Positions 1-64,000 of a stretch of DNA of 64,000 bases are shown piece after piece (within the stretch, counting starts at the first letter, position 1; each line of letters starts with the position of its first letter). Both the position numbers and the translations under genes were made by a program. The stretch spans positions 547,997-611,996 of the forward strand of contig NZ_FNGS01000003.1 in the NCBI RefSeq assembly GCF_900103285.1, written 5' to 3'. Below the pieces are notes generated by a model. It saw only the letters and a list, made by a program, of their open reading frames with translations, was not told the origin of the DNA and did not search any database. The DNA comes from Siphonobacter aquaeclarae (lineage in GTDB: Bacteria > Bacteroidota > Bacteroidia > Cytophagales > Spirosomataceae).

Positions 1-316
1 AAAGGGCGATCCAGTCGGGTAAGCCGGGTTTGTCGGCTGTTTTTTTCCGGAGAAGAATACGCTTGCCCGTAAACGTCTGGTAAAAACTGGCGATACCGAC
101 CGGCAGCAAAAACTGCATTTGCAGGGAAAGAGGATTCAGCGAAAAGAGGGCGATGGTCGTCACGAAGACACCCGCCATTCCCCAAAAATAAATACGGCCG
201 GCGGAGTTGTGAACCCGGCCGCCTTTTTGGGCGATCATCGGAACGATGCCGGAGACCAGCGCGGTAAAACCGCATAGGATGTGGATAACGAGAAAAACCG
301 AATGTGCCGTTGCCAT
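1..316 (-). CDS. DUF2306-like membrane protein, 5' part only
   Basis: This gene begins at an ATG and runs off the left edge, so only about 105 residues are visible. It opens MATAHSVFLVIHILCG and shows at least two or three hydrophobic segments (about residues 5-27, 44-62 and 66-82) separated by a short basic, glycine-rich stretch (QKGGRVHNSAGRIYFWG). That pattern of a helix, a KGG..H...GR loop and then another helix is what I associate with small uncharacterised inner-membrane proteins annotated DUF2306 or predicted membrane protein in Bacteroidota. No catalytic residues are recognisable and no function should be assumed. It is transcribed separately from the LytTR gene upstream, with a -7-like box 25 nt before its start codon. 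Confidence 0.6.
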   Translation of the reverse strand, partial: MATAHSVFLVIHILCGFTALVSGIVPMIAQKGGRVHNSAGRIYFWGMAGVFVTTIALFSLNPLSLQMQFLLPVGIASFYQTFTGKRILLRKKTADKPGLPDWIAL

Positions 317-340
317 ACTTGTTGCGTTTTGAAGACGAAA

Positions 341-348
341 CAAAACTA
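341..348 (-). promoter_or_regulatory. Bacteroidota -7 box (TAGTTTTG)
   Basis: On the minus strand the sequence reads TAGTTTTG, a full match to the Bacteroidota sigma-A -7 consensus TAnnTTTG, lying 25 nt upstream of the ATG of the partial membrane protein. No well-placed -33 TTTG element is visible, so it is only a candidate. Confidence 0.4.
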
Positions 349-445
349 GGCAGCGGCCAAACGCCGCGCTGGTCAATGGGCTGATCAACAGCGTTGTGGG
401 ACGTTTGACAAAGCTTGCGGGATGCCGGGGACGATTGACAAGGCG

Positions 446-1288
446 TCAGGAAGACCGGAACGGAGCCATGACAACGTCGGCGTATTTCCGGGCTACAGGA
501 ACGGGTATCTCCACGCCGTTCAGATGCAGTTTATAGCCTTGTGCATTACCGGTGACTTTCGCGACCTGCCCGCGGTTGACGATGTAGGAGCGATGGCAAC
601 GCAGGACGGAATCGCCGTGGAGCTGCGCTTCGAGCCGGCTCAGACTGCTGCGCAGGAGATCTTTCCGGACCTGGCCGTCCCGGACGGATACAATCTCCGA
701 ATAATTATCTGCCGATTCGATGTAGCGAAGTTCCCCGAGCGTCACCGTCAGCGTATCCCGGCCGTTTTCGGCCACGAACGTGAACGTCTCCGCCGGTACC
801 GGCGCGGGTACGGGCTGTGGGGGAGAACTGTACCGCTTCAACTGCTGGATATACCGGGTCAGCGTAAATCCGGCGGCCGGAAAAATCCCGAGAAGGAAGG
901 TAGACGCCACCATACCCGCTAATCCGGGAATACCGTGATTATGGCCGGATTCAAAAAACAGGTTGTTGTAAAAGTAATTGGCGACTCCGATGAAGAGAAA
1001 GTGCGCGAGGATGAAGCCTATATTTCGGCCGACGGTCCAGGTTTTCTCCGAAAAAAACGAAGGAAACAGGACCGGCGCGACGAAATAATGTACCAGCAAT
1101 ACTGCCCCCGAAACCGCCCCGAAGCCGAAGAGGTACAGGTATTTGTAGGAAAAGGTCACCGCCGCGGTCCCGAAAGGCTGAAAAACAGCCAGAAAAAGCC
1201 CGACAAACAAGCCTGTTCCAAGGCAGAGAAGGAGCGTCTCCCGGTCGCGCTCAAACAGCGGAAAAGGCTGGCGAAGCAGGGAAAACAT
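446..1288 (-). CDS. membrane-anchored LytTR-family DNA-binding protein
   Basis: The 280-residue protein has an N-terminal membrane part with four predicted helices (about residues 20-40, 48-74, 87-110 and 120-145), a proline-rich linker (about 152-165, PPQPVPAPVPAE) and a C-terminal LytTR domain (about 170-278). The LytTR part is recognised from the beta-strand pattern around LGELRYIESADNYSEIV, the RSSLSRLEAQL helix and the VLRCHRSYIVNR motif typical of the family. LytTR domains bind DNA direct repeats; here the domain is tethered to the membrane rather than fused to a receiver. It starts only 3 nt after the stop of the rhomboid protease gene, so the two are very probably co-transcribed. No LytS-type histidine kinase is adjacent. 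What it regulates cannot be told from the sequence. Confidence 0.85.
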   Translation of the reverse strand: MFSLLRQPFPLFERDRETLLLCLGTGLFVGLFLAVFQPFGTAAVTFSYKYLYLFGFGAVSGAVLLVHYFVAPVLFPSFFSEKTWTVGRNIGFILAHFLFIGVANYFYNNLFFESGHNHGIPGLAGMVASTFLLGIFPAAGFTLTRYIQQLKRYSSPPQPVPAPVPAETFTFVAENGRDTLTVTLGELRYIESADNYSEIVSVRDGQVRKDLLRSSLSRLEAQLHGDSVLRCHRSYIVNRGQVAKVTGNAQGYKLHLNGVEIPVPVARKYADVVMAPFRSS

Positions 1289-1291
1289 AGG

Positions 1292-1915
1292 TTAGAACCG
1301 GCCGGCAATCTGCTCGAAAAACATGCTGATAACCGGCGGGTACGTCGCAATGGTAAAAACAATACCGTAAAGTGCTCCCCAGAGGTGAGCGGAATGGTTG
1401 ATATACCCTGCGCCGCGGCGTGCTTCCCAGTAGGAATAGGCGATGTAAAGTCCACCGAAAATCCAGCCCGGGATAGGAATGGGAATGAAGAACATATACA
1501 GCTCGGTGAGCGGGGCAAACATAATTCCCGAAAAAATCACCGAAGAAACGCCGCCGGACGCGCCGATGGAATTGTAATACGGATCGTTACGGTGGCGGAA
1601 GTACGTCGGCAGGTCAGAGACGATGATTCCGCCGATATACAGCAGCGCGAAAAGTGCTGCTCCATTGGCTGATATCTGATGAAAAATACTTTCCACCATC
1701 CGGCCGAACGAGTACAGGGAAATCATATTGAAGGCCAGGTGCCCGATGTCGGCATGGATGAACCCGGATGTCAGAAAACGCCAGTATTCGTTCCGGCGGC
1801 TGACCTGATAAGGGTTCATGGCCCATTTTTGCTGTATGGAGGGATCGTAATACCAGGCGTAAAGGCTTGCGCCAACGGCGAGAACGACAAAGAGTAGGGT
1901 GAGACTGAGATCCAT
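1292..1915 (-). CDS. rhomboid-family intramembrane serine protease
   Basis: With the ATG at 1915 the protein has 207 residues (a TTG at 1942 would add nine). It carries the rhomboid signatures: a WRFLTSGFIHADIGHLAFNM segment like the family's WR..T..F.H....HL..N motif, the catalytic serine in GASGG (about Ser120) and the paired histidine in the last helix, HSAHLWGALYG (about His177). Six hydrophobic segments fit the bacterial GlpG-type core. Rhomboids cleave transmembrane segments within the bilayer. The gene is first in a two-gene unit, with the membrane-bound LytTR protein 3 nt downstream, which makes that protein a natural candidate substrate, although nothing in the sequence proves it. 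A -7-like box lies 36 nt upstream. Confidence 0.9.
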   Translation of the reverse strand: MDLSLTLLFVVLAVGASLYAWYYDPSIQQKWAMNPYQVSRRNEYWRFLTSGFIHADIGHLAFNMISLYSFGRMVESIFHQISANGAALFALLYIGGIIVSDLPTYFRHRNDPYYNSIGASGGVSSVIFSGIMFAPLTELYMFFIPIPIPGWIFGGLYIAYSYWEARRGAGYINHSAHLWGALYGIVFTIATYPPVISMFFEQIAGRF

Positions 1916-1950
1916 AAGATTCGGGTAATCGGCTGCTTGCAATGCGTGCC

Positions 1951-1958
1951 CAAAAATA
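1951..1958 (-). promoter_or_regulatory. Bacteroidota -7 box upstream of the rhomboid gene
   Basis: The minus strand reads TATTTTTG, matching TAnnTTTG, 35 nt before the preferred ATG of the rhomboid gene. Transcription from here would begin near 1944, making the 1915 ATG more natural than the TTG at 1942. No clear -33 element is seen. Confidence 0.4.
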
Positions 1959-2046
1959 GGGCTTTTCGCCGTTGTGTAGCCGTTTTGAAAATTTTAGCCT
2001 AACTTCCGTACCGGCCGCACCAACAAATTGTCAACCATTCACTCCC

Positions 2047-3357
2047 ATGATGCGTTCCCGTCGCCGGTTCATTCAGCAATCTGCCTCCCTGGCACTGCTC
2101 CCCGGTTTGAAACCCCTTTCCGAATCCTATCTCTCAGACATTCAGCGGTATTCAACGGCCAAAACTCCGGAACAGCTGGCTGTCGACGAAGACTACTGGG
2201 CGCTTATTCAGCGGGCCTATACCGTTTCTCCGTCGCTGCTGAACCTCAATAACGGTGGCGTCAGCCCGAGCCCGGCAGTAGTGCAGGAAGCTGTAGAACG
2301 GTACTTCCGTCTCTCCAACGAAGCGCCGAGCTACTACATGTGGCGGATTCTGGACCAGGGGCGAGAGCCGCTGAGGGAGCAACTGGCAGCACTTTCCGGT
2401 GTTTCGCCGGATGAGATCGCCATCAACCGGAACGCCACCGAAGCACTGGATACAGTCATTCTCGGGCTTCCGCTTGAAAAAGGAGACGAAGTAGTGGTCT
2501 GCGTGTTCGACTACCCGAACATGATGAGTGCCTGGCGGCAACGCGAGCTGCGCGACGGCATCAAGCTCAACTATGTCACGTTGCCTGCACCCTGTGAAGA
2601 CGAAGCCCTCATCGTACAGAAGTACGTCGCGCAGATGACGGCGAAGACGAAAGTGGTCCATCTGACCCATGTTTTCAATTGGACCGGACAAGTCATTCCG
2701 GTGCGGAAAATAGCCGACGAAGCCCGGGAGCGGGGTATTGAAGTGCTGGTAGACGGCGCGCATAGCTTCGTGCACCTCGATTACAAAATTCCCGATCTCG
2801 GCTGTGATTACTTCGGAACAAGTCTCCACAAATGGCTGAGCGCGCCAATCGGAACCGGGATGCTGTGGGTACGGAAAGACAAGATCGCGAAAATCTATCC
2901 CCTCGTTCCGGGAGAAAAGCCGCTGTCAGAGAACATACGGAAGTTCGAAAACCTGGGCACCCGCCCGTTTTTCATCGAGCAGGCTATCGGCCAGGCGATC
3001 CAGTTGCAGAACGCGATCGGTTCGGCCCGGAAATACGAGCGACTGTTTTACCTCAAAAACTATTGGGCTGAAAAAGTAAAAGACCTGCCCGGCGTTCATG
3101 TCTATACTTCCCTGAAAAAAGGGTTTTCGGGCGCGCTAGCTGTGGTGGGAGTGGATGGATTCACTCCCGGCGAGCTGGAGAGTACGCTTCTGAGCCGGTT
3201 TAAAATTCATACGACGCCGATCGACAAGGAAAACGTGAAAGGCGTGCGGGTAACCCCGCACGTATACATCCTGCCTTCGGACCTCGACCGGCTGGTCAGG
3301 GCTCTGACGTTGCTGAGTCAGGAAAGTGCCGGGAAACTGGCGAAAGGAGGGAAATAG
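2047..3357 (+). CDS. Tat-exported class V aminotransferase-fold protein (isopenicillin N epimerase-like)
   Basis: Starting at the ATG-ATG pair at 2047, the protein has 436 residues and opens MMRSRRRFIQQSASLALLPG, a twin-arginine signal with a short hydrophobic stretch; the frame is open 75 nt further upstream, but that extension has no coding character. The body is a PLP-dependent fold-type I enzyme of the class V (NifS/epimerase) group: NRNATEALDTVILGL for the phosphate cup, HLTHVFNWTGQV, the DGAHSFVH aspartate, and the PLP lysine in FGTSLHKWLSAPIGTG (about Lys262). Exported members of this family are common in Bacteroidota and often annotated as isopenicillin N epimerase-like; the substrate is unknown. 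It is transcribed alone, divergent from the rhomboid gene and followed by a hairpin terminator. The Tat signal implies folding with PLP before export. Confidence 0.85.
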   Translation: MMRSRRRFIQQSASLALLPGLKPLSESYLSDIQRYSTAKTPEQLAVDEDYWALIQRAYTVSPSLLNLNNGGVSPSPAVVQEAVERYFRLSNEAPSYYMWRILDQGREPLREQLAALSGVSPDEIAINRNATEALDTVILGLPLEKGDEVVVCVFDYPNMMSAWRQRELRDGIKLNYVTLPAPCEDEALIVQKYVAQMTAKTKVVHLTHVFNWTGQVIPVRKIADEARERGIEVLVDGAHSFVHLDYKIPDLGCDYFGTSLHKWLSAPIGTGMLWVRKDKIAKIYPLVPGEKPLSENIRKFENLGTRPFFIEQAIGQAIQLQNAIGSARKYERLFYLKNYWAEKVKDLPGVHVYTSLKKGFSGALAVVGVDGFTPGELESTLLSRFKIHTTPIDKENVKGVRVTPHVYILPSDLDRLVRALTLLSQESAGKLAKGGK

Positions 3358-3362
3358 CACCA

Positions 3363-3392
3363 GGGCCGCGGGATTCCGCGGCCTTCTTTTTT
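3363..3392 (+). terminator. rho-independent terminator after the aminotransferase-like gene
   Basis: An 8-bp GC stem (GGCCGCGG / CCGCGGCC) with a GATT loop is followed by TTCTTTTTT. It begins 6 nt after the stop codon. Confidence 0.85.
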
Positions 3393-3522
3393 CAGGAAAA
3401 CTGTCGGAAAAGTACCCGTTGTACCGGGTAAAAACCGGGGAGCATTTTTTAAGTATTTCCGGAAACGATTGCGTAGAAATGAGAATTTCGGGTAATTCGA
3501 ACTGTATCTCGGCTGAATAGTG

Positions 3523-5610
3523 ATGTCCATGAAAAAGAGTCTACTGATAGTTTTATCTGCCATTTGGGTGTTGGGTACCGGCCCGGCTGCCGCCAGTACC
3601 GACCCGGTTGCCGACTGTACCTTGAAAGTCACTGCTACGTCGTCTATCGGAAATGTACTTTGTCCCTCCGGAAGCACCGTACTGACCGCGAACCCCACAG
3701 GAGGTACCGGGACAGCCGCCTATACCTGGAAAAAAGGATCGCAAATGGTAGGATCAGCCAAAACGTACGAAGCGACCACTGCGGGTTCGTATACCGTTAC
3801 CGTCAAACAGGGAGGATGTACCGCCACCTCCGATAGCCTGAAGCTCACTGTCGGAACGATCCCGGTGATCGGCGCGATACGGGGAGATACGCTCATCTGC
3901 GCGAATAAGGACATCGTCCTGACTACTTCGGCCACCAACGGTACTGCTCCCTATACGTATGAGTGGAAACGGGAGGGTGTGGTTCTTCCCGGCCTTACGG
4001 CCAATTCGATTACGATTTCGCTGGCCGGTAATTATTCGGTGTCGGTTAAAGACGCCAAAGGATGTGTCTCGGCCTCCCAGGCAACGTTTACCGTCGGCGC
4101 TCCGAAACTATTTATTACCACGCAGGGGCGGGGACAGCTTTGCTCCGGAGACAACCTGGGCGTGAAGCTGATTGTGTTTTCAATGGAAGGTTTCGTTGCT
4201 GACAGCTATTCCTGGAAAAAGGATGGGAAGGCTGTCGGTACCGGTCCGGCCTTTCAGGCAACATCCACCGGAACCTATACCCTGGAAATCACCGATACCA
4301 AAGGGTGTGTGGCCGTTTCGGGAAATTCGGCGAAAGTGGAGCAGGCGACTTCTCCGGTCGCCAACGCCGGCCCCGGCGCAACGCTCACCGGTACCGAAAC
4401 CTACAACCTTGCCAACGTAACGACAGCAAAGAGCGGTACCACGCCCTATACCTATGCCTGGACGACAGACCCGGCCATCGGAAAAACATACAGCGAAGCC
4501 CAGCCGCAAATCGGCCCGTTTAAAGCGAGTACTGCTGTGACATTGACCGTGACCGACGCCAAGGGCTGCACGGCAACCAATACCGCGCAGGTAGTCTACA
4601 ACCCCTGCAAGATCAGCGTAGCTGTTTCCGGATCCGAGTATTTCTGCGAAGGAATCAAAGCCACCCTCACCGCCACCGTGAAAGACACGCTGGGCAAGGT
4701 TACCTACAAATGGAGCAGCGGCGAAACGACGCGCGGCGTCAACTTCACTACTGCCGGAAACTACTCCGTTACGGTAACCGATACCAAAGGCTGCTCCGTT
4801 ACACAGAGTATTGCTGTGGAGCAGAAAGGTACCCCGACAGTCCAGATCAACGGCGATAATTACTACTGCCGCGGTGGCGGAGCCCTGCTGAAAGCGACGG
4901 CATCGGGCGGGCAGGCGCCCCTCCGGTACCAATGGAGAAAAGGAACGGCAGCTATTTCGGGCGGAACGGCAAGCCAGTATAACGTGTCGGCAGAAGGTAG
5001 CTACAGCGTTGTCGTGAAAGATACGCTGGGCTGTACGAAAGAATCGGCTTCGGTGACTATTACCGAGCGGGGCACGGATATCACGGCGACGCTGACGGCC
5101 GCCGGAAAAACGTTCGTTCAGGAGCCTGATACGGTCGTGCTGAATGCGTCGACGGGAACGAATTATGCCTACGTCTGGACACGAAACGGACAGGTAATCT
5201 CCGGCGCAACCAAAGCGCGGTACGTCGCCCGGAGCTCTGCTGCTACCGGTAGCTATGTGGTTATTATCGTGAAAGAAGGCTGCTCGGTACCGTCTCCGTC
5301 GGTTCAGGTAACGATTGAATCGCCGACGGCGGTAGAGCCTTCGTCTCCCGAAGTCATCACGAAAGTCTATCCAAACCCGTCTTCCGGTCGCGCGGTACTC
5401 GAACTGACACTGCCAAACCCGTCTGCTGCCACGCTTGTTTTACAGGGTCTTAACGGTACCCGCCTCGATACCCAGCAAAAGGCGCCGGCCAAATCGCACC
5501 GGTTTGAAGTAGACCTGACCACCTCGCCCGATGGCCTGTACCTCTGGCGGATTGATACCGGAAACGGATGGGTAAGAGGCAAATTGCTGAAAACATCCAC
5601 CGGCTACTGA
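3523..5610 (+). CDS. secreted Ig-like/PKD-type repeat protein with type IX sorting domain
   Basis: An ATG lies at 3523, with a second at 3529 (MKKSLLIVLS); the GTG at 3520 is less likely. The protein of about 695 residues begins with a Sec signal peptide ending near PAAAS. The middle is a run of roughly six or seven beta-sandwich repeats of about 85 residues, each with a recurring pattern of Y.W...G, a ..TYT..VTD..GC strand and paired cysteines (for example YSVSVKDAKGC, YTLEITDTKGC, YSVTVTDTKGC). The last 80 residues begin VYPNPSSGRAVLEL and end GLYLWRIDTGNGWVRGKLLK, a type A C-terminal sorting domain for type IX secretion. It should therefore be exported by the machinery that includes SprA (31.7-38.9 kb). 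Such proteins usually act as surface adhesins or structural proteins; no enzyme domain is visible. Confidence 0.88.
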   Translation: MSMKKSLLIVLSAIWVLGTGPAAASTDPVADCTLKVTATSSIGNVLCPSGSTVLTANPTGGTGTAAYTWKKGSQMVGSAKTYEATTAGSYTVTVKQGGCTATSDSLKLTVGTIPVIGAIRGDTLICANKDIVLTTSATNGTAPYTYEWKREGVVLPGLTANSITISLAGNYSVSVKDAKGCVSASQATFTVGAPKLFITTQGRGQLCSGDNLGVKLIVFSMEGFVADSYSWKKDGKAVGTGPAFQATSTGTYTLEITDTKGCVAVSGNSAKVEQATSPVANAGPGATLTGTETYNLANVTTAKSGTTPYTYAWTTDPAIGKTYSEAQPQIGPFKASTAVTLTVTDAKGCTATNTAQVVYNPCKISVAVSGSEYFCEGIKATLTATVKDTLGKVTYKWSSGETTRGVNFTTAGNYSVTVTDTKGCSVTQSIAVEQKGTPTVQINGDNYYCRGGGALLKATASGGQAPLRYQWRKGTAAISGGTASQYNVSAEGSYSVVVKDTLGCTKESASVTITERGTDITATLTAAGKTFVQEPDTVVLNASTGTNYAYVWTRNGQVISGATKARYVARSSAATGSYVVIIVKEGCSVPSPSVQVTIESPTAVEPSSPEVITKVYPNPSSGRAVLELTLPNPSAATLVLQGLNGTRLDTQQKAPAKSHRFEVDLTTSPDGLYLWRIDTGNGWVRGKLLKTSTGY

Positions 5611-5614
5611 TCAC

Positions 5615-5649
5615 AAAAAAGGGGTGTCTCAGCGAGACGCCCCTTTCCC
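5615..5649. terminator. bidirectional terminator between convergent genes
   Basis: A 10-bp stem (GGGGTGTCTC / GAGACGCCCC, one G-T pair) with a 3-nt loop is preceded by AAAAAA and followed by TTTCCCTTT. It can serve both the type IX cargo gene on the plus strand and the SulP gene on the minus strand. Confidence 0.8.
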
Positions 5650-5681
5650 TTTCCAAAGAGACCCCGAGCAGGGGTCTTCAA

Positions 5682-7256
5682 CTAACTCCTTATCTTTTCC
5701 GGCGATACCGGCTCTTTGAGAAGTACCTTGTACTCGGCCGTCACCCGGATGATCCGGATGTTGCGCTGCCGGGCATTGGCTTCGAAATGAGAGAGTAAAT
5801 GCATCACATCGCTGTCGATGTAGGTGGATCGCGAACTATCAATTTCGACGACGGCTTCGTCCGGAATATCCTTTAGCATGGAGGCGACGCTGGCCTTGTT
5901 GAGGAAGGACACATACTCGCCCATGCGTATCCGGATGCGCTCTTCGCCGTCGACCCGGTATACCTGCGTATGATGGGCCTTCCGGTAGGTTTCCCGAAGG
6001 ATAAAAAACACGCCGACGACCATACCGATCAGAATACCTGTGAGCAGATCCGTCAATAAAATGGCAGCTACCGTTGTGACAAATGGCAGAAACTTGTTCA
6101 GCCCAGCTTCAAACTGCTGCCGGAAAACAACCGGCCGGGCCAGCTTGTAGCCCGTCACAAGCAGGATAGACGCCAGCGCCGCCCAGGGAATCTGATTCAG
6201 CACCGTCGGAAGTGCCAGGACGCTCACAAGCAGCATGGTACCGTGGACTAGGGCCGCCACCCTGGTTCTGCCGCCGGCATTGATGCTTACCGAACTCCGG
6301 ACGATCACGGAAGTCAGTGGCATGCCGCCCACGAGTCCGCTGGCGATGTTTCCGATACCCTGTGCGACGAGCTCCCGGTTGGGCGGCGTCTTACGTTTCA
6401 AAGGATCCAGTTCGTCGGTCGCTTCCACTGCCAGCAGGGCCTCCAGGCTGGCGACGAGGGCGATGGAAAGCGCCGACGCATATACTTGTGGGTTGGTCCA
6501 TTCCCCGAAATCAGGGAGGGTAAACAAGGAAAAAAAGGCTCCGACCGATTCCGGAACCGGTAGCCGGACGAGGTGGTCTCCATGAAGAGCCACATCTGCC
6601 GGAAGCAGGTAACTGTTGACCAGAATACCCAGCGTGACCACCAGAAGCGCCGCCGGAACCGTCCGGAAAAACGAAAACCGCTTCAGCGACGGTACTTCCC
6701 ACAGCAGGAGAATACCCAGTGACAGCAGGGAAATCAGGCAGGCGGCGCCGTTGAACTGCTGGAGCGCGGAGCGTAGCTGCCCGACGATGTCAAAGCCGTC
6801 GGGCTGAAACAGCGAAAACCCCTCGGCTGAATCCGCGTCGTAGCCAACCAGGTGAGGTAATTGTTTGAAAATCAGTATTAAGCCAATCGCCGCCAGCATT
6901 CCCTTGATCACGGCTGACGGGAAAAAATGGCTGACAGTACCGGCCTTCAGCAGGCCGAATCCGATCTGCAACACACCGGCCAGGCAGGTAGCGAGCAATA
7001 CGGCTTCGAACGAAGGCAGACTATTGACCGCGGCGAGTACCACCACGATAAGACCGGCTTCCGGGCCGGAGATACTCAGGGCCGACCGGCTGAAAATACC
7101 GACCACGAGCCCCCCGACAATTCCAGCGATAATGCCGGAAAACAGCGGTACCCCCGACGCCAGGGCAATCCCCAGACAGAGCGGCACCGCCACCAGAAAG
7201 GAGACTACGCCTCCGCGGATATCTCCCGGCAGTGTTTGTTTGGAAAATGCGTTCAT
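5682..7256 (-). CDS. SulP/SLC26-family anion transporter with STAS domain
   Basis: From the ATG at 7256 (MNAFSKQTLPGDIRGG) the protein has 524 residues; 61 codons of open frame upstream overlap the preceding small gene and look non-coding. The N-terminal 400 residues contain ten or more membrane helices with SulP landmarks (PLCLGIALASG near residue 28, SISGPEAGL, and GMPLTSVIVRSSVSINAGGRTR in the later core). The C-terminal 100 residues form a STAS domain (DIPDEAVVEIDSSRSTYIDSDV). SulP proteins import sulfate, bicarbonate or other anions by proton or sodium coupling; the substrate cannot be fixed from sequence, though bicarbonate or sulfate is usual for bacterial members. It lies 19 nt after a small membrane-protein gene, probably in one transcript. 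Confidence 0.9.
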   Translation of the reverse strand: MNAFSKQTLPGDIRGGVVSFLVAVPLCLGIALASGVPLFSGIIAGIVGGLVVGIFSRSALSISGPEAGLIVVVLAAVNSLPSFEAVLLATCLAGVLQIGFGLLKAGTVSHFFPSAVIKGMLAAIGLILIFKQLPHLVGYDADSAEGFSLFQPDGFDIVGQLRSALQQFNGAACLISLLSLGILLLWEVPSLKRFSFFRTVPAALLVVTLGILVNSYLLPADVALHGDHLVRLPVPESVGAFFSLFTLPDFGEWTNPQVYASALSIALVASLEALLAVEATDELDPLKRKTPPNRELVAQGIGNIASGLVGGMPLTSVIVRSSVSINAGGRTRVAALVHGTMLLVSVLALPTVLNQIPWAALASILLVTGYKLARPVVFRQQFEAGLNKFLPFVTTVAAILLTDLLTGILIGMVVGVFFILRETYRKAHHTQVYRVDGEERIRIRMGEYVSFLNKASVASMLKDIPDEAVVEIDSSRSTYIDSDVMHLLSHFEANARQRNIRIIRVTAEYKVLLKEPVSPEKIRS

Positions 7257-7275
7257 GGCTGTGGGGCGGTCCGGT

Positions 7276-7503
7276 TCAGAGGCCCGCGTTTTTCGGCTCC
7301 GTGGCGGTTCCGAACGTGTGAAGAGTGGGCTGAGCCAGGCGAAGGGAATCAGCTTCCCGCGATTTGGCGAGGTACAGCGCCTTGTATTTGAGCTTGTCCT
7401 GCCGGGTCTGCCGGAAGTCCAGTACAAGTTTGAAGACAATCACCAGGGCAATCATCGCCCAGACGGCCACCCAACTGACGAGTTTCGGATTCTGTGCTTT
7501 CAT
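7276..7503 (-). CDS. small single-helix membrane protein next to the SulP gene
   Basis: Starting at the ATG at 7503, this 75-residue protein opens MKAQNPKLVSWVAVWAMIAL. It has one hydrophobic helix (about residues 9-28) followed by a basic, coiled-coil-like stretch (FRQTRQDKLKYKALYLAKSRE) and a polar tail. I do not recognise a family. Its stop lies 19 nt before the SulP start on the same strand, so the two are likely co-transcribed, and it may be an accessory or regulatory subunit or simply a neighbour. A longer reading from 7554 adds 17 residues that do not look coding. Confidence 0.6.
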   Translation of the reverse strand: MKAQNPKLVSWVAVWAMIALVIVFKLVLDFRQTRQDKLKYKALYLAKSREADSLRLAQPTLHTFGTATEPKNAGL

Positions 7504-7610
7504 TTTCTGATAGAATTGTCCGTAGCAAAGATCGAAAGCAAACAGACCCGGCACATTAGGGACCGATTAGAAGGCTATGAGAATCCGATGAGAAACCTAT
7601 TAAAGATTGA

Positions 7611-8981
7611 TTAGATCGGAATGTGAATGGCAAAAGAGGTGCCTTCGCCGAGTGCGGATTTTACATGAATCTGCCCCTTGTGCAACTGAATAATCCGGTA
7701 CGTGAGGGGAAGCCCGATTCCGTAACCGTGGATTTTCTTGACATTTTCTGCCCGGAAAAAGGGCTCGTAGATGTGTTTGAGGTCCTCCTCGCTGATACCG
7801 ACGCCCTCGTCTGTAAAGGTCACAGTGATCCAGTGCGAGCTCATTCCGAGCCGTACCCGGACCTGCCTGTTGGGTGAAAACTTGCACCCGTTTTCCATCA
7901 GGTTGAGAAAGGCGGTTGTCAGGAGGGATTTGTTGCCACGGACCGAAAGGGAGGGTTGCGACGTAGCAATGTCTCCGTCAAACGAGAAGATGGCTTGATA
8001 GTCTGGGCTCTTTGTTGTGAGGAGTTTGGCGGCGTCGTAAATCGCCTCATCCAGCGAAAAATCACGGAACTTGATCGTCGAATCGTCCTGGTTGACCTGC
8101 GCAAGTTCCAGCAGGTTATTGGCGAGGTTATTGAGCCGCTTGATGGATTCAAGTACCATCTTCCATTTTGCCTCATGCTCTTCGGGCGTTCGCGGCTTGA
8201 TCAGCGTGACCTCGATCTGCCCGGTAATGATGGTGAGGGGCGTCCGCAACTCATGTGAGGCGTTGGCGACGAAATCCCGCTGCACCTCGAAAGCCTTCTC
8301 GACCCGGTCGAGCATGGAGTTGAACGTCGTTGCCAGTTGCGCGATTTCATCCTGATTGCTGCCGGCTACTACCCGCTGATTGAGGTTAAGCGCGGTAATC
8401 TGCCCGACCTGCCGGATGACTTCGGAAATCGGCTGCAACGTCCGTCCCGCAAAAAACCAGCCCGATAGCCCCACGAGCGCCAACCCGAAGGCGAGTCCGA
8501 AGCAGAGAATCGTCCGGAGGTGGGACATTTCCGCCAGGCCATACTCGTCATAGGCTGAAGCAATGATGATAAACTGCTGATTTTTATAGGGATAAGAGAG
8601 CCCGACTATCTCTTTACTGCCATGGCGGACAAACAGCGGATTCTTTTCCTTCGTGCGCTGTAACAGGTTGAGTTTTTCGACGAGCTGATCAGGCCGGTTT
8701 TCGCTTTCGTAGATAATCTCGTCGTCGTGATTGTAAATGACAATCTGTTCCTCCGGCAAAGAAGTCAGGTTATTTCGCTCGAATAGCTGGAGGAGGTGCG
8801 TGTCAAATTTTTCCTCTTCAATGAGCAGGCGGGCGGTGGTTTTGGCCTTGTCGCTCAGGCGGAGGTAAAAGTCCTTCTGCCGGAAGTATTCCGAAATGAA
8901 GTAGACCACAAATGAAAACAGGATCAGGTTGGCCGCGACAATCAGCAGAAAGGTCAGGGACAAGCGGGTTCTGATTTTCAT
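7611..8981 (-). CDS. sensor histidine kinase
   Basis: The 456-residue protein has an N-terminal membrane helix (about residues 8-30), a periplasmic sensor region (about 31-160), a second helix (about 165-185), a HAMP segment (LQPISEVIRQVGQITALNLN), a HisKA domain with the phospho-accepting histidine in ASHELRTPL (about His243), and a HATPase_c domain with the N box near NLMENGCKFSPN, the G1 box DEGVGIS and the G2 region GYGIGLPL. It follows the response regulator by 27 nt and should receive signals at the inner membrane and phosphorylate that partner. The periplasmic region gives no hint of the ligand. Domain order is the canonical EnvZ/OmpR-type arrangement, close in shape to CusS/ArlS-type kinases. 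Confidence 0.95.
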   Translation of the reverse strand: MKIRTRLSLTFLLIVAANLILFSFVVYFISEYFRQKDFYLRLSDKAKTTARLLIEEEKFDTHLLQLFERNNLTSLPEEQIVIYNHDDEIIYESENRPDQLVEKLNLLQRTKEKNPLFVRHGSKEIVGLSYPYKNQQFIIIASAYDEYGLAEMSHLRTILCFGLAFGLALVGLSGWFFAGRTLQPISEVIRQVGQITALNLNQRVVAGSNQDEIAQLATTFNSMLDRVEKAFEVQRDFVANASHELRTPLTIITGQIEVTLIKPRTPEEHEAKWKMVLESIKRLNNLANNLLELAQVNQDDSTIKFRDFSLDEAIYDAAKLLTTKSPDYQAIFSFDGDIATSQPSLSVRGNKSLLTTAFLNLMENGCKFSPNRQVRVRLGMSSHWITVTFTDEGVGISEEDLKHIYEPFFRAENVKKIHGYGIGLPLTYRIIQLHKGQIHVKSALGEGTSFAIHIPI

Positions 8982-9008
8982 GGGCGAACGGGGTTGGGAA
9001 AGCAGGCG

Positions 9009-9692
9009 TCAGTCTTCCTGCTCCTGCATGATGTAACCGATACCACTGATGGTATGGATGACTTTTGGCGTAAAATCCTTGTCAATTTTCTTCCGGAGGT
9101 AGTTGACATACACGTCGACTACATTGGTTCCCGTATCAAAGTTGACGTCCCATACCTTCTCGGCGATTTCGCTTCTGGACAGCGCCCGGTTCTGGTTTTT
9201 GATGAAAAATTCCAGTAAAGCCAGCTCCCGTGCAGTGAGGTTGATTTTCTGATTTCCGCGTTTGACGGTTTTGCTTTTCTGGTTGAACTCCAGGTCGGCT
9301 ATTTTGAGGATAACGGCTTCGGATGGTACCGTCAGTCGCCGCCGGTTCAATGCCCGGAGCCGCGCCATCAGTTCCCGGAATTCAAAGGGCTTGACGAGGT
9401 AATCGTCTGCCCCGGCGTCAAATCCCGTCAGAACGTTCTCTGTCGTTCCCAGCGCCGTGAGCATCAGAATCGAAAGATCTTCGTATTTCTCCCGGATGAT
9501 TTTGCACAGCTCATAGCCGCTCATAATCGGCAGGTTGATGTCGAGAATGACCGTCCCGTACTCCTGCTCGCGGAGGAGCTGCTGCGCACGGAAGGCGTCG
9601 TCGGCAATGTCGGCTTCCAGGCCGTAGTCCTCCAGGCCGCTTTTGATGAAAGAGGCCACTTCCTGCTCATCTTCAACAATCAGAATCTTCAT
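9009..9692 (-). CDS. OmpR-family response regulator
   Basis: Beginning at the ATG at 9692 (MKILIVEDEQEVASF) the protein has 227 residues. The receiver domain spans about 1-118, with acidic residues at 8-9, the phosphorylated aspartate at about Asp51 (VILDINLPIMSGYE), threonine in MLTALG and the lysine in LVKPFEFRE. The C-terminal winged helix (about 128-222) has the OmpR/PhoB layout (LTARELALLEFF, SRSEIAEKVW, VDVYVNYLRKKID). It is the first gene of a two-gene operon with the kinase. An upstream open frame from 10043 overlaps the A2M gene and is not coding. Targets are unknown; efflux or envelope-stress genes are usual for this class. Confidence 0.95.
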   Translation of the reverse strand: MKILIVEDEQEVASFIKSGLEDYGLEADIADDAFRAQQLLREQEYGTVILDINLPIMSGYELCKIIREKYEDLSILMLTALGTTENVLTGFDAGADDYLVKPFEFRELMARLRALNRRRLTVPSEAVILKIADLEFNQKSKTVKRGNQKINLTARELALLEFFIKNQNRALSRSEIAEKVWDVNFDTGTNVVDVYVNYLRKKIDKDFTPKVIHTISGIGYIMQEQED

Positions 9693-9719
9693 CGTAAGGA
9701 GGTTTGGGGCACTAAAATA

Positions 9720-9763
9720 GCAGACGGAACGGGAAGACAATGCGTCTGCCGCGTTCCGTCTGC
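9720..9763 (-). terminator. inverted repeat between the A2M gene and the response regulator
   Basis: An 11-bp perfect inverted repeat (GCAGACGGAAC / GTTCCGTCTGC) with a 22-nt loop lies between the A2M stop and the regulator start; on the minus strand it runs into TATTTTAG. It may terminate the long A2M transcript, although the U-tract is weak. Confidence 0.5.
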
Positions 9764-9783
9764 GGGGAAGGAAAGGAAGTTTT

Positions 9784-12700
9784 TTACTGGACGATGACCG
9801 TTCCTCCGCCGTTGTAGCTCCGCAGATCGCCGTTGTACATGGCGTCGGCCGAGGCCGGCCCGGCTGTAAACGTACCTTTCGATACCGCACGGGCGAGGTA
9901 GTAGAATGTCTGCGTTTTGCCCGGCTGCAGGTCGGTAAAGAAGTGAATCCGGTCGTCCCGGAGATCAAAATGCGACGGGACGGACTGATCCTTGATCCAG
10001 CTGAGATCCCGTTGCGGCGAAATACGCGGGTTTTCGATTTCAAGCCCTGCCGGCAGCATATCGGTGACGACGACGTTTTCCACCGGTAACCCCGTCTGGC
10101 TCCGTACCGTAACCTTGACTACCACCAGCTGATTTTGCGTAAAGGACGGCGAAACCGACTTGCCGAAGCGGTCGAAATACGTCTTCCGAACCTCCAGTCC
10201 ATGATCTTCCGCTTTGACGGTACCGCTCGCGCTGAGGCCTTCTGCCTGCGCAAAATAGTAGACCGCTCCTTTGCCCTGACCGGCAATCAGCAGGGGTTCG
10301 GCGAGGCCTTTCGCCAGCAGCAGATCCTTGCCGGTAAAGGATCCGAGAGGCTTGCCTGCGGCTGAAACAGATGCCGTTGCGGTAGAGGCGGCGGCTTTCC
10401 GGGCGATTTTTCCAAGTGCGAGCAGGGCAAAACTTTCTTCCTGCGTCGACAGCCAGCCAGCCTGCCGCACAGCCGCCGACAATTGCCGGGCGAGACCCGG
10501 TACCTGTGCGTTGCCGGGGTCGGTTTCGAGCAGGGTATTCAGTACCAGCGCCTGGTTGCGGATCGGGCTGGAGAAGCTGCCGCCGGTTTGCCGTTCGCTG
10601 GAATCAGAAAGGTAGTTTTTCGGGGTCAACGCCTCCTTACCCGCGGCATCTCCGATTACGCCGAAAGTCGCCGCCAGGAGGTAGCGGGCGTCGGATGTCA
10701 GCAGTTGCGGATGGGACTTGTAGTAATTCATCGCTGAGCGGTTTGGCTTTCCGGCTACGGCCAGCACATACAGGCTGTAGGGCGCTTCCCGCCGGGCCTG
10801 TGCCCGGTTGGTAACGCTGCCATCGGAATTTACGACGCCCGTTTTTTCGGTCGACTGCTTCGAAACCTGCTGATTGAGGTATTCAAGGGCCTTCCCGAGC
10901 GTCGTCTGATTGATTTCATGGCCGGCTTTCTGCGCTTCCAGCATGAAATGAACGGCATAGGCCGTTGCCCACCATTCGTCTTTCTGCCCGGCCTGCCACA
11001 TCGAGAAGCCCCCGTTGAAAAGTTGCAGGGTTTCGATTCGTTGCAGCGCAGCCCGGACATTGGCAGTAGGATTCAGGTCCGACGCGCCGGTTTTGAGGTA
11101 GGGTTTCGGGCCAACCGGCAGAGTGCGCACAAAATCGGCAAAATACAGTTGCGGGAAAGCCATCGAGACCGTTTGCTCCAGGCAGCCGTGCGGATAGGTC
11201 AGCAGGTGCGTGAGCTTATCGGCCAGCGCCACCATCGGAGAGCGGCTGACGCGCAGCGAAGCCGAGGCGGTACCCGGTACAAACTGGCTCAATCCCAGGG
11301 GCACCGGCGCCGACTGCCCGCCGGATACCGTACCCGACACAGCTGTTTTAATAAGACCTACAGACGGTCGTACCGTCATATCTACTTCTTCTGTAAACGT
11401 CTCACCCAGTCCCCGTACGAGCACTTTTACTTTGCCACTGCCGAGTACCGTGCCGGCTTTGACGGAAAAGGTAGCGCGACCTTCCCTATCCGGAGCGATT
11501 GATACCGACTGAGGCGCCGGCGCTATAGCCTGAAGCGCGCCCGTTGCCTGCAACGTAGCCGTTACCTGCGCGGCTGTTTTGGTCGTATTGGTGATGCTGA
11601 CCGGAACCGTGAGCTGGTCGTTCGGACTGGCGAATCGTGGTAGCGATGTGCTGATAACCAGCGGGTCAGCTACTTTCATATTCGAGGAAGCCGAGCCGAA
11701 TGCCTGGTCTTTGTACGCGACCGCCATAATCCGGAGATCTCCCGAAAACTGAGGAATATCGATGTTGAACGTCGCTTCCCCGCTGCCGTTGGTCTCCAGA
11801 ATACCACTCCATAGTGCCACGAGCTTCACCCGCCCGTTGGCGAGGGGATTCACGCGCTTCTCGAGGTCAAAGCCGTCGCCACCTACCGATCCGGACGACC
11901 GGATACCCAGTTCAGGATGGAGATAGGCGTACAAGTCATGTCCGGTGACTTCCAGCGCCCGCTTCTGGTAGAAATACCCGAAAGGATTGGGCGAGCGGAA
12001 ATTCTTCAGTTGTAAAATACCTTCGTCCACAACCGCCAGCGTTACCTGCGCCTTGCCGCTTGTCTTTACCCTAATGGTTTGCTTCGTTTTCGAGCGGGAT
12101 TTTTCCACCGCTGTAATCGCTACGTCAAGTTTGCGGTCGGGGTCTTCGACCATCACCGGCGCATAGCCATGGGCTACCGTCAGCGGGAGGTCGGCATCGT
12201 CCATTTCCCGGAAGAGTGTCGCCGAAACATACACGTTCGGAAGGTGCTCTTCGCCGATGCCAAACGAATACTCGGCAGACTTGCTATCCGTTTCCAATAC
12301 CTTGTATTCCAATACTTTATTCCGCTCAATGGTAATCAATAGCTTTCCGGCGAATGGCGTTTTGAAGAGTACTTTGGCCTTTTCCCCGACTTTGTATTTC
12401 GGTTTATCGAAGGTCATTTCCACCTGGCCTTCGTTATTGACTTCGAAGGAGGTACTGCTCGTTTGCCCGTATCCATAGGCGTAAAAGGACTGGGACGTCC
12501 AGCTCGCGGCGCCTACCCGGCGCAGCCGGACTTCATACTCCCCGGAAACCGGCGGGGCATAGCTCACAGAGGCCCGGCCTTTCGCAAATGTTACTGCCCG
12601 GGAAAAGACAATTTTCGATTGCTTCTTCGACGAGTACTTCATCGATCCGTCCGGGTTTTTCTCGATAACTGTCTGGTAATCATGCTTGACGATGTCCAGC

Positions 12701-15261
12701 TGGCCCGTAGCCGTCAGCAAGGCGCCGTCGGCGTTGAGCGCCACCAGGGGTATCGAAACCGGCGCGTTTGTTCCGACATAGGTATCCGGCATGCCGATAC
12801 CATATAACACGGGCTGCGTCTGAATCGTAAACTGCTGCAGGCGGTTGACCGGCCGGCCGGTTTCATCGAAAACAGAAACAAAACACTTGGCATCCAGAAG
12901 CCCCATGTCTTTCCAGGTTGCCGGCAGGACGAACGACTCGTTTGCATTCCCGGCGGCGTCTGTTTTGCCCTGCCGGACGTCGCTTTTGAATTTTGTATTG
13001 TCCTGAATATCAAACACAAAGCTGTCAAAACCTTTCGGACGGAAAAGCTGCCTGTTTACCTGTAATTCCATTTCGTAATTCCGGTCGGCTGCAGGCGGGC
13101 CGAAAAGGTTTGTCGCCACCGCCGAAACAGCGGCGGTTTCTCCGGACGCGTACCGTTCCTTCGCCGAGCGGACGTCTACACGGATACGGTCGGGCATAAA
13201 TTCTTCCACCGAAATCGGCTGGGAAGCCAGCAGCGCGTCGTTGGCGTTGAGTACTTCCAGCTGGTAGGAGCCTGTTACAGCGGCGGTTTCCAGGAGTATG
13301 TCGGCGGATGCCGCGCCCTGGGCATTGGTGGTGAGCCGCAGCGTACGGTATTCCCGGCCATTTGGCATTAGGAATCGGACCTTCAGCGGTATTTCTCCGG
13401 GAGAATCCCACGTCTGTTTCCGGATAATGGCGTTGAAATGCACCGTCTCGCCCGGCCGGTAAATATTCCGGTCGCCGTAAACGAATGCATCAAAACCGGA
13501 GGCGTTGTCCCGCTTGCCGTCTACTTCAAACCGACTGGTCTCCACCCGGGTATCGCCGAGGTGGAGGTAGTTGAAATCATCGTCTGTCCGGGCGGTGACC
13601 AGTGCCGGCGTGAATCCCGATTGGGTGATATCCTTGAATACCGCGACGCCGCTGGCGTTGGTTTTGACCGTCTGGATTGTCTGATTGTTGGAGGATACCA
13701 GGTTGATTTGCACCCCCGAAAGCGGTTCCGAGTTGCGGATGGAATGCGCGAAAACGAGGAATTCATCTCCGGCATTCTTGGAAATCAACCCGATATCCGA
13801 AATACTCACCAGCTTGGCGGCGTGGTGGTAGTACTCGTCGTTCGAATTCAGCGAAACCAGGTAAATACCCCGGAAGGAGTTGGATGCATCCGGAAGGCTG
13901 AGGTTCAGCAGCGATACCCCGCCGGTTTTGGGCAGGTTTTCCGTTTCCAGGGTCTTCTGAACGATGACATCGGAATAATTGCCGCCGTCTTCGGAGTATT
14001 CGTAGCCATTGGGCGTAGCGCCGTCTTCGTCATAGCGGTAGTTTTCATACCGGTTATTCTGAAGAAAAGCGAGGATGTTGTTTTCGTAAATCTTCGAAAT
14101 GCGTACCTGTACTTTCGGGATATTCACGATGTTGACCGCCACATTCCTGTGCCCTTTCGAGGTGAGATACACCGCTTTTTTGTGGACAAACTCCAGGTTT
14201 GCCGGCATCTGCCCGAAATACAGGTCCTTGGTATATCCTTCGGTAAGGGTAGGTCCGAGCGCCCCGCGCAATTTGCTGTTCAGCGTGAGGGAGTAGGTAT
14301 CCGTTTCGTTGAAATCGCCACGGATAACGAAGCCGTTTTCCAGTAATTCAGCCTTTGTTGCCAGCTTCGGGCGGGCCGGTTCGGCAACGGGTTTGGACGG
14401 CAGCGGATTTCCCAGCGAATCGTATTGTACTTCCGGTTCCGGCGCTACGGGCCGGCTACTTTCTACTGTATACGCATCCGCCAGATTTTCCGGCGAGAGC
14501 TCCTGCGTGGTGATCACGCGGATATATCCCCGGTTGTTCTCAAACCCGTTTTCGACCCGGACGATCTCCAGCGTACGGGGGTCGGGCAGCGTGGTTTTGA
14601 GCTGAAGTGGGGTAGTGGATTTATATTTCGTGCCGACCACACTCAGGCCTTCCTTAACGGTCAGGTCAAGCGTGCGGGCCTCCGTGACATCCTGCAGGGC
14701 AACCGGTACAGACGATGTCGTACCGCCCTGCCCGACCTGGAAACCGACACGGGTATCCCCGTCCTGAACGCTCAGGTTGGTACCGGCTTCTCCTCCCGGA
14801 ACGGGATAGTTGAAATTCAGTTTCAGTTTGGCCTGCGCCCAGCCTGCGCCCTTGCTCCAGTACGCTTCCGCGCTGTTGAGGCGCAGATACGGGGTGTGAA
14901 AGGCGACCGTTTCGGACGACAGGCTCCAGGCCTTGTCTTTCACCTGCGTGAGGAGCTTGTCGGAAAGCCGGGCCTTGTATTCCGTCGCCGGCTGAAAAGA
15001 AGCGGCGGGGGAGAAAACGAGTTCATTTTTTCCGACCCACTTGTACCGGCCTTCGATGGCGGGTTCGAATTCGACGAACCGGGTCGTCTGCCAGGTACCG
15101 AGCTCCGCTTCCGGAACGAGGTCCTTGCTGAAGGTAAAGACGAGGTTTTGAGCCAGTTGTATTTCGTCGTCGAAGTTTGTCGCCCGAATGGAGACATCCC
15201 CCTGCTTTGAACAGGAAAGGAACGAGACGGTAAGAGCCAGCAACAGAAATAGCCGCCGCAT
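9784..15261 (-). CDS. bacterial alpha-2-macroglobulin lipoprotein with thioester motif
   Basis: At 1,825 residues this is a full-length large extracellular alpha-helical protein. It opens MRRLFLLLALTVSFLSCSKQ, a signal peptide with a lipobox ending at Cys17, so it should be a periplasm- or surface-facing lipoprotein. Macroglobulin beta-domains fill the first two thirds, with the bait-like region and the segment VYGDRNIYRPGETVHFNAI around residue 610. The thioester motif GCLEQ (in YPHGCLEQTVSMAFPQLYF, near residue 1357) is intact, followed by an alpha/alpha-toroid rich in WAT.YAV.FM and LAL.... repeats and a final receptor-like beta domain. Such proteins trap proteases covalently and are thought to protect the cell wall or envelope. 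The usual partner, penicillin-binding protein 1C, is not adjacent; the neighbouring two-component genes are on the same strand downstream. Confidence 0.93.
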   Translation of the reverse strand: MRRLFLLLALTVSFLSCSKQGDVSIRATNFDDEIQLAQNLVFTFSKDLVPEAELGTWQTTRFVEFEPAIEGRYKWVGKNELVFSPAASFQPATEYKARLSDKLLTQVKDKAWSLSSETVAFHTPYLRLNSAEAYWSKGAGWAQAKLKLNFNYPVPGGEAGTNLSVQDGDTRVGFQVGQGGTTSSVPVALQDVTEARTLDLTVKEGLSVVGTKYKSTTPLQLKTTLPDPRTLEIVRVENGFENNRGYIRVITTQELSPENLADAYTVESSRPVAPEPEVQYDSLGNPLPSKPVAEPARPKLATKAELLENGFVIRGDFNETDTYSLTLNSKLRGALGPTLTEGYTKDLYFGQMPANLEFVHKKAVYLTSKGHRNVAVNIVNIPKVQVRISKIYENNILAFLQNNRYENYRYDEDGATPNGYEYSEDGGNYSDVIVQKTLETENLPKTGGVSLLNLSLPDASNSFRGIYLVSLNSNDEYYHHAAKLVSISDIGLISKNAGDEFLVFAHSIRNSEPLSGVQINLVSSNNQTIQTVKTNASGVAVFKDITQSGFTPALVTARTDDDFNYLHLGDTRVETSRFEVDGKRDNASGFDAFVYGDRNIYRPGETVHFNAIIRKQTWDSPGEIPLKVRFLMPNGREYRTLRLTTNAQGAASADILLETAAVTGSYQLEVLNANDALLASQPISVEEFMPDRIRVDVRSAKERYASGETAAVSAVATNLFGPPAADRNYEMELQVNRQLFRPKGFDSFVFDIQDNTKFKSDVRQGKTDAAGNANESFVLPATWKDMGLLDAKCFVSVFDETGRPVNRLQQFTIQTQPVLYGIGMPDTYVGTNAPVSIPLVALNADGALLTATGQLDIVKHDYQTVIEKNPDGSMKYSSKKQSKIVFSRAVTFAKGRASVSYAPPVSGEYEVRLRRVGAASWTSQSFYAYGYGQTSSTSFEVNNEGQVEMTFDKPKYKVGEKAKVLFKTPFAGKLLITIERNKVLEYKVLETDSKSAEYSFGIGEEHLPNVYVSATLFREMDDADLPLTVAHGYAPVMVEDPDRKLDVAITAVEKSRSKTKQTIRVKTSGKAQVTLAVVDEGILQLKNFRSPNPFGYFYQKRALEVTGHDLYAYLHPELGIRSSGSVGGDGFDLEKRVNPLANGRVKLVALWSGILETNGSGEATFNIDIPQFSGDLRIMAVAYKDQAFGSASSNMKVADPLVISTSLPRFASPNDQLTVPVSITNTTKTAAQVTATLQATGALQAIAPAPQSVSIAPDREGRATFSVKAGTVLGSGKVKVLVRGLGETFTEEVDMTVRPSVGLIKTAVSGTVSGGQSAPVPLGLSQFVPGTASASLRVSRSPMVALADKLTHLLTYPHGCLEQTVSMAFPQLYFADFVRTLPVGPKPYLKTGASDLNPTANVRAALQRIETLQLFNGGFSMWQAGQKDEWWATAYAVHFMLEAQKAGHEINQTTLGKALEYLNQQVSKQSTEKTGVVNSDGSVTNRAQARREAPYSLYVLAVAGKPNRSAMNYYKSHPQLLTSDARYLLAATFGVIGDAAGKEALTPKNYLSDSSERQTGGSFSSPIRNQALVLNTLLETDPGNAQVPGLARQLSAAVRQAGWLSTQEESFALLALGKIARKAAASTATASVSAAGKPLGSFTGKDLLLAKGLAEPLLIAGQGKGAVYYFAQAEGLSASGTVKAEDHGLEVRKTYFDRFGKSVSPSFTQNQLVVVKVTVRSQTGLPVENVVVTDMLPAGLEIENPRISPQRDLSWIKDQSVPSHFDLRDDRIHFFTDLQPGKTQTFYYLARAVSKGTFTAGPASADAMYNGDLRSYNGGGTVIVQ

Positions 15262-15529
15262 GTGAAGACAAAGATTTTAGGGTGAAGAAGGTGGGAAGTT
15301 GAGAACTTTCAGGGACTTAGGCAATGGGCGGGTCTGGATATTGAGGGAAAGGAACGCGTTAGGAAACCGACGGGCAGAATTCTGGCGGGTCCTGTTGGGA
15401 TGCATCCCGAATGTGTTTAAGTTTGCAGCAGACCAGCTTATTCTCGGTTTTTTTCGGATTTATACCCTAAGCGGTTACCATCCGATAATAGACGGCAGGA
15501 AAGGCACTTACGTTCAGGATTTTGAAATA

Positions 15530-16303
15530 ATGCTTATTACAGCAGCAATTGTTACCTATCGGAACGATTTGTCGGTGCTAAGCAAAGCAATCGAAAGCGT
15601 TCTGACCTATGAAGGAGATATTAGGCTATATATTATTGATAATTCTCCTGATAAAAAGATAAAAACAATTCTGGATGATCCCCGGATTGAATATGTTCAT
15701 ATCGGGGAGAACCTTGGATTTGGGAAGGCCCATAACGTGGCCATCAGGCTGGCTGAACAAAGTAAGTCGACTTATCATATAGTTGTTAATCCTGATATTT
15801 ATTTTGATGCCGGCGAACTGGAAAAAATGGTCGATTTTCTGAACCGGAATCCAAAATATGGTTTGATGATGCCCAGAATTATTTATCCGGACGGAAGCAA
15901 TCAATATTTGTGTAAAAGGCCGCCCTCGTTATCAGTGCTTGTTTTGAGAAGATTTATGCCGGGTTTTATCCGGAAAATGTTTCAAAAAAAGCTCGATTAT
16001 TTTGAGTACAGGGACCATAGCTATAACGGGTTGATTGAAGATGTTCCCTACCTGTCGGGATGTTTTATGTTTTTCCGTACAGATATTCTGGTTTCTCTCG
16101 GTGGCTTTGAAGAACGGATCTTTATGTACATGGAAGACGCTGACATAACATTCCGGACGTTGAAAATCAGCAAAACCGTTTACTTTCCAGGCGCTACTGT
16201 TACCCATATGTTTGCAAAAGGCTCCTATAAAAACTTCAAACTGATGTATTATAACATCGAGGGGGCTGTTATTTATTTTCAGAAGTGGGGCCTGAATTGG
16301 TAG
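15530..16303 (+). CDS. GT2-family glycosyltransferase (rhamnosyltransferase-like), AT-rich
   Basis: From the ATG at 15530 (MLITAAIVTYRNDLSVL) the protein has 257 residues; 77 further open codons upstream do not look coding. It shows the GT-A/GT2 pattern: TAAIVTYRND strand, LYIIDNSPD, IGENLGFGKAHNVAI, VVNPDIYFD (the DxD-like site), LSGCFMFFRTDIL and the acceptor-side EDADITFR. This resembles WbbL-type rhamnosyltransferases that act on polysaccharide or lipopolysaccharide precursors. The C-terminal end (EGAVIYFQKWGLNW) stops where short family members stop. Several of its lines are only about 28-42% GC, clearly lower than the neighbouring genes, and it stands alone without other polysaccharide genes, which suggests recent acquisition. 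Confidence 0.85.
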   Translation: MLITAAIVTYRNDLSVLSKAIESVLTYEGDIRLYIIDNSPDKKIKTILDDPRIEYVHIGENLGFGKAHNVAIRLAEQSKSTYHIVVNPDIYFDAGELEKMVDFLNRNPKYGLMMPRIIYPDGSNQYLCKRPPSLSVLVLRRFMPGFIRKMFQKKLDYFEYRDHSYNGLIEDVPYLSGCFMFFRTDILVSLGGFEERIFMYMEDADITFRTLKISKTVYFPGATVTHMFAKGSYKNFKLMYYNIEGAVIYFQKWGLNW

Positions 16304-16632
16304 AAAAGCAGGAGGACGCGTCTGCCGCTGTTACCCACAAATAGTCAGGGCATTAGAATTGTACGGATTGCGGAAGTAATGAGATTTCCGTGAAATACAT
16401 CGATTCAGCTAGCATTACTGGTTTTCCTCTCATACTGGAGTGCTCCGCAGGCCGTAAATGTCTGAAATATGCGGACTCAGCTCAAACTTTTGTAATCTCT
16501 GTGTGATTTAATTCGGAAAACTATTCATCCCGGCAGCGCTGGCTTGAAAAAGCTATATTCCTCCTGATTATGGCCGGAAAGAGAAACTAGTCGTTGAAAA
16601 GGCAGAATAGTTTGCTCCGAAAAAGTATCTAT
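16304..16632. other. gene-free, relatively AT-rich stretch
   Basis: About 330 nt between the glycosyltransferase and the fucosidase hold no supportable gene and no strong hairpin. Composition stays closer to the glycosyltransferase than to the fucosidase at first and changes near 16600, so it may be the tail of an acquired segment. A 16-nt fragment at 16498-16513 resembles the loop side of the palindromic element described at 22.7 kb but is too short to call. The fucosidase promoter presumably lies here, although I see no consensus -7 box. Confidence 0.4.
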
Positions 16633-18030
16633 ATGTCCCTCCGCTCTTTTCCTACCAGTCATCTTTTGTTCCTGATTGTGAAAAAGCACGTTTTATACCT
16701 CTTACTCCTCCTCTGCGGACCGGCGGCGATTGCCCAGAAAACATACCAGCCGCAGTGGTCTTCGCTGGATACCCGTCCGGTACCTGCCTGGTTTTCAGAA
16801 GCACGGTTTGGGCTTTTTATCCACTGGGGGCTCTACTCGGTTCCGGCCTGGGCTACCAAATCCGGCGCCGACGGCTTCGGCAGCGGATATGCCGAATGGT
16901 ACTGGCAGCGCCTGCATACGCCCAGTCTCAAAATTCACAAGGAATTCAAGGCGTTTCACGAGAAAACGTACGGACCGGACTTCCACTACCAGGATTTCGC
17001 TCCGATGTTCAGATGTGAGTTTTTCGACGCTAATCAATGGGCCGATCTCTTTCAGCAATCCGGCGCGAAGTACATCGTCCTGACCTCCAAACACCACGAA
17101 GGCTATACCCTCTGGCCGAGTGCCCAGGCCTGGAACTGGAATGCCATGGACGTAGGCCCGCACCGCGACCTGGCCGGCGAACTCGGCGCCGCCGTGAAAG
17201 CCAAAGGGCTGCACATGGGCTATTACTATTCACTGTATGAATGGTATAACCCCATTTACAAGGAGTCACCGGCGAAGTATGTCGACCAGACCATGATTCC
17301 CCAGATGAAGGATCTCGTCACGCGTTATGAGCCGGAGGTATTGTGGACGGATGGCGACTGGGATCAGTCTTCCAAAACCTGGAAAAGCGAAGAATTTCTG
17401 GCGTGGTTGTACAACGAATCACCGGTGAAAGACCGGATCGTTGTAAACGATCGGTGGGGTAATGACACGAAAGGTAAACACGGGACGTTCCTGACTTCAG
17501 AATATGGCAAAGGCTCTGTGGAAAAAGGTCGCCCGTGGGAAGAATGCCGCGGCATAGGGGAGTCATTCGGCTACAACCGGAACGAAAACCTGGAAGACTA
17601 TCAATCCACCGAAAAACTCATCTACGAGCTGATCAGCGTCGTTTCCCGGGGAGGAAATTTTCTGCTGAACATCGGTCCTACGGCAGACGGCCGCATTCCG
17701 GTCATCATGCAGCAGCGCCTGACCGATCTCGGCGCCTGGCTCAAAACAAACGGCGAGGCCATCTATGGCACGCAGGCTTGGGAAAAAGCGCCGGGCAAGG
17801 AGGTTTTTTACACGCGTAAAGGCAAAGACCTGTACGTCCTGTGTACGCAATGGCCGGAAAAACTGGAAATCGACGGGATCGGGAAGCCTGCATCGGTATC
17901 CCTTCTTGGCCAGGCAGTGAAAGTAGCCGGGAAATTCTCCGGCGGAAAACTGCAGGTAACGCCGCCGGTATTATCGCCCGGAAAGGCGGGCGCATACGCC
18001 TGGGTCTTCAAACTGGAGAACGCGTTGTAA
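16633..18030 (+). CDS. GH29 alpha-L-fucosidase, secreted
   Basis: From the ATG at 16633 the protein has 465 residues; an in-frame TTG at 16594 is less likely. A long N-terminal signal peptide ends near GPAAIAQ. The GH29 catalytic barrel is recognised from ARFGLFIHWGLYSVPAW, the YIVLTSKHHEGYTLW strand, GYYYSLYEW, and EVLWTDGDW, whose aspartate (about Asp240) is the expected nucleophile. It continues with RGGNFLLNIGPTADGRI and a C-terminal beta-sandwich. The enzyme would remove alpha-L-fucose from glycans in the periplasm or outside the cell. No SusC/SusD pair or other fucose genes are adjacent, so it is a solitary gene ending in a strong terminator. Confidence 0.95.
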   Translation: MSLRSFPTSHLLFLIVKKHVLYLLLLLCGPAAIAQKTYQPQWSSLDTRPVPAWFSEARFGLFIHWGLYSVPAWATKSGADGFGSGYAEWYWQRLHTPSLKIHKEFKAFHEKTYGPDFHYQDFAPMFRCEFFDANQWADLFQQSGAKYIVLTSKHHEGYTLWPSAQAWNWNAMDVGPHRDLAGELGAAVKAKGLHMGYYYSLYEWYNPIYKESPAKYVDQTMIPQMKDLVTRYEPEVLWTDGDWDQSSKTWKSEEFLAWLYNESPVKDRIVVNDRWGNDTKGKHGTFLTSEYGKGSVEKGRPWEECRGIGESFGYNRNENLEDYQSTEKLIYELISVVSRGGNFLLNIGPTADGRIPVIMQQRLTDLGAWLKTNGEAIYGTQAWEKAPGKEVFYTRKGKDLYVLCTQWPEKLEIDGIGKPASVSLLGQAVKVAGKFSGGKLQVTPPVLSPGKAGAYAWVFKLENAL

Positions 18031-18049
18031 GACGGGTTGTTCAGGACCG

Positions 18050-18076
18050 GGCCGGCGGAAACGCCGGCCTTTTTTA
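18050..18076 (+). terminator. rho-independent terminator after the fucosidase gene
   Basis: An 8-bp GC stem (GGCCGGCG / CGCCGGCC) closed by a GAAA tetraloop is followed by TTTTTTATT. It overlaps by a few bases the 3' end of the convergent HD-domain gene. Confidence 0.9.
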
Positions 18077-19303
18077 TTGGTATCCCCGGACAGAAAAAGC
18101 TACATAAAACTTCCGGACAATCTGACTAAGTGCCTTGATCGTCGGGAGATCGGACGCCTCGGATACATCCACGACTCCCCGGTCTTTCGTCAGAATCCGG
18201 ATGGGCTGTTTGCTGGAAAGGTAAGCGGAGTTGGTCGTCTCGCCGCGAACGACGAGGTAGGGAAGGTCATCTTCCGTCACGCCGGGCAGGGCGAGTACCT
18301 GTTCTTCCAGGGCCACGGTGACATCGGGTGAGGGTGGTTCGTCGAAAAACCGGATCTTATACAGCTTCCGCTCCAGAAGCATGCGGGAGAGGTTAGCCAG
18401 CAGCCGGTCGGGGTGAAGGGTCCATTGCTTGATGCACGCCCACATATCGTAGTCATCCAGCTGGGTAAAGGCTTGAATATAAGCCGGATCTGAACGGAAT
18501 ACCTCCAGTGTCGGTTCGCTGGCGAGGAATAGTCCGAATGCCGGCGTCGTGAATACCTCGGTACCTGCGTGAACCAGCTGGCGCGCCCTGCGTATCAGTT
18601 GTACCAGCATGGTTTCGGTACAAATAGAGGTTTTGTGCAGGTACACCTGCCAGTACATCAGGCGACGCGCCGTCAGAAAATTCTCAATCGAGTATACTCC
18701 TTTTTGCTCTACGACGAGCTGGTTGTCCACAATATCCAGCAGCTTGACAATCCGTTCGGAACCTATACTGCCTTCCGTGACACCGGTGAAAAAACAGTCC
18801 CGGTTGAGGTAGTCCAGCCGGTCAATATCGAGCTGGCTGGAAATCAATTCATAGAAAAACCGCCGCTCATATTGTCCTGAAAACATGCGGATAGCGAGAT
18901 CCAGGGCTCCGTCGAATTCCTGGTTGAGCTCGTGCATGAGCAGGAGGGAAATCTGTTCGTGAGGAACGTGGTACAGGAGAGTATGTTCGAGTACGTGCGA
19001 GAAAGGCCCGTGGCCGATATCGTGCAGGAGGATCGCAATCTGCGCCGCTTCACATTCCTGATCCGAAATCAGGTGACCTTTGCTTTTGAGGGAAGTGAGG
19101 GCTTCGCCCATCAGGTGCATGGCGCCGAGGGCGTGGTGGAACCGGGTATGAAGCGCACCCGGATAGACATACTCGGCCATACCGAGTTGCTTGATCCGGC
19201 GCAGCCGCTGGAAGTACGGATGTTCGATGAGATCGAAAATCAGCGGACCGGGAATACTGATAAAGCCGTAAACGGGGTCGTTAAATACCTTTTTCTTATT
19301 CAT
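18074..19303 (-). CDS. HD-domain phosphohydrolase (COG1078-like)
   Basis: Using the ATG at 19303 (MNKKKVFNDPVYGFISIPG) the protein has 409 residues; an ATG two codons earlier (19309) is equally possible, and the longer open frame is not coding. The N-terminal half is an HD domain with the metal-binding pattern HTRFHHALGAMHL, then ILLHDIGHGPFSHVLEH and a downstream aspartate in SSQLDIDRLDYLNRD. This set is typical of the SAMHD1/dGTPase-related HD superfamily hydrolases widespread in Bacteroidota, soluble and of unproven substrate, probably a nucleotide. The C-terminal third is helical. It follows the small Spy-like gene on the same strand, separated by a terminator. Confidence 0.88.
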   Translation of the reverse strand: MNKKKVFNDPVYGFISIPGPLIFDLIEHPYFQRLRRIKQLGMAEYVYPGALHTRFHHALGAMHLMGEALTSLKSKGHLISDQECEAAQIAILLHDIGHGPFSHVLEHTLLYHVPHEQISLLLMHELNQEFDGALDLAIRMFSGQYERRFFYELISSQLDIDRLDYLNRDCFFTGVTEGSIGSERIVKLLDIVDNQLVVEQKGVYSIENFLTARRLMYWQVYLHKTSICTETMLVQLIRRARQLVHAGTEVFTTPAFGLFLASEPTLEVFRSDPAYIQAFTQLDDYDMWACIKQWTLHPDRLLANLSRMLLERKLYKIRFFDEPPSPDVTVALEEQVLALPGVTEDDLPYLVVRGETTNSAYLSSKQPIRILTKDRGVVDVSEASDLPTIKALSQIVRKFYVAFSVRGYQ

Positions 19304-19321
19304 GGGCATGGCCTCAAAACA

Positions 19322-19353
19322 AAGCAGGAACGCATAAAAATACGTTCCTGCTT
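19322..19353 (-). terminator. terminator after the small Spy-like gene
   Basis: An 11-bp perfect stem (AAGCAGGAACG / CGTTCCTGCTT) with a 10-nt loop lies 19 nt beyond the stop of the small secreted protein on the minus strand, and is followed there by TTTGTTTTG. Confidence 0.75.
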
Positions 19354-19371
19354 CATAAGTCGGAGAAAATC

Positions 19372-19734
19372 TTACCGATTTCCGCCGCGGTTGCGCATGC
19401 GTTCCCGTTGTTCTTCGCGGACTTTTTCGTATTGCGTCCACTGATCAGCGGTGAGAATGGGCTTCAGTTTCGTCTCGAAATCGGTTTGAAGCCCCTGCAT
19501 TTTTTCGCGGTCAGGGCGTTCGCCACCGGCGCGGAGTTCATCCAGTTTCTTGGCCCGTTCGAGGGAAATAGCCTGTACCTTTGTGGTCTGGTCGGCCGAA
19601 AGACTCAATTGTTTTGTAAGTTGTTCGGTCTGGCGTTGTGCACGCTCTTCCGGCGTGCGGTTCTGGCCTTGCTGGGCAAACGTAAGGGTGGCAGACAGCA
19701 TCAGCACACCCAGCATTCCCATGAATTTTTGCAT
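19372..19734 (-). CDS. small secreted Spy/CpxP-like protein
   Basis: This 120-residue protein begins MQKFMGMLGVLMLSATLTFAQ, a Sec signal peptide, and the mature part is a charged, helical chain: RTPEERAQRQTEQLTKQL, LSADQTTKVQAISLERAKKL, then ILTADQWTQYEKVREEQRER and a glycine/arginine-rich tail. The LSADQ and LTADQ motifs placed on either side of a long helix resemble LTxxQ-type periplasmic proteins of the Spy/CpxP group, which act as small chaperones or stress sensors; the role here is an inference. It is transcribed alone with its own terminator. Confidence 0.75.
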   Translation of the reverse strand: MQKFMGMLGVLMLSATLTFAQQGQNRTPEERAQRQTEQLTKQLSLSADQTTKVQAISLERAKKLDELRAGGERPDREKMQGLQTDFETKLKPILTADQWTQYEKVREEQRERMRNRGGNR

Positions 19735-19798
19735 GACTTTATTCGGTTAACGTTCAGGCCGTTGGAAGCGAAAAGCCGGGAGCAGGTTTAACGCAGCG

Positions 19799-19829
19799 TT
19801 GGAAAAAGGGCGAAAAAAATGTAAACTTG
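19799..19829 (+). promoter_or_regulatory. candidate promoter of the tRNA gene
   Basis: A TTG at 19799-19801 and TAAACTTG at 19822-19829 (one mismatch to TAnnTTTG) are separated by 20 nt, the spacing of Bacteroidota -33/-7 promoters, with the tRNA starting 29 nt downstream. Confidence 0.45.
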
Positions 19830-19858
19830 CGGCTCAATTTGCCGCGAATGCGCAAATG

Positions 19859-19931
19859 GGGCCCTTAGCTCAGGGGTTAGAGCAGTTGACTCATAATCAA
19901 TTGGTCGTAGGTTCGAAACCTACAGGGCCCA
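19859..19931 (+). tRNA. tRNA-Ile2 (CAT anticodon, lysidine-type)
   Basis: The 73-nt gene folds fully: acceptor GGGCCCT/AGGGCCC with discriminator A, D arm GCTC/GAGC, anticodon stem GTTGA/TCAAT around CTCATAA, five-base variable loop, and T arm GTAGG-TTCGAAA-CCTAC. The CAT anticodon could mean methionine, but the pattern TTAGCTCAG, GACTCATAATC and TTGGTCG closely follows the E. coli ileX/ileY tRNA as I remember it, and acceptor pairs C4-G69 and C5-G68 are the known TilS recognition pairs. It should therefore read AUA after conversion of C34 to lysidine. CCA is not encoded (CTT follows the discriminator). Confidence 0.88.
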
Positions 19932-19942
19932 CTTGGAAATCA

Positions 19943-19974
19943 AACGGTTACGACGAAAGTTGTAGCCGTTTTTT
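19943..19974 (+). terminator. terminator after the tRNA gene
   Basis: A 12-bp stem (AACGGTTACGAC / GTTGTAGCCGTT, two G-U pairs) with a GAAA tetraloop is followed by TTTTGATTTT. It ends just before the stop of the convergent oxidoreductase gene. Confidence 0.85.
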
Positions 19975-19978
19975 GATT

Positions 19979-20830
19979 TTACCGCGTGAATACCTTCGCC
20001 AGCGCCGCCCAGTCCAGCTGCCCTTCGTTGTGCGCGAGGCTGTCGTCATGCAGGTCGCGAATGGTTGTTGCCAGGGGCATTTTTGCCTGAACTGCGCCGC
20101 CGGCATCGAGTGTCAGACGGATATCTTTCAACCCCAGTGAAAGTTTGAAACCTGCCGGTTCGTAGACGTCTTCGGCAATGGATTTACCATAGCCTTTGTA
20201 AATCGGAGCGGCGAAAACCGTACTGGAAATCAGATCAATAAATAGTTTTTTGTCGACTCCATATCCTTCCACCAATCCTGCCGCTTCGCCCATGGTCGCA
20301 ATCGCGCTGCCGATCATGAAATTGACGGCCAGCTTGGTCGCATTTGCCTGCTCGGGAGTTTCACCCAGGTACCAGATTTGCTGACCGAGGACTTCCAATA
20401 CCGGACGTACCCGCTCAAGTGCCGGCAGATCCCCTGCTACGAGAATTTGCAATTGCCCCGCCTGTGCCACGGGCGGGCGTCCGAGTACCGGAGCGGCGAG
20501 GTAATACCGGCCGTTTTCCCGGTGCCGGGCAGCCAGTTCCTGTGCCAATTCCACCGAAATCGTCGCCATATTGATATGTACGGCACCCGGCTTCAGGGTA
20601 TCAAGCGCGCCGGAATCCAGCAGGGCAGCGCGGTTGGCGTTGTCGTCTGCCAGCATGGTAATCAGGATATCCGTACCGGCAAGGGCCGCTGCGGGCGTAT
20701 CCGCCCATACGGCTCCGTCGAGCCCTTCTTTTGGCGTGCGGTTCCAGACGGTAACGGCGTACCCCGCACGCAGAAGGTTGGTGACCATCGGAATGCCCAT
20801 CGCACCCAGGCCAAAAAAGGCAATATTCAT
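19979..20830 (-). CDS. NAD(P)-dependent beta-hydroxyacid dehydrogenase family protein
   Basis: The 283-residue protein opens MNIAFFGLGAMGIPMVTNLL, a Rossmann GxGxxG dinucleotide site at residues 7-12, and continues with WNRTPKEG. It has the substrate-loop region VHINMATISVELAQEL and the catalytic lysine region ANATKLAVNFMIGSAIATMGEAA, then the all-helical C-terminal domain with the FKLSLGLKDIRLTLDA motif. This is the 3-hydroxyisobutyrate dehydrogenase/glyoxylate-succinic semialdehyde reductase family. The exact substrate is not predictable. It ends close to the tRNA terminator and lies downstream of the lactonase-like gene on the same strand, 66 nt apart. Confidence 0.9.
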   Translation of the reverse strand: MNIAFFGLGAMGIPMVTNLLRAGYAVTVWNRTPKEGLDGAVWADTPAAALAGTDILITMLADDNANRAALLDSGALDTLKPGAVHINMATISVELAQELAARHRENGRYYLAAPVLGRPPVAQAGQLQILVAGDLPALERVRPVLEVLGQQIWYLGETPEQANATKLAVNFMIGSAIATMGEAAGLVEGYGVDKKLFIDLISSTVFAAPIYKGYGKSIAEDVYEPAGFKLSLGLKDIRLTLDAGGAVQAKMPLATTIRDLHDDSLAHNEGQLDWAALAKVFTR

Positions 20831-20896
20831 AGGAGTGTTCGTTTTATCGGTAGGAAGAAAAAAATCAGACGAGGGATTGGGGGCATATCCTGAAAA

Positions 20897-21736
20897 TCAG
20901 ATAAAATCCGTCAGCCTCCCTGCCTCCTTCACCCGGAATCCCTTTTCTGTCAGCTGCACCGTCAGCGCTTCATGGACCGGATCGTGATCGGAGACGAGGA
21001 CCCAGTTTCCTTCCGCCGCCTGCCTCAGAAAGGCTTCTTTTTCCGTCATCGTCTGGAGCGGGCGAACGTCATACCCCATCACATAGTTGACCGGAACGTG
21101 GCGGGAAGTAGGGACAAGGTCGGCGGAAAAAACCACCGTCCGGCCGTTTACCTGCAGTTTGGGTAAGAGCATTTTTTCGGTATGCCCGTCCATCGTCAGC
21201 CACTCGATATCCGCTCCGAAGGGCTCCTGATCGAGAAAATACAAGTGTCCGGACTGTTGGATCGGCTCAATGTTTTCCCGGAGGAAAGTCGCTTTTTCCC
21301 GGGCGTTGGGCATCGCCGCCCACTGCCAGTGAGCCGAATGCGCCCAGTAGCGGGCGTTTGGGAAGGTCAGCTCGTAGCCGTCGCGGGTGGTATTCCAGCT
21401 GACGGCCCCGCCGCAATGGTCGAAGTGGAGGTGGCTGGGTACCACGTCGGTGATCTCCCCGGGGCCGAAGCCGGCTTGCCGGAGCGAGCCGAGCAGGTCT
21501 CCGCCGCCGTGGCGGTCGTAATATCCCTGCCATCGGGCGTCCTGCTTATCGCCCATGCCGCAGTCGACCAGGATGAGGCGATCACCCGTTTCGATCAGCA
21601 GGCAGCGCATACCGAGGGAAATATGGTTCCGGTCGTCCGGCGTCGTCAGTTTTTCCCAGAGTACTTTCGGTACTACGCCGAACATCGCGCCGCCGTCGAG
21701 CTTGAAATGCCCGGCATCAATTGCGTACAGTTTCAT
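20897..21736 (-). CDS. metallo-beta-lactamase-fold hydrolase (lactonase-like)
   Basis: From the ATG at 21736 (MKLYAIDAGHFKLDGGAMFG) the protein has 279 residues; in-frame starts at 21745 and 21775 would add 3 or 13 residues. The di-zinc signature is HLHFDHCGG, followed by downstream histidines in YWAHSAHW, MDGHTEKM and a final SDHDPVH. The N-terminal GGAMFGVVPK and RCLLIETGDRLILVDCGMGD segments are typical of the AttM/AiiA-like lactonase and related MBL hydrolases found in Bacteroidota. An N-acyl homoserine lactonase role is possible but unproven. It has no signal peptide and should be cytoplasmic. Confidence 0.85.
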   Translation of the reverse strand: MKLYAIDAGHFKLDGGAMFGVVPKVLWEKLTTPDDRNHISLGMRCLLIETGDRLILVDCGMGDKQDARWQGYYDRHGGGDLLGSLRQAGFGPGEITDVVPSHLHFDHCGGAVSWNTTRDGYELTFPNARYWAHSAHWQWAAMPNAREKATFLRENIEPIQQSGHLYFLDQEPFGADIEWLTMDGHTEKMLLPKLQVNGRTVVFSADLVPTSRHVPVNYVMGYDVRPLQTMTEKEAFLRQAAEGNWVLVSDHDPVHEALTVQLTEKGFRVKEAGRLTDFI

Positions 21737-21981
21737 TCTATCCATCCAAATCGTTGCGTCGTTAAAGTAGCGCAATTCCGGGAGAACCTTTTCAGATAGT
21801 GCATTTTTACCTCCTGACAGATGCGGAGGACAAGGCGTAAATGATTGAGTTAAAATTGGTTAAAGGCAATACAAGGGGTGGCTTCGAACGTATATCCCGA
21901 TAGATTTTGGAAGATTGCTTGACATTACTCATCTTCCCGCATCCAAAACGCATCAGTTCATCCTAAAACAATCGTTACGTC

Positions 21982-22686
21982 ATGAAAAAAATGTTCGCAA
22001 TGGCTCTTCTCGCAGTGAGCGTTGCCTTCTCTTCTGTGTATGCGCAGACTCCGGCGCCGGCTGCCGGCACGGAAAAACCGAAAAAGACCAAGAAGACGAC
22101 TGATACCGATGCAGCGGCCAAGGCCGAGAAGAAAGCAGCGAAGGAAAAAGCGAAAGCAGAAAAGGATGCCGCAGCCAGCGACGCTGAAAAGGCGGCGAAG
22201 GCCAAGGAAAAAGCCGACAAGAAAGCAGCCAAGGAAAAGGCCAAAGCCGATAAAGACGCTGCTGCTACCGAAGCGGAAAAAGCTGCCAAAGCCAAGGAAA
22301 AAGCCGATAAAAAGGCTGCGAAAGAAGCCGCTAAAGCCGATAAGGCTGCTGCAGACGCTAAGGCAGCTACCGACGCGGAAAAAGAAGCCAAAGCCAAGGC
22401 AAAAGCCGATAAGAAGGCTGCCAAGGCTGAAAAAGACGCGGCCGATGCCAAAGCCACCGCTGCCAAGGACAAAGCCGAGAAGAAAGCTGCCCGCGTCAGC
22501 AAGGCCGATGATACCAGCCCTGAAGCCGACGCCGGTACCCGTAAGAAAGTAGCCGGTGAAGACAAAGTGATCGGCAAGGATGGCAAAGGCCGGAGCATTT
22601 ACCTCGGTCCCCGCGGCGGTCAGTACTACATCAATTCCAACGGCAACAAAACGTACCTCGATGCCGATGCGAAGCTGAAAATCTAA
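21982..22686 (+). CDS. secreted Lys/Ala-rich repeat protein with C-terminal GPRGG domain
   Basis: The 234-residue protein starts MKKMFAMALLAVSVAFSSVYAQ, a Sec signal peptide cleaved near residue 21. Residues about 44-170 consist almost only of Ala, Lys, Glu and Asp in imperfect tandem repeats built on KAKEKADKKAAKEKAKADKD, which should form a long, very basic helix or coiled coil. The last 45 residues change character (RKKVAGEDKVIGKDGKGR, then GPRGGQYYINSNGNKTYL, starting near residue 209), which recalls the short GPRGG-xY-xxxxGxKxY module known from a small basic adaptor domain (PBCV-type). The protein is secreted and strongly cationic; a link to the cell wall, DNA or a polyanion is plausible but not shown. 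Long antisense and shifted frames here are composition artefacts. Confidence 0.8.
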   Translation: MKKMFAMALLAVSVAFSSVYAQTPAPAAGTEKPKKTKKTTDTDAAAKAEKKAAKEKAKAEKDAAASDAEKAAKAKEKADKKAAKEKAKADKDAAATEAEKAAKAKEKADKKAAKEAAKADKAAADAKAATDAEKEAKAKAKADKKAAKAEKDAADAKATAAKDKAEKKAARVSKADDTSPEADAGTRKKVAGEDKVIGKDGKGRSIYLGPRGGQYYINSNGNKTYLDADAKLKI

Positions 22687-22700
22687 GAGGTTTTCAGGTA

Positions 22701-22745
22701 AAGAAAGGAGCTGACTCGTTTCCGGGTCAGCTCCTTTCTTTTTTC
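22701..22745 (+). terminator. strong terminator after the Lys/Ala-rich gene
   Basis: A 15-bp perfect stem (AAGAAAGGAGCTGAC / GTCAGCTCCTTTCTT) with a 10-nt loop is followed by TTTTC. It starts 14 nt after the stop codon and abuts the first palindromic element. Confidence 0.9.
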
Positions 22746-22808
22746 TGTGCAGTCTGTGTTTTCTGTGAGCTGATTTATTTTTTCACAGACGACACAGACT
22801 GCACAGAA
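22743..22808. repeat. palindromic CTGTG element, copy 1
   Basis: Arms of 26 nt at 22743-22768 and 22783-22808 are inverted copies with two mismatches, enclosing a 14-nt T-rich centre. Each arm is three 9-nt units of the type KTCTGTGnn. It is the first of three elements in a tandem array of about 141-bp period. Confidence 0.9.
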
Positions 22809-22816
22809 AGTATATC

Positions 22817-22878
22817 ACAACCCGCACTGGTTTGAGCTGCCCTCAAGCGTACTACCCGGCAGTACCGGCATACAATCC
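22817..22878 (-). pseudogene. degenerate copy of the ggt 3' end (first)
   Basis: These 62 nt match the last 80 nt of the adjacent gamma-glutamyltransferase gene (23101-23180) apart from point changes and an 18-nt deletion. In the ggt frame they would read DCMPVLPGSTLEGSSNQ, against DCILVLPDGTLEGGSDP in the gene, with the conserved DPRGDD part missing. The fragment is too short to be functional and is part of the repeat array. Confidence 0.8.
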
Positions 22879-22882
22879 TTTT

Positions 22883-22951
22883 TTCTGTGAAGTCTGTGTA
22901 GTCTGTGAGCTGATTTAATTTTTTCTCACAGAAAACACAGACTTCACAGAA
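22883..22951. repeat. palindromic CTGTG element, copy 2
   Basis: Arms at 22883-22908 and 22926-22951 (26 nt, two mismatches) enclose a 17-nt centre containing CTGATTTAATT. As in the other copies, the right arm is followed by AGTATATC and then a ggt-like segment. Confidence 0.9.
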
Positions 22952-22959
22952 AGTATATC

Positions 22960-23021
22960 TTAACCCGCACTGGTTTGAGCCGCCCTCAAGCGTACTATCC
23001 GGCAGTACCGGAATACAATCC
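22960..23021 (-). pseudogene. degenerate copy of the ggt 3' end (second)
   Basis: A second 62-nt spacer differs from the first at about five positions and carries the same 18-nt deletion relative to the gene. In the ggt frame it reads DCIPVLPDSTLEGGSNQ. The shared deletion means the two copies come from one altered ancestor rather than from two independent duplications of the present gene end. Confidence 0.8.
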
Positions 23022-23024
23022 TTT

Positions 23025-23092
23025 TTCTGTGTAGTCTGTGTTTTCTGTGAGCTGATTTAATTTTTCTCACAGAAAGCACAGACTTCACAGAA
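23025..23092. repeat. palindromic CTGTG element, copy 3
   Basis: Arms at 23025-23050 and 23067-23092 (26 nt, two mismatches). The right arm ends 6 nt beyond the ggt stop codon, so on the minus strand this element is the first hairpin after the gene and could end or stabilise the ggt transcript. Confidence 0.9.
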
Positions 23093-23098
23093 AGTATA

Positions 23099-24859
23099 TC
23101 ACCAGCCCACACTGGTATCATCTCCCCGCGGGTCGGAGCCGCCCTCAAGCGTACCATCCGGCAATACCAGAATGCAATCCATCCGCCCGAGCGTACCGGC
23201 CTGCGGTTCAATTTTATAGCCTTTTGACCGGAGTTTAGCCAGTACCTTTTCAGAAAAAGCACCCTGCTCGAAGGTCGTCCTGTCGGGTAGCCACTGATGA
23301 TGAAACTTCAGGGCATTGACCGCTTCCTGCATGCTCATTCCGTGATCGATGACATTGACAATCGTTTGAAATACACTGGTGATAATCGTCGAGCCGCCGG
23401 GCGTTCCGACCACCATAAACAGCTTTCCGTCTTTTTCCAGAATAGTGGGCGTCATGCTCGACAGCATGCGTTTTCCCGGCTGGACAGAGTTGGCTTCCGC
23501 GCCGACGAGGCCAAATACATTGGGTACGCCGGGTTTCACGGCAAAATCTTCCATTTCGTCGTTCATCAGAAAACCGGCGCCGTTGACGACTACCCGGCTG
23601 CCATACCCGTTGTTGATCGTAGTCGTAATCGAAACTGCGGCTCCTTCTGCATCCACGACCGACAAGTGCGTGGTTTCGTTGCTTTCATACCCCGGAATAG
23701 CGCCGCCGGAAATCGCTTTTGAATCACTGGCTTTGTTCCAATCGAAATCACTCCAGCGTTTGGCGAGGTAGGCGGGTTCGAGCAGTTCTTTCGCCGGTAC
23801 TTTGAAAAAATCCGGGTCGCCGAGCCATTTGGCGCGGTCGGCATACACCCGCCGCTCGGCCTCGATGATTACCTGGGTAGTCGAATCCGAATGCCAGCCC
23901 CACTTTTTGAGGGGATAGGGCTCAACGAGCTTCATGAGTTGAACCAGCGCGATGCCTCCGGATGACGTCGGCGACATCGAAATAACTTTGTAACCGCGGT
24001 ACGTTCCCGTAATAGGAGTACGCCAGGCAGAATGATAGTCGTCGAGGTCTTTTTGCACAATCGGTGCTTTGGCTTTCGCCATTTCAGCAATCAGCAGTTG
24101 CGCTGTTTCGCCTTCGTAAAATCCGGCGCGGCCTTTCTCCTGGATACGCCGGAGGGTTTTGCCGAGATCTGCCTGAACATGCAGCTCACCGGTTTTCCAG
24201 ACGGTATCCACGCCGGCTTTCAGGAAATAGGGTTCGCCGGGGTTGAACTTCCGGATATCGGAACGGACGCGGTTGAGGCCTTTGGCTTCGTCGTCCGTAA
24301 GTGCTACGCCGTTTTCCGCGAGTTCGATGGCCGGTTGAATCACTTCTTTCCAGGAAAGTTTGCCAAACCGCTGGTGCGCCACGGCCATGCCGTCGACCGA
24401 TCCCGGTACCCCGCTGGCGGAATGCCCGAGCCAGGCCATGTTCGGAACAACGTCCCCCTTTTCGTCCAGGTACATGTCCCGGGAAGCCGCGTAGGGTGCT
24501 TTTTCCCGGAAATCAAGGGCGAAACTTTGCCCGGATTTATCCCGGAAAACCATAAAGCCGCCGCCGCCGAGGTTTCCGGCCGACGGGTGCACAACCGAAA
24601 GGGCGAAGAAGGTAGCGACCGCTGCGTCTACAGCGTTACCGCCTTTTTTCATGATTGCCGCGCCGACTTTCGAGGCCTCCGGGTGCGCGGACGCCGCCAT
24701 GACGTGCGGCTGAAATACGCCCTTTTTGTCAGAGATGAAAGGCTTGGCACCCGGATCGTCCGTGATGAAGGTATAGGCGCCTTTTGACGCAGACGGATTT
24801 TTCCGGCAACCGGCAACGGCCAGCAAAACGAACAATACAACAAAGGAAAGGTATCGCAT
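23099..24859 (-). CDS. ggt: gamma-glutamyltransferase, lipoprotein form
   Basis: The 586-residue protein opens MRYLSFVVLFVLLAVAGCRK, a lipoprotein signal with lipobox VAGC, so the enzyme should be anchored on the periplasmic side of a membrane. The N-terminal part has the family's GGNAVDAAVATFFALSVVHP and GNLGGGGFMVFRD segments. Autocatalytic cleavage is expected before the first threonine of TTHLSVVD (about Thr396), the nucleophile of the small subunit, and substrate-loop residues follow in NNGYGSRVVVNGAGFLMNDEM and PGKRMLSSMTPTI. It hydrolyses or transfers the gamma-glutamyl group of glutathione and similar peptides. The C-terminus DPRGDDTSVGW keeps the conserved DPR element. Two degraded copies of its 3' end lie in the repeat array downstream. 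Confidence 0.95.
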   Translation of the reverse strand: MRYLSFVVLFVLLAVAGCRKNPSASKGAYTFITDDPGAKPFISDKKGVFQPHVMAASAHPEASKVGAAIMKKGGNAVDAAVATFFALSVVHPSAGNLGGGGFMVFRDKSGQSFALDFREKAPYAASRDMYLDEKGDVVPNMAWLGHSASGVPGSVDGMAVAHQRFGKLSWKEVIQPAIELAENGVALTDDEAKGLNRVRSDIRKFNPGEPYFLKAGVDTVWKTGELHVQADLGKTLRRIQEKGRAGFYEGETAQLLIAEMAKAKAPIVQKDLDDYHSAWRTPITGTYRGYKVISMSPTSSGGIALVQLMKLVEPYPLKKWGWHSDSTTQVIIEAERRVYADRAKWLGDPDFFKVPAKELLEPAYLAKRWSDFDWNKASDSKAISGGAIPGYESNETTHLSVVDAEGAAVSITTTINNGYGSRVVVNGAGFLMNDEMEDFAVKPGVPNVFGLVGAEANSVQPGKRMLSSMTPTILEKDGKLFMVVGTPGGSTIITSVFQTIVNVIDHGMSMQEAVNALKFHHQWLPDRTTFEQGAFSEKVLAKLRSKGYKIEPQAGTLGRMDCILVLPDGTLEGGSDPRGDDTSVGW

Positions 24860-24936
24860 GGGAAAGGGAGTTTAACGAAAATAGCGAATCTGCCCCTGAA
24901 TTGAAAATACGGGGTGTTTCATACGCCTCGCGGAAG

Positions 24937-26322
24937 CTACGCCGTCTCCTGATGCAAAAACTCTTCTTTCCGGATTTCGTAAAAGGATTGGCGGAGGACA
25001 AAGCTCGCCGCCAGGTTGGCCACTATTCCCGCAAGCAGGAAATAGAAAATGGCTGAGTGCCGGTCGGTCATTTCCAGGACCAGAATAGCGGAGGTGAACG
25101 GCGTCCGGGTAACGCCCGTCAGAAATCCGATCATTCCCGCAAGTACCAGCAGGTTATGGTGTTCGACAGGTACGGTGAAAACGGTATTCAGCAAAAGCGA
25201 AACGAGCATGGCTCCGGACGACAGCGACGTCGCGAAAATACCCGCTGCTCCGCCCGCCGAAAAAGACAGGGCATTTCCGATAAACCGAGCCGGAAACGCA
25301 TACCACGGGATATGCCCGGTTCCGTGAAAAAGTGCATCGTTGATCAGTTCCTTGCCGGAACCCATCGTCGGAGTGCCGGTGTAGTAAACCAATACAGCGA
25401 AGAGTAATCCGAGTGCGGTTACTGAGATGAGCTGGAGGGTAAACCCCTTCAACCGCTGGCGCATTGCGCCGATCCACAGGAGAATACGCGTAAACCACGC
25501 GCCCGCGAGCCCCGTCACGAGCGCCAGCAGTACTACCAGCCAGAGCGAAGAAAAAGGCAGCGGAATTACTTTCGGAAAGCCGAGGAAAAGATAAGGGCCG
25601 AGGAGGTACTGGCTGGTCATCCCCGCAATAATTACCGAACTCAATACCGCCGTCCGGAACAAGGCAAGATGCGCCTTCGTCAGTTCCTCCACTACGTACA
25701 CGATACCTCCCAGCGGCGTATTGAAGGCGGCAGCCAGGCCGGCCGCTCCTCCGGTTACGATCATGGTTTTCTGGGAAACCCGATTCCATCCTTCGGGTAT
25801 CAGCCGGTATACTGTTTCGAAAAGAGAGCCGGCTACCTGTAGTGTCGGACCTTCCCTGCCGGTAGAACCGCCGCCGAGGAGGAGAAGGAGATTACTGGCG
25901 ACCTTGACCAGCGCCACCCGGACGCTCAACAGGCCGTCGACCCGCTGGTGCGAACGTCCTTCCGCCAGTTCCACCGCCGCCATTAACTGCGGAATACCAC
26001 TGCCCGCCGCGGCGGGAGCCAGGTAGCGGGTCAGGAGCCAGGCTCCGGCAAAACACAGCGGCGTTGTCAGAAAAATCCAGGAAGGATGTGCTTCGAAAAA
26101 CTGAATCCCCTGGCGTTCGATAAAGGCGAAAATGCGTTCATAGCCGACTGCCACGAGACCGACCAGGGCCGAGGCAATCAGCAACGGAGCCGCCCGGAAA
26201 GGAGCCGTAGAAAGATGGTGGCGGATGAGCCATCGACTGGCGCGTTGTACGATGGGAAGGTTACCGGCTTGCTTCAGATGCCTCCGGAAGCGGATTTCCC
26301 AGGGATTCAAATGGTACTTCAT
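24937..26322 (-). CDS. ClC-family chloride channel/antiporter without CBS domains
   Basis: The 461-residue integral membrane protein shows the ClC selectivity motifs GSGIP (107-111) and GREGP (155-159, with the gating glutamate at about 157), and a glutamate pair in VVEELTKAH where the proton-coupling glutamate of antiporters lies. The third motif, usually GxFxP, reads GGAAGIFATSLSSGAM, with threonine in place of proline. The protein ends soon after the membrane domain, with no CBS pair. It most likely exchanges chloride (or another halide) for protons across the inner membrane. It stands alone between ggt and the flavoprotein gene, all on the minus strand. Confidence 0.92.
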   Translation of the reverse strand: MKYHLNPWEIRFRRHLKQAGNLPIVQRASRWLIRHHLSTAPFRAAPLLIASALVGLVAVGYERIFAFIERQGIQFFEAHPSWIFLTTPLCFAGAWLLTRYLAPAAAGSGIPQLMAAVELAEGRSHQRVDGLLSVRVALVKVASNLLLLLGGGSTGREGPTLQVAGSLFETVYRLIPEGWNRVSQKTMIVTGGAAGLAAAFNTPLGGIVYVVEELTKAHLALFRTAVLSSVIIAGMTSQYLLGPYLFLGFPKVIPLPFSSLWLVVLLALVTGLAGAWFTRILLWIGAMRQRLKGFTLQLISVTALGLLFAVLVYYTGTPTMGSGKELINDALFHGTGHIPWYAFPARFIGNALSFSAGGAAGIFATSLSSGAMLVSLLLNTVFTVPVEHHNLLVLAGMIGFLTGVTRTPFTSAILVLEMTDRHSAIFYFLLAGIVANLAASFVLRQSFYEIRKEEFLHQETA

Positions 26323-26402
26323 AGCGAGGACCTGACGGTATCAACCGCTAAAGTACCTTGTTTGACGCATGAACCGGATAAAGGGTTTGAGTTATGTCAA
26401 AG

Positions 26403-26434
26403 ACAAAGTGTCTGCCGTCCGGCAGACACTTTGT
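26403..26434 (-). terminator. terminator abutting the flavoprotein stop codon
   Basis: A 14-bp perfect stem (ACAAAGTGTCTGCC / GGCAGACACTTTGT) with a 4-nt loop starts immediately after the stop codon of the flavoprotein gene on the minus strand, followed by CTTTGAC. The U-tract is weak, so it may also act as a 3'-end stabiliser. Confidence 0.6.
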
Positions 26435-27334
26435 TCAACGCGCAAAATCTTCGCCTGCCAGCTCGTGATTGAGCATGCCGGCCGCCAGTGTTCCGGAGGC
26501 GACTGCCGCCGAGATGCTCCGCATGGGAATCGCCGCATCGCCGGCCGCGTATACGCCCGGTACGTTCGTCCGTCGCAGCTCATCTGTCTTGATCAGGCCC
26601 GCAGGCGTCAGATCACAGCCAAGTTCCTGCGCCAGGGTATTCGGAAGCGTTACCTGCACGCGGGCGAAAAGCGCAGCTATTGAAACGGAGTCGCCGTTTG
26701 CGAAATGCAGCTCCTGCCCCTCCGGAGCAGGGGCAATGGCAGCAAGTTCGTGCTCGATAACAGGTATTCCGTGCCGTTCCAGCTCCTGCCGCTGCTCAGG
26801 GGTGAGGGTCGCCGGGCCGTTTGTCAGCAGGCGCAGGTCGTTTGACCAGCCGGTGAGCAGTTTGGTGAATTCATATACGACATCGCCGTTCCCGAAAATA
26901 CCCAGCGGCCGGGAGCGTACTTCGTATCCGTGGCAGTACGGGCAGTGCAGCGTTGTGATACCCCAGCTGTCTGCAAATCCCGGAATAGCCGGCAGGTGAT
27001 CTTTTACCCCATACGCCAAAATGAGTTTCCGGGATGTATAAAGCGTTCCTGTATCCGATTCCGCTTCGAAACCACCGGGTGCCGGGCTTACCCGTACAAT
27101 CATACCTGATTCCCGTGCGACTGTCGGGTAAGCGGAGACCTGCTCCCAGGCGATACGGGCGATTTCCGCCGGCTTTTCGCCGTCGCGGGTGAGGAAGTTA
27201 TGGGAATGAGGCGTCTGACGGTTGCAGGGCTGCCCGCTGTCGACGATCAATACGTTTCTCCGGGCCCGTCCGAGAGCCATGGCGGCAGATAGTCCCGCAT
27301 AACTTCCGCCGATAATCAGTACATCGTGGTGCAT
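26435..27334 (-). CDS. thioredoxin reductase-like FAD/NAD(P) oxidoreductase
   Basis: The 299-residue protein begins MHHDVLIIGGSYAGLSAAMAL, the FAD-binding GGSYAG dinucleotide site, and ends with the second FAD motif VPGVYAAGDAAIPMRSISAA. The middle carries CPYCHGYE at 131-138 where thioredoxin reductase has its active CxxC, and the NAD(P) fold begins GIFGNGDVVYEF. The overall size fits the two-domain reductase, but CPYCHGYE is typical of a side branch usually annotated only as NAD(P)/FAD-dependent oxidoreductase, whose partner is not known. It is cytoplasmic. A perfect 31-nt palindrome lies 13 nt upstream of the start and may control it. Confidence 0.88.
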   Translation of the reverse strand: MHHDVLIIGGSYAGLSAAMALGRARRNVLIVDSGQPCNRQTPHSHNFLTRDGEKPAEIARIAWEQVSAYPTVARESGMIVRVSPAPGGFEAESDTGTLYTSRKLILAYGVKDHLPAIPGFADSWGITTLHCPYCHGYEVRSRPLGIFGNGDVVYEFTKLLTGWSNDLRLLTNGPATLTPEQRQELERHGIPVIEHELAAIAPAPEGQELHFANGDSVSIAALFARVQVTLPNTLAQELGCDLTPAGLIKTDELRRTNVPGVYAAGDAAIPMRSISAAVASGTLAAGMLNHELAGEDFAR

Positions 27335-27346
27335 GAACCTGAGGTG

Positions 27347-27377
27347 TTTTTACATGCAACATTGTTGCATGTAAAAA
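27347..27377. promoter_or_regulatory. perfect 31-nt palindrome upstream of the flavoprotein gene (likely operator)
   Basis: TTTTTACATGCAACA, one T, then its exact reverse complement. It sits 8 nt after the sulfatase stop and 13 nt before the flavoprotein start, both on the minus strand. Because the arms begin with T5 and end with A5 on either strand, an RNA hairpin would end in an A-tract, which argues against a rho-independent terminator and for a homodimer-binding site (MarR, TetR or ArsR type). No regulator gene is adjacent. Confidence 0.6.
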
Positions 27378-27384
27378 GTTCGGC

Positions 27385-28836
27385 TCATTTCTCTTTCCGG
27401 AAATATTTGTCGACCAGCTCTTTGGGCTGGTGGGCGTCCGGTTTGCGGTCGAGCTGGTGGTAATCCCACGAAAGCGGTGCGGGTTGCGAAGTAGTCAGCG
27501 GCAGGTTATCCCCGAAAATATGCTGGTTCTTTTCCAGCAGCTCCGTCATCTTCCGGACGCGTTCGGCGTGCTCCGGTTTGTCGGCGAGATTGGCGAGCTC
27601 CCAGGGGTCATGCTCCAGGTCGAATAGCTGGGTATAGTTAACTTTCGGGTATCGGATGAGTTTATACCGGCCGTCCCGCACCGACCGCTGGAAACTCATG
27701 TAGGCTGTAAACAACTCCGATCGTACGCCGTCGCTTTTTCCGGAGAGGACCGGGTTCAGGTCCTTTCCGTCCATACCTGCCGGGACCGGGAGGCCGGCAT
27801 AGGAACACAAAGTCGGGAACAGATCGAGCAGGTATACAAAGGCGTCACTTTGGCGTCCTGCCGGTATCCGGCGACCCTTGACGATCAATGGAACGTGCAT
27901 CGAATGCTCGTAAAGATTCTGTTTCCCAAGCAGTCCGTGACTACCGAGTGCCAGGCCGTTGTCAGCAGCGAAGATGACGAGGGTATTTTCTTCCAGTCCT
28001 TTTTCCTTCAGTTTGGCGAGGATCTTTCCGATGACTTCATCGAGGTGCGTGACAAGGCCGTAGTATTCCGCTGTCTGGGATCGGATCGTTTCCGGGGTCC
28101 GTGGATAGGCAGCCAGAAACTCGTCCCGGATACCCATCGAATTTCCGAAACTGAAGGGGTGCAGAGGCATGAAATTGGCGGGTAGCGGAACGCCCTTTTC
28201 GTCATACAGCTTCCGGTACTGCGGCAGCGGCGAGCGAGGGTCATGCGGCGCAGTGAAAGGGATATAGGCGAAGAAGGGCTTCTTCGGGTCGTGCTGATCA
28301 AGGAACTGCATCGCCGTTTCTCCGAAAATATCTGTCGAAAATCCCTTGCGGGTCACTTCGGTGAAAGTGCCGTCCGGCCGGAGGTCCTGCGTCGGTACCT
28401 GAAAATGGTCTGACATACCGGCAAACATCAGGTTACGCGCCTGGTCGAATCCCCGGGCTACGACTTCCTTTTCATTGTGCCATTTTCCGGTCATAAAGGT
28501 TTCATATCCGTTTTTCCGGAGATAGTCCGGAAGGGTCAGTTCTCCTTTCAGCTTGTCGCTGACGCGGAAAAAAGACTTTCCTGAAAGCAGCATGGCCCGG
28601 CTGGGCGCGCAGACGGCCCCCTGGTCACCGCCGAGGATATAGGCACGGGTAAACTGCGTTCCTTCTGTCGCGAGCCGGTCGATATTCGGCGTGATGACAT
28701 AGGGATTCCCGTAGCACCCAAGCGCGTCGGCACGGAGATCGTCGGCAAACAAAATGAGGACATTCGGCCGTCGCTGAGCCGAGGCATCGGAAAGAAACAA
28801 GCCGAGAAAGCCGGCGAGCAGGAGAATGAGGCGCAT
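27385..28836 (-). CDS. secreted sulfatase (type I, formylglycine-dependent)
   Basis: The 483-residue protein has a signal peptide (MRLILLLAGFLGLFLSDASA) and the type I sulfatase layout: metal-binding NVLILFADDLRADALGCYGN, then CAPSRAMLLSG (Cys76) where the cysteine is converted to formylglycine, TGKWHNEK, and the second metal site AADNGLALGSHGLLGKQNLYE. The order and spacing resemble iduronate-2-sulfatase/choline-sulfatase-like enzymes acting on sulfated glycans or small esters. No sulfatase-maturing enzyme gene is in the window. The gene stands upstream of the flavoprotein gene but a palindrome separates them, so they are probably regulated independently. Confidence 0.93.
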   Translation of the reverse strand: MRLILLLAGFLGLFLSDASAQRRPNVLILFADDLRADALGCYGNPYVITPNIDRLATEGTQFTRAYILGGDQGAVCAPSRAMLLSGKSFFRVSDKLKGELTLPDYLRKNGYETFMTGKWHNEKEVVARGFDQARNLMFAGMSDHFQVPTQDLRPDGTFTEVTRKGFSTDIFGETAMQFLDQHDPKKPFFAYIPFTAPHDPRSPLPQYRKLYDEKGVPLPANFMPLHPFSFGNSMGIRDEFLAAYPRTPETIRSQTAEYYGLVTHLDEVIGKILAKLKEKGLEENTLVIFAADNGLALGSHGLLGKQNLYEHSMHVPLIVKGRRIPAGRQSDAFVYLLDLFPTLCSYAGLPVPAGMDGKDLNPVLSGKSDGVRSELFTAYMSFQRSVRDGRYKLIRYPKVNYTQLFDLEHDPWELANLADKPEHAERVRKMTELLEKNQHIFGDNLPLTTSQPAPLSWDYHQLDRKPDAHQPKELVDKYFRKEK

Positions 28837-28924
28837 GGGGTAGTCTGCCGGGCAGGCAGTACGTTACAATAATCGTTGCTATAAATCTTTCGAGAAAGAC
28901 GGGTTTCCGCTACAACGTCAGTAG

Positions 28925-29614
28925 CTATTCACCGTTGGCATTCGTCGTCAGTACCTCACTCATGTAGTCAAAGAATGGGCGCATATGCTGATAGGTCAGG
29001 TCGGCCTGCTCCAGAAAATCAGGACTTAGTACTTCTTCATCGGTAAACCGCCGGATCAGCAGGTACTGTTTGAAACGCAGGAGATCAACCGCCTCATGCT
29101 CCTTATCAAAACCTTTGGGTACTGTCTTTAACTGCTCGCCTTCCAACGTGCCGAAGGTACTGACAAAGGCAGGGCTTGCGAGTATTTTCTGCAACGGTGC
29201 CGGATCAAAGGCAATGTCGTCGCGTACCCGTTTCAAATCGTCGTTATTGGGCCCCCAGAAGCCCCCGGCAATAAGGCTGTTGCCTGGTTCCAGATGGAAG
29301 TAGTAGCCACCGCGGCGGTACCTGGTCGCCCGGGTGAAACCACCGCTCCAATTCGTTTTGTAGGGTGTTTTATCCTTCGAAAAACGCGTATCCCGGTAAA
29401 TACGGTGCAGGGATTTTTTGCCGGAGAGGGTTTCAATCTCATCGTGCCTGTTGACTGCGTGCAGCAATGCGTCGGCAAAACCTTCTATCGCCTCCGTTTC
29501 CCGCAGGTATGTACCCTTGTGCTGATTAAACCATTCCCGGTTATTGTTTTCTTTCAACGCATTCAGAAAGTCAAAAGCGGATTGTGGAATCTGTACCGTG
29601 TTTTGTTTGGCCAT
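28925..29614 (-). CDS. DUF2461-family protein
   Basis: Starting at the ATG at 29614 (MAKQNTVQIPQSAFDFLNAL) the protein has 229 residues. It is recognised as DUF2461 (TIGR02453 type) from FLNALKENNNREWFNQHKGTY, the RIYRDTRFSKDKTPYKTN motif and the following YYFHLEPGNSLIAGGFW. It is a soluble protein of unknown function, widespread in bacteria and some fungi. The longer frame up to 29662 adds a segment without coding character. It is divergent from the ABC exporter gene with about 100 nt between the starts, where I see no consensus -7 box. Confidence 0.9.
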   Translation of the reverse strand: MAKQNTVQIPQSAFDFLNALKENNNREWFNQHKGTYLRETEAIEGFADALLHAVNRHDEIETLSGKKSLHRIYRDTRFSKDKTPYKTNWSGGFTRATRYRRGGYYFHLEPGNSLIAGGFWGPNNDDLKRVRDDIAFDPAPLQKILASPAFVSTFGTLEGEQLKTVPKGFDKEHEAVDLLRFKQYLLIRRFTDEEVLSPDFLEQADLTYQHMRPFFDYMSEVLTTNANGE

Positions 29615-29716
29615 GGCTGTGATAAGAATGGGCGAATGATAAGATGCCGGCGGGAAAACCATACCTGCTGGTTTTCAGGAATTATTTAGACCCGTCCTGC
29701 CGTTACCGCAATATAT

Positions 29717-31546
29717 ATGGCAAAAAGACGTCCCCCTGAAACAGATAAACCCTCTTTCCGAGAAAGGTTTGAGGCGATGCGGAATCTGCCTGCTTTTTTC
29801 CGGCAGATCTGGCAGACCAGCCCCCTGCTGACAACGCTCAACTTACTGCTCCGGCTGGGCCGGGCAATCGTACCGGCTGCCAGCCTTTATACGGGCAAAC
29901 TGATTGTAGACGAAGTCGTCCGGCTCACCAGTACCCATTCTTCCGACCTGAATACCCTCTGGCTTTGGATAGGTGTCGAGTTTGGTCTGGCCATTCTCAG
30001 CGATTTGCTCAGCCGGGGTATCAACCTGTCGGAAAGCCTGCTGGGCGACTGGTACGCACACCGTACCTCCGTGCGCCTGATGGAGCATGCAGCGACCCTG
30101 GACCTGGCGCAATTCGAAGATGCCGTATTTTACGACAAACTGGAACGTGCGCGTCAGCAAACCGCCGGCCGTACCCAGCTGCTGTCGCAGGTTTTCGGGC
30201 AGTTGCAGGATGTTCTGACGATGACCTCTCTGGCCGTCGGGCTCGTCGCGTTTCAGCCCTGGCTACTGGCGCTGTTGCTGGTGGCGGTGATACCGTCATT
30301 CCTAGGAGAGCTGCATTTCAATGCCCGAAGCTATTCCCTGCAACACGGCTGGACGCCGCAGCGGCGGGAGCTGGATTATTACCGTTACATCGGCGCGAGC
30401 GACGAGACTGCGAAAGAAGTCAAGCTTTTCGGCCTGTCGGACTTTCTCATCCGCCGGTATGAATCGCTGTCAGAACAGTATTTCCGGGAAAACAGAAAGC
30501 TCTCCATCGAGCGCGCCGGCTGGGGCAGCTTACTGCTGACCATCGGCACGGTCGGGTACTATGCCGCCTATGGCTATATCGTCGTGCGGACCGTCAGCGG
30601 GGCGGTTTCCCTTGGCGACCTGACCTTTCTGGCGGCGTCTTTCCGGCAAATGCGGGGACTGCTGGAAGGTCTTCTCGGGCGCTTCAACAGCATTTCCCAG
30701 GGCGCGCTGTACCTGAAAGACCTGTTTGAGTTTTTTGAAATCCGGCCCAACATCGTTTCGCCGGTCCATCCCCTGCCTTTTCCGGCCGAAATACGGGAAG
30801 GGTTTACGTTTGATGACGTCGGTTTCAAGTATCCCAATTCTGACAAGTGGGCGGTAAGGCACCTGTCTTTCCGCCTTCATCCGGGAGAAAAACTCGCACT
30901 CGTCGGCGAAAACGGCGCCGGAAAGACTACTCTCGTCAAATTGCTCGGCCGCCTCTATGATCCCGACGAAGGGCAGATCCTGCTGGAAGGCCGTGATATC
31001 CGGGAGTATGACCTGGCCGAGCTCCGCGCACACATCGGTGTCATCTTCCAGGACTACCTCCGGTTCCAGTTTTCTGCGGGAGATAATATTGCCGTTGGCG
31101 ATATCCTGCAACGGGAAAACCAGCCGGTCATCGAACGGGCGGCGCAGCAAAGCCTCGCCGACGACGTCATCAGCCGCTTGCCCGGCGGATACGGGCAGCC
31201 GCTGGGGCGCCGCTTTTCCGGGGGCGTCGACCTCTCGGGCGGGCAGTGGCAGAAAGTCGCCCTGGCACGCGCGTACCTCCGCGAAGCAGACCTGCTCATC
31301 CTGGATGAACCTACCTCCGCATTGGACGCCCGCGCGGAGTATGAAGTCTTCCAGCGCTTTGCCGAACTGACGAAAGGCAAGATGGCGGTACTCATTTCGC
31401 ACCGGTTCAGTACCGTCCGGATGGCCGATCGTATCCTGGTGCTGGAAGGAGGGAAGGTATTGGAAATCGGGACGCATGAAGAACTCATCCGCCACGGCGG
31501 CAGGTATGCCGAACTGTTTGAACTACAAGCGGAAGGCTACCGATAA
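29717..31546 (+). CDS. ABC exporter, permease fused to ATPase
   Basis: The 609-residue half-transporter has an N-terminal membrane domain with five or six helices (about residues 35-330) and a C-terminal ATPase with Walker A GENGAGKTTL, Q-loop VIFQDYLRFQ, signature LSGGQWQKVALARA, Walker B LLILDEPTSALD and the switch histidine in LISHRF. A homodimer would pump a lipid, peptide or drug outward. The conserved DETAKEVKLFGL segment in the intracellular loop is typical of this MsbA/LmrA-like branch in Bacteroidota. It is transcribed alone; a 27-bp perfect inverted repeat starts 10 nt after the stop codon. Confidence 0.95.
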   Translation: MAKRRPPETDKPSFRERFEAMRNLPAFFRQIWQTSPLLTTLNLLLRLGRAIVPAASLYTGKLIVDEVVRLTSTHSSDLNTLWLWIGVEFGLAILSDLLSRGINLSESLLGDWYAHRTSVRLMEHAATLDLAQFEDAVFYDKLERARQQTAGRTQLLSQVFGQLQDVLTMTSLAVGLVAFQPWLLALLLVAVIPSFLGELHFNARSYSLQHGWTPQRRELDYYRYIGASDETAKEVKLFGLSDFLIRRYESLSEQYFRENRKLSIERAGWGSLLLTIGTVGYYAAYGYIVVRTVSGAVSLGDLTFLAASFRQMRGLLEGLLGRFNSISQGALYLKDLFEFFEIRPNIVSPVHPLPFPAEIREGFTFDDVGFKYPNSDKWAVRHLSFRLHPGEKLALVGENGAGKTTLVKLLGRLYDPDEGQILLEGRDIREYDLAELRAHIGVIFQDYLRFQFSAGDNIAVGDILQRENQPVIERAAQQSLADDVISRLPGGYGQPLGRRFSGGVDLSGGQWQKVALARAYLREADLLILDEPTSALDARAEYEVFQRFAELTKGKMAVLISHRFSTVRMADRILVLEGGKVLEIGTHEELIRHGGRYAELFELQAEGYR

Positions 31547-31556
31547 CCACAAAAAA

Positions 31557-31627
31557 TTCTGTGTATTCTGTGCTTTCTGTGAGATAAATCTTTTTTGTTT
31601 CTCACAGAAAGCACAGAATACACAGAA
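31557..31627. repeat. palindromic CTGTG element, copy 4 (perfect arms)
   Basis: Arms at 31557-31583 and 31601-31627 are exact 27-nt reverse complements around a 17-nt centre. Each arm is three 9-nt units (TTCTGTGTA, TTCTGTGCT, TTCTGTGAG). It is the same family as the three copies near 22.8-23.1 kb. On the minus strand the hairpin runs into TTTTTTGTGG, so it could also terminate transcription from the sprA side. Confidence 0.92.
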
Positions 31628-31650
31628 AGAAACAAGCCGTCTTCAAAACA

Positions 31651-31680
31651 ACGGGGCTGTCTTTCGAAAGACAGCCCCGT
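31651..31680 (-). terminator. terminator after sprA
   Basis: A 30-nt perfect palindrome (ACGGGGCTGTCTTTC and its complement, central TTCGAA) begins 5 nt beyond the sprA stop on the minus strand and is followed there by TGTTTTG. A 12-bp GC-rich stem with a short loop is expected. Confidence 0.8.
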
Positions 31681-31685
31681 TTGCA

Positions 31686-34600
31686 TTAGTTCAGGTTAAA
31701 CCGGATCTGAACGCCGCCCTGTGTGACGGCTCGCCGGAAGGAATTCGATACCAGCGGATCGTTGACCATCCGGTCGATGTACACCCGGAACGTCAGCTGC
31801 TTGCTGGCGTTATAGGTGACACTCGGGTTGAGCTGGAAGAAGAGGTTCCCGGCTGTCGGCGTGGTTTCGCCGTCCAGCTTCCGGATCAGGTTTCGCTGGT
31901 CGCGGTAGGCTACCTTGCAGTCAAACGTCAGCTCGTTTTTCAGGTGGATGGTCCGCCCGCCGAACCGGAAGCGGACGTTCTGACGGGTAAACCCGACGTG
32001 CCCGACAAACTCCTTGTTATTGACTTCATTGACGGAGACGTTGGAAAGGTTAAGTCCCACGTTCCGGTCCTGGTTGTATTCAAGACCGCCGGAGATCCCG
32101 TCTTTCGTCCGGAACTGCACGCCCGCGAGGGGAGAGAACCGTTCCACAAACGAAATCACACTCATCACGTACACGGGTACAAACTGGTTTTCGGCGTTGA
32201 CCTGCGTCGCGAACGGGTACAGCGGTGCGTTCAGGGCTACGAAAGCCGCATCGTAGTCGAGCGATGAAACGAAGTTCCCCACGTTATACGTGCTCGAGTA
32301 GGAGTGGCTGATCTGTATTTGCGAAAACCGCTTCTTGAACCAGGGAACGTTCGTCAGCCCGTTGTAATTCAGGCGCCAGTTTGGCAGCGGAATTTTATAG
32401 AAAGGCGAGAACTTCACTTTCTGCGGGCTCTTTCCGGAATACGCTGCAAAGAAGGCCGGAATCAGTACATCCTGTGAATTGAGGTTGTAGGCGTCGCCGG
32501 CAGGGTTCGCCACTTTCAGTCGGTTGAGCAGAATTTCCCGGTACTCCTTGAACCGCTCGAAGTTGGCCGAGAAGTTCTCCTTGTTCGTTTTTTCGAAGGC
32601 CGTCAGGAACGACAGGTAGCTCATGGAATAGTTTCCTGACCGGACGGGCGACTGGCTTTCAAACACGCCGCCAACCGCTCCGGGCCGGAAAAATTCCTGG
32701 TAGTTGTCGGACCGGTTCCAGCGCATATCCACGAACATCTTGAAGTCTTTCCACGGCTCCAGATCCGTTGTTGCTTCGAAACGTTTGGTAACCGACTGCA
32801 CGAACGGCTGGTTTTGGACAGTACTCCTCGTCAGCCAACCTTCGTTCGCTCCCCGGTGCCGGATACCTGCGTCCTGGCTGCCCAGGATAAACTGATAGCC
32901 GGGTACGCCGCTGCGGTCGCCGAAGAATTGCGGCGTCGGCAGGAAGCCCGGCAGGATCGTGGATTCCTGAATCGCATACGAATACCGGATACCCCGTACC
33001 GTCAGCAGCAGACGGGAAACGCTCTTGAGGAAAACGTTGGATTCCCGTTCAATCTCCTCGAAATCACCCGGGCTGCGGGCAATATCCCGGCGCGGCGCAC
33101 GCGGGGAGTTGACCCAACGGAGTGCTTTTACCTTGTTGTACAGGGCGACGAAGTCAATACGGCCCGTCAATACCCGCTCCCGCTGGTTCTGGATGATATT
33201 TCCAAACGGGATATTGAGGGAATCCTTGATACCATAGCTGTTGGCCTGGAACTTGTAGGTAACGTTGTACTGTACCTGCGCCGTCATCCAGTCGGTAAGC
33301 GGAAACTTGTTGAGCGGTATCTGCCAGGTATTCGTAATGCGCTGTTCGAAGTTCTTCATCCGGCCAAAATGGCGGAGGCTGTTCCAGACTGAATCCCGTT
33401 TCTGCTGAGTATCGAGCTCGCCATAAGGTTCGTCGATAATGGCCTGGGCTGTAGCGTTGTACTGGGCATTCCAGTTTTTCGAGAAGTTCCAGTTAAGCCC
33501 ATACAGACGGTTGAAGAGCCAGTACTTTTCAAACAGCGGCGTAACGCCTTCGGTCGACAGGTTGGGTTTCCCGGCCGTCGACCCCGTGAGGGCATTCCGG
33601 TACTGGGTTTTGATAAAGCTACGGTCCATATCCGCCCGGAATGTTACGCTGTTCGGAACAGGCGTGAAATTGAAATCCTTGATGAGCTGGAAAATATGGC
33701 TGTCATTTTTCCACTTTTTAAAAGGCTCCCAGGGTTTCGGCGCGGTAGTGAAGGCGTAGTTGATCCCTCCCCGGCGGGAAAGCTGCCGGTACTCCGCCAT
33801 CGTGATACTCGACCGGACGGCATCCGAATAGGCATACGTGAAGGAGAAGTTTTCGATGTCGTAGAACTGAGCCCGGCCACTCGGGTTGACCCGTATCTTC
33901 CGGACATTGGAAAAGTTGAACGACTTCCGCATGGTATTCTCCTCCACCATTTTCCGGTAAGCAGCGCGCTCCGACGGCGTCATGGTACTCAGCGAAAGAT
34001 CGAGCGGCATGTCGGGGTCGAGGGGATTGAAGTGCGGCTTGATGTTCGTCCGGTCGTAGCTGAAGTAGAACGGAATCTGCAGGCCCCATTTCTGCGGCAG
34101 CAGCTTGTCCAGGTTTACGTTGGTGGCAATACCGAAAGCCGTCGAGTTACTCTGCGAGCGCTCCGAAATCCGGGTTTCCACCCCGCCGAACCCATAGGTT
34201 TTGATCGCCCCGGTGAGCGTTACGGTGGCAAAGTCGGCGAGTTTGATATCTGCCCGGGCAACGGCCGCATAGCCGGACTTCTGATCGAAGTCCGTCGCAT
34301 GGAACTCATCCAGCCATACGCAGAAGGATTTGGATTGCCCGTCATCTGATTTCGGATTTCGTACCCCGAGCATGATGACCTGCACTGCCGATATGTCGGG
34401 GTTACCGTACACGGTGATGCGGTATTTGCCGTCGTCCGAGTCCATGACAAACGGGATCGTCGTGATACCTCCGGCTTTGGCCCGTTCATATTTGGCTTTC
34501 CGGAGATCATCGATCGCAAAATCAAACTTGTTATCCGCCGGCCAGATGAGATTCGCATCCGCGGCCGAAACCGGGATCTTGGTTGCAATCAGACTCTTGA

Positions 34601-37600
34601 CTTCGATTTCGTAATAGTTGTCCTTGAAATCAGTGCCGAGACGGATAAACGCAGACGTTTTCCCGTCTTCGTTGGCTGAATTGTCCATGTGGACAGACAT
34701 TGTCAACCGGCGGTACTGGTTCAGGTTGTAGTTGACGACTTTGTAGGCGGCCTTCGAATTACCGTCACGGAGGTCTGTCACACAAAGGCTGAGAGACTGC
34801 TCGTTCAACTGTGCGTTGTTCAGCGTCGTAATGTCGCGGTCGCGCTCGTATCCCGGAGGAACTACGTATGGTACCGATCCGGCGCCCTTCGTGCCCGGTC
34901 CGTTTTCTTCAATGCTGACGGTCGACAGCTTGAAGTTATCATCTTCCGGCTCCGGTACTTCGCCGATACCCTTCGCATTGAGGTCGTAGGGATACTTCCG
35001 GTACTGGAAGCCTGTCAGCTGGAACTGGGCGAAGCGCAGGACAACCGGTTGCTCAAAATCCGTCATCACCAGACGCATGAAGCGCATGGATTTGTAACCG
35101 GTGATATTACCTACTGACCGGGACGGCTTCCGGATCTCCACGCGGAACAGGTACCACTTCGAGCTGTCGGCAGCTACGGCTTCGTCCACGATGTTGTTTA
35201 CCCCGATGCGGAACTGGTCCGGCCGGACGGGGATTTCATATTCGTAGTAAGCCTCGGTTTCGTTGACGGTATTGTCGGTGTTGAGATCTTCGGAATCGGG
35301 GAGGTTGGTCGACGACGGCGTGACGGTATTTCCCTTCGCGGTATTCGGCGGAGAGTTGTTTTCCATCCCCATGAAGTTCTTGTACCGCTGGATAATCGAC
35401 CAGTTCTTCTGATCGGCTTCCGTCGTCAGGTAGTAGGAGAAATCATCGTTCGACGGGTCATTGGTAATCTTTTCAATCGCCTCGGCATCGCTGACCTTCG
35501 GCCGTACCTGATCGAGGTAGCTCTTGAAAAACCGCTGCTCGTCGGTATTGTTCAGCCCGTCCAGACCGATGTCCTGCCTGGCGATGTTCTCGTTGTCGAA
35601 GGCGTTGATGACAAACTGGCTCTTCGTAACCCGTCCCCAGGCCGTCGAATCGACATTGGCACCGGTACCCTGAGAGACTATCGTACCGGTAGGCATCCCG
35701 TTTTCAAAGCCGAAACGGCTGTCCGGAATCACGTCTTCCGAAATATCGCCGAGGTGGATGAGGAGCTTTCCGCCGGTGGTGTTTTCCTGGTTGAAAATAC
35801 CGTCCTGTACCTTGCTCAGTTCCGTATTGGTCGGGCTCTTAGAGAACGGGCTCATCATCCAGAACTCAACAATTTCGATGTTGGAGTTATCAAAATCGTT
35901 GTCGGAAGTGATCGCCCGGGTAATGGCCCCGAAGTTCTGTTTCGGGTTCCGGAGCAACCCGCGGGTATCCAGATCCGGGTTGTAGTTGTACATCCCGCGT
36001 TCGGAGGGGAAGTATGAAATATCGAGGGTATTGAGCGGCAGGTTGTAGTTCTGCAGGGCTTTTCCCTTGAAAATTTCCTGAGGAAGGAACTGACGGACAA
36101 AGAAGTTCTTCACGTCCAGGTTGGAAGGTACGAGCCCGGTTCCGAGACCGCCGGCGCCGTAAAACGTCTGGTCGATGTTGTACACCGAAATCTTCGCCCG
36201 GCGGTAGGCATACTCCAGCGGGTTCGACGGCGTACCCTTCGGAAAGCCGTCGGGTGTGGCGCCCAGCCGCCAGCGGATGGGCTGCCGCGTGAAGTCGTAA
36301 GTAGTCCGCGTACCTTCAAAATCGTCGATGTAGCTGCGGTTCTGTGCCCGGGGAGTCACGCCCGGCAGCAGTTGCGCATATTCGCCGGAGAAGGCAATGG
36401 TCGACATTTCCTTCGTCTGAATCAGCGGAAGCGCATCGAGCGCCCGGGTCAGGAATGGCGCGTCTTTCTTCAGGTTGGCGTCAAAGCCGAACATGAAGTT
36501 GTTGACCGGTTCGTTGCCGATCGCTACCCGGCGAAGGTTCCCGGGAGTACTTTCCCGGAGGTTCATGACCGTTGCTCCGACGTGAAAATCCCTGTCGATC
36601 CGGTAGTCAAACCGGCCGGCGAGCAGCGTCCGGACCTGGTTGTTGAACATATCGGGCGTTTCCCAGCTTACCGTGATTTCCCGGCCCGAAGCCATAAGGG
36701 ACTCGTTGAGAATACGGACGGCGCCGTTTTCAACCACAAAGTCGGTTCCGGCGGTGAGTGCCGAACCGCCGGCGGTTACCTGAACGGTTTTTTCGTCGAC
36801 GCCGAAGCCCAGCTGAACCGTCGCGCCATTCGCGCCCTGGTAACTACCCTTGATATAGAACTTGTTCTTATCGGCCTGTTGAGTTGCGTCGGTTTGCGTA
36901 CCGCGATACAGCGTAGTTTGTACATATTTTTCGACAAGCGCGGGGTCGTTGTTCAGTTGCGACCGCATCGTCGAGCCAAACGGTTCGAGGACTGGAAAGA
37001 TAATCCGCCCGTTTTTCGCGTCGATGGTGATATCGTCGACGAAGTCAAAGTTTCCGTCCGGCTGCGCATCGCCCATCTGGTTCAGGTGGTCAAGGTTCAT
37101 CACCTGCAACAGCGGCACGCCCTTGATATTTCCTTCCTGAAGGGAGGGGTTATCCACACCCGTGATGTCGTCCTTGTAAATGACGCGCGCCTGGAACCCC
37201 TGCTTCTGCACGCTGATAATGCCGCCGGTATAGTTCGTGACGCTGTTGTTGCTGCTGGCGGCCTGGGCGCTGAGGGAATAGATGTTTTTCATCATCAGGT
37301 CCCACATCGGCAGGCTGGTATTGTTCCGGATCGTGGAGGATTTCAGCAGTTTGAGGACCAGTACTTCATCCTGCGCCCGGTTCTGATAGTCTTCCGTCAG
37401 TTCCCCAACCTTGTATTTCCGGCCTTGATAGGTGTATTCGAAGGCGACGGCGATGATTTCATCGTTCCGGATCGGCGTAATCAGCGACAGGTAGCCGAGC
37501 TGCGCGTTGAATTTGAATTCCCGGTCGCTCAGCTTCCGTGCGCCGCGGAGAATGTCAAAATCCGCTCCGCGCACATATTGCCTGGTTTGCAGCTCATTGG

Positions 37601-38909
37601 CCACGTTGTCGATCTGACGGACGTTCGCATTCTGTGCGACGTTGTTATACAGAGCGTTGACGCCGTTGTCAGACGGCGACCCTGTCGACCCGTTAATCGG
37701 CTGAACCAGCGGCGACGTCTTGTTATAGGGATTGCCTTCCCCAAGGTCAGCGAGACCTACCAGGTTCCGGAGCGTTTCCGTGTTCTGGGAACGGTTCGTG
37801 ACATATACCTCTACCCGCGTGACATTCACCCCGGAGGTAATCATGGGTAGCTGCTTCAACGACCGTTCGTAATTCTCCCGGAAGAAATGGCTCAGAAAGA
37901 AGTGCCGGTTTTCGTCGTACAAGTCTTCCCGGATCTCAAAACCCTTGTTCAGCGCCCCGCCTTTCAGGGTGATACTCTGACGTTTGGAGCGTTGCTGAGC
38001 GGCGACAATGTTGACGTCCAGCTTTCCGAACCGCATGGCCACGTTGGCTCCGAAGAGGTTTTCTACTCCTGGAATGAGCTGGCTGTTGGTCCGGAAACTG
38101 GTGTTCCCCGCCTCGATTTTCTGGATAATATCTTCTTCCTGATTCCGGAAGCCGAGCTTGAGCTTGTTCTCGAAGTTAAAGGCTGCCTTCGTGTCGAAGT
38201 TGGTGTTGAGATTCAGCTTGTCTCCGATTTTTCCGGCGAAGTTGAGGGCGATGTTCGGCTTGAAGTCGAAATACCCCCGGCGCCGGTTGGCTACGGCGAC
38301 ACTGGGGTTATCCGTGGCTTCATGCTTGTAAAACATGTCCAGCGTTACGGAGCCGTTCGGCAGGAAGTCGATCAGATTGGAACCGAAAATCCGGTCGAGA
38401 GACGGGTCCGACAGCTTGATCTGCGGAAACAAACCCCGGCCTGAAATTTCACTTTTCCCGCCCGAGCGCGCCGCATACTCGCGAAGCAGCTGCTTGTAGG
38501 AAGCGTCGTTTTGAATACGGAGATAATCCTCGAGGGAGATGTTCTCGCCGGGACGGTACGGAACAGTCCGGTCGCCTACCCGAAACTGATCATAAACGCT
38601 GATTTTCTGCTGTTCCGGATTAAACCGAAACTGGGTTTGAAGGTCTTTTGGATCACGGGGAACCAACGGAGACTGTGGAAGCCTGTAACTAAAACGGGTG
38701 GCCAGTCGATCGGTCACTTTGAGGAGCGGGCGACGGCCGGTTTTCGTACGGTAAAGAGTATCCTGTTGGGTTGAATCGGTGGGGACGACCTGCGCCTCGG
38801 CGGCAGCAGACGTCACCCCAATAAGCAAAAAAGCCCGTAATACACGCGGGACCGATCTCCTGAGCCTGACTGGAAAGTCTGACAGTCGAACGGGTTGGGG
38901 AATTCGCAT
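31686..38909 (-). CDS. sprA: SprA/Sov type IX secretion translocon and gliding protein
   Basis: At about 2,407 residues (ATG at 38909; an ATG at 38933 would add eight) this has the size of Flavobacterium SprA and Porphyromonas Sov. It has a signal peptide (FLLIGVTSAAAEAQ), a long N-terminal region with an early KLNLNTNFDTKAAFNFENKL segment and repeated SprA-type blocks (for example SYIDDFEGTRTTYDFTRQPI, KPNLSTEGVTPLFEKYW), and alternating beta-strand motifs up to a terminal phenylalanine-poor strand (GGVQIRFNLN), all typical of this very large outer-membrane barrel. It is the channel through which type IX cargo crosses the outer membrane. The neighbour ruvA on the same strand repeats the sprA-ruvA order known from Flavobacterium. 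The visible cargo in this window is the protein at 3.5-5.6 kb. Confidence 0.95.
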   Translation of the reverse strand: MRIPQPVRLSDFPVRLRRSVPRVLRAFLLIGVTSAAAEAQVVPTDSTQQDTLYRTKTGRRPLLKVTDRLATRFSYRLPQSPLVPRDPKDLQTQFRFNPEQQKISVYDQFRVGDRTVPYRPGENISLEDYLRIQNDASYKQLLREYAARSGGKSEISGRGLFPQIKLSDPSLDRIFGSNLIDFLPNGSVTLDMFYKHEATDNPSVAVANRRRGYFDFKPNIALNFAGKIGDKLNLNTNFDTKAAFNFENKLKLGFRNQEEDIIQKIEAGNTSFRTNSQLIPGVENLFGANVAMRFGKLDVNIVAAQQRSKRQSITLKGGALNKGFEIREDLYDENRHFFLSHFFRENYERSLKQLPMITSGVNVTRVEVYVTNRSQNTETLRNLVGLADLGEGNPYNKTSPLVQPINGSTGSPSDNGVNALYNNVAQNANVRQIDNVANELQTRQYVRGADFDILRGARKLSDREFKFNAQLGYLSLITPIRNDEIIAVAFEYTYQGRKYKVGELTEDYQNRAQDEVLVLKLLKSSTIRNNTSLPMWDLMMKNIYSLSAQAASSNNSVTNYTGGIISVQKQGFQARVIYKDDITGVDNPSLQEGNIKGVPLLQVMNLDHLNQMGDAQPDGNFDFVDDITIDAKNGRIIFPVLEPFGSTMRSQLNNDPALVEKYVQTTLYRGTQTDATQQADKNKFYIKGSYQGANGATVQLGFGVDEKTVQVTAGGSALTAGTDFVVENGAVRILNESLMASGREITVSWETPDMFNNQVRTLLAGRFDYRIDRDFHVGATVMNLRESTPGNLRRVAIGNEPVNNFMFGFDANLKKDAPFLTRALDALPLIQTKEMSTIAFSGEYAQLLPGVTPRAQNRSYIDDFEGTRTTYDFTRQPIRWRLGATPDGFPKGTPSNPLEYAYRRAKISVYNIDQTFYGAGGLGTGLVPSNLDVKNFFVRQFLPQEIFKGKALQNYNLPLNTLDISYFPSERGMYNYNPDLDTRGLLRNPKQNFGAITRAITSDNDFDNSNIEIVEFWMMSPFSKSPTNTELSKVQDGIFNQENTTGGKLLIHLGDISEDVIPDSRFGFENGMPTGTIVSQGTGANVDSTAWGRVTKSQFVINAFDNENIARQDIGLDGLNNTDEQRFFKSYLDQVRPKVSDAEAIEKITNDPSNDDFSYYLTTEADQKNWSIIQRYKNFMGMENNSPPNTAKGNTVTPSSTNLPDSEDLNTDNTVNETEAYYEYEIPVRPDQFRIGVNNIVDEAVAADSSKWYLFRVEIRKPSRSVGNITGYKSMRFMRLVMTDFEQPVVLRFAQFQLTGFQYRKYPYDLNAKGIGEVPEPEDDNFKLSTVSIEENGPGTKGAGSVPYVVPPGYERDRDITTLNNAQLNEQSLSLCVTDLRDGNSKAAYKVVNYNLNQYRRLTMSVHMDNSANEDGKTSAFIRLGTDFKDNYYEIEVKSLIATKIPVSAADANLIWPADNKFDFAIDDLRKAKYERAKAGGITTIPFVMDSDDGKYRITVYGNPDISAVQVIMLGVRNPKSDDGQSKSFCVWLDEFHATDFDQKSGYAAVARADIKLADFATVTLTGAIKTYGFGGVETRISERSQSNSTAFGIATNVNLDKLLPQKWGLQIPFYFSYDRTNIKPHFNPLDPDMPLDLSLSTMTPSERAAYRKMVEENTMRKSFNFSNVRKIRVNPSGRAQFYDIENFSFTYAYSDAVRSSITMAEYRQLSRRGGINYAFTTAPKPWEPFKKWKNDSHIFQLIKDFNFTPVPNSVTFRADMDRSFIKTQYRNALTGSTAGKPNLSTEGVTPLFEKYWLFNRLYGLNWNFSKNWNAQYNATAQAIIDEPYGELDTQQKRDSVWNSLRHFGRMKNFEQRITNTWQIPLNKFPLTDWMTAQVQYNVTYKFQANSYGIKDSLNIPFGNIIQNQRERVLTGRIDFVALYNKVKALRWVNSPRAPRRDIARSPGDFEEIERESNVFLKSVSRLLLTVRGIRYSYAIQESTILPGFLPTPQFFGDRSGVPGYQFILGSQDAGIRHRGANEGWLTRSTVQNQPFVQSVTKRFEATTDLEPWKDFKMFVDMRWNRSDNYQEFFRPGAVGGVFESQSPVRSGNYSMSYLSFLTAFEKTNKENFSANFERFKEYREILLNRLKVANPAGDAYNLNSQDVLIPAFFAAYSGKSPQKVKFSPFYKIPLPNWRLNYNGLTNVPWFKKRFSQIQISHSYSSTYNVGNFVSSLDYDAAFVALNAPLYPFATQVNAENQFVPVYVMSVISFVERFSPLAGVQFRTKDGISGGLEYNQDRNVGLNLSNVSVNEVNNKEFVGHVGFTRQNVRFRFGGRTIHLKNELTFDCKVAYRDQRNLIRKLDGETTPTAGNLFFQLNPSVTYNASKQLTFRVYIDRMVNDPLVSNSFRRAVTQGGVQIRFNLN

Positions 38910-39104
38910 TGTTAGGTAGAGTATCCTTCGCAATTGGCTTTAGACAGACTGGGTATATTGGACTCCAGGGGGCAGGAGCCTGATTTTCGCCACCTTGTAA
39001 CGTCCAAAATAGGGGCAAAATTGCAAAAAAAATAGGTTCCGGCGGGTCTTCCTTCGAATTATGAAAAGATAACCCCCCGAAACCTGTATCATTTTTTGCC
39101 GTTC

Positions 39105-39698
39105 TCAGCGGAGCGACAGCTTAATTAATTCTTCGACAGTCACATCCGGTTGCTTTTTCAGGATAGTTTCAACCGACTTTTCGGCAGCCGGGCGCGGAAT
39201 ACCCATGACCACCAGCGCGGAAATGGCGTCGTTCCGAACGGCCGATGAGCCGCCCGTCAGCAGACTGGTCTGCGTGGTCCCTCCCGTCAGGGATTCCTTG
39301 CGCATTTTGTCTTTCAGTTCGAGGATTACCCGTTGGGCGGTTTTCGCACCGATGCCCTTGATGCCCTGAATGACGCGGAGGTCTTCCGCTGCGATCGCCT
39401 GTTTGATTTCTGCCGCAGACAGAGAAGACAACATGACGAGCGCCGTATTCGGACCAATACCCGAGACGCTCACGAGGTCCAGGAAAAGCTGTTTTTCACC
39501 CGGCTCTGCAAAACCGAAAAGGACGTGGGCGTCTTCCCGGATAGCCAGATACGTAAACAGGCGGCATTTTTCCGGAATCGCCGGAAGCGCCGAAAAAGTC
39601 TGCAGGGAAATACGGACTTCATAGCCGACGCCCTGTACATCTACAATGGCATACGCCGGTTCCTTGTAGGTCAGTTTGCCGTCGAGGTAAGCGATCAT
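39105..39698 (-). CDS. ruvA: Holliday junction branch migration protein RuvA
   Basis: The 197-residue protein begins MIAYLDGKLTYKEPAYAIVD and shows the three RuvA domains: an N-terminal OB fold (about 1-65, with the YEVRISLQTF strand), a helix-hairpin-helix domain (VSGIGPNTALVMLSSLS and VIQGIKGIGAKTAQRVILEL, the paired GIG motifs that bind the junction) and a small C-terminal RuvB-contact domain (EKSVETILKKQPDVTVEELI). It binds Holliday junctions as a tetramer and loads RuvB for branch migration. It lies upstream of sprA on the same strand with 195 nt between them, in which several T-rich -7-like sequences precede sprA. Confidence 0.95.
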   Translation of the reverse strand: MIAYLDGKLTYKEPAYAIVDVQGVGYEVRISLQTFSALPAIPEKCRLFTYLAIREDAHVLFGFAEPGEKQLFLDLVSVSGIGPNTALVMLSSLSAAEIKQAIAAEDLRVIQGIKGIGAKTAQRVILELKDKMRKESLTGGTTQTSLLTGGSSAVRNDAISALVVMGIPRPAAEKSVETILKKQPDVTVEELIKLSLR

Positions 39699-39739
39699 GA
39701 GTAAACTGGTTGAATGGGGAGGGTATCCCTCCGAATGAA

Positions 39740-39764
39740 AAAGCCCTTCGGGGAGAAGGGCTTT
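39740..39764 (-). terminator. terminator after the lytic transglycosylase gene
   Basis: A 10-bp stem (AAAGCCCTTC / GAAGGGCTTT) with a 5-nt loop lies 5 nt after the stop of the transglycosylase gene on the minus strand, followed by TTTCATTC. Confidence 0.8.
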
Positions 39765-39769
39765 AAATA

Positions 39770-41191
39770 TCAGATAATGAGCAGCTTTTGTCCGGGTCTG
39801 ACTTCATTTCCCTTGATACCGTTGATCTTCTTGATCTTGTCGATGGAAATGCCGCCGTACCGTTGCGAGATCTTCCAGAGCGTATCCCCGCGCTGTACCG
39901 TATGATACTTGCGGGCCTTGCTCAGGCGCTCCGACCGCGGCGAGTTGCTGACTTTCGCAACCTGGGCCGAGGAGGCGGGTACCTCTACCAGCTTGTATAC
40001 GACCAGCTTCTGTCCGGGGTGAATTTTGGCGCGACGACCGAGGCGGTTCCAGATTTTCAGGTTCCGGCCGTCGATGTCGTACTTATGCGCGATGGAAACA
40101 AGTGATTCGCCCCGGCGCACACGGTGAAGGAATTTTTTGGAGGTAGTCCGGACCGGTTCTTCTTCCTCGTCTCCGAAATCGCCGTCGTCACGCGTTTCGG
40201 AAGCAGCCAGCATAACCTTGTCGTCGTACGGCAGGCGGATCGCCGAGTCTATAACCGTCTGGCGGTGCGCGTAGAAGTACTTCAGGTCATTTTTCGGAAG
40301 ACGCAGGGGAAACTGGCGCGTATCATTCGGCAACACGTCCGTCAGGATATGCGGGTTGAGTTGCCGGATTTTGTCGTAGGGAATTTGCCCGGCAACGGCC
40401 AGCGTCTTGAGATTCAGGTACGAATTGACGTGAATGGTATCAAACGAGGCCTGCCGCTGAACCGAGTCGGGGCGGATGCCGTGATCGTCTGCATAATGCA
40501 TCATATACACGATCGCCGCGTATTGCGGGACGTATCCGCGGGTCTGCTTGTGCAGGTAAGGATAGACGTTCCAGTATCCTTTCTTCCCGCCGGAACGGCG
40601 CATCGCGCGGAGTGCATTGCCGGGGCCGGTATTGTAGGATGCCAGCATCATTTCCCAGTCGTAATTGAAGATACGGCCGAGCTGCAGGAAGTACTTGCAG
40701 GCTGCTTCCGTGGCTTTGTAGGGATCGAAACGTTCGTCGACATACTTGTCTACCCGAAGCTTGAAGTCGATCCGCGCCGTGCTGGGCATGAACTGCCAGA
40801 GGCCGCCGGCGCCGGCATAGGAAATGATCGTCGGCTCCAGCCGGGATTCGATCAGGGAAAGATATTTCAGCTCGTCGGGGAGGCCGTACTGAGCGAGGTA
40901 TTTCTCAAAAATGGGGAAGTAGAGGGCCTTCCGCTCCAGCATCGTTTTGACGAAGGAAGGCTTGCGGACGGCGAAGAACTCAACGAACTGATGCGTGACA
41001 TCGTTGTGCGTCAGCGGAATCTCCTTCTCCAGCTTGGCCATGCGATCATGGACAACCTGAAAATCCACGTGAGGAATAGTGTCCTGCGGGGAAGCAACGG
41101 TTTTCGTTGAATCGGTTTGTGCTCCAGCGGAACAAATCGAAAGAGTGGCGGTCGCCAGTGCGACGGTCAGGATTCGAATTTGTTTCATCAT
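39770..41191 (-). CDS. MltD-like lytic transglycosylase with two LysM domains
   Basis: The 473-residue protein has a signal peptide (LTVALATATLSICSAGAQ), then a goose-lysozyme-like SLT domain (about residues 90-240) with the catalytic glutamate in LKYLSLIESRLEP and the family motif YAGAGGLWQFMPSTAR, and two C-terminal LysM domains (HRVRRGESLVSIAHKYDID and HTVQRGDTLWKISQRYGG) that bind peptidoglycan. It cleaves glycan strands in the periplasm. The layout matches the MltD proteins of Bacteroidota. It lies upstream of ruvA but is separated from it by a terminator. Confidence 0.95.
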   Translation of the reverse strand: MMKQIRILTVALATATLSICSAGAQTDSTKTVASPQDTIPHVDFQVVHDRMAKLEKEIPLTHNDVTHQFVEFFAVRKPSFVKTMLERKALYFPIFEKYLAQYGLPDELKYLSLIESRLEPTIISYAGAGGLWQFMPSTARIDFKLRVDKYVDERFDPYKATEAACKYFLQLGRIFNYDWEMMLASYNTGPGNALRAMRRSGGKKGYWNVYPYLHKQTRGYVPQYAAIVYMMHYADDHGIRPDSVQRQASFDTIHVNSYLNLKTLAVAGQIPYDKIRQLNPHILTDVLPNDTRQFPLRLPKNDLKYFYAHRQTVIDSAIRLPYDDKVMLAASETRDDGDFGDEEEEPVRTTSKKFLHRVRRGESLVSIAHKYDIDGRNLKIWNRLGRRAKIHPGQKLVVYKLVEVPASSAQVAKVSNSPRSERLSKARKYHTVQRGDTLWKISQRYGGISIDKIKKINGIKGNEVRPGQKLLII

Positions 41192-41324
41192 GTTGTGTTA
41201 GGCAATTTTCCGGAGCATCGCTCCTACAACTCACTAAACATATTTCGTTGATCGAGTGGGGACAGACAGGCTGACCCGCTCTGTTCCGAACAGAGCCGGC
41301 CGGGTTGACTGCACTTTTGTTTCT

Positions 41325-42773
41325 TCAGATAGGTACTTCTTCGCTGGCCTGGACGAACTGCTCGAGGTATCGGGCAAAGGCAAGCAGCTTTTCTTCCTGA
41401 AAGGCGCCTGCCAGCACCTGGATTCCCACCGGGAGGCCCTGTTCGTCCGTTCCCAACGGAAGCGAGATAGCAGGTACACCCGTCACATTGGCCTGAACGG
41501 TAAAGATGTCGGCCAGAAATGTTTTGATCGGGTCGGAGTTTTCTTCTCCGAGGGGGAAGGCAACCGACGGCGTGGTAGGATAGAGGAGAAAGTCATACTC
41601 CTGGAAATGCCGCTCGATTTCTTCCTTAATCAAACGCCGGACCCGCTGGGCTTTGGTGTAATAGGCGTCGTAATAATTTGCACTCAGCACAAATGTACCC
41701 AGCAGAATGCGTTTCCGGGCTTCGGCTCCCAGTCCCTCGGTCCGCGAAAGACGGTAGAGGGAATCCAGGTCGTGCGCCTTCGGACTGCGGTACCCGTAAC
41801 GTACTCCGTCATACCGGGAGAGGTTCGAACTAACCTCGGCCGTCGTCAGGATGTAATAGGTAGGCAGGTAATAATGAGCCAGGGGAAATTCCACCGGCTC
41901 TACGGTATGTCCTTCCTGCCGGAGGCGTTCGATCGACTGGCGGAGAACCGCCTTGACCGATTCGTCTACTCCTTCAGAGTCAAGACTTTCGCGAAAATAG
42001 CCAATTTTTTTGGAACCGTCTATGGAAAGGTACTGAGAATACGACGGAACGGGCCATTGGGATACCGTACTATCCTGCTCGTCTCCCCCGGCCATGATTT
42101 CCAGAAGCAGCGCGGCGTCTTCGACACAGCGCGTAATCGGGCCGATGGTATCGAACGAAGAGGCATAGGCAAGCAGCCCCCAGCGGGACACGCGCGAGTA
42201 GCTGGGTTTGAGTCCGACTACCCCGCAAAACGCAGCCGGCTGCCGTACCGAACCGCCGGTATCCGTTCCGATCGACGCAAAACAAAGATCCGCCTGTACC
42301 GCTACGGCCGAGCCGCCCGACGAACCACCGGGTACCCGCGTGGTATCGGCAGCGTTGAGCGTGGGGCCGTAGGCCGAGTTTTCGTTGGAAGAGCCCATTC
42401 CGAACTCGTCGCAGTTCTGCCGGCCGATGATGATGGCATCTTCGTCGATAAGCCGCTGAATCGCCGTCGCCGTAAACTGGGACACAAATCCTTCCAGAAT
42501 CTTGCTTCCTCCGTGCACACCGTGCCCGGCATAGCAAAGCAGGTCCTTGATCCCGATGACCATACCGGCAAGCCTGCCGGCAGTACCATTCGCCAGGCGG
42601 GCATCCACTTTCGCTGCCCGGGAGCGGGCTTCATCGGCGTAGGTAGCCAGAAAGGCATTCAGGTGAGACGTGGATTCAATACGGTCCAGGTAATACTCCA
42701 CCATGTCCCGGCAGGAAACAGTACCCTGACGAAGATCATGCTGGAGGGCGCGGAAAGAGGAATAGTACTTCAA
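41325..42773 (-). CDS. gatA: glutamyl-tRNA(Gln)/aspartyl-tRNA(Asn) amidotransferase subunit A
   Basis: The 482-residue protein has the amidase signature with its Ser-cisSer-Lys triad: the lysine in GMVIGIKDLLCYAG, the serine in PGGSSGGSAVAVQADL and the second serine in GTDTGGSVRQPAAFCGVVGL. The start MKYYSSFRALQHDLRQG and the end with LPVGIQVLAGAFQEEKLL fit GatA of Bacteroidota. With GatB and GatC it converts mischarged Glu-tRNA(Gln) to Gln-tRNA(Gln). Neither gatB nor gatC is in the window, as is common in this phylum where the subunits are scattered. A small inverted repeat (41278-41296) lies between it and the transglycosylase gene. Confidence 0.93.
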   Translation of the reverse strand: MKYYSSFRALQHDLRQGTVSCRDMVEYYLDRIESTSHLNAFLATYADEARSRAAKVDARLANGTAGRLAGMVIGIKDLLCYAGHGVHGGSKILEGFVSQFTATAIQRLIDEDAIIIGRQNCDEFGMGSSNENSAYGPTLNAADTTRVPGGSSGGSAVAVQADLCFASIGTDTGGSVRQPAAFCGVVGLKPSYSRVSRWGLLAYASSFDTIGPITRCVEDAALLLEIMAGGDEQDSTVSQWPVPSYSQYLSIDGSKKIGYFRESLDSEGVDESVKAVLRQSIERLRQEGHTVEPVEFPLAHYYLPTYYILTTAEVSSNLSRYDGVRYGYRSPKAHDLDSLYRLSRTEGLGAEARKRILLGTFVLSANYYDAYYTKAQRVRRLIKEEIERHFQEYDFLLYPTTPSVAFPLGEENSDPIKTFLADIFTVQANVTGVPAISLPLGTDEQGLPVGIQVLAGAFQEEKLLAFARYLEQFVQASEEVPI

Positions 42774-42812
42774 AACAGAAACAATCTGGAGATATCGGTA
42801 AAAAACAACAAA

Positions 42813-42839
42813 AGGGCATAGCCGGATCGGCTAAGCCCT
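42813..42839 (-). terminator. terminator after tatA
   Basis: A 12-position stem (AGGGCATAGCCG / CGGCTAAGCCCT, one A-A mismatch) with a 3-nt loop is followed on the minus strand by TTTTGTTG and T6. It lies 20 nt after the tatA stop. Confidence 0.75.
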
Positions 42840-42858
42840 GTAGTGTCAACGACGAAGG

Positions 42859-43059
42859 TTATTTATTGGCTTCTTCGCCTGCTTTTTCAATTTCGTTGCG
42901 AACGTCTTTGCTGGCATCCTTGAACTCACGGATTCCTTTTCCCAATCCCCGCGCGAGTTCCGGAATTTTCTTGGCTCCGAAGAGGAGAATGAAGGCAAAA
43001 ATAATCAGGGCGATTTCGGGCCCACCGAGGCTAAACGCCAAAATTGATGCCATTTCCAT
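42859..43059 (-). CDS. tatA: twin-arginine translocase subunit TatA/TatE
   Basis: The 66-residue protein has one membrane helix (about residues 15-29, PEIALIIFAFILLF), the glycine hinge FGAKKIPELARGLGKG, and an amphipathic, charged tail, the standard TatA plan. An ATG two codons further in is also possible. TatA multimers form the pore for folded proteins; the aminotransferase-like protein at 2.0 kb is a candidate cargo in this window. It is a single gene upstream of gatA, with terminator hairpins on its 3' side. Confidence 0.92.
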   Translation of the reverse strand: MEMASILAFSLGGPEIALIIFAFILLFGAKKIPELARGLGKGIREFKDASKDVRNEIEKAGEEANK

Positions 43060-43157
43060 GTCAGATTCTTTTATAGTGACGGTAAAATTAACAGTTTCGT
43101 TTTATAACTCGGCCAATGCGGCAGGGTTTTGTTTTCCGAAACGGCCCTTCTCCGGGG

Positions 43158-43595
43158 CTATTCTTCGGTCTCCAGCGGCACAGCCTGTTTTTTCTCCCAC
43201 TGCCGGAAACGCTCCAGATCTTCGGAGATCGCTTTGAACAGCCAGAGGATAAGCGCAACGTCGTCCGTCAGTCCGATGATCGGAAGTAAATCCGGAATTA
43301 CGTCGATCGGACTGACGAAATAAATGAGTACTGCAATCGTGAGTACCAGGCTTTTCCATGGAATCTCCCGGTAATCTCCGCGGGCATACGAACGGAGTAG
43401 CCGTCCGAGCAGCCCGACCTTCTCCTGTACCTGGCTCACCACGCCATTTGGCGAAGTATTGAGCTTCTGGAATACCTGCGCAAGCAGCTGCAGGATCACA
43501 GCCGGATTTTTGGCAGTATGCCCCGCTTTGGAACGGGCGTTCCGGAAAATCACAGAGTTCAGAATCCGGTTCAGCAGATTGGTTTTTTCAGCCAT
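43158..43595 (-). CDS. YkvA-like DUF1232 membrane protein
   Basis: From the ATG at 43595 (MAEKTNLLNRILNSVIF) the protein has 145 residues; the seven-codon extension to 43616 is unlikely. The second half carries the DUF1232 signature: WKSLVLTIAVLIYFVSPIDVIPDLLPIIGLTDDVALILWLF, read in two parts as a membrane hairpin with the DVIPD and GLTDD motifs. The family is broadly conserved in bacteria and has no firm function. It is preceded by a hairpin that ends the dehydrogenase transcript. Confidence 0.88.
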   Translation of the reverse strand: MAEKTNLLNRILNSVIFRNARSKAGHTAKNPAVILQLLAQVFQKLNTSPNGVVSQVQEKVGLLGRLLRSYARGDYREIPWKSLVLTIAVLIYFVSPIDVIPDLLPIIGLTDDVALILWLFKAISEDLERFRQWEKKQAVPLETEE

Positions 43596-43615
43596 TGAGT
43601 ATGTTGGATAAGACA

Positions 43616-43643
43616 AACCCGGCGCCGGTAGCGGTGCCGGGTT
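43616..43643 (-). terminator. terminator after the aldehyde dehydrogenase gene
   Basis: An 11-12 bp GC-rich stem (AACCCGGCGCCG with its partner CGGTGCCGGGTT, one G-T pair) around a 4-nt loop is followed on the minus strand by TTGTCTTATCC. It sits 27 nt after the stop. Confidence 0.75.
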
Positions 43644-43670
43644 GTGCCCTAAAAAACGCCTGCCTGACGC

Positions 43671-45218
43671 TTATTGTTTCATGTGACCGTCGACCAACCG
43701 CCAAATTGTCAGCGGATTGGCTTCCCGGAGCGCTTCAGGCAGCAAAAAGTCCGGAAAATCCTGGAACGTCACCGGGCGCACAAACCGCTCGATCGCTTTG
43801 GTGCCGACGGAAGTAGTCCGCGCGTCTGTCGTCGACGGATACGGCCCGCCGTGCGTCATCGCATGGGATACTTCCACCCCCGTCGGAAATCCGTTGAGGA
43901 CGATCCGGCCGACTTTCGTCTGCAGGATATGAAGCAGGTCTGCGTATTCCCGCAGGTCTTTCTCTGTGCCGTGAACAGTGGCGGTCAGGTGCCCGCCGAG
44001 CGACCGGGCAAAGGCATACAAATCGTCGGTCGACTCCGCCCGGAGCAGTACCGACGAAGGGCCGAATACTTCTTCTGTCAGGTGGTCGTCTTCCAGTGCC
44101 GCAGAAACGGAGGTTTCCAGGACGACGGGTTTGACCTGGCGGTCATCGTCTGTCACTCCGGCGCCGAGAACCGCGGCTTTCTCCGTCAGGTTTCCGATCC
44201 CGGCAAGGTATGCCTGGCGTATGCCTTCGGTCAGCAGGTAGCCGCCTTTGGTCGCCGCGAGGAGGCGCGCGGTTTCATTCGCAAAATCCTCCTGGTCCGG
44301 AGGCAGTACCGCGACGCCGGGATTGGTGCAGAACTGCCCAACACCCAGCGTAAGCGACTGGATATAAGCCTGTGCGAGGCCGGCGCCCCGCTCTTTCAGT
44401 ATATCCGGAAGGAAGAAGACAGGGTTTGTACTGCCCATTTCGGCATATACCGGAATAGGCTCCGGTCGGCGTGCTGCCGCGTCGAACAAGGCTTTTCCTC
44501 CCCGGAACGAACCCGTAAAGGCAACCGCTTTGACAGCAGGGTGCTCCACCAGCGCCATGCCCGGCGTAGTACTCACGCCGTGTACCATGGAAAATACGCC
44601 TTCCGGAAGAGATAACCGGTTTGCTGCGCGAACGATGGCTTCCCCAACCAACTGGCAGGTACCCGGATGGGCCGGGTGCGCCTTGAACACAACCGGGCAG
44701 CCGGCAGCCAGTGCCGAAACCGTATCCCCACCGGCTACAGAAAAGGCCAGCGGAAAATTACTGGCGCCAAAAACAGCTATGGGGCCAATAGGCAGCAGCA
44801 TCTGCCGGAGGTCCGGCTTCGGCGCAGGTACGCGGTCGGGCAGGGCATGATCGATACGTGCCTGTACCCATGAACCTTCCCGGAGGAGTTCGGCAAAAAG
44901 CCGGAGCTGTCCGACGGTCCGGCCCCGCTCGCCGGTGAGGCGGGCTTCCGGAAGCGCGGTTTCGGTACGGGCTATCTGAAGCAGGGGATCTCCGAGCGCA
45001 AGGATTTCTTCGGCGATGGCTTCCAGAAAATCAGCCCGGGCCGCAGCCGATAGCCGGCGATACGGATCAAAGGCCTGCTGCGCGAGGGTAACGGCCTGGT
45101 CTACTTCCGCAGACGTAGCTTCGGTGTAGGCCGGTCCGGCCGGCTGACCCGTCGCCGGATCATACCCGAAAAAAGTATGGGTACCCTGATTGGATGTTTG
45201 ATAACCAATGAGTTGCAT
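43671..45218 (-). CDS. aldehyde dehydrogenase, 2,5-dioxovalerate (alpha-ketoglutaric semialdehyde) type
   Basis: The 515-residue enzyme has the aldehyde dehydrogenase core: FGASNFPLAFSVAGGDT for coenzyme, AFTGSFRGGKALFDAAA, the general base in VYAEMGSTNP (about Glu260) and the nucleophile in GVGQFCTNPGV (about Cys297). The opening GYQTSNQGTHTFFGYDPATG and the FCTNPG site are what I recall for the NADP-linked alpha-ketoglutaric semialdehyde dehydrogenases. The gene lies 21 nt downstream of an FAH-family dehydratase gene, which supports conversion of alpha-ketoglutaric semialdehyde to alpha-ketoglutarate in pentose or uronate breakdown. It lacks a signal peptide and should be cytosolic. Confidence 0.85.
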   Translation of the reverse strand: MQLIGYQTSNQGTHTFFGYDPATGQPAGPAYTEATSAEVDQAVTLAQQAFDPYRRLSAAARADFLEAIAEEILALGDPLLQIARTETALPEARLTGERGRTVGQLRLFAELLREGSWVQARIDHALPDRVPAPKPDLRQMLLPIGPIAVFGASNFPLAFSVAGGDTVSALAAGCPVVFKAHPAHPGTCQLVGEAIVRAANRLSLPEGVFSMVHGVSTTPGMALVEHPAVKAVAFTGSFRGGKALFDAAARRPEPIPVYAEMGSTNPVFFLPDILKERGAGLAQAYIQSLTLGVGQFCTNPGVAVLPPDQEDFANETARLLAATKGGYLLTEGIRQAYLAGIGNLTEKAAVLGAGVTDDDRQVKPVVLETSVSAALEDDHLTEEVFGPSSVLLRAESTDDLYAFARSLGGHLTATVHGTEKDLREYADLLHILQTKVGRIVLNGFPTGVEVSHAMTHGGPYPSTTDARTTSVGTKAIERFVRPVTFQDFPDFLLPEALREANPLTIWRLVDGHMKQ

Positions 45219-45239
45219 AGGACGGAAGAGAGAAGAGAA

Positions 45240-46064
45240 TCAGGCTACCTCATTGACGAGGGTCCCGATGTCTCCGATGGTGATGTGTATTTCGTCGCCC
45301 GATTGAAGGGTGAATTCATTGGGGGGAACGATGCCGGTACCCGTCATGAGGTAGGCTCCGTTGGGGAAAGACATTTCCCGGAAGAGGAACTCGGCCAGTT
45401 CAGCAAAACTGCGTTTGATCTGACTGACCTGTGTGGTGCCTTCGAAAGCAGGAACGCCGTCGCGGCGGATTTCGAGGCGGATGCTGGTATCGGGCGAGAG
45501 GGGCTCGTCTGTGACATAGAGACACGGACCGAGCGAAGCCGCGCCGTCGTATACCTTCGCCTGGGGCAGGTACAGCGGGTTTTCGCCTTCGATACTCCGG
45601 GACGACATGTCGTTGCCGATCGTGTACCCGGCCACTTCGCCGCGCCGGTTGAGAAACAGCGTCAGTTCCGGTTCGGGGACGTTCCAGGTAGAGTCCTGCC
45701 GGATGCGGACCTTGCCGCCCGTCGGCACTACCCGCTCAGGAGTACTTTTGAAAAACAGCTCAGGCCGCTCGGCGGCATACACGCGGTCATAGAAAGTGCC
45801 TCCGCCGGCATCCTGTGATTCTTCCATCCGGGCCGTGCGGCTCCGGAAATAGGTCACGCCGGCTGCCCAAACTTCCTGGGAGCCGATCGGCGCGAGTACC
45901 TGGGCAGAAATGTTTTCTTCTGCCTGCGCCGTCCGGATTCGCTCGCGGCAGGCAGCCGCCAGGTGGTCCTGGTTGACGAAGGCGTCCCAGTTTTCATCGG
46001 AAAGAAGGTAATACCGGTTGTCGTGCTCAAGCAGCACACCGGAAGAAGTGCGGAACAGTTTCAT
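45240..46064 (-). CDS. FAH-family protein, probable 2-keto-3-deoxy-pentonate dehydratase
   Basis: The 274-residue protein carries the fumarylacetoacetate-hydrolase fold: metal ligands in [13 protein letters not shown], the segment [18 protein letters not shown], then the lysine and glycines of [14 protein letters not shown]. Its N-terminal domain ([20 protein letters not shown]) and the [17 protein letters not shown] stretch resemble 2-keto-3-deoxy-D-arabinonate dehydratase-type members more than true FAH. It would dehydrate a 2-keto-3-deoxy-pentonate to alpha-ketoglutaric semialdehyde, and the next gene encodes the matching dehydrogenase, so the pair would form the last two steps of a Weimberg-type pathway. 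The upstream sugar dehydrogenase and pentonate dehydratase are not in the window. Confidence 0.8.
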
Positions 46065-46080
46065 GATTCAGAGGAATAAA

Positions 46081-46107
46081 GAAAGCCCGCCTCCCGGCCG
46101 GGCTTTC
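46081..46107 (-). terminator. terminator after the MerR gene
   Basis: A 9-bp stem (GAAAGCCCG / CGGGCTTTC) with a 9-nt loop is followed on the minus strand by TTTATTCC. It separates the MerR gene from the FAH/dehydrogenase pair, which therefore needs its own promoter or read-through. Confidence 0.7.
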
Positions 46108-46174
46108 GTGATAAAGAATGTCGTTTCATGCTTTGGAAGCCTCCCAACGACTACGGAAAAAAACGGAAAACAGG

Positions 46175-46609
46175 CTATTTCATCTGGCGAACCCAGCGAA
46201 GTGTATTCCGGGAGTTATCAGTCTCCTCCTCCGGCGTTTCGGGTTCCGGGAGCTTGCCTTTGGGCGTTTTTTTTTCCAGCTCCGCTTTCAGATCCACCAG
46301 AAATTTCCGCAGCTCCAGCAGGGAATCTACCAGGGCAGAATTGTTCTCTTGTTTGAATTCTTTATTCTCGAGGTACTTACGGGCACCTTTCAGGGTATAT
46401 CCTCTCTCCTCGACCAGCTGATAAATAATCTCCAATTGCCGGATATCTTCCTTCGTGTACATACGATCTCCTCCCCGGTTCCGCTTAACCTTGTTTTTCA
46501 GCGTCGGGAAGTTGTCCGTCCAATACCTCACTTTCGAGATATCGAAAGAAAACATCTCAGCAACCTCACGGATAGTATAATAGCGTTTCTCGTCCGTCAT
46601 GTCCGCCAC
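46175..46609 (-). CDS. MerR-family transcriptional regulator
   Basis: The 144-residue protein (an ATG three codons in, MTDEKRYYTIREVAEMF, is equally likely) has an N-terminal MerR winged helix: YYTIREVAEMFSFDISKVRYW, then GGDRMYTKEDIRQLEIIYQLVEERGYTLKGARKYL. A coiled-coil stretch follows (LLELRKFLVDLKAELEKK), but there is no cysteine-rich metal or drug-binding tail, so no inducer can be named. This compact MerR type is common in Bacteroidota as a general regulator. It is divergent from alaS. Confidence 0.9.
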   Translation of the reverse strand: MADMTDEKRYYTIREVAEMFSFDISKVRYWTDNFPTLKNKVKRNRGGDRMYTKEDIRQLEIIYQLVEERGYTLKGARKYLENKEFKQENNSALVDSLLELRKFLVDLKAELEKKTPKGKLPEPETPEEETDNSRNTLRWVRQMK

Positions 46610-46902
46610 TTAGTTAACGTTGAAGGTGTTGCATCACAAACCCCAAACAGCCACAAACCCAGCAGGCTCCGTCCCGACAATCGTCGTCACAGGCTCGCAC
46701 CGCAGGGTCTGAGGGTATAAAAACACCGGCCGGATGACCGGTTCAAACGCTTAAAATTGTTTCATTTTTGTGAAAAAACGGCGAAGAATTTCCCTTTAAT
46801 TTTTACTTTTTTTTTAACGGGTTGGTTCTCAACGGCTAAAAATAATTCCCTATCATCCCTCGCGAGATTTATCCGCCCTTTCGCCCTGAGGGATTTTTCG
46901 GT
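46610..46902. other. intergenic region between the MerR gene and alaS
   Basis: About 290 nt without a supportable gene. It is AT-rich in its right half (46750-46860). A 61-codon minus-strand frame at 46762-46947 crosses the alaS promoter and has no family features, so I do not annotate it. The MerR promoter must lie at the left end, but I see no clean -7 box for it. Confidence 0.5.
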
Positions 46903-46910
46903 TACCTTTG
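46903..46910 (+). promoter_or_regulatory. -7 box of alaS (TACCTTTG)
   Basis: TACCTTTG is a full match to TAnnTTTG, 60 nt upstream of the alaS ATG. The leader that follows holds a small stem (CCTGTTT / AAACAGG, 46935-46954). The same box TACCTTTG precedes bipA at 62799. Confidence 0.6.
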
Positions 46911-46970
46911 CGCCCTCAAATTGAACGTGGTTCGCCTGTTTCAACAAAAACAGGCATACAGAATATCCCC

Positions 46971-49607
46971 ATGACTTCCAGAGAGATACGGCAGGCTTTT
47001 CTCGACTTTTTTGTGTCCAAGGGGCACCTCATCGTTCCGTCGGCTCCCCTCGTAGCCAAGAACGATCCGACGCTGATGTTCAATAATTCCGGAATGGCCC
47101 AGTTCAAGGACTACTTCCTCGGAAACGGAACACCCCCGTCGACCCGCATCGCGGATACCCAGAAATGCCTTCGCGTTTCCGGTAAGCACAACGACCTCGA
47201 GGACGTAGGCTTCGATACCTACCACCATACGATGTTCGAAATGCTCGGTAACTGGTCGTTCGGTGATTACTTCAAAAAAGAAGCCCTGCACTGGTCCTGG
47301 GAGTTGCTGACAGTAGTCTATCAGCTTCCGAAAGACCGGCTGTATGTTTCTGTCTTCGGCGGCGACGAGAAAGACGGCGTACCCTTTGACCAGGAAGCCT
47401 TCGATATCTGGAAGGAAATCCTCGGCAGCGAAGACCATATCCTGCTTGGAAACAAGAAAGATAACTTCTGGGAAATGGGCGAAGTAGGCCCCTGCGGCCC
47501 CTGCTCCGAAATCCACATCGACCTGCGTGATCAGGCTGAGGTAGACCGTGTGCCGGGTAAGTCGCTTGTCAATGCCGACCATCCTCAGGTAGTCGAAATC
47601 TGGAACAACGTCTTTATGCAGTTTGAGCGGAAAGCCGACGGCTCTCTTATCCCGCTGCCCGCACGGCACGTTGATACCGGCATGGGCTTCGAGCGGCTTT
47701 GCATGGCGATCCAGAAAAAGCAGTCGAACTACGATACAGACGTTTTCTCCGGAACAATCGGCTTCGTCGCCAATGCCTCCGGCAAGAAATACGGAGAGGA
47801 AAAGTGGGCGGACATCGCCATGCGCGTTGTTGCCGACCACATCCGGGCTATTGCCTTTGCTATTTCCGACGGGCAGCTGCCGTCCAACGTCCGTGCCGGA
47901 TACGTCATCCGCCGGATTCTGCGCCGCGCAGTTCGTTACGGCTATACGTACCTGGGCTTCCGGGAGCCGTTTCTCTACTCCCTCGTACCACTTCTGGCCG
48001 AACAGTTCGACGGCGTATTTCCGGAGCTGAAAGCCCAGCAGGATTTCGTGGCAAAGGTCATCCAGGAAGAAGAGGCGGCATTCCTCCGCACGCTGGAAAA
48101 AGGCCTGACGCTGCTCGACAAAATCCTCGTTCAGCAGCCGGGTGAAGCCGGTGGTGTGATCGACGGCCAGACGGTCTTCGAGCTCAACGATACCTTCGGA
48201 TTCCCGGTGGATCTTACGGCGCTCATCGCCCGCGAAAAAGGATTTACGATTGACGAGGCCGGCTACCAGAAAGCCCTCGCCGAGCAGAAGGAGCGCTCAC
48301 GCAAGGATGCCGCCACCGAGAAATCAGACTGGATCGAACTGGCGGAAGCCGGCAAGACGGTCTTCCTTGGTTACGATCAGCTGGAATCGGATTCAGTGAT
48401 CCTGCGCTACCGGAAAGTGGAAGCAAAGGGCAAGACGCAATACCACGTGGTACTCGACCGGACGCCGTTCTATGCGGAGTCAGGCGGGCAGGTGGGTGAT
48501 ACCGGTCGGCTGGAATGGCCGACGGCCTCCCTGATCGTCGTCGATACCAAAAAGGAAAACGACCTCAGTATCCACGTCATCGAAGACGAAGAGTTTGAAG
48601 AAAAGCTGAAAGCGCACGGTACCCGTGTGAAAGCGGTAGTCGACGCGCACCGCCGCAAGCTCATCGCTTCCAACCACACCGCCACGCACCTGATGCACAG
48701 CGCGCTCCGTGAAGTACTCGGCGCGCATGTGGCGCAGAAAGGCTCGCTTGTGAGTCCGGACGTGCTGCGGTTCGACTTCTCACACTTCACTAAAATGAGC
48801 GACGAAGAAATCGCCCGGGTGGAAAAGCGTGTCAATGAAAAGATCCGCGAGAATATTCTTCTTCAGGAAGACCGCAATGTTCCGATCGAAGAGGCGCGTC
48901 AGCGGGGTGCTACGGCATTGTTCGGTGAGAAATACGGTGATTTCGTACGCGTTATTACGTTCGATCCGAACTACTCGGTCGAATTGTGCGGAGGTACCCA
49001 CGTACCGGCAACAGGCGAAATCGGTCTGTTCAAGATTACTTCCGAAGGTTCCTCTTCTACGGGCGTTCGCCGGATTGAAGCGATTACGTCGGAGAAGGCC
49101 TTCCAGTTGCTGGAGGAACAGGCAGGCCTCCTCGCCCAGCTCCGCGAACTGCTGAAAGGGCAGGATGTACTGAAGTCGGTGCAAACCCTGCTCGACGAAA
49201 AAGCGGATCTTCAGAAACGGGTAGAAACCCTGGAAATCGAGAAGCTGGGCAGCGTCCGCGAAGCCCTTCTTGCCAATGTAAAGGAAAGCAACGGCCTGAA
49301 CGTGGTACTCGAAGAAGTCAGCGTACCCAACGCCGACGCCCTCAAGCAACTGGCTTACCAGCTCAAGGATAAGGTCGACAACCTGTTTTGTTTGCTCGTC
49401 GCAGACATCAGCGGCAAGCCGGCGCTGGCACTGATGATTTCTGAAAACATCGTGAAAGAGCGCGGCCTGAATGCCGGTCAGCTGATCCGTGACCTGGCGA
49501 AGGAAGTCAAAGGCGGCGGGGGCGGGCAGCCGTTCTTTGCTACAGCCGGCGGCTCCGATGTCAGCGGATTGCCCAATGTACTGAAGAAAGCAGCTACGCT
49601 GATCTAG
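46971..49607 (+). CDS. alaS: alanyl-tRNA synthetase
   Basis: From the ATG at 46971 (MTSREIRQAFLDFFVSKGH) the enzyme has 878 residues; the 21 codons before it include the leader stem and are not coding. The class II core shows PSAPLVAKNDPTLMFNNSGM (motif 1 region), FEMLGNWSFGDYFKKEALHW and HVDTGMGFERLCMAIQ. The editing domain carries the zinc ligands HTATHLMHSAL and CGGTHVPATGEIG. The C-terminal GGGGGQPFFATAGGSD tail closes the C-Ala domain. It charges tRNA(Ala) and clears Ser and Gly mischarging. Transcribed alone from a -7 box at 46903. Confidence 0.98.
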   Translation: MTSREIRQAFLDFFVSKGHLIVPSAPLVAKNDPTLMFNNSGMAQFKDYFLGNGTPPSTRIADTQKCLRVSGKHNDLEDVGFDTYHHTMFEMLGNWSFGDYFKKEALHWSWELLTVVYQLPKDRLYVSVFGGDEKDGVPFDQEAFDIWKEILGSEDHILLGNKKDNFWEMGEVGPCGPCSEIHIDLRDQAEVDRVPGKSLVNADHPQVVEIWNNVFMQFERKADGSLIPLPARHVDTGMGFERLCMAIQKKQSNYDTDVFSGTIGFVANASGKKYGEEKWADIAMRVVADHIRAIAFAISDGQLPSNVRAGYVIRRILRRAVRYGYTYLGFREPFLYSLVPLLAEQFDGVFPELKAQQDFVAKVIQEEEAAFLRTLEKGLTLLDKILVQQPGEAGGVIDGQTVFELNDTFGFPVDLTALIAREKGFTIDEAGYQKALAEQKERSRKDAATEKSDWIELAEAGKTVFLGYDQLESDSVILRYRKVEAKGKTQYHVVLDRTPFYAESGGQVGDTGRLEWPTASLIVVDTKKENDLSIHVIEDEEFEEKLKAHGTRVKAVVDAHRRKLIASNHTATHLMHSALREVLGAHVAQKGSLVSPDVLRFDFSHFTKMSDEEIARVEKRVNEKIRENILLQEDRNVPIEEARQRGATALFGEKYGDFVRVITFDPNYSVELCGGTHVPATGEIGLFKITSEGSSSTGVRRIEAITSEKAFQLLEEQAGLLAQLRELLKGQDVLKSVQTLLDEKADLQKRVETLEIEKLGSVREALLANVKESNGLNVVLEEVSVPNADALKQLAYQLKDKVDNLFCLLVADISGKPALALMISENIVKERGLNAGQLIRDLAKEVKGGGGGQPFFATAGGSDVSGLPNVLKKAATLI

Positions 49608-49629
49608 TATTTTCTAGCGAATAGATCGC

Positions 49630-49661
49630 AAAACCCCGGGGCGAAAGCTCCGGGGTTTTTT
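49630..49661 (+). terminator. terminator after alaS
   Basis: A 13-bp stem (AAAACCCCGGGGC with its partner GCTCCGGGGTTTT, one G-U pair) with a GAAA tetraloop is followed by TT. It begins 23 nt after the stop codon. Confidence 0.9.
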
Positions 49662-49813
49662 AGTTAGTTGATCGATTAAATAGGCAATAAAAACAACCTG
49701 TTTACCTTCGGAATTGCTGAGTTATACCGGTATATTAATGATTGTTTTTCCTTACCAGTACCATTTTGCCTTTTTGTTCATTCTCCCAAAACTAAAAACC
49801 AGAAACTACCCGT

Positions 49814-52357
49814 ATGAAACAGGTTTTTTTACTGCTATTGTTGTGTTTCGCTTTCACAGGTTTCGCCCAGACGACCGTGGTTACCGGAAAGGTGACCGGA
49901 ACAAACGGCGAGATACTGGCGGGGGCGACGGTCGTCGAGAAGGGTACTTCCAACGGAACGACCACCGATGCGCAGGGCCGGTACCGGCTTACCCTGCTTT
50001 CGAAGACGGCCATACTGGTCGCCTCTTATGTAGGTTTTGAAAAACAGGAGATGGCGGCCCAGCCGACGCTTGATTTTGTCCTTCCGGAAGGAAACCTTCT
50101 GAACCAGGTGGAAGTAGTAGGTTCCCGGAGCCTGAACCGCTCTCCAACCGATACGCCGGCGCCGGTTGACATCATCGATATTCAGAAAGTGACGTCCCGG
50201 ACCGGGCAGCTTGACGTTAACCAGCTATTGCAATATGCCGCGCCTTCCTTCAATTCCAACCGGCAAACCGGCTCGGACGGCGCCGACCACGTAGATCCCG
50301 CTTCGCTGCGCGGGCTGGGGCCGGATCAGACGTTGGTACTTATCAACGGAAAGCGCCGGCATCAGTCCTCACTCGTGAACCTCTTCGGAACACGCGGCCG
50401 CGGTAATACCGGTACTGATCTCAATGCCATTCCGGCGGCGGCGATCGAACGGATCGAAATTCTCCGCGACGGAGCGGCGGCGCAATATGGTTCCGACGCG
50501 ATTGCCGGCGTTATTAACATTGTCCTGAAAAGTACGACCGGCGTCCTGGAAGCGAATGTCAACGGCGGCGCGTACCAGGCGAAGTACCGCTTCGATTCGA
50601 AGAAATTCGACGGGCTGAACTACAACGTCAACGCCAACTACGGCGTCTCGGTAGGGAAAGACGGATTTATCAACCTCACCGGCGATTTCAACTACCGCGA
50701 TCATACCAACCGGGCGAATACCAACCCCGGTGACCTCGCGCGGCGTCAGTATGGCGATCCCCGCATCCAGAATGCGTCTGTGTACCTGAACGCGCGGATA
50801 CCTCTCAGCGAAAAGACCCAGCTGTACGCTTTCGGCGGGTTGAATCACCGGAAAGGCGATGCCTATGCCTGGACGCGGTTTGCCGGTGATGACCGGAATG
50901 TACCGGCGATCTACCCCGATGGTTTCGACCCGATTATCTCCAGTAAGATCGAAGACCGGGCGCTGACCGTAGGCGTACGCCGGCTCATTGGCAAAGGCGA
51001 TCTGGATTTTTACAATACGATCGGGCAGAACAAGTTTCACTACCTCGTCAACAATACCCTGAATACGTCGCTCGGAGCGGCTTCGCCGACGTCTTTCGAT
51101 GCCGGCGGGTTTAAACTCCTTCAGAACGTAACCGGATTGCGGTACTCCCGCTTCTATAAAACCGTTTTGCAGGGATTCAACCTGGCCGCGGGCGCGGAAT
51201 ACCGGGTGGAGAACTACCAGATTTTTGCGGGAGAAGAGAAGTCTTACAAAAGCTATGTGCCAGGTGTAGCGCCGGGTTCGCAGGGCTTTCCCGGCTTTCA
51301 GCCGTCGGACGTCGTCAACAAAAACCGCAATAACCTGGGCGTTTACGTTGACCTCGAAGCGGACCTGACGAAAGCCCTTATGGTGGGTATCGCCGGCCGG
51401 TATGAACACTACAGCGATTTCGGCGGTACGATGAACGGTAAACTTTCCGCTCGCTACAAGCTTACCGACTACCTGACGCTGCGGGGAACGGCGAGTACGG
51501 GTTTCCGCGCGCCGTCTTTGCCCCAGATATACTTCAATTCGACGATTACCAACTTTGTCCAGGGAAAGCCTGTGGAAGTACTGATTGCCCGGAACGATAG
51601 CAAAGTGACGCAGGCGCTCGGCATCCCGAAACTGAAGCAGGAAACGTCTCAAAACCTCAGTTTGGGGGTAACGCTGAATCCGGCTGCGAATCTGTCGCTG
51701 ACGGTGGACGGCTATCTTGTGAAAATCAAAAACCGGATTGTATTGACCGGACAGTTTTCAGATGACGACGATGTGATCGGAGAGGACCTGAAGGCGTTGG
51801 GAGTAGGGAAAGCACAGTTTTTTACCAATGCTATTTCAACGACGACGAAAGGGCTCGACGTCGTCCTGACGCACCGGATGCCGCTCGGCGCCGGGCATCT
51901 GACTACGTCGCTGGCGGCTAATTTCAACAAATTGACGATCGACGAGGTAAAAACCACGCCGAAGCTGGAGGGCAAGCAGGATATCTACTTTGACATCCGG
52001 GAGCGGTACTTCGTCATGGCTTCTGCGCCTCCGTCGAAAATCAACCTCGGGTTCGATTATGCCCTGCAAAAGTGGAATTTCATGGTGCGGCTGACCCGTT
52101 TCGGTGAAATCAAACTGGCCGACTGGAACTACGATCCTCAAAAACTGGACGTATATACGCCGAAAGTCACGACCGACGTAACGGTCGGATACCGCTTCTC
52201 GAAGCAAATCGGCCTGGCGGTTGGCGGAAGCAATGTCTTCAACGTCTACCCCTCCATGTTTACCCCCAGCCTCACCGAAACCGGCGGCGCCTGGGACCCG
52301 GTCCAGATGGGCAGCAACGGGGCATTCTGGTTCGCGCGGGTGAATTTGAAGTTCTGA
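49814..52357 (+). CDS. TonB-dependent receptor with CarboxypepD_reg-like N-terminus
   Basis: The 847-residue outer-membrane protein has a signal peptide (MKQVFLLLLLCFAFTGFAQ), a carboxypeptidase-regulatory-like beta domain (about 22-95, VVTGKVTGTNGEILAGATV to VASYVGFEKQEM), then a plug domain (VDIIDIQKVTSRTG, ASLRGLGPDQTLVLINGKRR, ERIEILRDGAAAQYGSDAIAGVINIVL) and a 22-strand barrel ending in a C-terminal phenylalanine (WFARVNLKF). It imports a large substrate using TonB energy. No SusD partner is adjacent, and the barrel type (LNLARRQYGDPRIQNASV, YLTLRGTASTGFRAPSLPQ) is closer to siderophore or small-molecule receptors than to SusC. It stands alone upstream of a tandem of hairpins. Confidence 0.93.
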   Translation: MKQVFLLLLLCFAFTGFAQTTVVTGKVTGTNGEILAGATVVEKGTSNGTTTDAQGRYRLTLLSKTAILVASYVGFEKQEMAAQPTLDFVLPEGNLLNQVEVVGSRSLNRSPTDTPAPVDIIDIQKVTSRTGQLDVNQLLQYAAPSFNSNRQTGSDGADHVDPASLRGLGPDQTLVLINGKRRHQSSLVNLFGTRGRGNTGTDLNAIPAAAIERIEILRDGAAAQYGSDAIAGVINIVLKSTTGVLEANVNGGAYQAKYRFDSKKFDGLNYNVNANYGVSVGKDGFINLTGDFNYRDHTNRANTNPGDLARRQYGDPRIQNASVYLNARIPLSEKTQLYAFGGLNHRKGDAYAWTRFAGDDRNVPAIYPDGFDPIISSKIEDRALTVGVRRLIGKGDLDFYNTIGQNKFHYLVNNTLNTSLGAASPTSFDAGGFKLLQNVTGLRYSRFYKTVLQGFNLAAGAEYRVENYQIFAGEEKSYKSYVPGVAPGSQGFPGFQPSDVVNKNRNNLGVYVDLEADLTKALMVGIAGRYEHYSDFGGTMNGKLSARYKLTDYLTLRGTASTGFRAPSLPQIYFNSTITNFVQGKPVEVLIARNDSKVTQALGIPKLKQETSQNLSLGVTLNPAANLSLTVDGYLVKIKNRIVLTGQFSDDDDVIGEDLKALGVGKAQFFTNAISTTTKGLDVVLTHRMPLGAGHLTTSLAANFNKLTIDEVKTTPKLEGKQDIYFDIRERYFVMASAPPSKINLGFDYALQKWNFMVRLTRFGEIKLADWNYDPQKLDVYTPKVTTDVTVGYRFSKQIGLAVGGSNVFNVYPSMFTPSLTETGGAWDPVQMGSNGAFWFARVNLKF

Positions 52358-52358
52358 G

Positions 52359-52415
52359 CAAAGGGCGTGGAGCAGGGGGCATCAGGCGATTCCCTCCCCT
52401 GCTCCCTGCCCTTTG
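52359..52415. repeat. GC-rich imperfect inverted repeat after the TonB receptor gene
   Basis: Arms of 20 nt at 52359-52378 and 52396-52415 pair with two mismatches around a 17-nt centre, starting 2 nt after the stop codon. The right arm is rich in CTGCCCT-type pyrimidine tracts, and more of these (CCCTCTGCCCTCTGCCCT) follow at 52478-52495, past the next terminator. It may be a 3'-end stabiliser or a mobile palindromic repeat. Confidence 0.7.
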
Positions 52416-52423
52416 CCCCATGC

Positions 52424-52465
52424 AAAAAAGAGACGGCTGCCTTTTTGGGAAGCCGTCTCTTTTTT
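52424..52465. terminator. bidirectional terminator between the TonB receptor and rluA-like genes
   Basis: A 15-bp perfect stem (AAAAAAGAGACGGCT / AGCCGTCTCTTTTTT) with a 12-nt loop. The T-run on either strand lets it end both convergent transcripts. Confidence 0.88.
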
Positions 52466-52492
52466 ATGCAATCTTACCCTCTGCCCTCTGCC

Positions 52493-53215
52493 CTACCCAT
52501 ACTTCTCCAGCTGCTTCACCAGCACTTCAAAGTCTTTCGGATAGGGAGCCTCGATTTTGACTTCTTCGCCGTTGAGGAGGTTGAACGTCAGGGAGTAAGC
52601 GTGCAGAGCAACGCGCTTCATGAGCGGCTGCTCGTCCGTATCTTTTTTGAGGTTGAAATTCCGCTTGAGCGCAGAGAGAAAGACGGGTTTGCCGCCATAG
52701 GTCGGATCCGAGACGATAGGCGCCTTCAGGCACATCAGGTGAATACGGATCTGGTGCATACGCCCCGTAATCGGCAGGCATTCGACGATGGTATATTGCC
52801 GGTATGCCTTCAGGGTGAAGAAAAGTGTCTCTGCTTCCTTGCCTTTGGTCCGGTCGATTTTTACGATACCGTCTTTCGGCAGCGCCAGAATAGGCAGGTA
52901 GACCGATTCTCCCTGGAAATCATGTACGCCATTGACGACGGCATGGTACCGTTTGACCGTCTCCCGGTGCTCAAACTGCATCGAAAGGTGTCGGTAGGCT
53001 TCCGGGTTTTTGGCAATAGCCAGCACGCCGGACGTTTCCTTGTCGAGCCGGTGGCAAAGCTGCGCATCGTCGGTATACGCCCGGGCCATCCGCAGGATAC
53101 TCTGGGAGTTGTCGGCCTGGCGTTCGTCGAGCGACGCGATGTATGGGGGTTTGTTGATAACGATGTAGTCCTCGTTTTCGAAAATAATTAAGTCCTTAAA
53201 ATCCAGTGGCTTCAT
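52493..53215 (-). CDS. RluA-family pseudouridine synthase
   Basis: From the ATG at 53215 (MKPLDFKDLIIFENEDYIVI) the protein has 240 residues; 55 codons further upstream are not coding. The catalytic aspartate lies in CHRLDKETSGVLAIAKN, and the second motif is TGRMHQIRIHLMCLKAPIVSDPTYGG. There is no N-terminal S4 domain, so it is a short RluA/TruC-like enzyme that isomerises uridine in rRNA or tRNA. The exact target site cannot be told. It is convergent with the TonB receptor gene and divergent from the MoxR gene. Confidence 0.92.
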   Translation of the reverse strand: MKPLDFKDLIIFENEDYIVINKPPYIASLDERQADNSQSILRMARAYTDDAQLCHRLDKETSGVLAIAKNPEAYRHLSMQFEHRETVKRYHAVVNGVHDFQGESVYLPILALPKDGIVKIDRTKGKEAETLFFTLKAYRQYTIVECLPITGRMHQIRIHLMCLKAPIVSDPTYGGKPVFLSALKRNFNLKKDTDEQPLMKRVALHAYSLTFNLLNGEEVKIEAPYPKDFEVLVKQLEKYG

Positions 53216-53397
53216 GGCGCAAAGGTACGGCGAAGTTACCGGGAGGCAAGGCAGCGGCTCATTATTAAGGGCCGGGCGGGGATTACTTCCCGTACGGGTA
53301 ATGGTTTTTTTCGGGACGGGCGGTTTCGCGGATGACGGAAAACCACGCAAATTCTGCATTTTGCCATATTTTCTGACCAATCCCTCTTCCTCGTTTC

Positions 53398-54366
53398 ATG
53401 GACGCGTTCGAATCCCGCATTGACCTAAGTGAGTTATACCAGACAGTAGCCGATATCCGCGCAGAAGTAGGCAAGGTGATCATAGGCCAGCAAACCATGA
53501 TCGATCTGCTGCTGACGGCGCTTTTTGCGGACGGGCACGTGCTCATCGAAGGCGTGCCGGGCGTGGCGAAGACCCTCACAGCGAAGCTGCTGGCCAAAAC
53601 CATCTCCGTCGATTTCAGCCGGATTCAGTTTACGCCGGATATGATGCCGTCCGATGTCCTCGGTACTTCCGTCTACAGCCCCAAAACTGCGGAATTCGAG
53701 TTCAAGCCCGGACCGGTGTTTTCCAATATTATTCTCATCGACGAAATCAACCGTGCCCCGGCCAAAACCCAGGCGGCGCTTTTCGAAGTCATGGAAGAGC
53801 GGCAGGTAACGAACGGTGGCCAGACATTTCCGATGCGGCGGCCCTTTCTGGTACTCGCTACCCAGAACCCGATCGAGCAGGAAGGGACATACCGGCTGCC
53901 GGAAGCGCAGCTCGACCGTTTTCTCTTCAAGATCGTCGTTGGCTATCCGACGCTCGAGCAGGAAGCCGAAATCCTGAAGGGCCACCACGAGCGCCGGGTG
54001 ACCGCCGAGAACGGCATATCCGCGGTGCTGTCTCACGAGCAGCTCGCTGCTCTGCGCGAAAAAGTCAGTCAGATTCTGATTGAAGACAAGGTACTGGCCT
54101 ATATCGCACAGATCGTGCACGAAACGCGTAACTCCAAATTCCTGTACCTCGGCGCATCGCCCCGGGCGTCGGTTGCGCTGCTGAGCGCCACGAAGGCATT
54201 GGCTGCGATCCGTGGCCGGGATTTTGTCACGCCGGAAGACGTACAGGAACTTGCGGCTCCTGTCCTTCGTCACCGCCTGATTCTGACGCCGGAAAAGGAA
54301 ATGGAAGGTACTACGCCCGACGACATCGTCGCCCAGATTCTCAAGAAAGTAGAAGTCCCCCGCTGA
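53398..54366 (+). CDS. MoxR-family AAA+ ATPase
   Basis: The 322-residue protein has a AAA+ core typical of MoxR: Walker A in LIEGVPGVAKTLTAKLLAKT, Walker B in NIILIDEINRAPAKTQAAL, the sensor LATQNPIEQEGTYRLPEAQLDRF, and the C-terminal lid SPRASVALLSATKALAAIRGRDFVTPEDV. MoxR ATPases act as chaperones that insert metals or cofactors, usually beside a DUF58 and von Willebrand-domain gene. Here the next gene is convergent GH92 only 2 nt away, so this copy lacks its usual operon partners within the window. The start codon at 53398 follows 182 nt of divergent intergenic space shared with the pseudouridine synthase gene. Confidence 0.93.
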   Translation: MDAFESRIDLSELYQTVADIRAEVGKVIIGQQTMIDLLLTALFADGHVLIEGVPGVAKTLTAKLLAKTISVDFSRIQFTPDMMPSDVLGTSVYSPKTAEFEFKPGPVFSNIILIDEINRAPAKTQAALFEVMEERQVTNGGQTFPMRRPFLVLATQNPIEQEGTYRLPEAQLDRFLFKIVVGYPTLEQEAEILKGHHERRVTAENGISAVLSHEQLAALREKVSQILIEDKVLAYIAQIVHETRNSKFLYLGASPRASVALLSATKALAAIRGRDFVTPEDVQELAAPVLRHRLILTPEKEMEGTTPDDIVAQILKKVEVPR

Positions 54367-54368
54367 TC

Positions 54369-56654
54369 TCAGCGGCTGAGGGAGCCGGGGCGATCTGCTT
54401 CCCGGCTTCCCCGGGTTTTGTCGGGCTCAGGTCCCATGATGACTTCCAGCGTCCCGCCGGCCAGAATTTCGGCGTGCGTGAGGTAGGTTCGGGTAAACGG
54501 CTTTCCATTGAGCATCGCCGACCGGATGTAGATATTCGTGTCAGACGTCCCTTTCGCCCGGAGCGTAAACGTCTTTCCATTTGCCAGTTTCAGGCTTGCT
54601 TCGGGGAAAACCGGACTGCCGATGACGTATTCCGGTCGACCGGGGCAGGCAGGATAAAAGCCCAGCATGCTGAAAGCCAGCCAGGCTGACATCTGACCGC
54701 CGTCCTCATTGCCCGACAACCCGCCCGGCCCGAGGCCGTATTCTTCGCGGATCAGCTTCCGAACCCAGTATTGCGTCTTGTAAGGCTGCCCGCCCCAGGC
54801 GTAGAGGTACGCCGTGTGGTTGCCGGGTTCGTTTCCATGCCAATAGTATCCCTTCGAAAACATGGTGTCCAGTTTGGCATTGAAGCGATCGGCGCCGCCG
54901 ATCTGCCGGATCAGTCCGTTCACATCCTGCGGAACAAACCAGGTATACTGTGCCGGCGATCCTTCTGTAATGAAACTGGCCCGCTGGGCAAACGGATCGA
55001 ACGGAGTAATCCAGCGACCGTCGGCATACCGGCCACGCGCCCAGCCGGTTACCGGGTCAATAACATGGCGGTAGTTCAGCGCCCGCGTGGCCAGTTGCCG
55101 GGCGTCGTCGGTTTTGCCAAGCGCCGTGGCGAGTTGCGAAAGGCAGAAGTCATCGTACGCATACTCCAGTGTACGGGATACCTGCTCCCGCCGGTGAAAT
55201 GCCTGCCAGACGGAGTCCTCCAGCGGTATATAGTTGTACTTCAGGTAGCTTTCCATACCCCGGCGACCTTTGCCGGAGACATAGCTCTTCCAGTCCGGAT
55301 TGGCCTCAAAAGCATTTTTCCGGAGATAGGCATAGGCCGATTGTACATCGAAATTCCGCACACCTTTGAGGTAGGCGTCTGCAATGGCCGACTGAACGTG
55401 ATCGCCTACCATCGCTGCCGTATACTGATTCCAGCAGGGGAAAATGGGCATCCAGCCGCCCTGTTCCGCTTTCTTGGTGAGCGATTGCATCAGGCTGGCC
55501 GAGCGTCCGGGTTCCAGCAATACATGCAGGGGCAACCCCGCCCGGAAGGTATCCCACATGCTGAAATCGCAGTAGTAGTCATATCCTTTGGCGACATGGA
55601 TAGTCGTATCATCCGCAAAGCCGGGGTATCGGCCATCCACATCGGAAAAAATGCGCGGCGTCAGTTTGGTGTGGTAGAGTGCTGTGTAGAAAAGGGCCTT
55701 GTCGTTTTCGGAACCGCTGACGAGTACCCGGCCCAGTTCCTTGTTCCAGGCTGTTTCAGAGGCTTTGCCGATGGCATCAAACCGGGTGTCGGGGATTTCG
55801 GCGTCGAGGTTGCGGCGCGCGCCGTCAAGGTCGGTAAACGACGTGCCGACCCGGGCCGTCACCTGCAGGCCTGCGTTATCCGCAAATTCCAATACTGCGC
55901 CTACCTGCTTCCGGTTTTGGGTACTGCCGGAGGCTGAGCGGGCCGCCGAAAGTGACGTACCTTCAAACGTCTGTACCTGCCGGAAGGGCTGATCAAACCG
56001 GATGACGAAATACCCGCTGAACCCGGCCGACTCTCCCGAACCCTGGTAAATACGGTGCACCGGATTGTACCCCACTACTTCGTTTCGCTCCGGATGCACT
56101 TCGATAAACCCTTCGCCCTCATCACTATTGGGTTCTGCCAGCACGAAATGCCGGTCTTTCTTCCCGAAACGGAAACGCAGTATACCTGCCCGTTTGGTAG
56201 CGGTTAGCTCTGTTTTTATTTGATAATCAGGTAATTGAATGGAATAATAGGAGGGCGTGACGATTTCTTCTTCGTGGGAAAAGCGGGATTCCGGTTTGGT
56301 TGTCGGTATGCCGGAAAACGGCATCAGCGTGACCGTCCCATAATCCTGCACACAGGAGCCGTTGAGCCAGTGCGTGCCGCGGAAGCCGTTGATTTTGGTA
56401 TCCGTGTAATAGTAAGGGACGATACACTTGGTTTCGGTACGCCGGGTTTGCGGCGTCCAGCTGGTCATCCCGTGCGGATGGCCGATTGCGGGCGCGATCT
56501 GGCCCTTGGCTTCACTTCCTGCTTCGCTGTGGCGGCGGGCCGATTCGGTGGTGCTCGGAGCCGAACCAATCAGGGGATTGACATAGCTGACCGGTGATTT
56601 TTGCTGACCGGCAACCGTGCCGGCAGTTATCAGAAGGAAGAAAAGAAAGCGCAT
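54369..56654 (-). CDS. GH92 alpha-mannosidase, secreted
   Basis: The 761-residue protein has a signal peptide (MRFLFFLLITAGTVAGQ) and full-length GH92 architecture: an N-terminal beta-sandwich (YVNPLIGSAPSTTES, IAPAIGHPHGMTSWTPQ, FRGTHWLNGSCVQDYGTVTL) and a C-terminal helical toroid with DYYCDFSMWDTFRAGLPL, HGNEPGNHTAYLYAW and the family hallmark GLSGNEDGGQMSAWLAFSM. The conserved GNEDxG and GNEPGNH motifs bind calcium and catalyse the inverting cleavage of alpha-1,2- or related mannosidic bonds. It acts outside or in the periplasm, probably on N-glycans or mannans. No SusC/SusD or other mannose genes are near. It lies downstream of the fructosamine kinase-like gene, separated by a hairpin. 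Confidence 0.95.
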   Translation of the reverse strand: MRFLFFLLITAGTVAGQQKSPVSYVNPLIGSAPSTTESARRHSEAGSEAKGQIAPAIGHPHGMTSWTPQTRRTETKCIVPYYYTDTKINGFRGTHWLNGSCVQDYGTVTLMPFSGIPTTKPESRFSHEEEIVTPSYYSIQLPDYQIKTELTATKRAGILRFRFGKKDRHFVLAEPNSDEGEGFIEVHPERNEVVGYNPVHRIYQGSGESAGFSGYFVIRFDQPFRQVQTFEGTSLSAARSASGSTQNRKQVGAVLEFADNAGLQVTARVGTSFTDLDGARRNLDAEIPDTRFDAIGKASETAWNKELGRVLVSGSENDKALFYTALYHTKLTPRIFSDVDGRYPGFADDTTIHVAKGYDYYCDFSMWDTFRAGLPLHVLLEPGRSASLMQSLTKKAEQGGWMPIFPCWNQYTAAMVGDHVQSAIADAYLKGVRNFDVQSAYAYLRKNAFEANPDWKSYVSGKGRRGMESYLKYNYIPLEDSVWQAFHRREQVSRTLEYAYDDFCLSQLATALGKTDDARQLATRALNYRHVIDPVTGWARGRYADGRWITPFDPFAQRASFITEGSPAQYTWFVPQDVNGLIRQIGGADRFNAKLDTMFSKGYYWHGNEPGNHTAYLYAWGGQPYKTQYWVRKLIREEYGLGPGGLSGNEDGGQMSAWLAFSMLGFYPACPGRPEYVIGSPVFPEASLKLANGKTFTLRAKGTSDTNIYIRSAMLNGKPFTRTYLTHAEILAGGTLEVIMGPEPDKTRGSREADRPGSLSR

Positions 56655-56687
56655 GGGGAAACAGGGTTACCTCCGGAGAAGACCTTC

Positions 56688-56720
56688 AGACGGCCGGTAA
56701 ACCCTGCATACCGGCCGTCT
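56688..56720 (-). terminator. hairpin after the fructosamine kinase-like gene
   Basis: A 12-bp perfect stem (AGACGGCCGGTA / TACCGGCCGTCT) with a 9-nt loop starts 8 nt after the stop on the minus strand. The T-run follows on the plus side (TTTT), and is weak on the minus side. Confidence 0.65.
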
Positions 56721-56727
56721 TTTCGCG

Positions 56728-57606
56728 TCAGTACCGGCGAAGGATCCGCTCGACTGCCGTCAGATAGCCACCCCCGAAGAGGTTGACATGCACAAAGAGC
56801 GGGTACAGGTTATACAGCGGAATGCGTTCCTGAAAGCCCGGAGCAACCGGGAATGCCTCGTAATAGGTCTGGTAAAAGGCCGGGTCAATGCCGCCGAACA
56901 TAGTCGTGAAGGCTATTTCCGCCTCCCGGAGGCCGAAATAGGTAGCGGGGTCAACCAGTGCGACGAGCCCGTCGGCGCCCGTCATGACGTTGCCGCTCCA
57001 GAGGTCGCCGTGCAGCAGCGCCGGTTGCTCGTCGGGCAGCAGGCCCGGAAGTTTCTCACAAAGCCGGAGAAACTGATCGTGCAGCTTGCCGGTAATTTTC
57101 CCTTCGAGCAGGGCTTGTCCGGCCTGTACTTTCAGGCGGTTTTCCACGAAAAACGAAATACCCGAAGGATTCCAGTCATTGTTCTGGGGAAGCGCGCCGA
57201 TGTAGTTGTTGAACTCCAGGCCGTGCCGGTCGTTGGTAACCCGGTGCAGGCGGGCCAGCTTTTCCCCGAAGTCTACCCAGTAGCCGGGTTGCGCCGGACC
57301 GGATTCGATGAAGTCCATCATCAGGTAATTTCCGCCGCTGCGTTTTCCGTATCCATGAACCTGCGGAATGGTCAGGATACCGGTTTCCCGGAGCCGGTTC
57401 AGGCTTTTGGCTTCGCTTTCGAACATGCGATCCTGGTCGCCTTCGTTCCATTTGACGAAGAAGATGCCCTGCGCCGTCGCGACTTTCGCCGCCAGGTTGA
57501 AATTCCCGCAATAGAGAAAATGAAATTCCCGGACGTCCGGGCGCTGGCCCAGGGTATCTTCCAGGACACCTTCGATGAAGTGATATTGATCTGTACTTTG
57601 AAACAT
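56728..57606 (-). CDS. fructosamine/ketosamine kinase family protein
   Basis: The 292-residue protein belongs to the FN3K branch of the aminoglycoside phosphotransferase fold: an N-lobe lysine in IFFVKWNEGDQDRMFESEAKSL, the catalytic loop LLHGDLWSGNVMTG and the metal aspartate of LVALVDPATYFGLREAEIAF. These kinases phosphorylate sugars bound to lysines in glycated proteins, or small fructosamines, for repair. The gene is the last of a tight three-gene unit (cupin, M14 peptidase, kinase), starting 21 nt after the peptidase stop. A link between peptide release by the peptidase and deglycation is possible but speculative. Confidence 0.93.
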   Translation of the reverse strand: MFQSTDQYHFIEGVLEDTLGQRPDVREFHFLYCGNFNLAAKVATAQGIFFVKWNEGDQDRMFESEAKSLNRLRETGILTIPQVHGYGKRSGGNYLMMDFIESGPAQPGYWVDFGEKLARLHRVTNDRHGLEFNNYIGALPQNNDWNPSGISFFVENRLKVQAGQALLEGKITGKLHDQFLRLCEKLPGLLPDEQPALLHGDLWSGNVMTGADGLVALVDPATYFGLREAEIAFTTMFGGIDPAFYQTYYEAFPVAPGFQERIPLYNLYPLFVHVNLFGGGYLTAVERILRRY

Positions 57607-57627
57607 AGGGCGGCTGTTGGAGCTTAC

Positions 57628-58887
57628 TCAATGAACCGGAAGGAGCGTCCCGTTTTCGATACGGTATTTCACCTGCCCGTCGGCCGACTTCAGTTCAAAA
57701 TCGGCTTTGACGCCCATCCGGACGTCGCCTTCGATCGTCAAACCGGTCGCATCGAGTTCCTGTGTGCCAAAGAAAACAGATAAATCCCCGAATTCTTCGA
57801 CTGTTCCCCGGATATACCATTTTTCAGGCCGGTTGAAAACGGCCAGCTCCTGCCGGTTGACGGCAATGTCGGTGAGAATAGCTTGCCCGTTGCGGACTAC
57901 GTGTACGTTGCGGACCAGCAGGTCATACACAGCCCGGCCGTTTTCCGGAATTGTCTCGTAAGCCTTGATATCTTCTTTTCGGTAGCTGCCGGAGGCAATG
58001 GCCTGCAGACCGGTCAGCAGCGCCAGGTAATTGAGCTTGCGGATATAGAGCTTCTCCGGATCACCGGCATAGCCTCCCGATTCGATCAGAATAAGGGAGC
58101 TGCCCCATTTCTGGATATTGTCGCCGAACGCGCGGGGTTCAAATTCATCCGAGTACCGGGCTACCTGGCCCGGAATATAGGTTTGAAGCATGCGGTTCAG
58201 GCCGACGATGAGCTGCATCGAACGCTTCCGGACGTCATTGATTTCCCGGGCCTCGTTATAGGCGGTGGCCAGGAAGGAAACGGTAGCCAGCTTCCCCGTC
58301 GGGCCGGCAGAGTAGCGCGGCGACTGGTCATGCAAATTGAAGGCAAAAGTTGGCTGAAGCGTCTGCTGCAACTGTTTGAGCAGGCGGCCCTCCGGAGTCT
58401 GGAGGCGGAGGGCATCGCGGTTCATATCAATACCGAGTGCTGTACGCCGCGTCCAGGCTTCCGCGCCGTCGGGGTTCAGCATGGGGACGAAATAGAGTGT
58501 CGTCCGGCTCAGAATTTCAGTACGGAGGTCGTCGAATCCGTCTCCTGAGGCGGCAAAAAAACGGAACAGGTCGAAGATGGCCATCGTTGCCGTGGCTTCG
58601 TCGCCATGCATCTGGGACCACAGCAGTACTTTAACGGGACCGTTCCCGAGGCGTACCTGAGAGATGGAGCGGTTTTGGGTGGATTTTCCCACTTCCGTTA
58701 CTTCAAACGACGCCGGCAACTGCTGCATTAGCGGAACCAGGTCTTTATGCCGGAAGCGGCGCTCGGTCAGCGCCGGCTCGCGAAAGGTATCGTAGGTATC
58801 GGAAAGCCGTTGAGAAAGGGATTGAGCAGACATGGTAAACGAAAAGAGGCCGAAGCTCAGCAGGAAGGTAGAAAAGCGAAAAATCAT
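57628..58887 (-). CDS. secreted M14-family zinc carboxypeptidase
   Basis: The 419-residue protein has a signal peptide (FSTFLLSFGLFSFTMSAQS) and the M14 catalytic domain: zinc ligands in LLWSQMHGDEATATMA (His and Glu of HxxE) and in FNLHDQSPRYSAG, with arginines around MNRDALRLQTPEG and the later general base in LILIESGGYAGDPEK. It would release C-terminal amino acids from peptides in the periplasm or outside, possibly from peptidoglycan peptides. The C-terminal 110 residues form an extra domain (from about IKAYETIPENGRAV). The gene sits between the cupin and kinase genes with short gaps of 18 and 21 nt. Confidence 0.92.
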   Translation of the reverse strand: MIFRFSTFLLSFGLFSFTMSAQSLSQRLSDTYDTFREPALTERRFRHKDLVPLMQQLPASFEVTEVGKSTQNRSISQVRLGNGPVKVLLWSQMHGDEATATMAIFDLFRFFAASGDGFDDLRTEILSRTTLYFVPMLNPDGAEAWTRRTALGIDMNRDALRLQTPEGRLLKQLQQTLQPTFAFNLHDQSPRYSAGPTGKLATVSFLATAYNEAREINDVRKRSMQLIVGLNRMLQTYIPGQVARYSDEFEPRAFGDNIQKWGSSLILIESGGYAGDPEKLYIRKLNYLALLTGLQAIASGSYRKEDIKAYETIPENGRAVYDLLVRNVHVVRNGQAILTDIAVNRQELAVFNRPEKWYIRGTVEEFGDLSVFFGTQELDATGLTIEGDVRMGVKADFELKSADGQVKYRIENGTLLPVH

Positions 58888-58905
58888 GAGAGCAGGGGCT
58901 TGGTG

Positions 58906-59412
58906 TTAAACAGAATCGGGGCGCGTCAGTTGCCGGACGATATCCCGGTGTTGCGGAAAAAGATCCAGCAGACCGGAACGTGTGCCGAGTTCAAAATCCG
59001 AAAAATCGAACCCCGGAGCAACGGTACAGCCCACCAGTGCGTATGTACGGACGGGGCGTGCGCCAAACCAGCTACCGGCCGGAACTACTGCCTGGAAAAC
59101 TTCACCGGCATCCGGATCCGAACCGAGGCGGATCAGGCGAAAATCGCCCGAGGGATCGATGACGGAAATCTCCAGCGGACCGCCGGCGTAAAAATGCCAT
59201 ATTTCGTCGGACTGAATGCGATGAAGCGAAGAGAAATGCGGAGGTTCCAGCAGGAAGTAGATGGCAGTGCTGAAGGACCGGTCGCCGGCAAACCCTTCCG
59301 GAAGTGCGTAATGCGGTATAGATCCGGCTGATCGATAGGTTTCAGCGTAATAGCCGCCTTCCGGATGAGGTTTCATCTGATAGGCGTCAACCCAGTATGA
59401 GGCAGATTTCAT
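58906..59412 (-). CDS. DUF985/cupin_5-family protein
   Basis: From the ATG at 59412 (MKSASYWVDAYQMKPHPEGG) the protein has 168 residues; the 26-codon extension to 59490 is unlikely. The cupin_5 pattern is clear: HPEGGYYAETYRS, STAIYFLLEPPHFSSLHRIQSDEIWHFYAGG and GSWFGARPVRTYALVGCTVAPGFDF. The conserved histidines and glutamates can bind a metal. The family's function is not established. It is the first gene of the unit with the M14 peptidase and the kinase. Confidence 0.9.
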   Translation of the reverse strand: MKSASYWVDAYQMKPHPEGGYYAETYRSAGSIPHYALPEGFAGDRSFSTAIYFLLEPPHFSSLHRIQSDEIWHFYAGGPLEISVIDPSGDFRLIRLGSDPDAGEVFQAVVPAGSWFGARPVRTYALVGCTVAPGFDFSDFELGTRSGLLDLFPQHRDIVRQLTRPDSV

Positions 59413-59637
59413 GAATATTGTAAGGTCGTTCCAATTTTTTTTAAAAATAACGAACGGGACGTGCAACGCTGGGACGAATGCGCTTGTCATTGTGATGAAA
59501 TTGATTCAGAGGGGGACGAACGAGTTGTTCTGCGTGAAGAGAGCCGAAAGGCAGAAGGCTGGAAAAGAGTGACTTATAAGCGAGCGGAAGGGATCAATGG
59601 AAAAACCCGTAGCCTGTCTGCCTTTTATAACTGACCC

Positions 59638-60177
59638 TTGGAACAGACGTTATACATCGATCGTCATTATTCACTCGTCGAAGCCTGCAAGCGGGGAGAC
59701 CGGAAGGCGCAGTATGAGCTGTATCGTCTGTATTCCAAGTCGATGTTCAACGTCTGCATGCGGATACTGAATCACATCGGAGAAGCGGAAGACGTACTGC
59801 AGGAGGCCTTTCTGGATGCATTTCAGAAGATTCATGATTTCCGGCAGACGAGTACTTTCGGCGCGTGGCTGAAACAGATCGTCGTCAACCGCGCCATTAA
59901 TCAGCTCCGGCAGCGCCGCCTGGAATGGGCGGATGTCGGGGAAGAAGCCGAAAACGTCGGCGAGGAAGACAGTCCGGCAGACGAGTCGGATTGGGAAATT
60001 GCCCGGGTTCGGGACGCGATTCAGCGGCTCCCGGATGGTTTCCGGACCGTGTTGACGCTGTACCTGCTGGAAGGGTATGATCACGAGGAAATAGCGGAGA
60101 TTCTTTCTATTTCCGAATCGACCTCCCGGACGCAGTACATGCGGGCCAAGCGGAAATTGCTGGAACTGTTAGCTTGA
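59638..60177 (+). CDS. ECF-family RNA polymerase sigma factor (TTG start)
   Basis: The 179-residue protein has sigma-70 region 2 (about 12-85: YELYRLYSKSMFNVCMRIL, EDVLQEAFLDAFQKIHDFR, GAWLKQIVVNRAINQL) and region 4 (about 122-178: LPDGFRTVLTLYLLEGYDHE, EIAEILSISESTSRTQYMRA), with no region 3, hence an ECF factor. No ATG is available upstream of region 2, so the TTG at 59638 (MEQTLYIDRHYSL) is the likely start. It is followed 72 nt later by a membrane protein with anti-sigma features and then by a DUF4097-like protein, forming a three-gene unit. Confidence 0.9.
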   Translation: MEQTLYIDRHYSLVEACKRGDRKAQYELYRLYSKSMFNVCMRILNHIGEAEDVLQEAFLDAFQKIHDFRQTSTFGAWLKQIVVNRAINQLRQRRLEWADVGEEAENVGEEDSPADESDWEIARVRDAIQRLPDGFRTVLTLYLLEGYDHEEIAEILSISESTSRTQYMRAKRKLLELLA

Positions 60178-60249
60178 GTTTTAGTTGCCGGACATTGTCC
60201 GGATTCGTATAGATGTAGCCTGGTACATGGGGCTTTACTGCTCAGAAAG

Positions 60250-60846
60250 ATGAAAAAAGATCGTATTGAACGTTTCATTCGGGACAACCGGGAGGAATTC
60301 GATGCCTTCGAACCGCCACTCGGAATGTGGGCGGAAATCGAGCGCCGGCTGCCGGAACCTGTTTTCCCGTCTGACGAGGAGAAAGAGACTAAAATTATCC
60401 CGCTCGGAACGGGAGCAGACCGGAAAAAGCGATTTTTCCTGGACTGGCGGATGGCGGCGGGCGTTGTCCTGCTGCTGGGCGTCGGGTTCTTTGCCGGACA
60501 GTATTTCGTCAAGCCGAAAAATACCGACCCGATTATAGCCAAAGTCAGCCCGGAAGAAGGGAAAACGGCATTCCGCTATGCTTCCCTGATCGAAAGCAAG
60601 CGCGAGGAAATCCGGACCATTGAACAGACCGACCCGACGCTGTACCGGGAATTTGCGTCTGAAATCGAGCGGCTCGATTCCGATTACCAGAACCTTCGTT
60701 CGGAACTTCCCCAGACTCCCAATCAGGAGGAACTGGTGGACGCGATGATTCAGAACCTGCAAATGCAGCTGGACATCCTTAACCGGCAGCTTCAAATTAT
60801 CAACAAGATTCAGCAATCCAAGCAAAGCCATGAAAAGACTATTTAG
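60250..60846 (+). CDS. single-pass membrane protein, probable anti-sigma factor
   Basis: The 198-residue protein begins MKKDRIERFIRDNREEFDAF, has a single membrane helix (about residues 67-87, MAAGVVLLLGVGFFAGQYF) and a periplasmic coiled-coil C-terminus rich in Glu and Gln (IQNLQMQLDILNRQLQIINK). The cytoplasmic N-terminus of about 65 residues with DAFEPPLGMWAEIERRLPEP is the sort seen in Bacteroidota anti-sigma factors, although the zinc-binding HxxxCxxC motif is absent. Its position right after the sigma factor supports the role. It overlaps the next gene by 17 nt, so translation is likely coupled. Confidence 0.75.
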   Translation: MKKDRIERFIRDNREEFDAFEPPLGMWAEIERRLPEPVFPSDEEKETKIIPLGTGADRKKRFFLDWRMAAGVVLLLGVGFFAGQYFVKPKNTDPIIAKVSPEEGKTAFRYASLIESKREEIRTIEQTDPTLYREFASEIERLDSDYQNLRSELPQTPNQEELVDAMIQNLQMQLDILNRQLQIINKIQQSKQSHEKTI

Positions 60847-61909
60847 CGGCGTGTGGCTGGCACTGCTTCTGACTGCTCCTGCCTGGGCGAGTGATGTGTC
60901 AGGGACGCTGGCCGAGCGGAAACGGACGATTGTCAAGTCGTTCAGTGTTTCCGGAAAAGACAACCTGTATCTGTCCAATCAGCACGGTGACGTGCGGATA
61001 CATATCTGGGACAAGAATGAGGTCCGCGCGGAGATCCTGATCCAGGGGTTTGGAAAAGACGACGAGGAAGCGCAGAAATTCATTGATGCGGTGGAAATCG
61101 ACGAATCCCGGAACGGCAATCAGATCCGCCTCGAAACCCGGTACAACGAGCCCAAAGGCAACTGGAACTGGAAGAACCTTGGGTGGGGCCGTTCAGAAGA
61201 ATCGAAAACCCGCGGCGTACGGATCAGCTATTCCGTCAACATGCCGAAATACGTGGCGCTTGAGCTTCAGAACCGCTTTGCCAATGCCCAGCTGGCCGAT
61301 TTCTCGGCGCCGCTGCGGGTGAATACCCAGTACGGCAACTTCGTGGCGGATCGCCTCATGAGTACCGACAACGATATCCGGGTGGAATACGGCAATGCTA
61401 CCATTAAAGAACTGAACGAGGGGAACCTCAAAATCCAGTACTCCAAACTGGACCTCGAAAAGGCGGATCGCCTCCGGCTGATCAACAACTACGGTTCTCT
61501 GCTGGTGAATGAAGTGGGCGACCTTGACGCGACGATCCAGTACTCCAAAGGAAAGATCGGCAAGCTGAAGGAACAGGCCCGGCTGAATATCAATTACTCG
61601 GACAACGTACAGTTGCCGGTGTTGATGCGGACGGTCCGGAAGGTGGATGTGCGCTCGAACTATACATCGGTTCGTTTGCCTGTGGGAGACAGCCAGGACA
61701 TGGATTTCGACGTAACTGTCAGCTATGCCAACTTCGGCTATCCCAATAACCTGCCGATTGCCTTTGACGTGAAGGACGATGGCTCCGGCGAGGACGGTAA
61801 ACACCGGTACGTCCCGAAAATGACAAAAACTTATAAAGGAAAAGTCGGAAAGGGCGGTTGCACCGTACGCATTGTCTCGAATTACGGCGCGGTGAAGTTT
61901 GTAGACTGA
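60830..61909 (+). CDS. secreted DUF4097-like beta-helix protein of the sigma factor operon
   Basis: The 359-residue protein has a signal peptide (MKRLFSGVWLALLLTAPAWA) and then repeated short beta-strand blocks: KSFSVSGKDNLYLSNQHGDV, VRISYSVNMPKYVALELQNR, VNTQYGNFVADRLMSTDNDI, VEYGNATIKELNEGNLKIQY, LRLINNYGSLLVNEVGDLDA, IQYSKGKIGKLKEQARLNIN. This is the head-GIN/DUF4097 (putative adhesin) type of parallel beta-helix. It starts 17 nt before the anti-sigma stop. Its place as the last gene of the unit suggests that it is a sensor or an output of the ECF system. The enzyme role is unknown. Confidence 0.85.
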   Translation: MKRLFSGVWLALLLTAPAWASDVSGTLAERKRTIVKSFSVSGKDNLYLSNQHGDVRIHIWDKNEVRAEILIQGFGKDDEEAQKFIDAVEIDESRNGNQIRLETRYNEPKGNWNWKNLGWGRSEESKTRGVRISYSVNMPKYVALELQNRFANAQLADFSAPLRVNTQYGNFVADRLMSTDNDIRVEYGNATIKELNEGNLKIQYSKLDLEKADRLRLINNYGSLLVNEVGDLDATIQYSKGKIGKLKEQARLNINYSDNVQLPVLMRTVRKVDVRSNYTSVRLPVGDSQDMDFDVTVSYANFGYPNNLPIAFDVKDDGSGEDGKHRYVPKMTKTYKGKVGKGGCTVRIVSNYGAVKFVD

Positions 61910-61924
61910 TCCGGACGCATAGAT

Positions 61925-61956
61925 AAAAAAGACGACCTGCCGGGTCGTCTTTTTTT
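61925..61956. terminator. bidirectional terminator between the sigma operon and esterase genes
   Basis: A 13-bp stem (AAAAAAGACGACC / GGTCGTCTTTTTT) with a 5-nt loop, T-rich on both strands. It serves the convergent ends of the two transcripts. Confidence 0.9.
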
Positions 61957-61960
61957 ATGC

Positions 61961-62599
61961 TCAGATCGAAAAGTTGGTTTTGAGCCATTCACGTGCCAGC
62001 GTCATATCCTGCTGGGTCAGGTTATGGCTGGAGGGCAGTATTTCATGCTGTACCCGAAAGCCTGCGGATGTCAGCAGCTGCTCATATGCCTTCATATTCG
62101 CCGGCTGGAAGTACGGGTCGGTCTGACCGGAGGTGAGCAATACCGGCGCGCCGTTGGAGGTTGCCGGTTTTTCGTCCGGGAGGGGCAGCATAGGTCGCCA
62201 GAGAATCGCGCCTGCCAGCAGTTGCGGATATTTCTGAAGAATGGCTCCGCCGATATTGGCGCCGTTGGAATAGCCGAGGGCGATGACTTTGGAGAGGTCG
62301 AATCCTTCGGAGGCAGAAACGTTTTTCAGGGTTTCGACGAGCTCGTCGGTCCGGAAGCGAAGGTCGTCATAATCAAAGATTCCGGTACCCAGGCGACGGA
62401 AAAAGCGGGTAGTCAGGCCGTTTTCCAGCACATTACCTCTGACACCGAGCAGGTTGACGTGCCCTTCGGTCAGTTCTTCGGCCAGGTTGAGGAGATCGTT
62501 TTCGTCGCCCCCGGTTCCGTGGAGCAGGAGGAGCGTCGGCCGCTGTCCGGGTTGTTCGGCTGCGGCGATGAATCGGTATTTCAACGGATGAAAGGACAT
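61961..62599 (-). CDS. alpha/beta hydrolase (MhqD/carboxylesterase-like)
   Basis: From the ATG at 62599 (MSFHPLKYRFIAAAEQ) the protein has 212 residues. The oxyanion region LLLLHGTGGDENDLLNLAE, the nucleophile serine in VIALGYSNGANIGGAIL (GxSxG), an aspartate in LLTSGQTDPYFQPANM and the histidine in ILPSSHNLTQQDM make up the triad. It is closest in my memory to MhqD-type and phospholipase/carboxylesterase-family small hydrolases, which in other bacteria are controlled by MarR-type repressors and act on quinone stress or small esters. No ring-cleaving dioxygenase or regulator lies in the window. Confidence 0.85.
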   Translation of the reverse strand: MSFHPLKYRFIAAAEQPGQRPTLLLLHGTGGDENDLLNLAEELTEGHVNLLGVRGNVLENGLTTRFFRRLGTGIFDYDDLRFRTDELVETLKNVSASEGFDLSKVIALGYSNGANIGGAILQKYPQLLAGAILWRPMLPLPDEKPATSNGAPVLLTSGQTDPYFQPANMKAYEQLLTSAGFRVQHEILPSSHNLTQQDMTLAREWLKTNFSI

Positions 62600-62656
62600 A
62601 GTCTGGTCTTTTATAGGTGCGGTGGCGTGGTTCACCCGTGCGGTGAGACGTCTTTC

Positions 62657-62669
62657 TGTCTGACAGACA
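62657..62669. promoter_or_regulatory. TGTCTGACAGACA palindrome upstream of the esterase gene
   Basis: A 6-1-6 palindrome lies 58 nt upstream of the esterase ATG, a natural operator position. Motifs of this type are bound by TetR- or MarR-family dimers. Only the short arms and the position support it. Confidence 0.4.
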
Positions 62670-62798
62670 AAGATGGATATAAAAAAAGTTCAATTACCAA
62701 TCGCGGCCCGGAGGCTATATTAAGAAATGATGATGTTTTAAATCAAACAGTTAGCGAATTTTTATGGAGAACCATAAGATAATATTGTTATAAATACG

Positions 62799-62806
62799 TA
62801 CCTTTG
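62799..62806 (+). promoter_or_regulatory. -7 box of bipA (TACCTTTG)
   Basis: TACCTTTG, identical to the alaS box, lies 127 nt upstream of the bipA ATG. The surrounding sequence is AT-rich (62740-62800). The transcribed leader would be about 115 nt and includes a CCC/GGG-rich stretch at 62853-62890. Confidence 0.55.
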
Positions 62807-62932
62807 CGGGCATTTTCATAGGACGTTATCCGTACATCTGTTGTCAACTGCCCCGGAACGGGAGGTAGGGGGCTGAAAAAAGCCCGTCGGTAAATGAAGC
62901 GGATAACCTAAACGTACAAACTTTCTTCTCCG

Positions 62933-64000
62933 ATGCAAAGTATCCGTAACATTGCCATCATTGCGCACGTTGACCACGGGAAGACGACGCTGGTTGACAA
63001 GATCATCCACTTCAGCAAGCTTTTCCGCGAGAACCAGGAATTCGGCGATCTCATCCTCGATAACAACGACCTCGAGCGGGAACGCGGTATTACCATTCTT
63101 GCCAAAAACGTATCCGTCCGGTATAAGGACGTCAAAATCAACATCATCGATACGCCGGGCCACGCCGACTTCGGCGGGGAAGTAGAGCGGGTACTCAAGA
63201 TGGCCGACGGAGTTTGTCTCCTCGTCGATGCCTTTGAAGGCCCCATGCCCCAAACGCGTTTCGTATTGTCCAAAGCCATCTCCCTCGGTCTGAAGGTAAT
63301 TGTCGTTGTCAACAAAGTCGACAAGGAAAACTGCCGCCCCGACGAAGTACATGAGCAGGTATTCGACCTCATGTTCAACCTCGGAGCTACCGAAGAGCAG
63401 CTCGACTTCCCGACCCTGTATGGTTCCGGAAAGGGCGGCTGGATGAGCCTTGACTACAAGAAGAAGACGGAAGACATCGCGCCCCTGCTCGACGTCATCC
63501 TCGAACATATCCCGGCTGCTCCGAGCCCGGAAGGTATCCCGCAAATGCAGGTTACTTCCCTGGACTACTCGCAGTTCACCGGCCGGATCGCCATCGGCCG
63601 TGTCTTCCAGGGTACCCTGAAAGAAGGCGCTTCGATGGGCCTCTGCAAAGCGGATGGTACCGTGAAGCGCGTCCGGATCAAGGAACTTCAATTGTTTGAA
63701 GGCCTTGGCCGCGTGAAAGTGGCTGAAGTCAGCGCCGGCGATATCTGTGCCGTAACCGGTCTCGAAGACTTCGAAATCGGCGACACCCTGACGGACTTCG
63801 ACAACCCGGCTCCGCTCGAGCGGATCGCGGTAGACGAGCCGACGATGAGTATGTTGTTCACGATCAACAACTCACCGTTCTTTGGTAAGGAAGGTAAGTT
63901 CGTTACCTCGCGCCACCTCCGGGATCGTCTTTTCAAGGAAATCGAAAAGAACCTGGCCATGCGCGTGAAGCCGACTGACAGCGAAGACCGCTTCCTGGTA
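62933..64000 (+). CDS. typA: ribosome-associated GTPase BipA/TypA, 5' part only
   Basis: The gene starts at the ATG at 62933 (MQSIRNIAIIAHVDHGKTTL) and runs off the right edge, giving 356 codons. The G domain is complete: P-loop AHVDHGKTT, switch I RERGITILAKNVSV, DTPGHADFGGEVERVL, NKVD in VVVNKVDKENCRPDE, and GSGKGG. Domain II follows (QVTSLDYSQFTGRIAIGRVF) and the start of domain III (PTMSMLFTINNSPFFGKEGK) typical of BipA rather than EF-G or LepA. BipA acts on ribosomes in stress and large-subunit assembly. It has its own AT-rich promoter region. Confidence 0.96.
   Translation, partial: MQSIRNIAIIAHVDHGKTTLVDKIIHFSKLFRENQEFGDLILDNNDLERERGITILAKNVSVRYKDVKINIIDTPGHADFGGEVERVLKMADGVCLLVDAFEGPMPQTRFVLSKAISLGLKVIVVVNKVDKENCRPDEVHEQVFDLMFNLGATEEQLDFPTLYGSGKGGWMSLDYKKKTEDIAPLLDVILEHIPAAPSPEGIPQMQVTSLDYSQFTGRIAIGRVFQGTLKEGASMGLCKADGTVKRVRIKELQLFEGLGRVKVAEVSAGDICAVTGLEDFEIGDTLTDFDNPAPLERIAVDEPTMSMLFTINNSPFFGKEGKFVTSRHLRDRLFKEIEKNLAMRVKPTDSEDRFLV

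Follow-up and report, generated by a model that had tools for sequence, protein, structure and literature searches.

The DNA behind ggt, the gene for gamma-glutamyltransferase, in this Siphonobacter genome carries a tandem array that is very probably the product of local duplication: a hairpin from a lineage-specific dispersed family came to lie behind ggt, was tandem-duplicated together with the end of the gene, and the copies then decayed. Two spacers that align to the ggt 3' end, the junctions shared by all units, and the state of the ggt locus in relatives carry this reading. They also make an exchange of gene ends unnecessary to explain the array.

Structure of the ggt array and origin of its spacers

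Within the window, by which we mean the whole 64,000-nucleotide stretch that was analysed, TRF reports a tandem array at 22738-23116 with a period of 143 and a score of 614. The left arms of its three hairpins begin at 22742, 22882, and 23024, giving steps of 140 and 142. Three hairpins with 28-bp arms, together with two spacers, make up the DNA between the ggt stop codon and a terminator-like hairpin (Table 1), and AGTATATC stands directly after the right arm of P1, P2, and P3. An earlier note on this DNA had described palindromes of the TTCTGTGnn type at steps of 140 and 142, each right arm followed by AGTATATC as in the gene, and had proposed palindrome plus AGTATATC plus gene end as the repeat unit. 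The arm starts and the TRF array agree with the first point, all three units with the second, and the shared junctions and spacer alignments with the third. The loops of P2 and P3 are reciprocal best matches, and that of P1 is tied between P3 and a hairpin at another locus (L191). In all three hairpins the nnn triplets are unequal between the two arms, and they also differ among P1, P2, and P3. As a separate observation, the convergent gene, which is Lys/Ala-rich, contains a 90-bp tandem repeat of 2.5 copies at 22123-22343.

Table 1. Coordinates of the array components, the flanking features, and a related hairpin elsewhere in the window
Feature	Position	Strand	Remarks
Terminator-like inverted repeat	22700-22741	.	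Common to ggt and its convergent neighbour (21982-22686)
Hairpin P1, distal to ggt	22742-22809	.	Arms 22742-22769 and 22783-22809; RNA fold -41.2 kcal/mol, ggt strand
Spacer A, decayed ggt 3'-end copy	22810-22881	-	Score 72 and E 2.1e-7 to the ggt end
Hairpin P2	22882-22952	.	Inverted repeat; fold -42.0 kcal/mol
Spacer B, second decayed ggt 3'-end copy	22953-23023	-	Matches spacer A at 93% across 70 nt
Hairpin P3, adjoining ggt	23024-23093	.	Inverted repeat; fold -37.6 kcal/mol
Source segment: AGTATATC junction, ggt stop codon, and final codons	23094-23180	-	
ggt (gamma-glutamyltransferase)	23099-24859	-	586 aa; stop at 23099-23101
Further single hairpin of the same family	31556-31628	.	

The proposal that the spacers are degraded copies of the ggt 3' end is well supported. 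Local alignment of spacer A to the ggt end scores 72, compared with a best value of 30 among 300 single-letter shuffles, and a search of the own genome with spacer A returned low E-values at the ggt locus only (2.5e-30, 2.1e-23, and 2.1e-7; next best 0.38). The same local-alignment test gave no significant match for DNA flanking the array on its opposite side. An in-frame TGA is kept in spacer A and not in spacer B. The 18-nt in-frame deletion said to be shared by both spacers fits better, as seen in spacer A, as one 17-nt and one 1-nt gap, and is therefore in frame in net length only.

The direction of change was read from 45 aligned columns. At 4 of these, neither spacer matches ggt; the four orthologues all side with ggt at 3 of the 4 and are split two to two at the remaining one. 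Spacer A alone differs from ggt at 3 more columns, where at least three of the four orthologues side with ggt. Differences to which a direction can be assigned are thus changes in the spacers, and, as judged from these columns, the comparison shows that the ancestral end stayed on ggt and that the spacers are changed copies. The end attached to ggt likewise retains the DPRGDD/DPRADD/DPRADN tail of the Siphonobacter orthologues.

Orthologues of ggt were present in the five genomes of the same genus that were searched, in one of them as two pieces. In L059, L060, and L061, relatives that share the convergent neighbour, a terminator-like hairpin comes directly after the ggt stop and there is no array palindrome; the two in which ggt has different neighbours (L077 and L033) are likewise without the array. 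The ggt gene in two pieces (G004:C197:184350-186109) consists of overlapping parts in different frames, one of them with in-frame stops, and is either a pseudogene or a sequencing frameshift.

These data bear on the two histories offered in the earlier note, in which a palindrome behind ggt was duplicated together with the gene end or, alternatively, recombination between palindromes supplied a new 3' end and the spacers are older ggt ends that were displaced. The order and orientation of the spacers behind ggt would fit displacement. However, the end now attached to ggt agrees with the four orthologues and, wherever a direction could be read, the change lies in the spacers, so that we consider displacement highly unlikely. 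Joint duplication of palindrome and gene end is favoured by the homology of the spacers, the structure of the unit, and the polarity of the changes.

A plausible course for this joint duplication begins with one hairpin of the family, absent at this position in the relatives, which would have landed between the ggt stop and the terminator. It would then have been tandem-duplicated together with the last 60 to 80 nt of ggt, to which the spacers are homologous. Because the junction between hairpin and copied gene end shares, by eye, only about GGA as microhomology with neighbouring DNA, this first duplication was probably an illegitimate slippage or template switch prompted by the hairpin. The further unit may have been added by unequal exchange or slippage, which could have used the approximately 70 bp of homology between hairpins. 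The copies would have decayed while the ggt-attached end, as the polarised columns indicate, was kept.

A dispersed family of TCTGTGnnn hairpins

Beyond what the earlier note had reported, the palindrome behind ggt is a member of a dispersed family, and other arrays exist in the genome. The family hairpin measures about 70 bp, and each of its arms consists of three 9-nt boxes, TCTGTGnnn. The arm TTTCTGTGnnnTCTGTGnnnTCTGTGA has 93 exact matches and 184 matches with at most one mismatch in its own genome (6.19 Mb, 19 contigs), compared with 0 for a reversed control; when at most one mismatch was allowed, 0 matches were found in 58 relatives, among them five congeners. A pattern for the whole inward hairpin has 85 matches in the own genome, a number that includes pairs spanning array spacers, and 0 in 394 other Bacteroidota genomes. 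The family is lineage-specific and REP-like. A literature search on the repeat, its host, and possible partners returned nothing on a TCTGTGnnn hairpin family.

For an account of position, we read 84 hairpins at 70 loci with up to three arm mismatches allowed; at least one genome copy (C7:407231) lies outside this set. With array members counted separately and genes called by a simple codon score, 0 of the 84 hairpins lie within a called gene and 81 have a gene 3' end on one side or both, no farther than 40 nt away in 51 cases and no farther than 10 nt in 39. Both neighbouring genes were called for 78 hairpins, of which 39 lie between convergent genes and 1 between divergent genes. By comparison, 6 of the 30 intergenic gaps of at least 40 nt in the window are divergent and 6 are convergent. 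The loops are variable, mostly A/T-rich, and contain no gene. The same arms also occur paired in the opposite polarity (15 of the 84 hairpins, at L003, L005, L006, L145, L160, L168, L171, L179, and L182), and several such hairpins have T-runs before the stem and A-runs after it, as in a two-way terminator.

Arrays with spacers of their own are found at L003, with units of about 129 nt; at L182, where four hairpins form units of about 134 nt; and at L190 and L006. Neither the spacer at L182 nor that at L190 significantly matches the roughly 300 nt of DNA on each flank, and that at L003 has two weak A-rich matches nearby. Among the arrays compared in this way (L182, L190, and L003; L006 contains a run of N and was left out), a spacer derived from a gene end was therefore seen only at ggt. 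Runs of N occur within the arrays at L006 (about 1595-1916) and L190 (about 1118-1397), where assembly failed, and the actual copy numbers there may thus be higher.

The same runs of N, as signs of assembler difficulty, would lend some credit to the idea that the tandem copies at ggt were made or miscounted by the assembler. The units at ggt are not identical, however, since the spacers are 93% alike and the arm triplets differ, which makes an artefact very unlikely, even if the units may have been miscounted. Dissimilar hairpins stand side by side at L002, L163, L155, and L195, which, together with the different triplets of P1, P2, and P3, could suggest three separate insertions at ggt rather than duplication of one hairpin. 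We rejected this explanation as extremely improbable because loop type, AGTATATC junction, and spacer are common to the units, and because independent insertions would not copy the gene end.

Within the hairpins of the family, the variable bases of the two arms stay complementary. Across 69 inward hairpins, two of which (at L190) extend over a 54-nt array spacer, 379 of the 414 variable nnn cells are complementary between arms, compared with 214 on average and 255 at most in 2000 shuffles in which right arms were re-paired, a procedure that leaves the relatedness between hairpin copies in place. Identical triplets are found on both arms of 48 of the 69 inward hairpins and of 0 of the 3 at ggt, and arm matching at the ggt array is weaker than across the family. 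The 35 mismatched cells comprise 11 G-T, 9 A-C, and 15 others. G-U is thus barely ahead of A-C, although selection working mainly on RNA should favour it, and there is no clear sign that RNA pairing is selected. A route by which template switching from one arm to the other writes compensatory changes has been described (PMC8794818). Arm complementarity in this family is probably maintained by such DNA template switching between the arms.

The mismatch counts also enter into the question of whether the ggt array is under selection as a regulatory 3' UTR, in which the stems would stabilise ggt mRNA or stop read-through into the convergent gene. The predicted stems are strong, from -37.6 to -42.0 kcal/mol, and the family as a whole is located at gene 3' ends. 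A ggt mRNA would have three stable stems before the terminator, and these might slow 3'-5' decay. Nevertheless, the relatives manage without the array, the spacers decay, and G-U pairs (11) scarcely exceed A-C (9) among the 35 mismatched cells. On the ggt strand, moreover, P1 through P3 are followed by A-rich DNA with no T-run, the T-run belonging to the separate hairpin at 22700-22741; they thereby differ from an intrinsic terminator, in which a T-run comes after the stem on the transcribed strand. We therefore judge selection for such a function improbable, and duplication followed by decay remains our reading of the array.

Comparison with known repeat systems

As described in the accessible portion of one report, REP elements and BIME-like clusters of the GTAG and CGTC super-families are short, dispersed extragenic palindromes near gene ends that are partly species-specific, with GTAG REPs linked to a RAYT gene and CGTC REPs lacking a dedicated transposase (PMC3733652). 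With respect to the features given there, the TCTGTGnnn hairpins resemble REPs in being dispersed, extragenic (85 matches; 0 of 84 in a called gene), close to gene ends, and partly species-specific, and in having alternative complementary stem bases. They also resemble REP/BIME in forming tandem clusters with flanking DNA (the ggt array, L003, L182, L190, and L006). Unlike the REP stems described there, which are mostly 6-9 bp, the TCTGTGnnn stem is about 28 bp and is built from three 9-nt boxes. No GTAG/CGTC or other conserved tag was found outside the arm ends (base counts over the 16 nt flanking either end of 69 inward hairpins). One Y1_Tnp (RAYT-type) gene was found in the genome, and its 3.3-kb locus contains no TCTGTGnnnTCTGTG with up to two mismatches. 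Membership in the REP family proper was rejected because there is no terminal tag and no RAYT link. The array at ggt is an ordinary local duplication, though of hairpins without a GTAG/CGTC tag or RAYT link.

MITEs are inverted repeats present in many copies, without coding capacity, and flanked by a target-site duplication. The TCTGTGnnn hairpins are likewise non-coding inverted repeats of high copy number, but they show no sign of target-site duplication: the longest word common to the two flanks has a mean of 3.45, compared with a mean of 3.46 and a maximum of 3.67 in 100 sets of re-paired flanks. A search for a mobilising partner, which covered Y1_Tnp, identified no transposon with the ends of these hairpins. 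Because flank sharing is no higher than in re-paired flanks, target-site duplication was rejected.

The intervening sequence of Coxiella 23S rRNA, with its S23/IVP gene, is a palindromic element according to the available part of its description (PMC4990558). The likeness to that element, as far as described, lies in the palindromic form, and IVP and GxxExxY genes of relatives stand between inverted arms. The ggt hairpins differ from it in having short, gene-less loops and in their place, which is downstream of protein genes instead of within rRNA.

Integrative elements such as e14 in icd replace the 3' end of a gene. The ggt locus resembles such cases in having a second, diverged copy of the gene 3' end beside the gene. 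In contrast to them, it has no integrase or element body, its tandem unit, at about 142 bp, is too short to hold a gene, and the native end remained on ggt.

GxxExxY and IVP genes between inverted arms

A gene was scored as bracketed when inverted arms on both sides of it passed a shuffle threshold (at most 2 of 200 single-letter shuffles). For GxxExxY (PF13366) in relatives, 27 of 31 loci were tested among about 90 matches listed, the 4 cut by contig ends being left out, and 19 of the 27 were bracketed (L202-L208, L211, L215, L216, L218-L221, L223, L225-L227, and L229), with the gene of the own genome counted as a miss. For IVP (PF05635), 22 of the 28 loci tested were bracketed (L139, L140, L233, L234, L237, L238, and 16 others), 3 of 31 having been left out. 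None of 62 control genes was bracketed (0 of 30 ggt and 0 of 32 window genes). Several arm matches are short or of low complexity (L216, L245, and L254). Each bracketing arm consists of short repeated words, which vary between elements. A CACAGAG ahead of the gene together with a CTCTGTG after it was found at 9 of 27 PF13366 loci, 0 of 28 IVP loci, and 0 of 30 ggt loci, with 39 boxes compared with 1.6 in shuffles. In a plasmid collection, 2 of 8 GxxExxY loci were bracketed (Bernardetia and Bacteroides), both with a CACAGAG box.

The one PF13366 gene found in the own genome (L142) has a TCTGTGnnn hairpin 3 nt behind its stop; the gene lies beside the hairpin, not inside it, and has no bracketing arms. 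Given that 39 hairpins lie within 10 nt of a gene 3' end, this adjacency is only suggestive. Neither of two IVP loci in the own genome has a TCTGTG arm. The GxxExxY protein gave no tblastn match in a phage collection, and the available portions of the literature on GxxExxY held nothing concerning palindromes. A scan of viral contigs returned 24 stretches with the arm pattern, mostly of the CTCTGTG-type variant among the 11 inspected. Three phage-like contigs (L272, 14.1 kb, from IMG/VR; L276; and L283) carry repeated CTCTGTG/CACAGAG arms and hairpins, which in L272 lie between open frames. In several Siphonobacter genomes, IVP and GxxExxY genes were also seen close together or adjacent to genes that by eye resemble those of the leucine pathway (leuD-like and isopropylmalate-dehydrogenase-like; L140; L214, L226, and L229; G003:C26:174650-176041; G004:C58:93786-95150), a neighbourhood that is a possible insertion hot spot.

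The TCTGTGnnn hairpin family may be linked to GxxExxY nuclease-like genes. A broader proposal, which we regard as unlikely though conceivable, is that the TCTGTGnnn hairpins, which lack a gene, represent a class of mobile hairpins in a non-autonomous or degenerate state. Elements of this class would have short tandem boxes as arms, and in the complete form the loop would hold a gene for GxxExxY (PDDEXK_3) or for IVP. Opening of hairpins at gene 3' ends by the nuclease, followed by template-switch repair, would disperse the hairpins, overwrite one arm with the other, and sometimes copy the adjacent gene end, as at ggt. Against this proposal, the box spacing of CACAGAG at PF13366 loci differs from the 9-nt period of the hairpin family. 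In addition, one CACAGAG-type arm consensus (up to three mismatches) was found in 3 of 59 genomes, with a single match apiece, so that such arms are not high-copy there.

The ggt array is a snapshot of a palindrome drawing the end of a gene into a tandem repeat, and such an array can mislead annotation. Its wider interest lies in the hairpin family, which has dozens of copies in one species and none in the five congeners searched, and whose arms stay complementary though their variable bases are not the same in every copy. If the tie to GxxExxY holds, two widespread gene families would become testable as parts of mobile hairpins.
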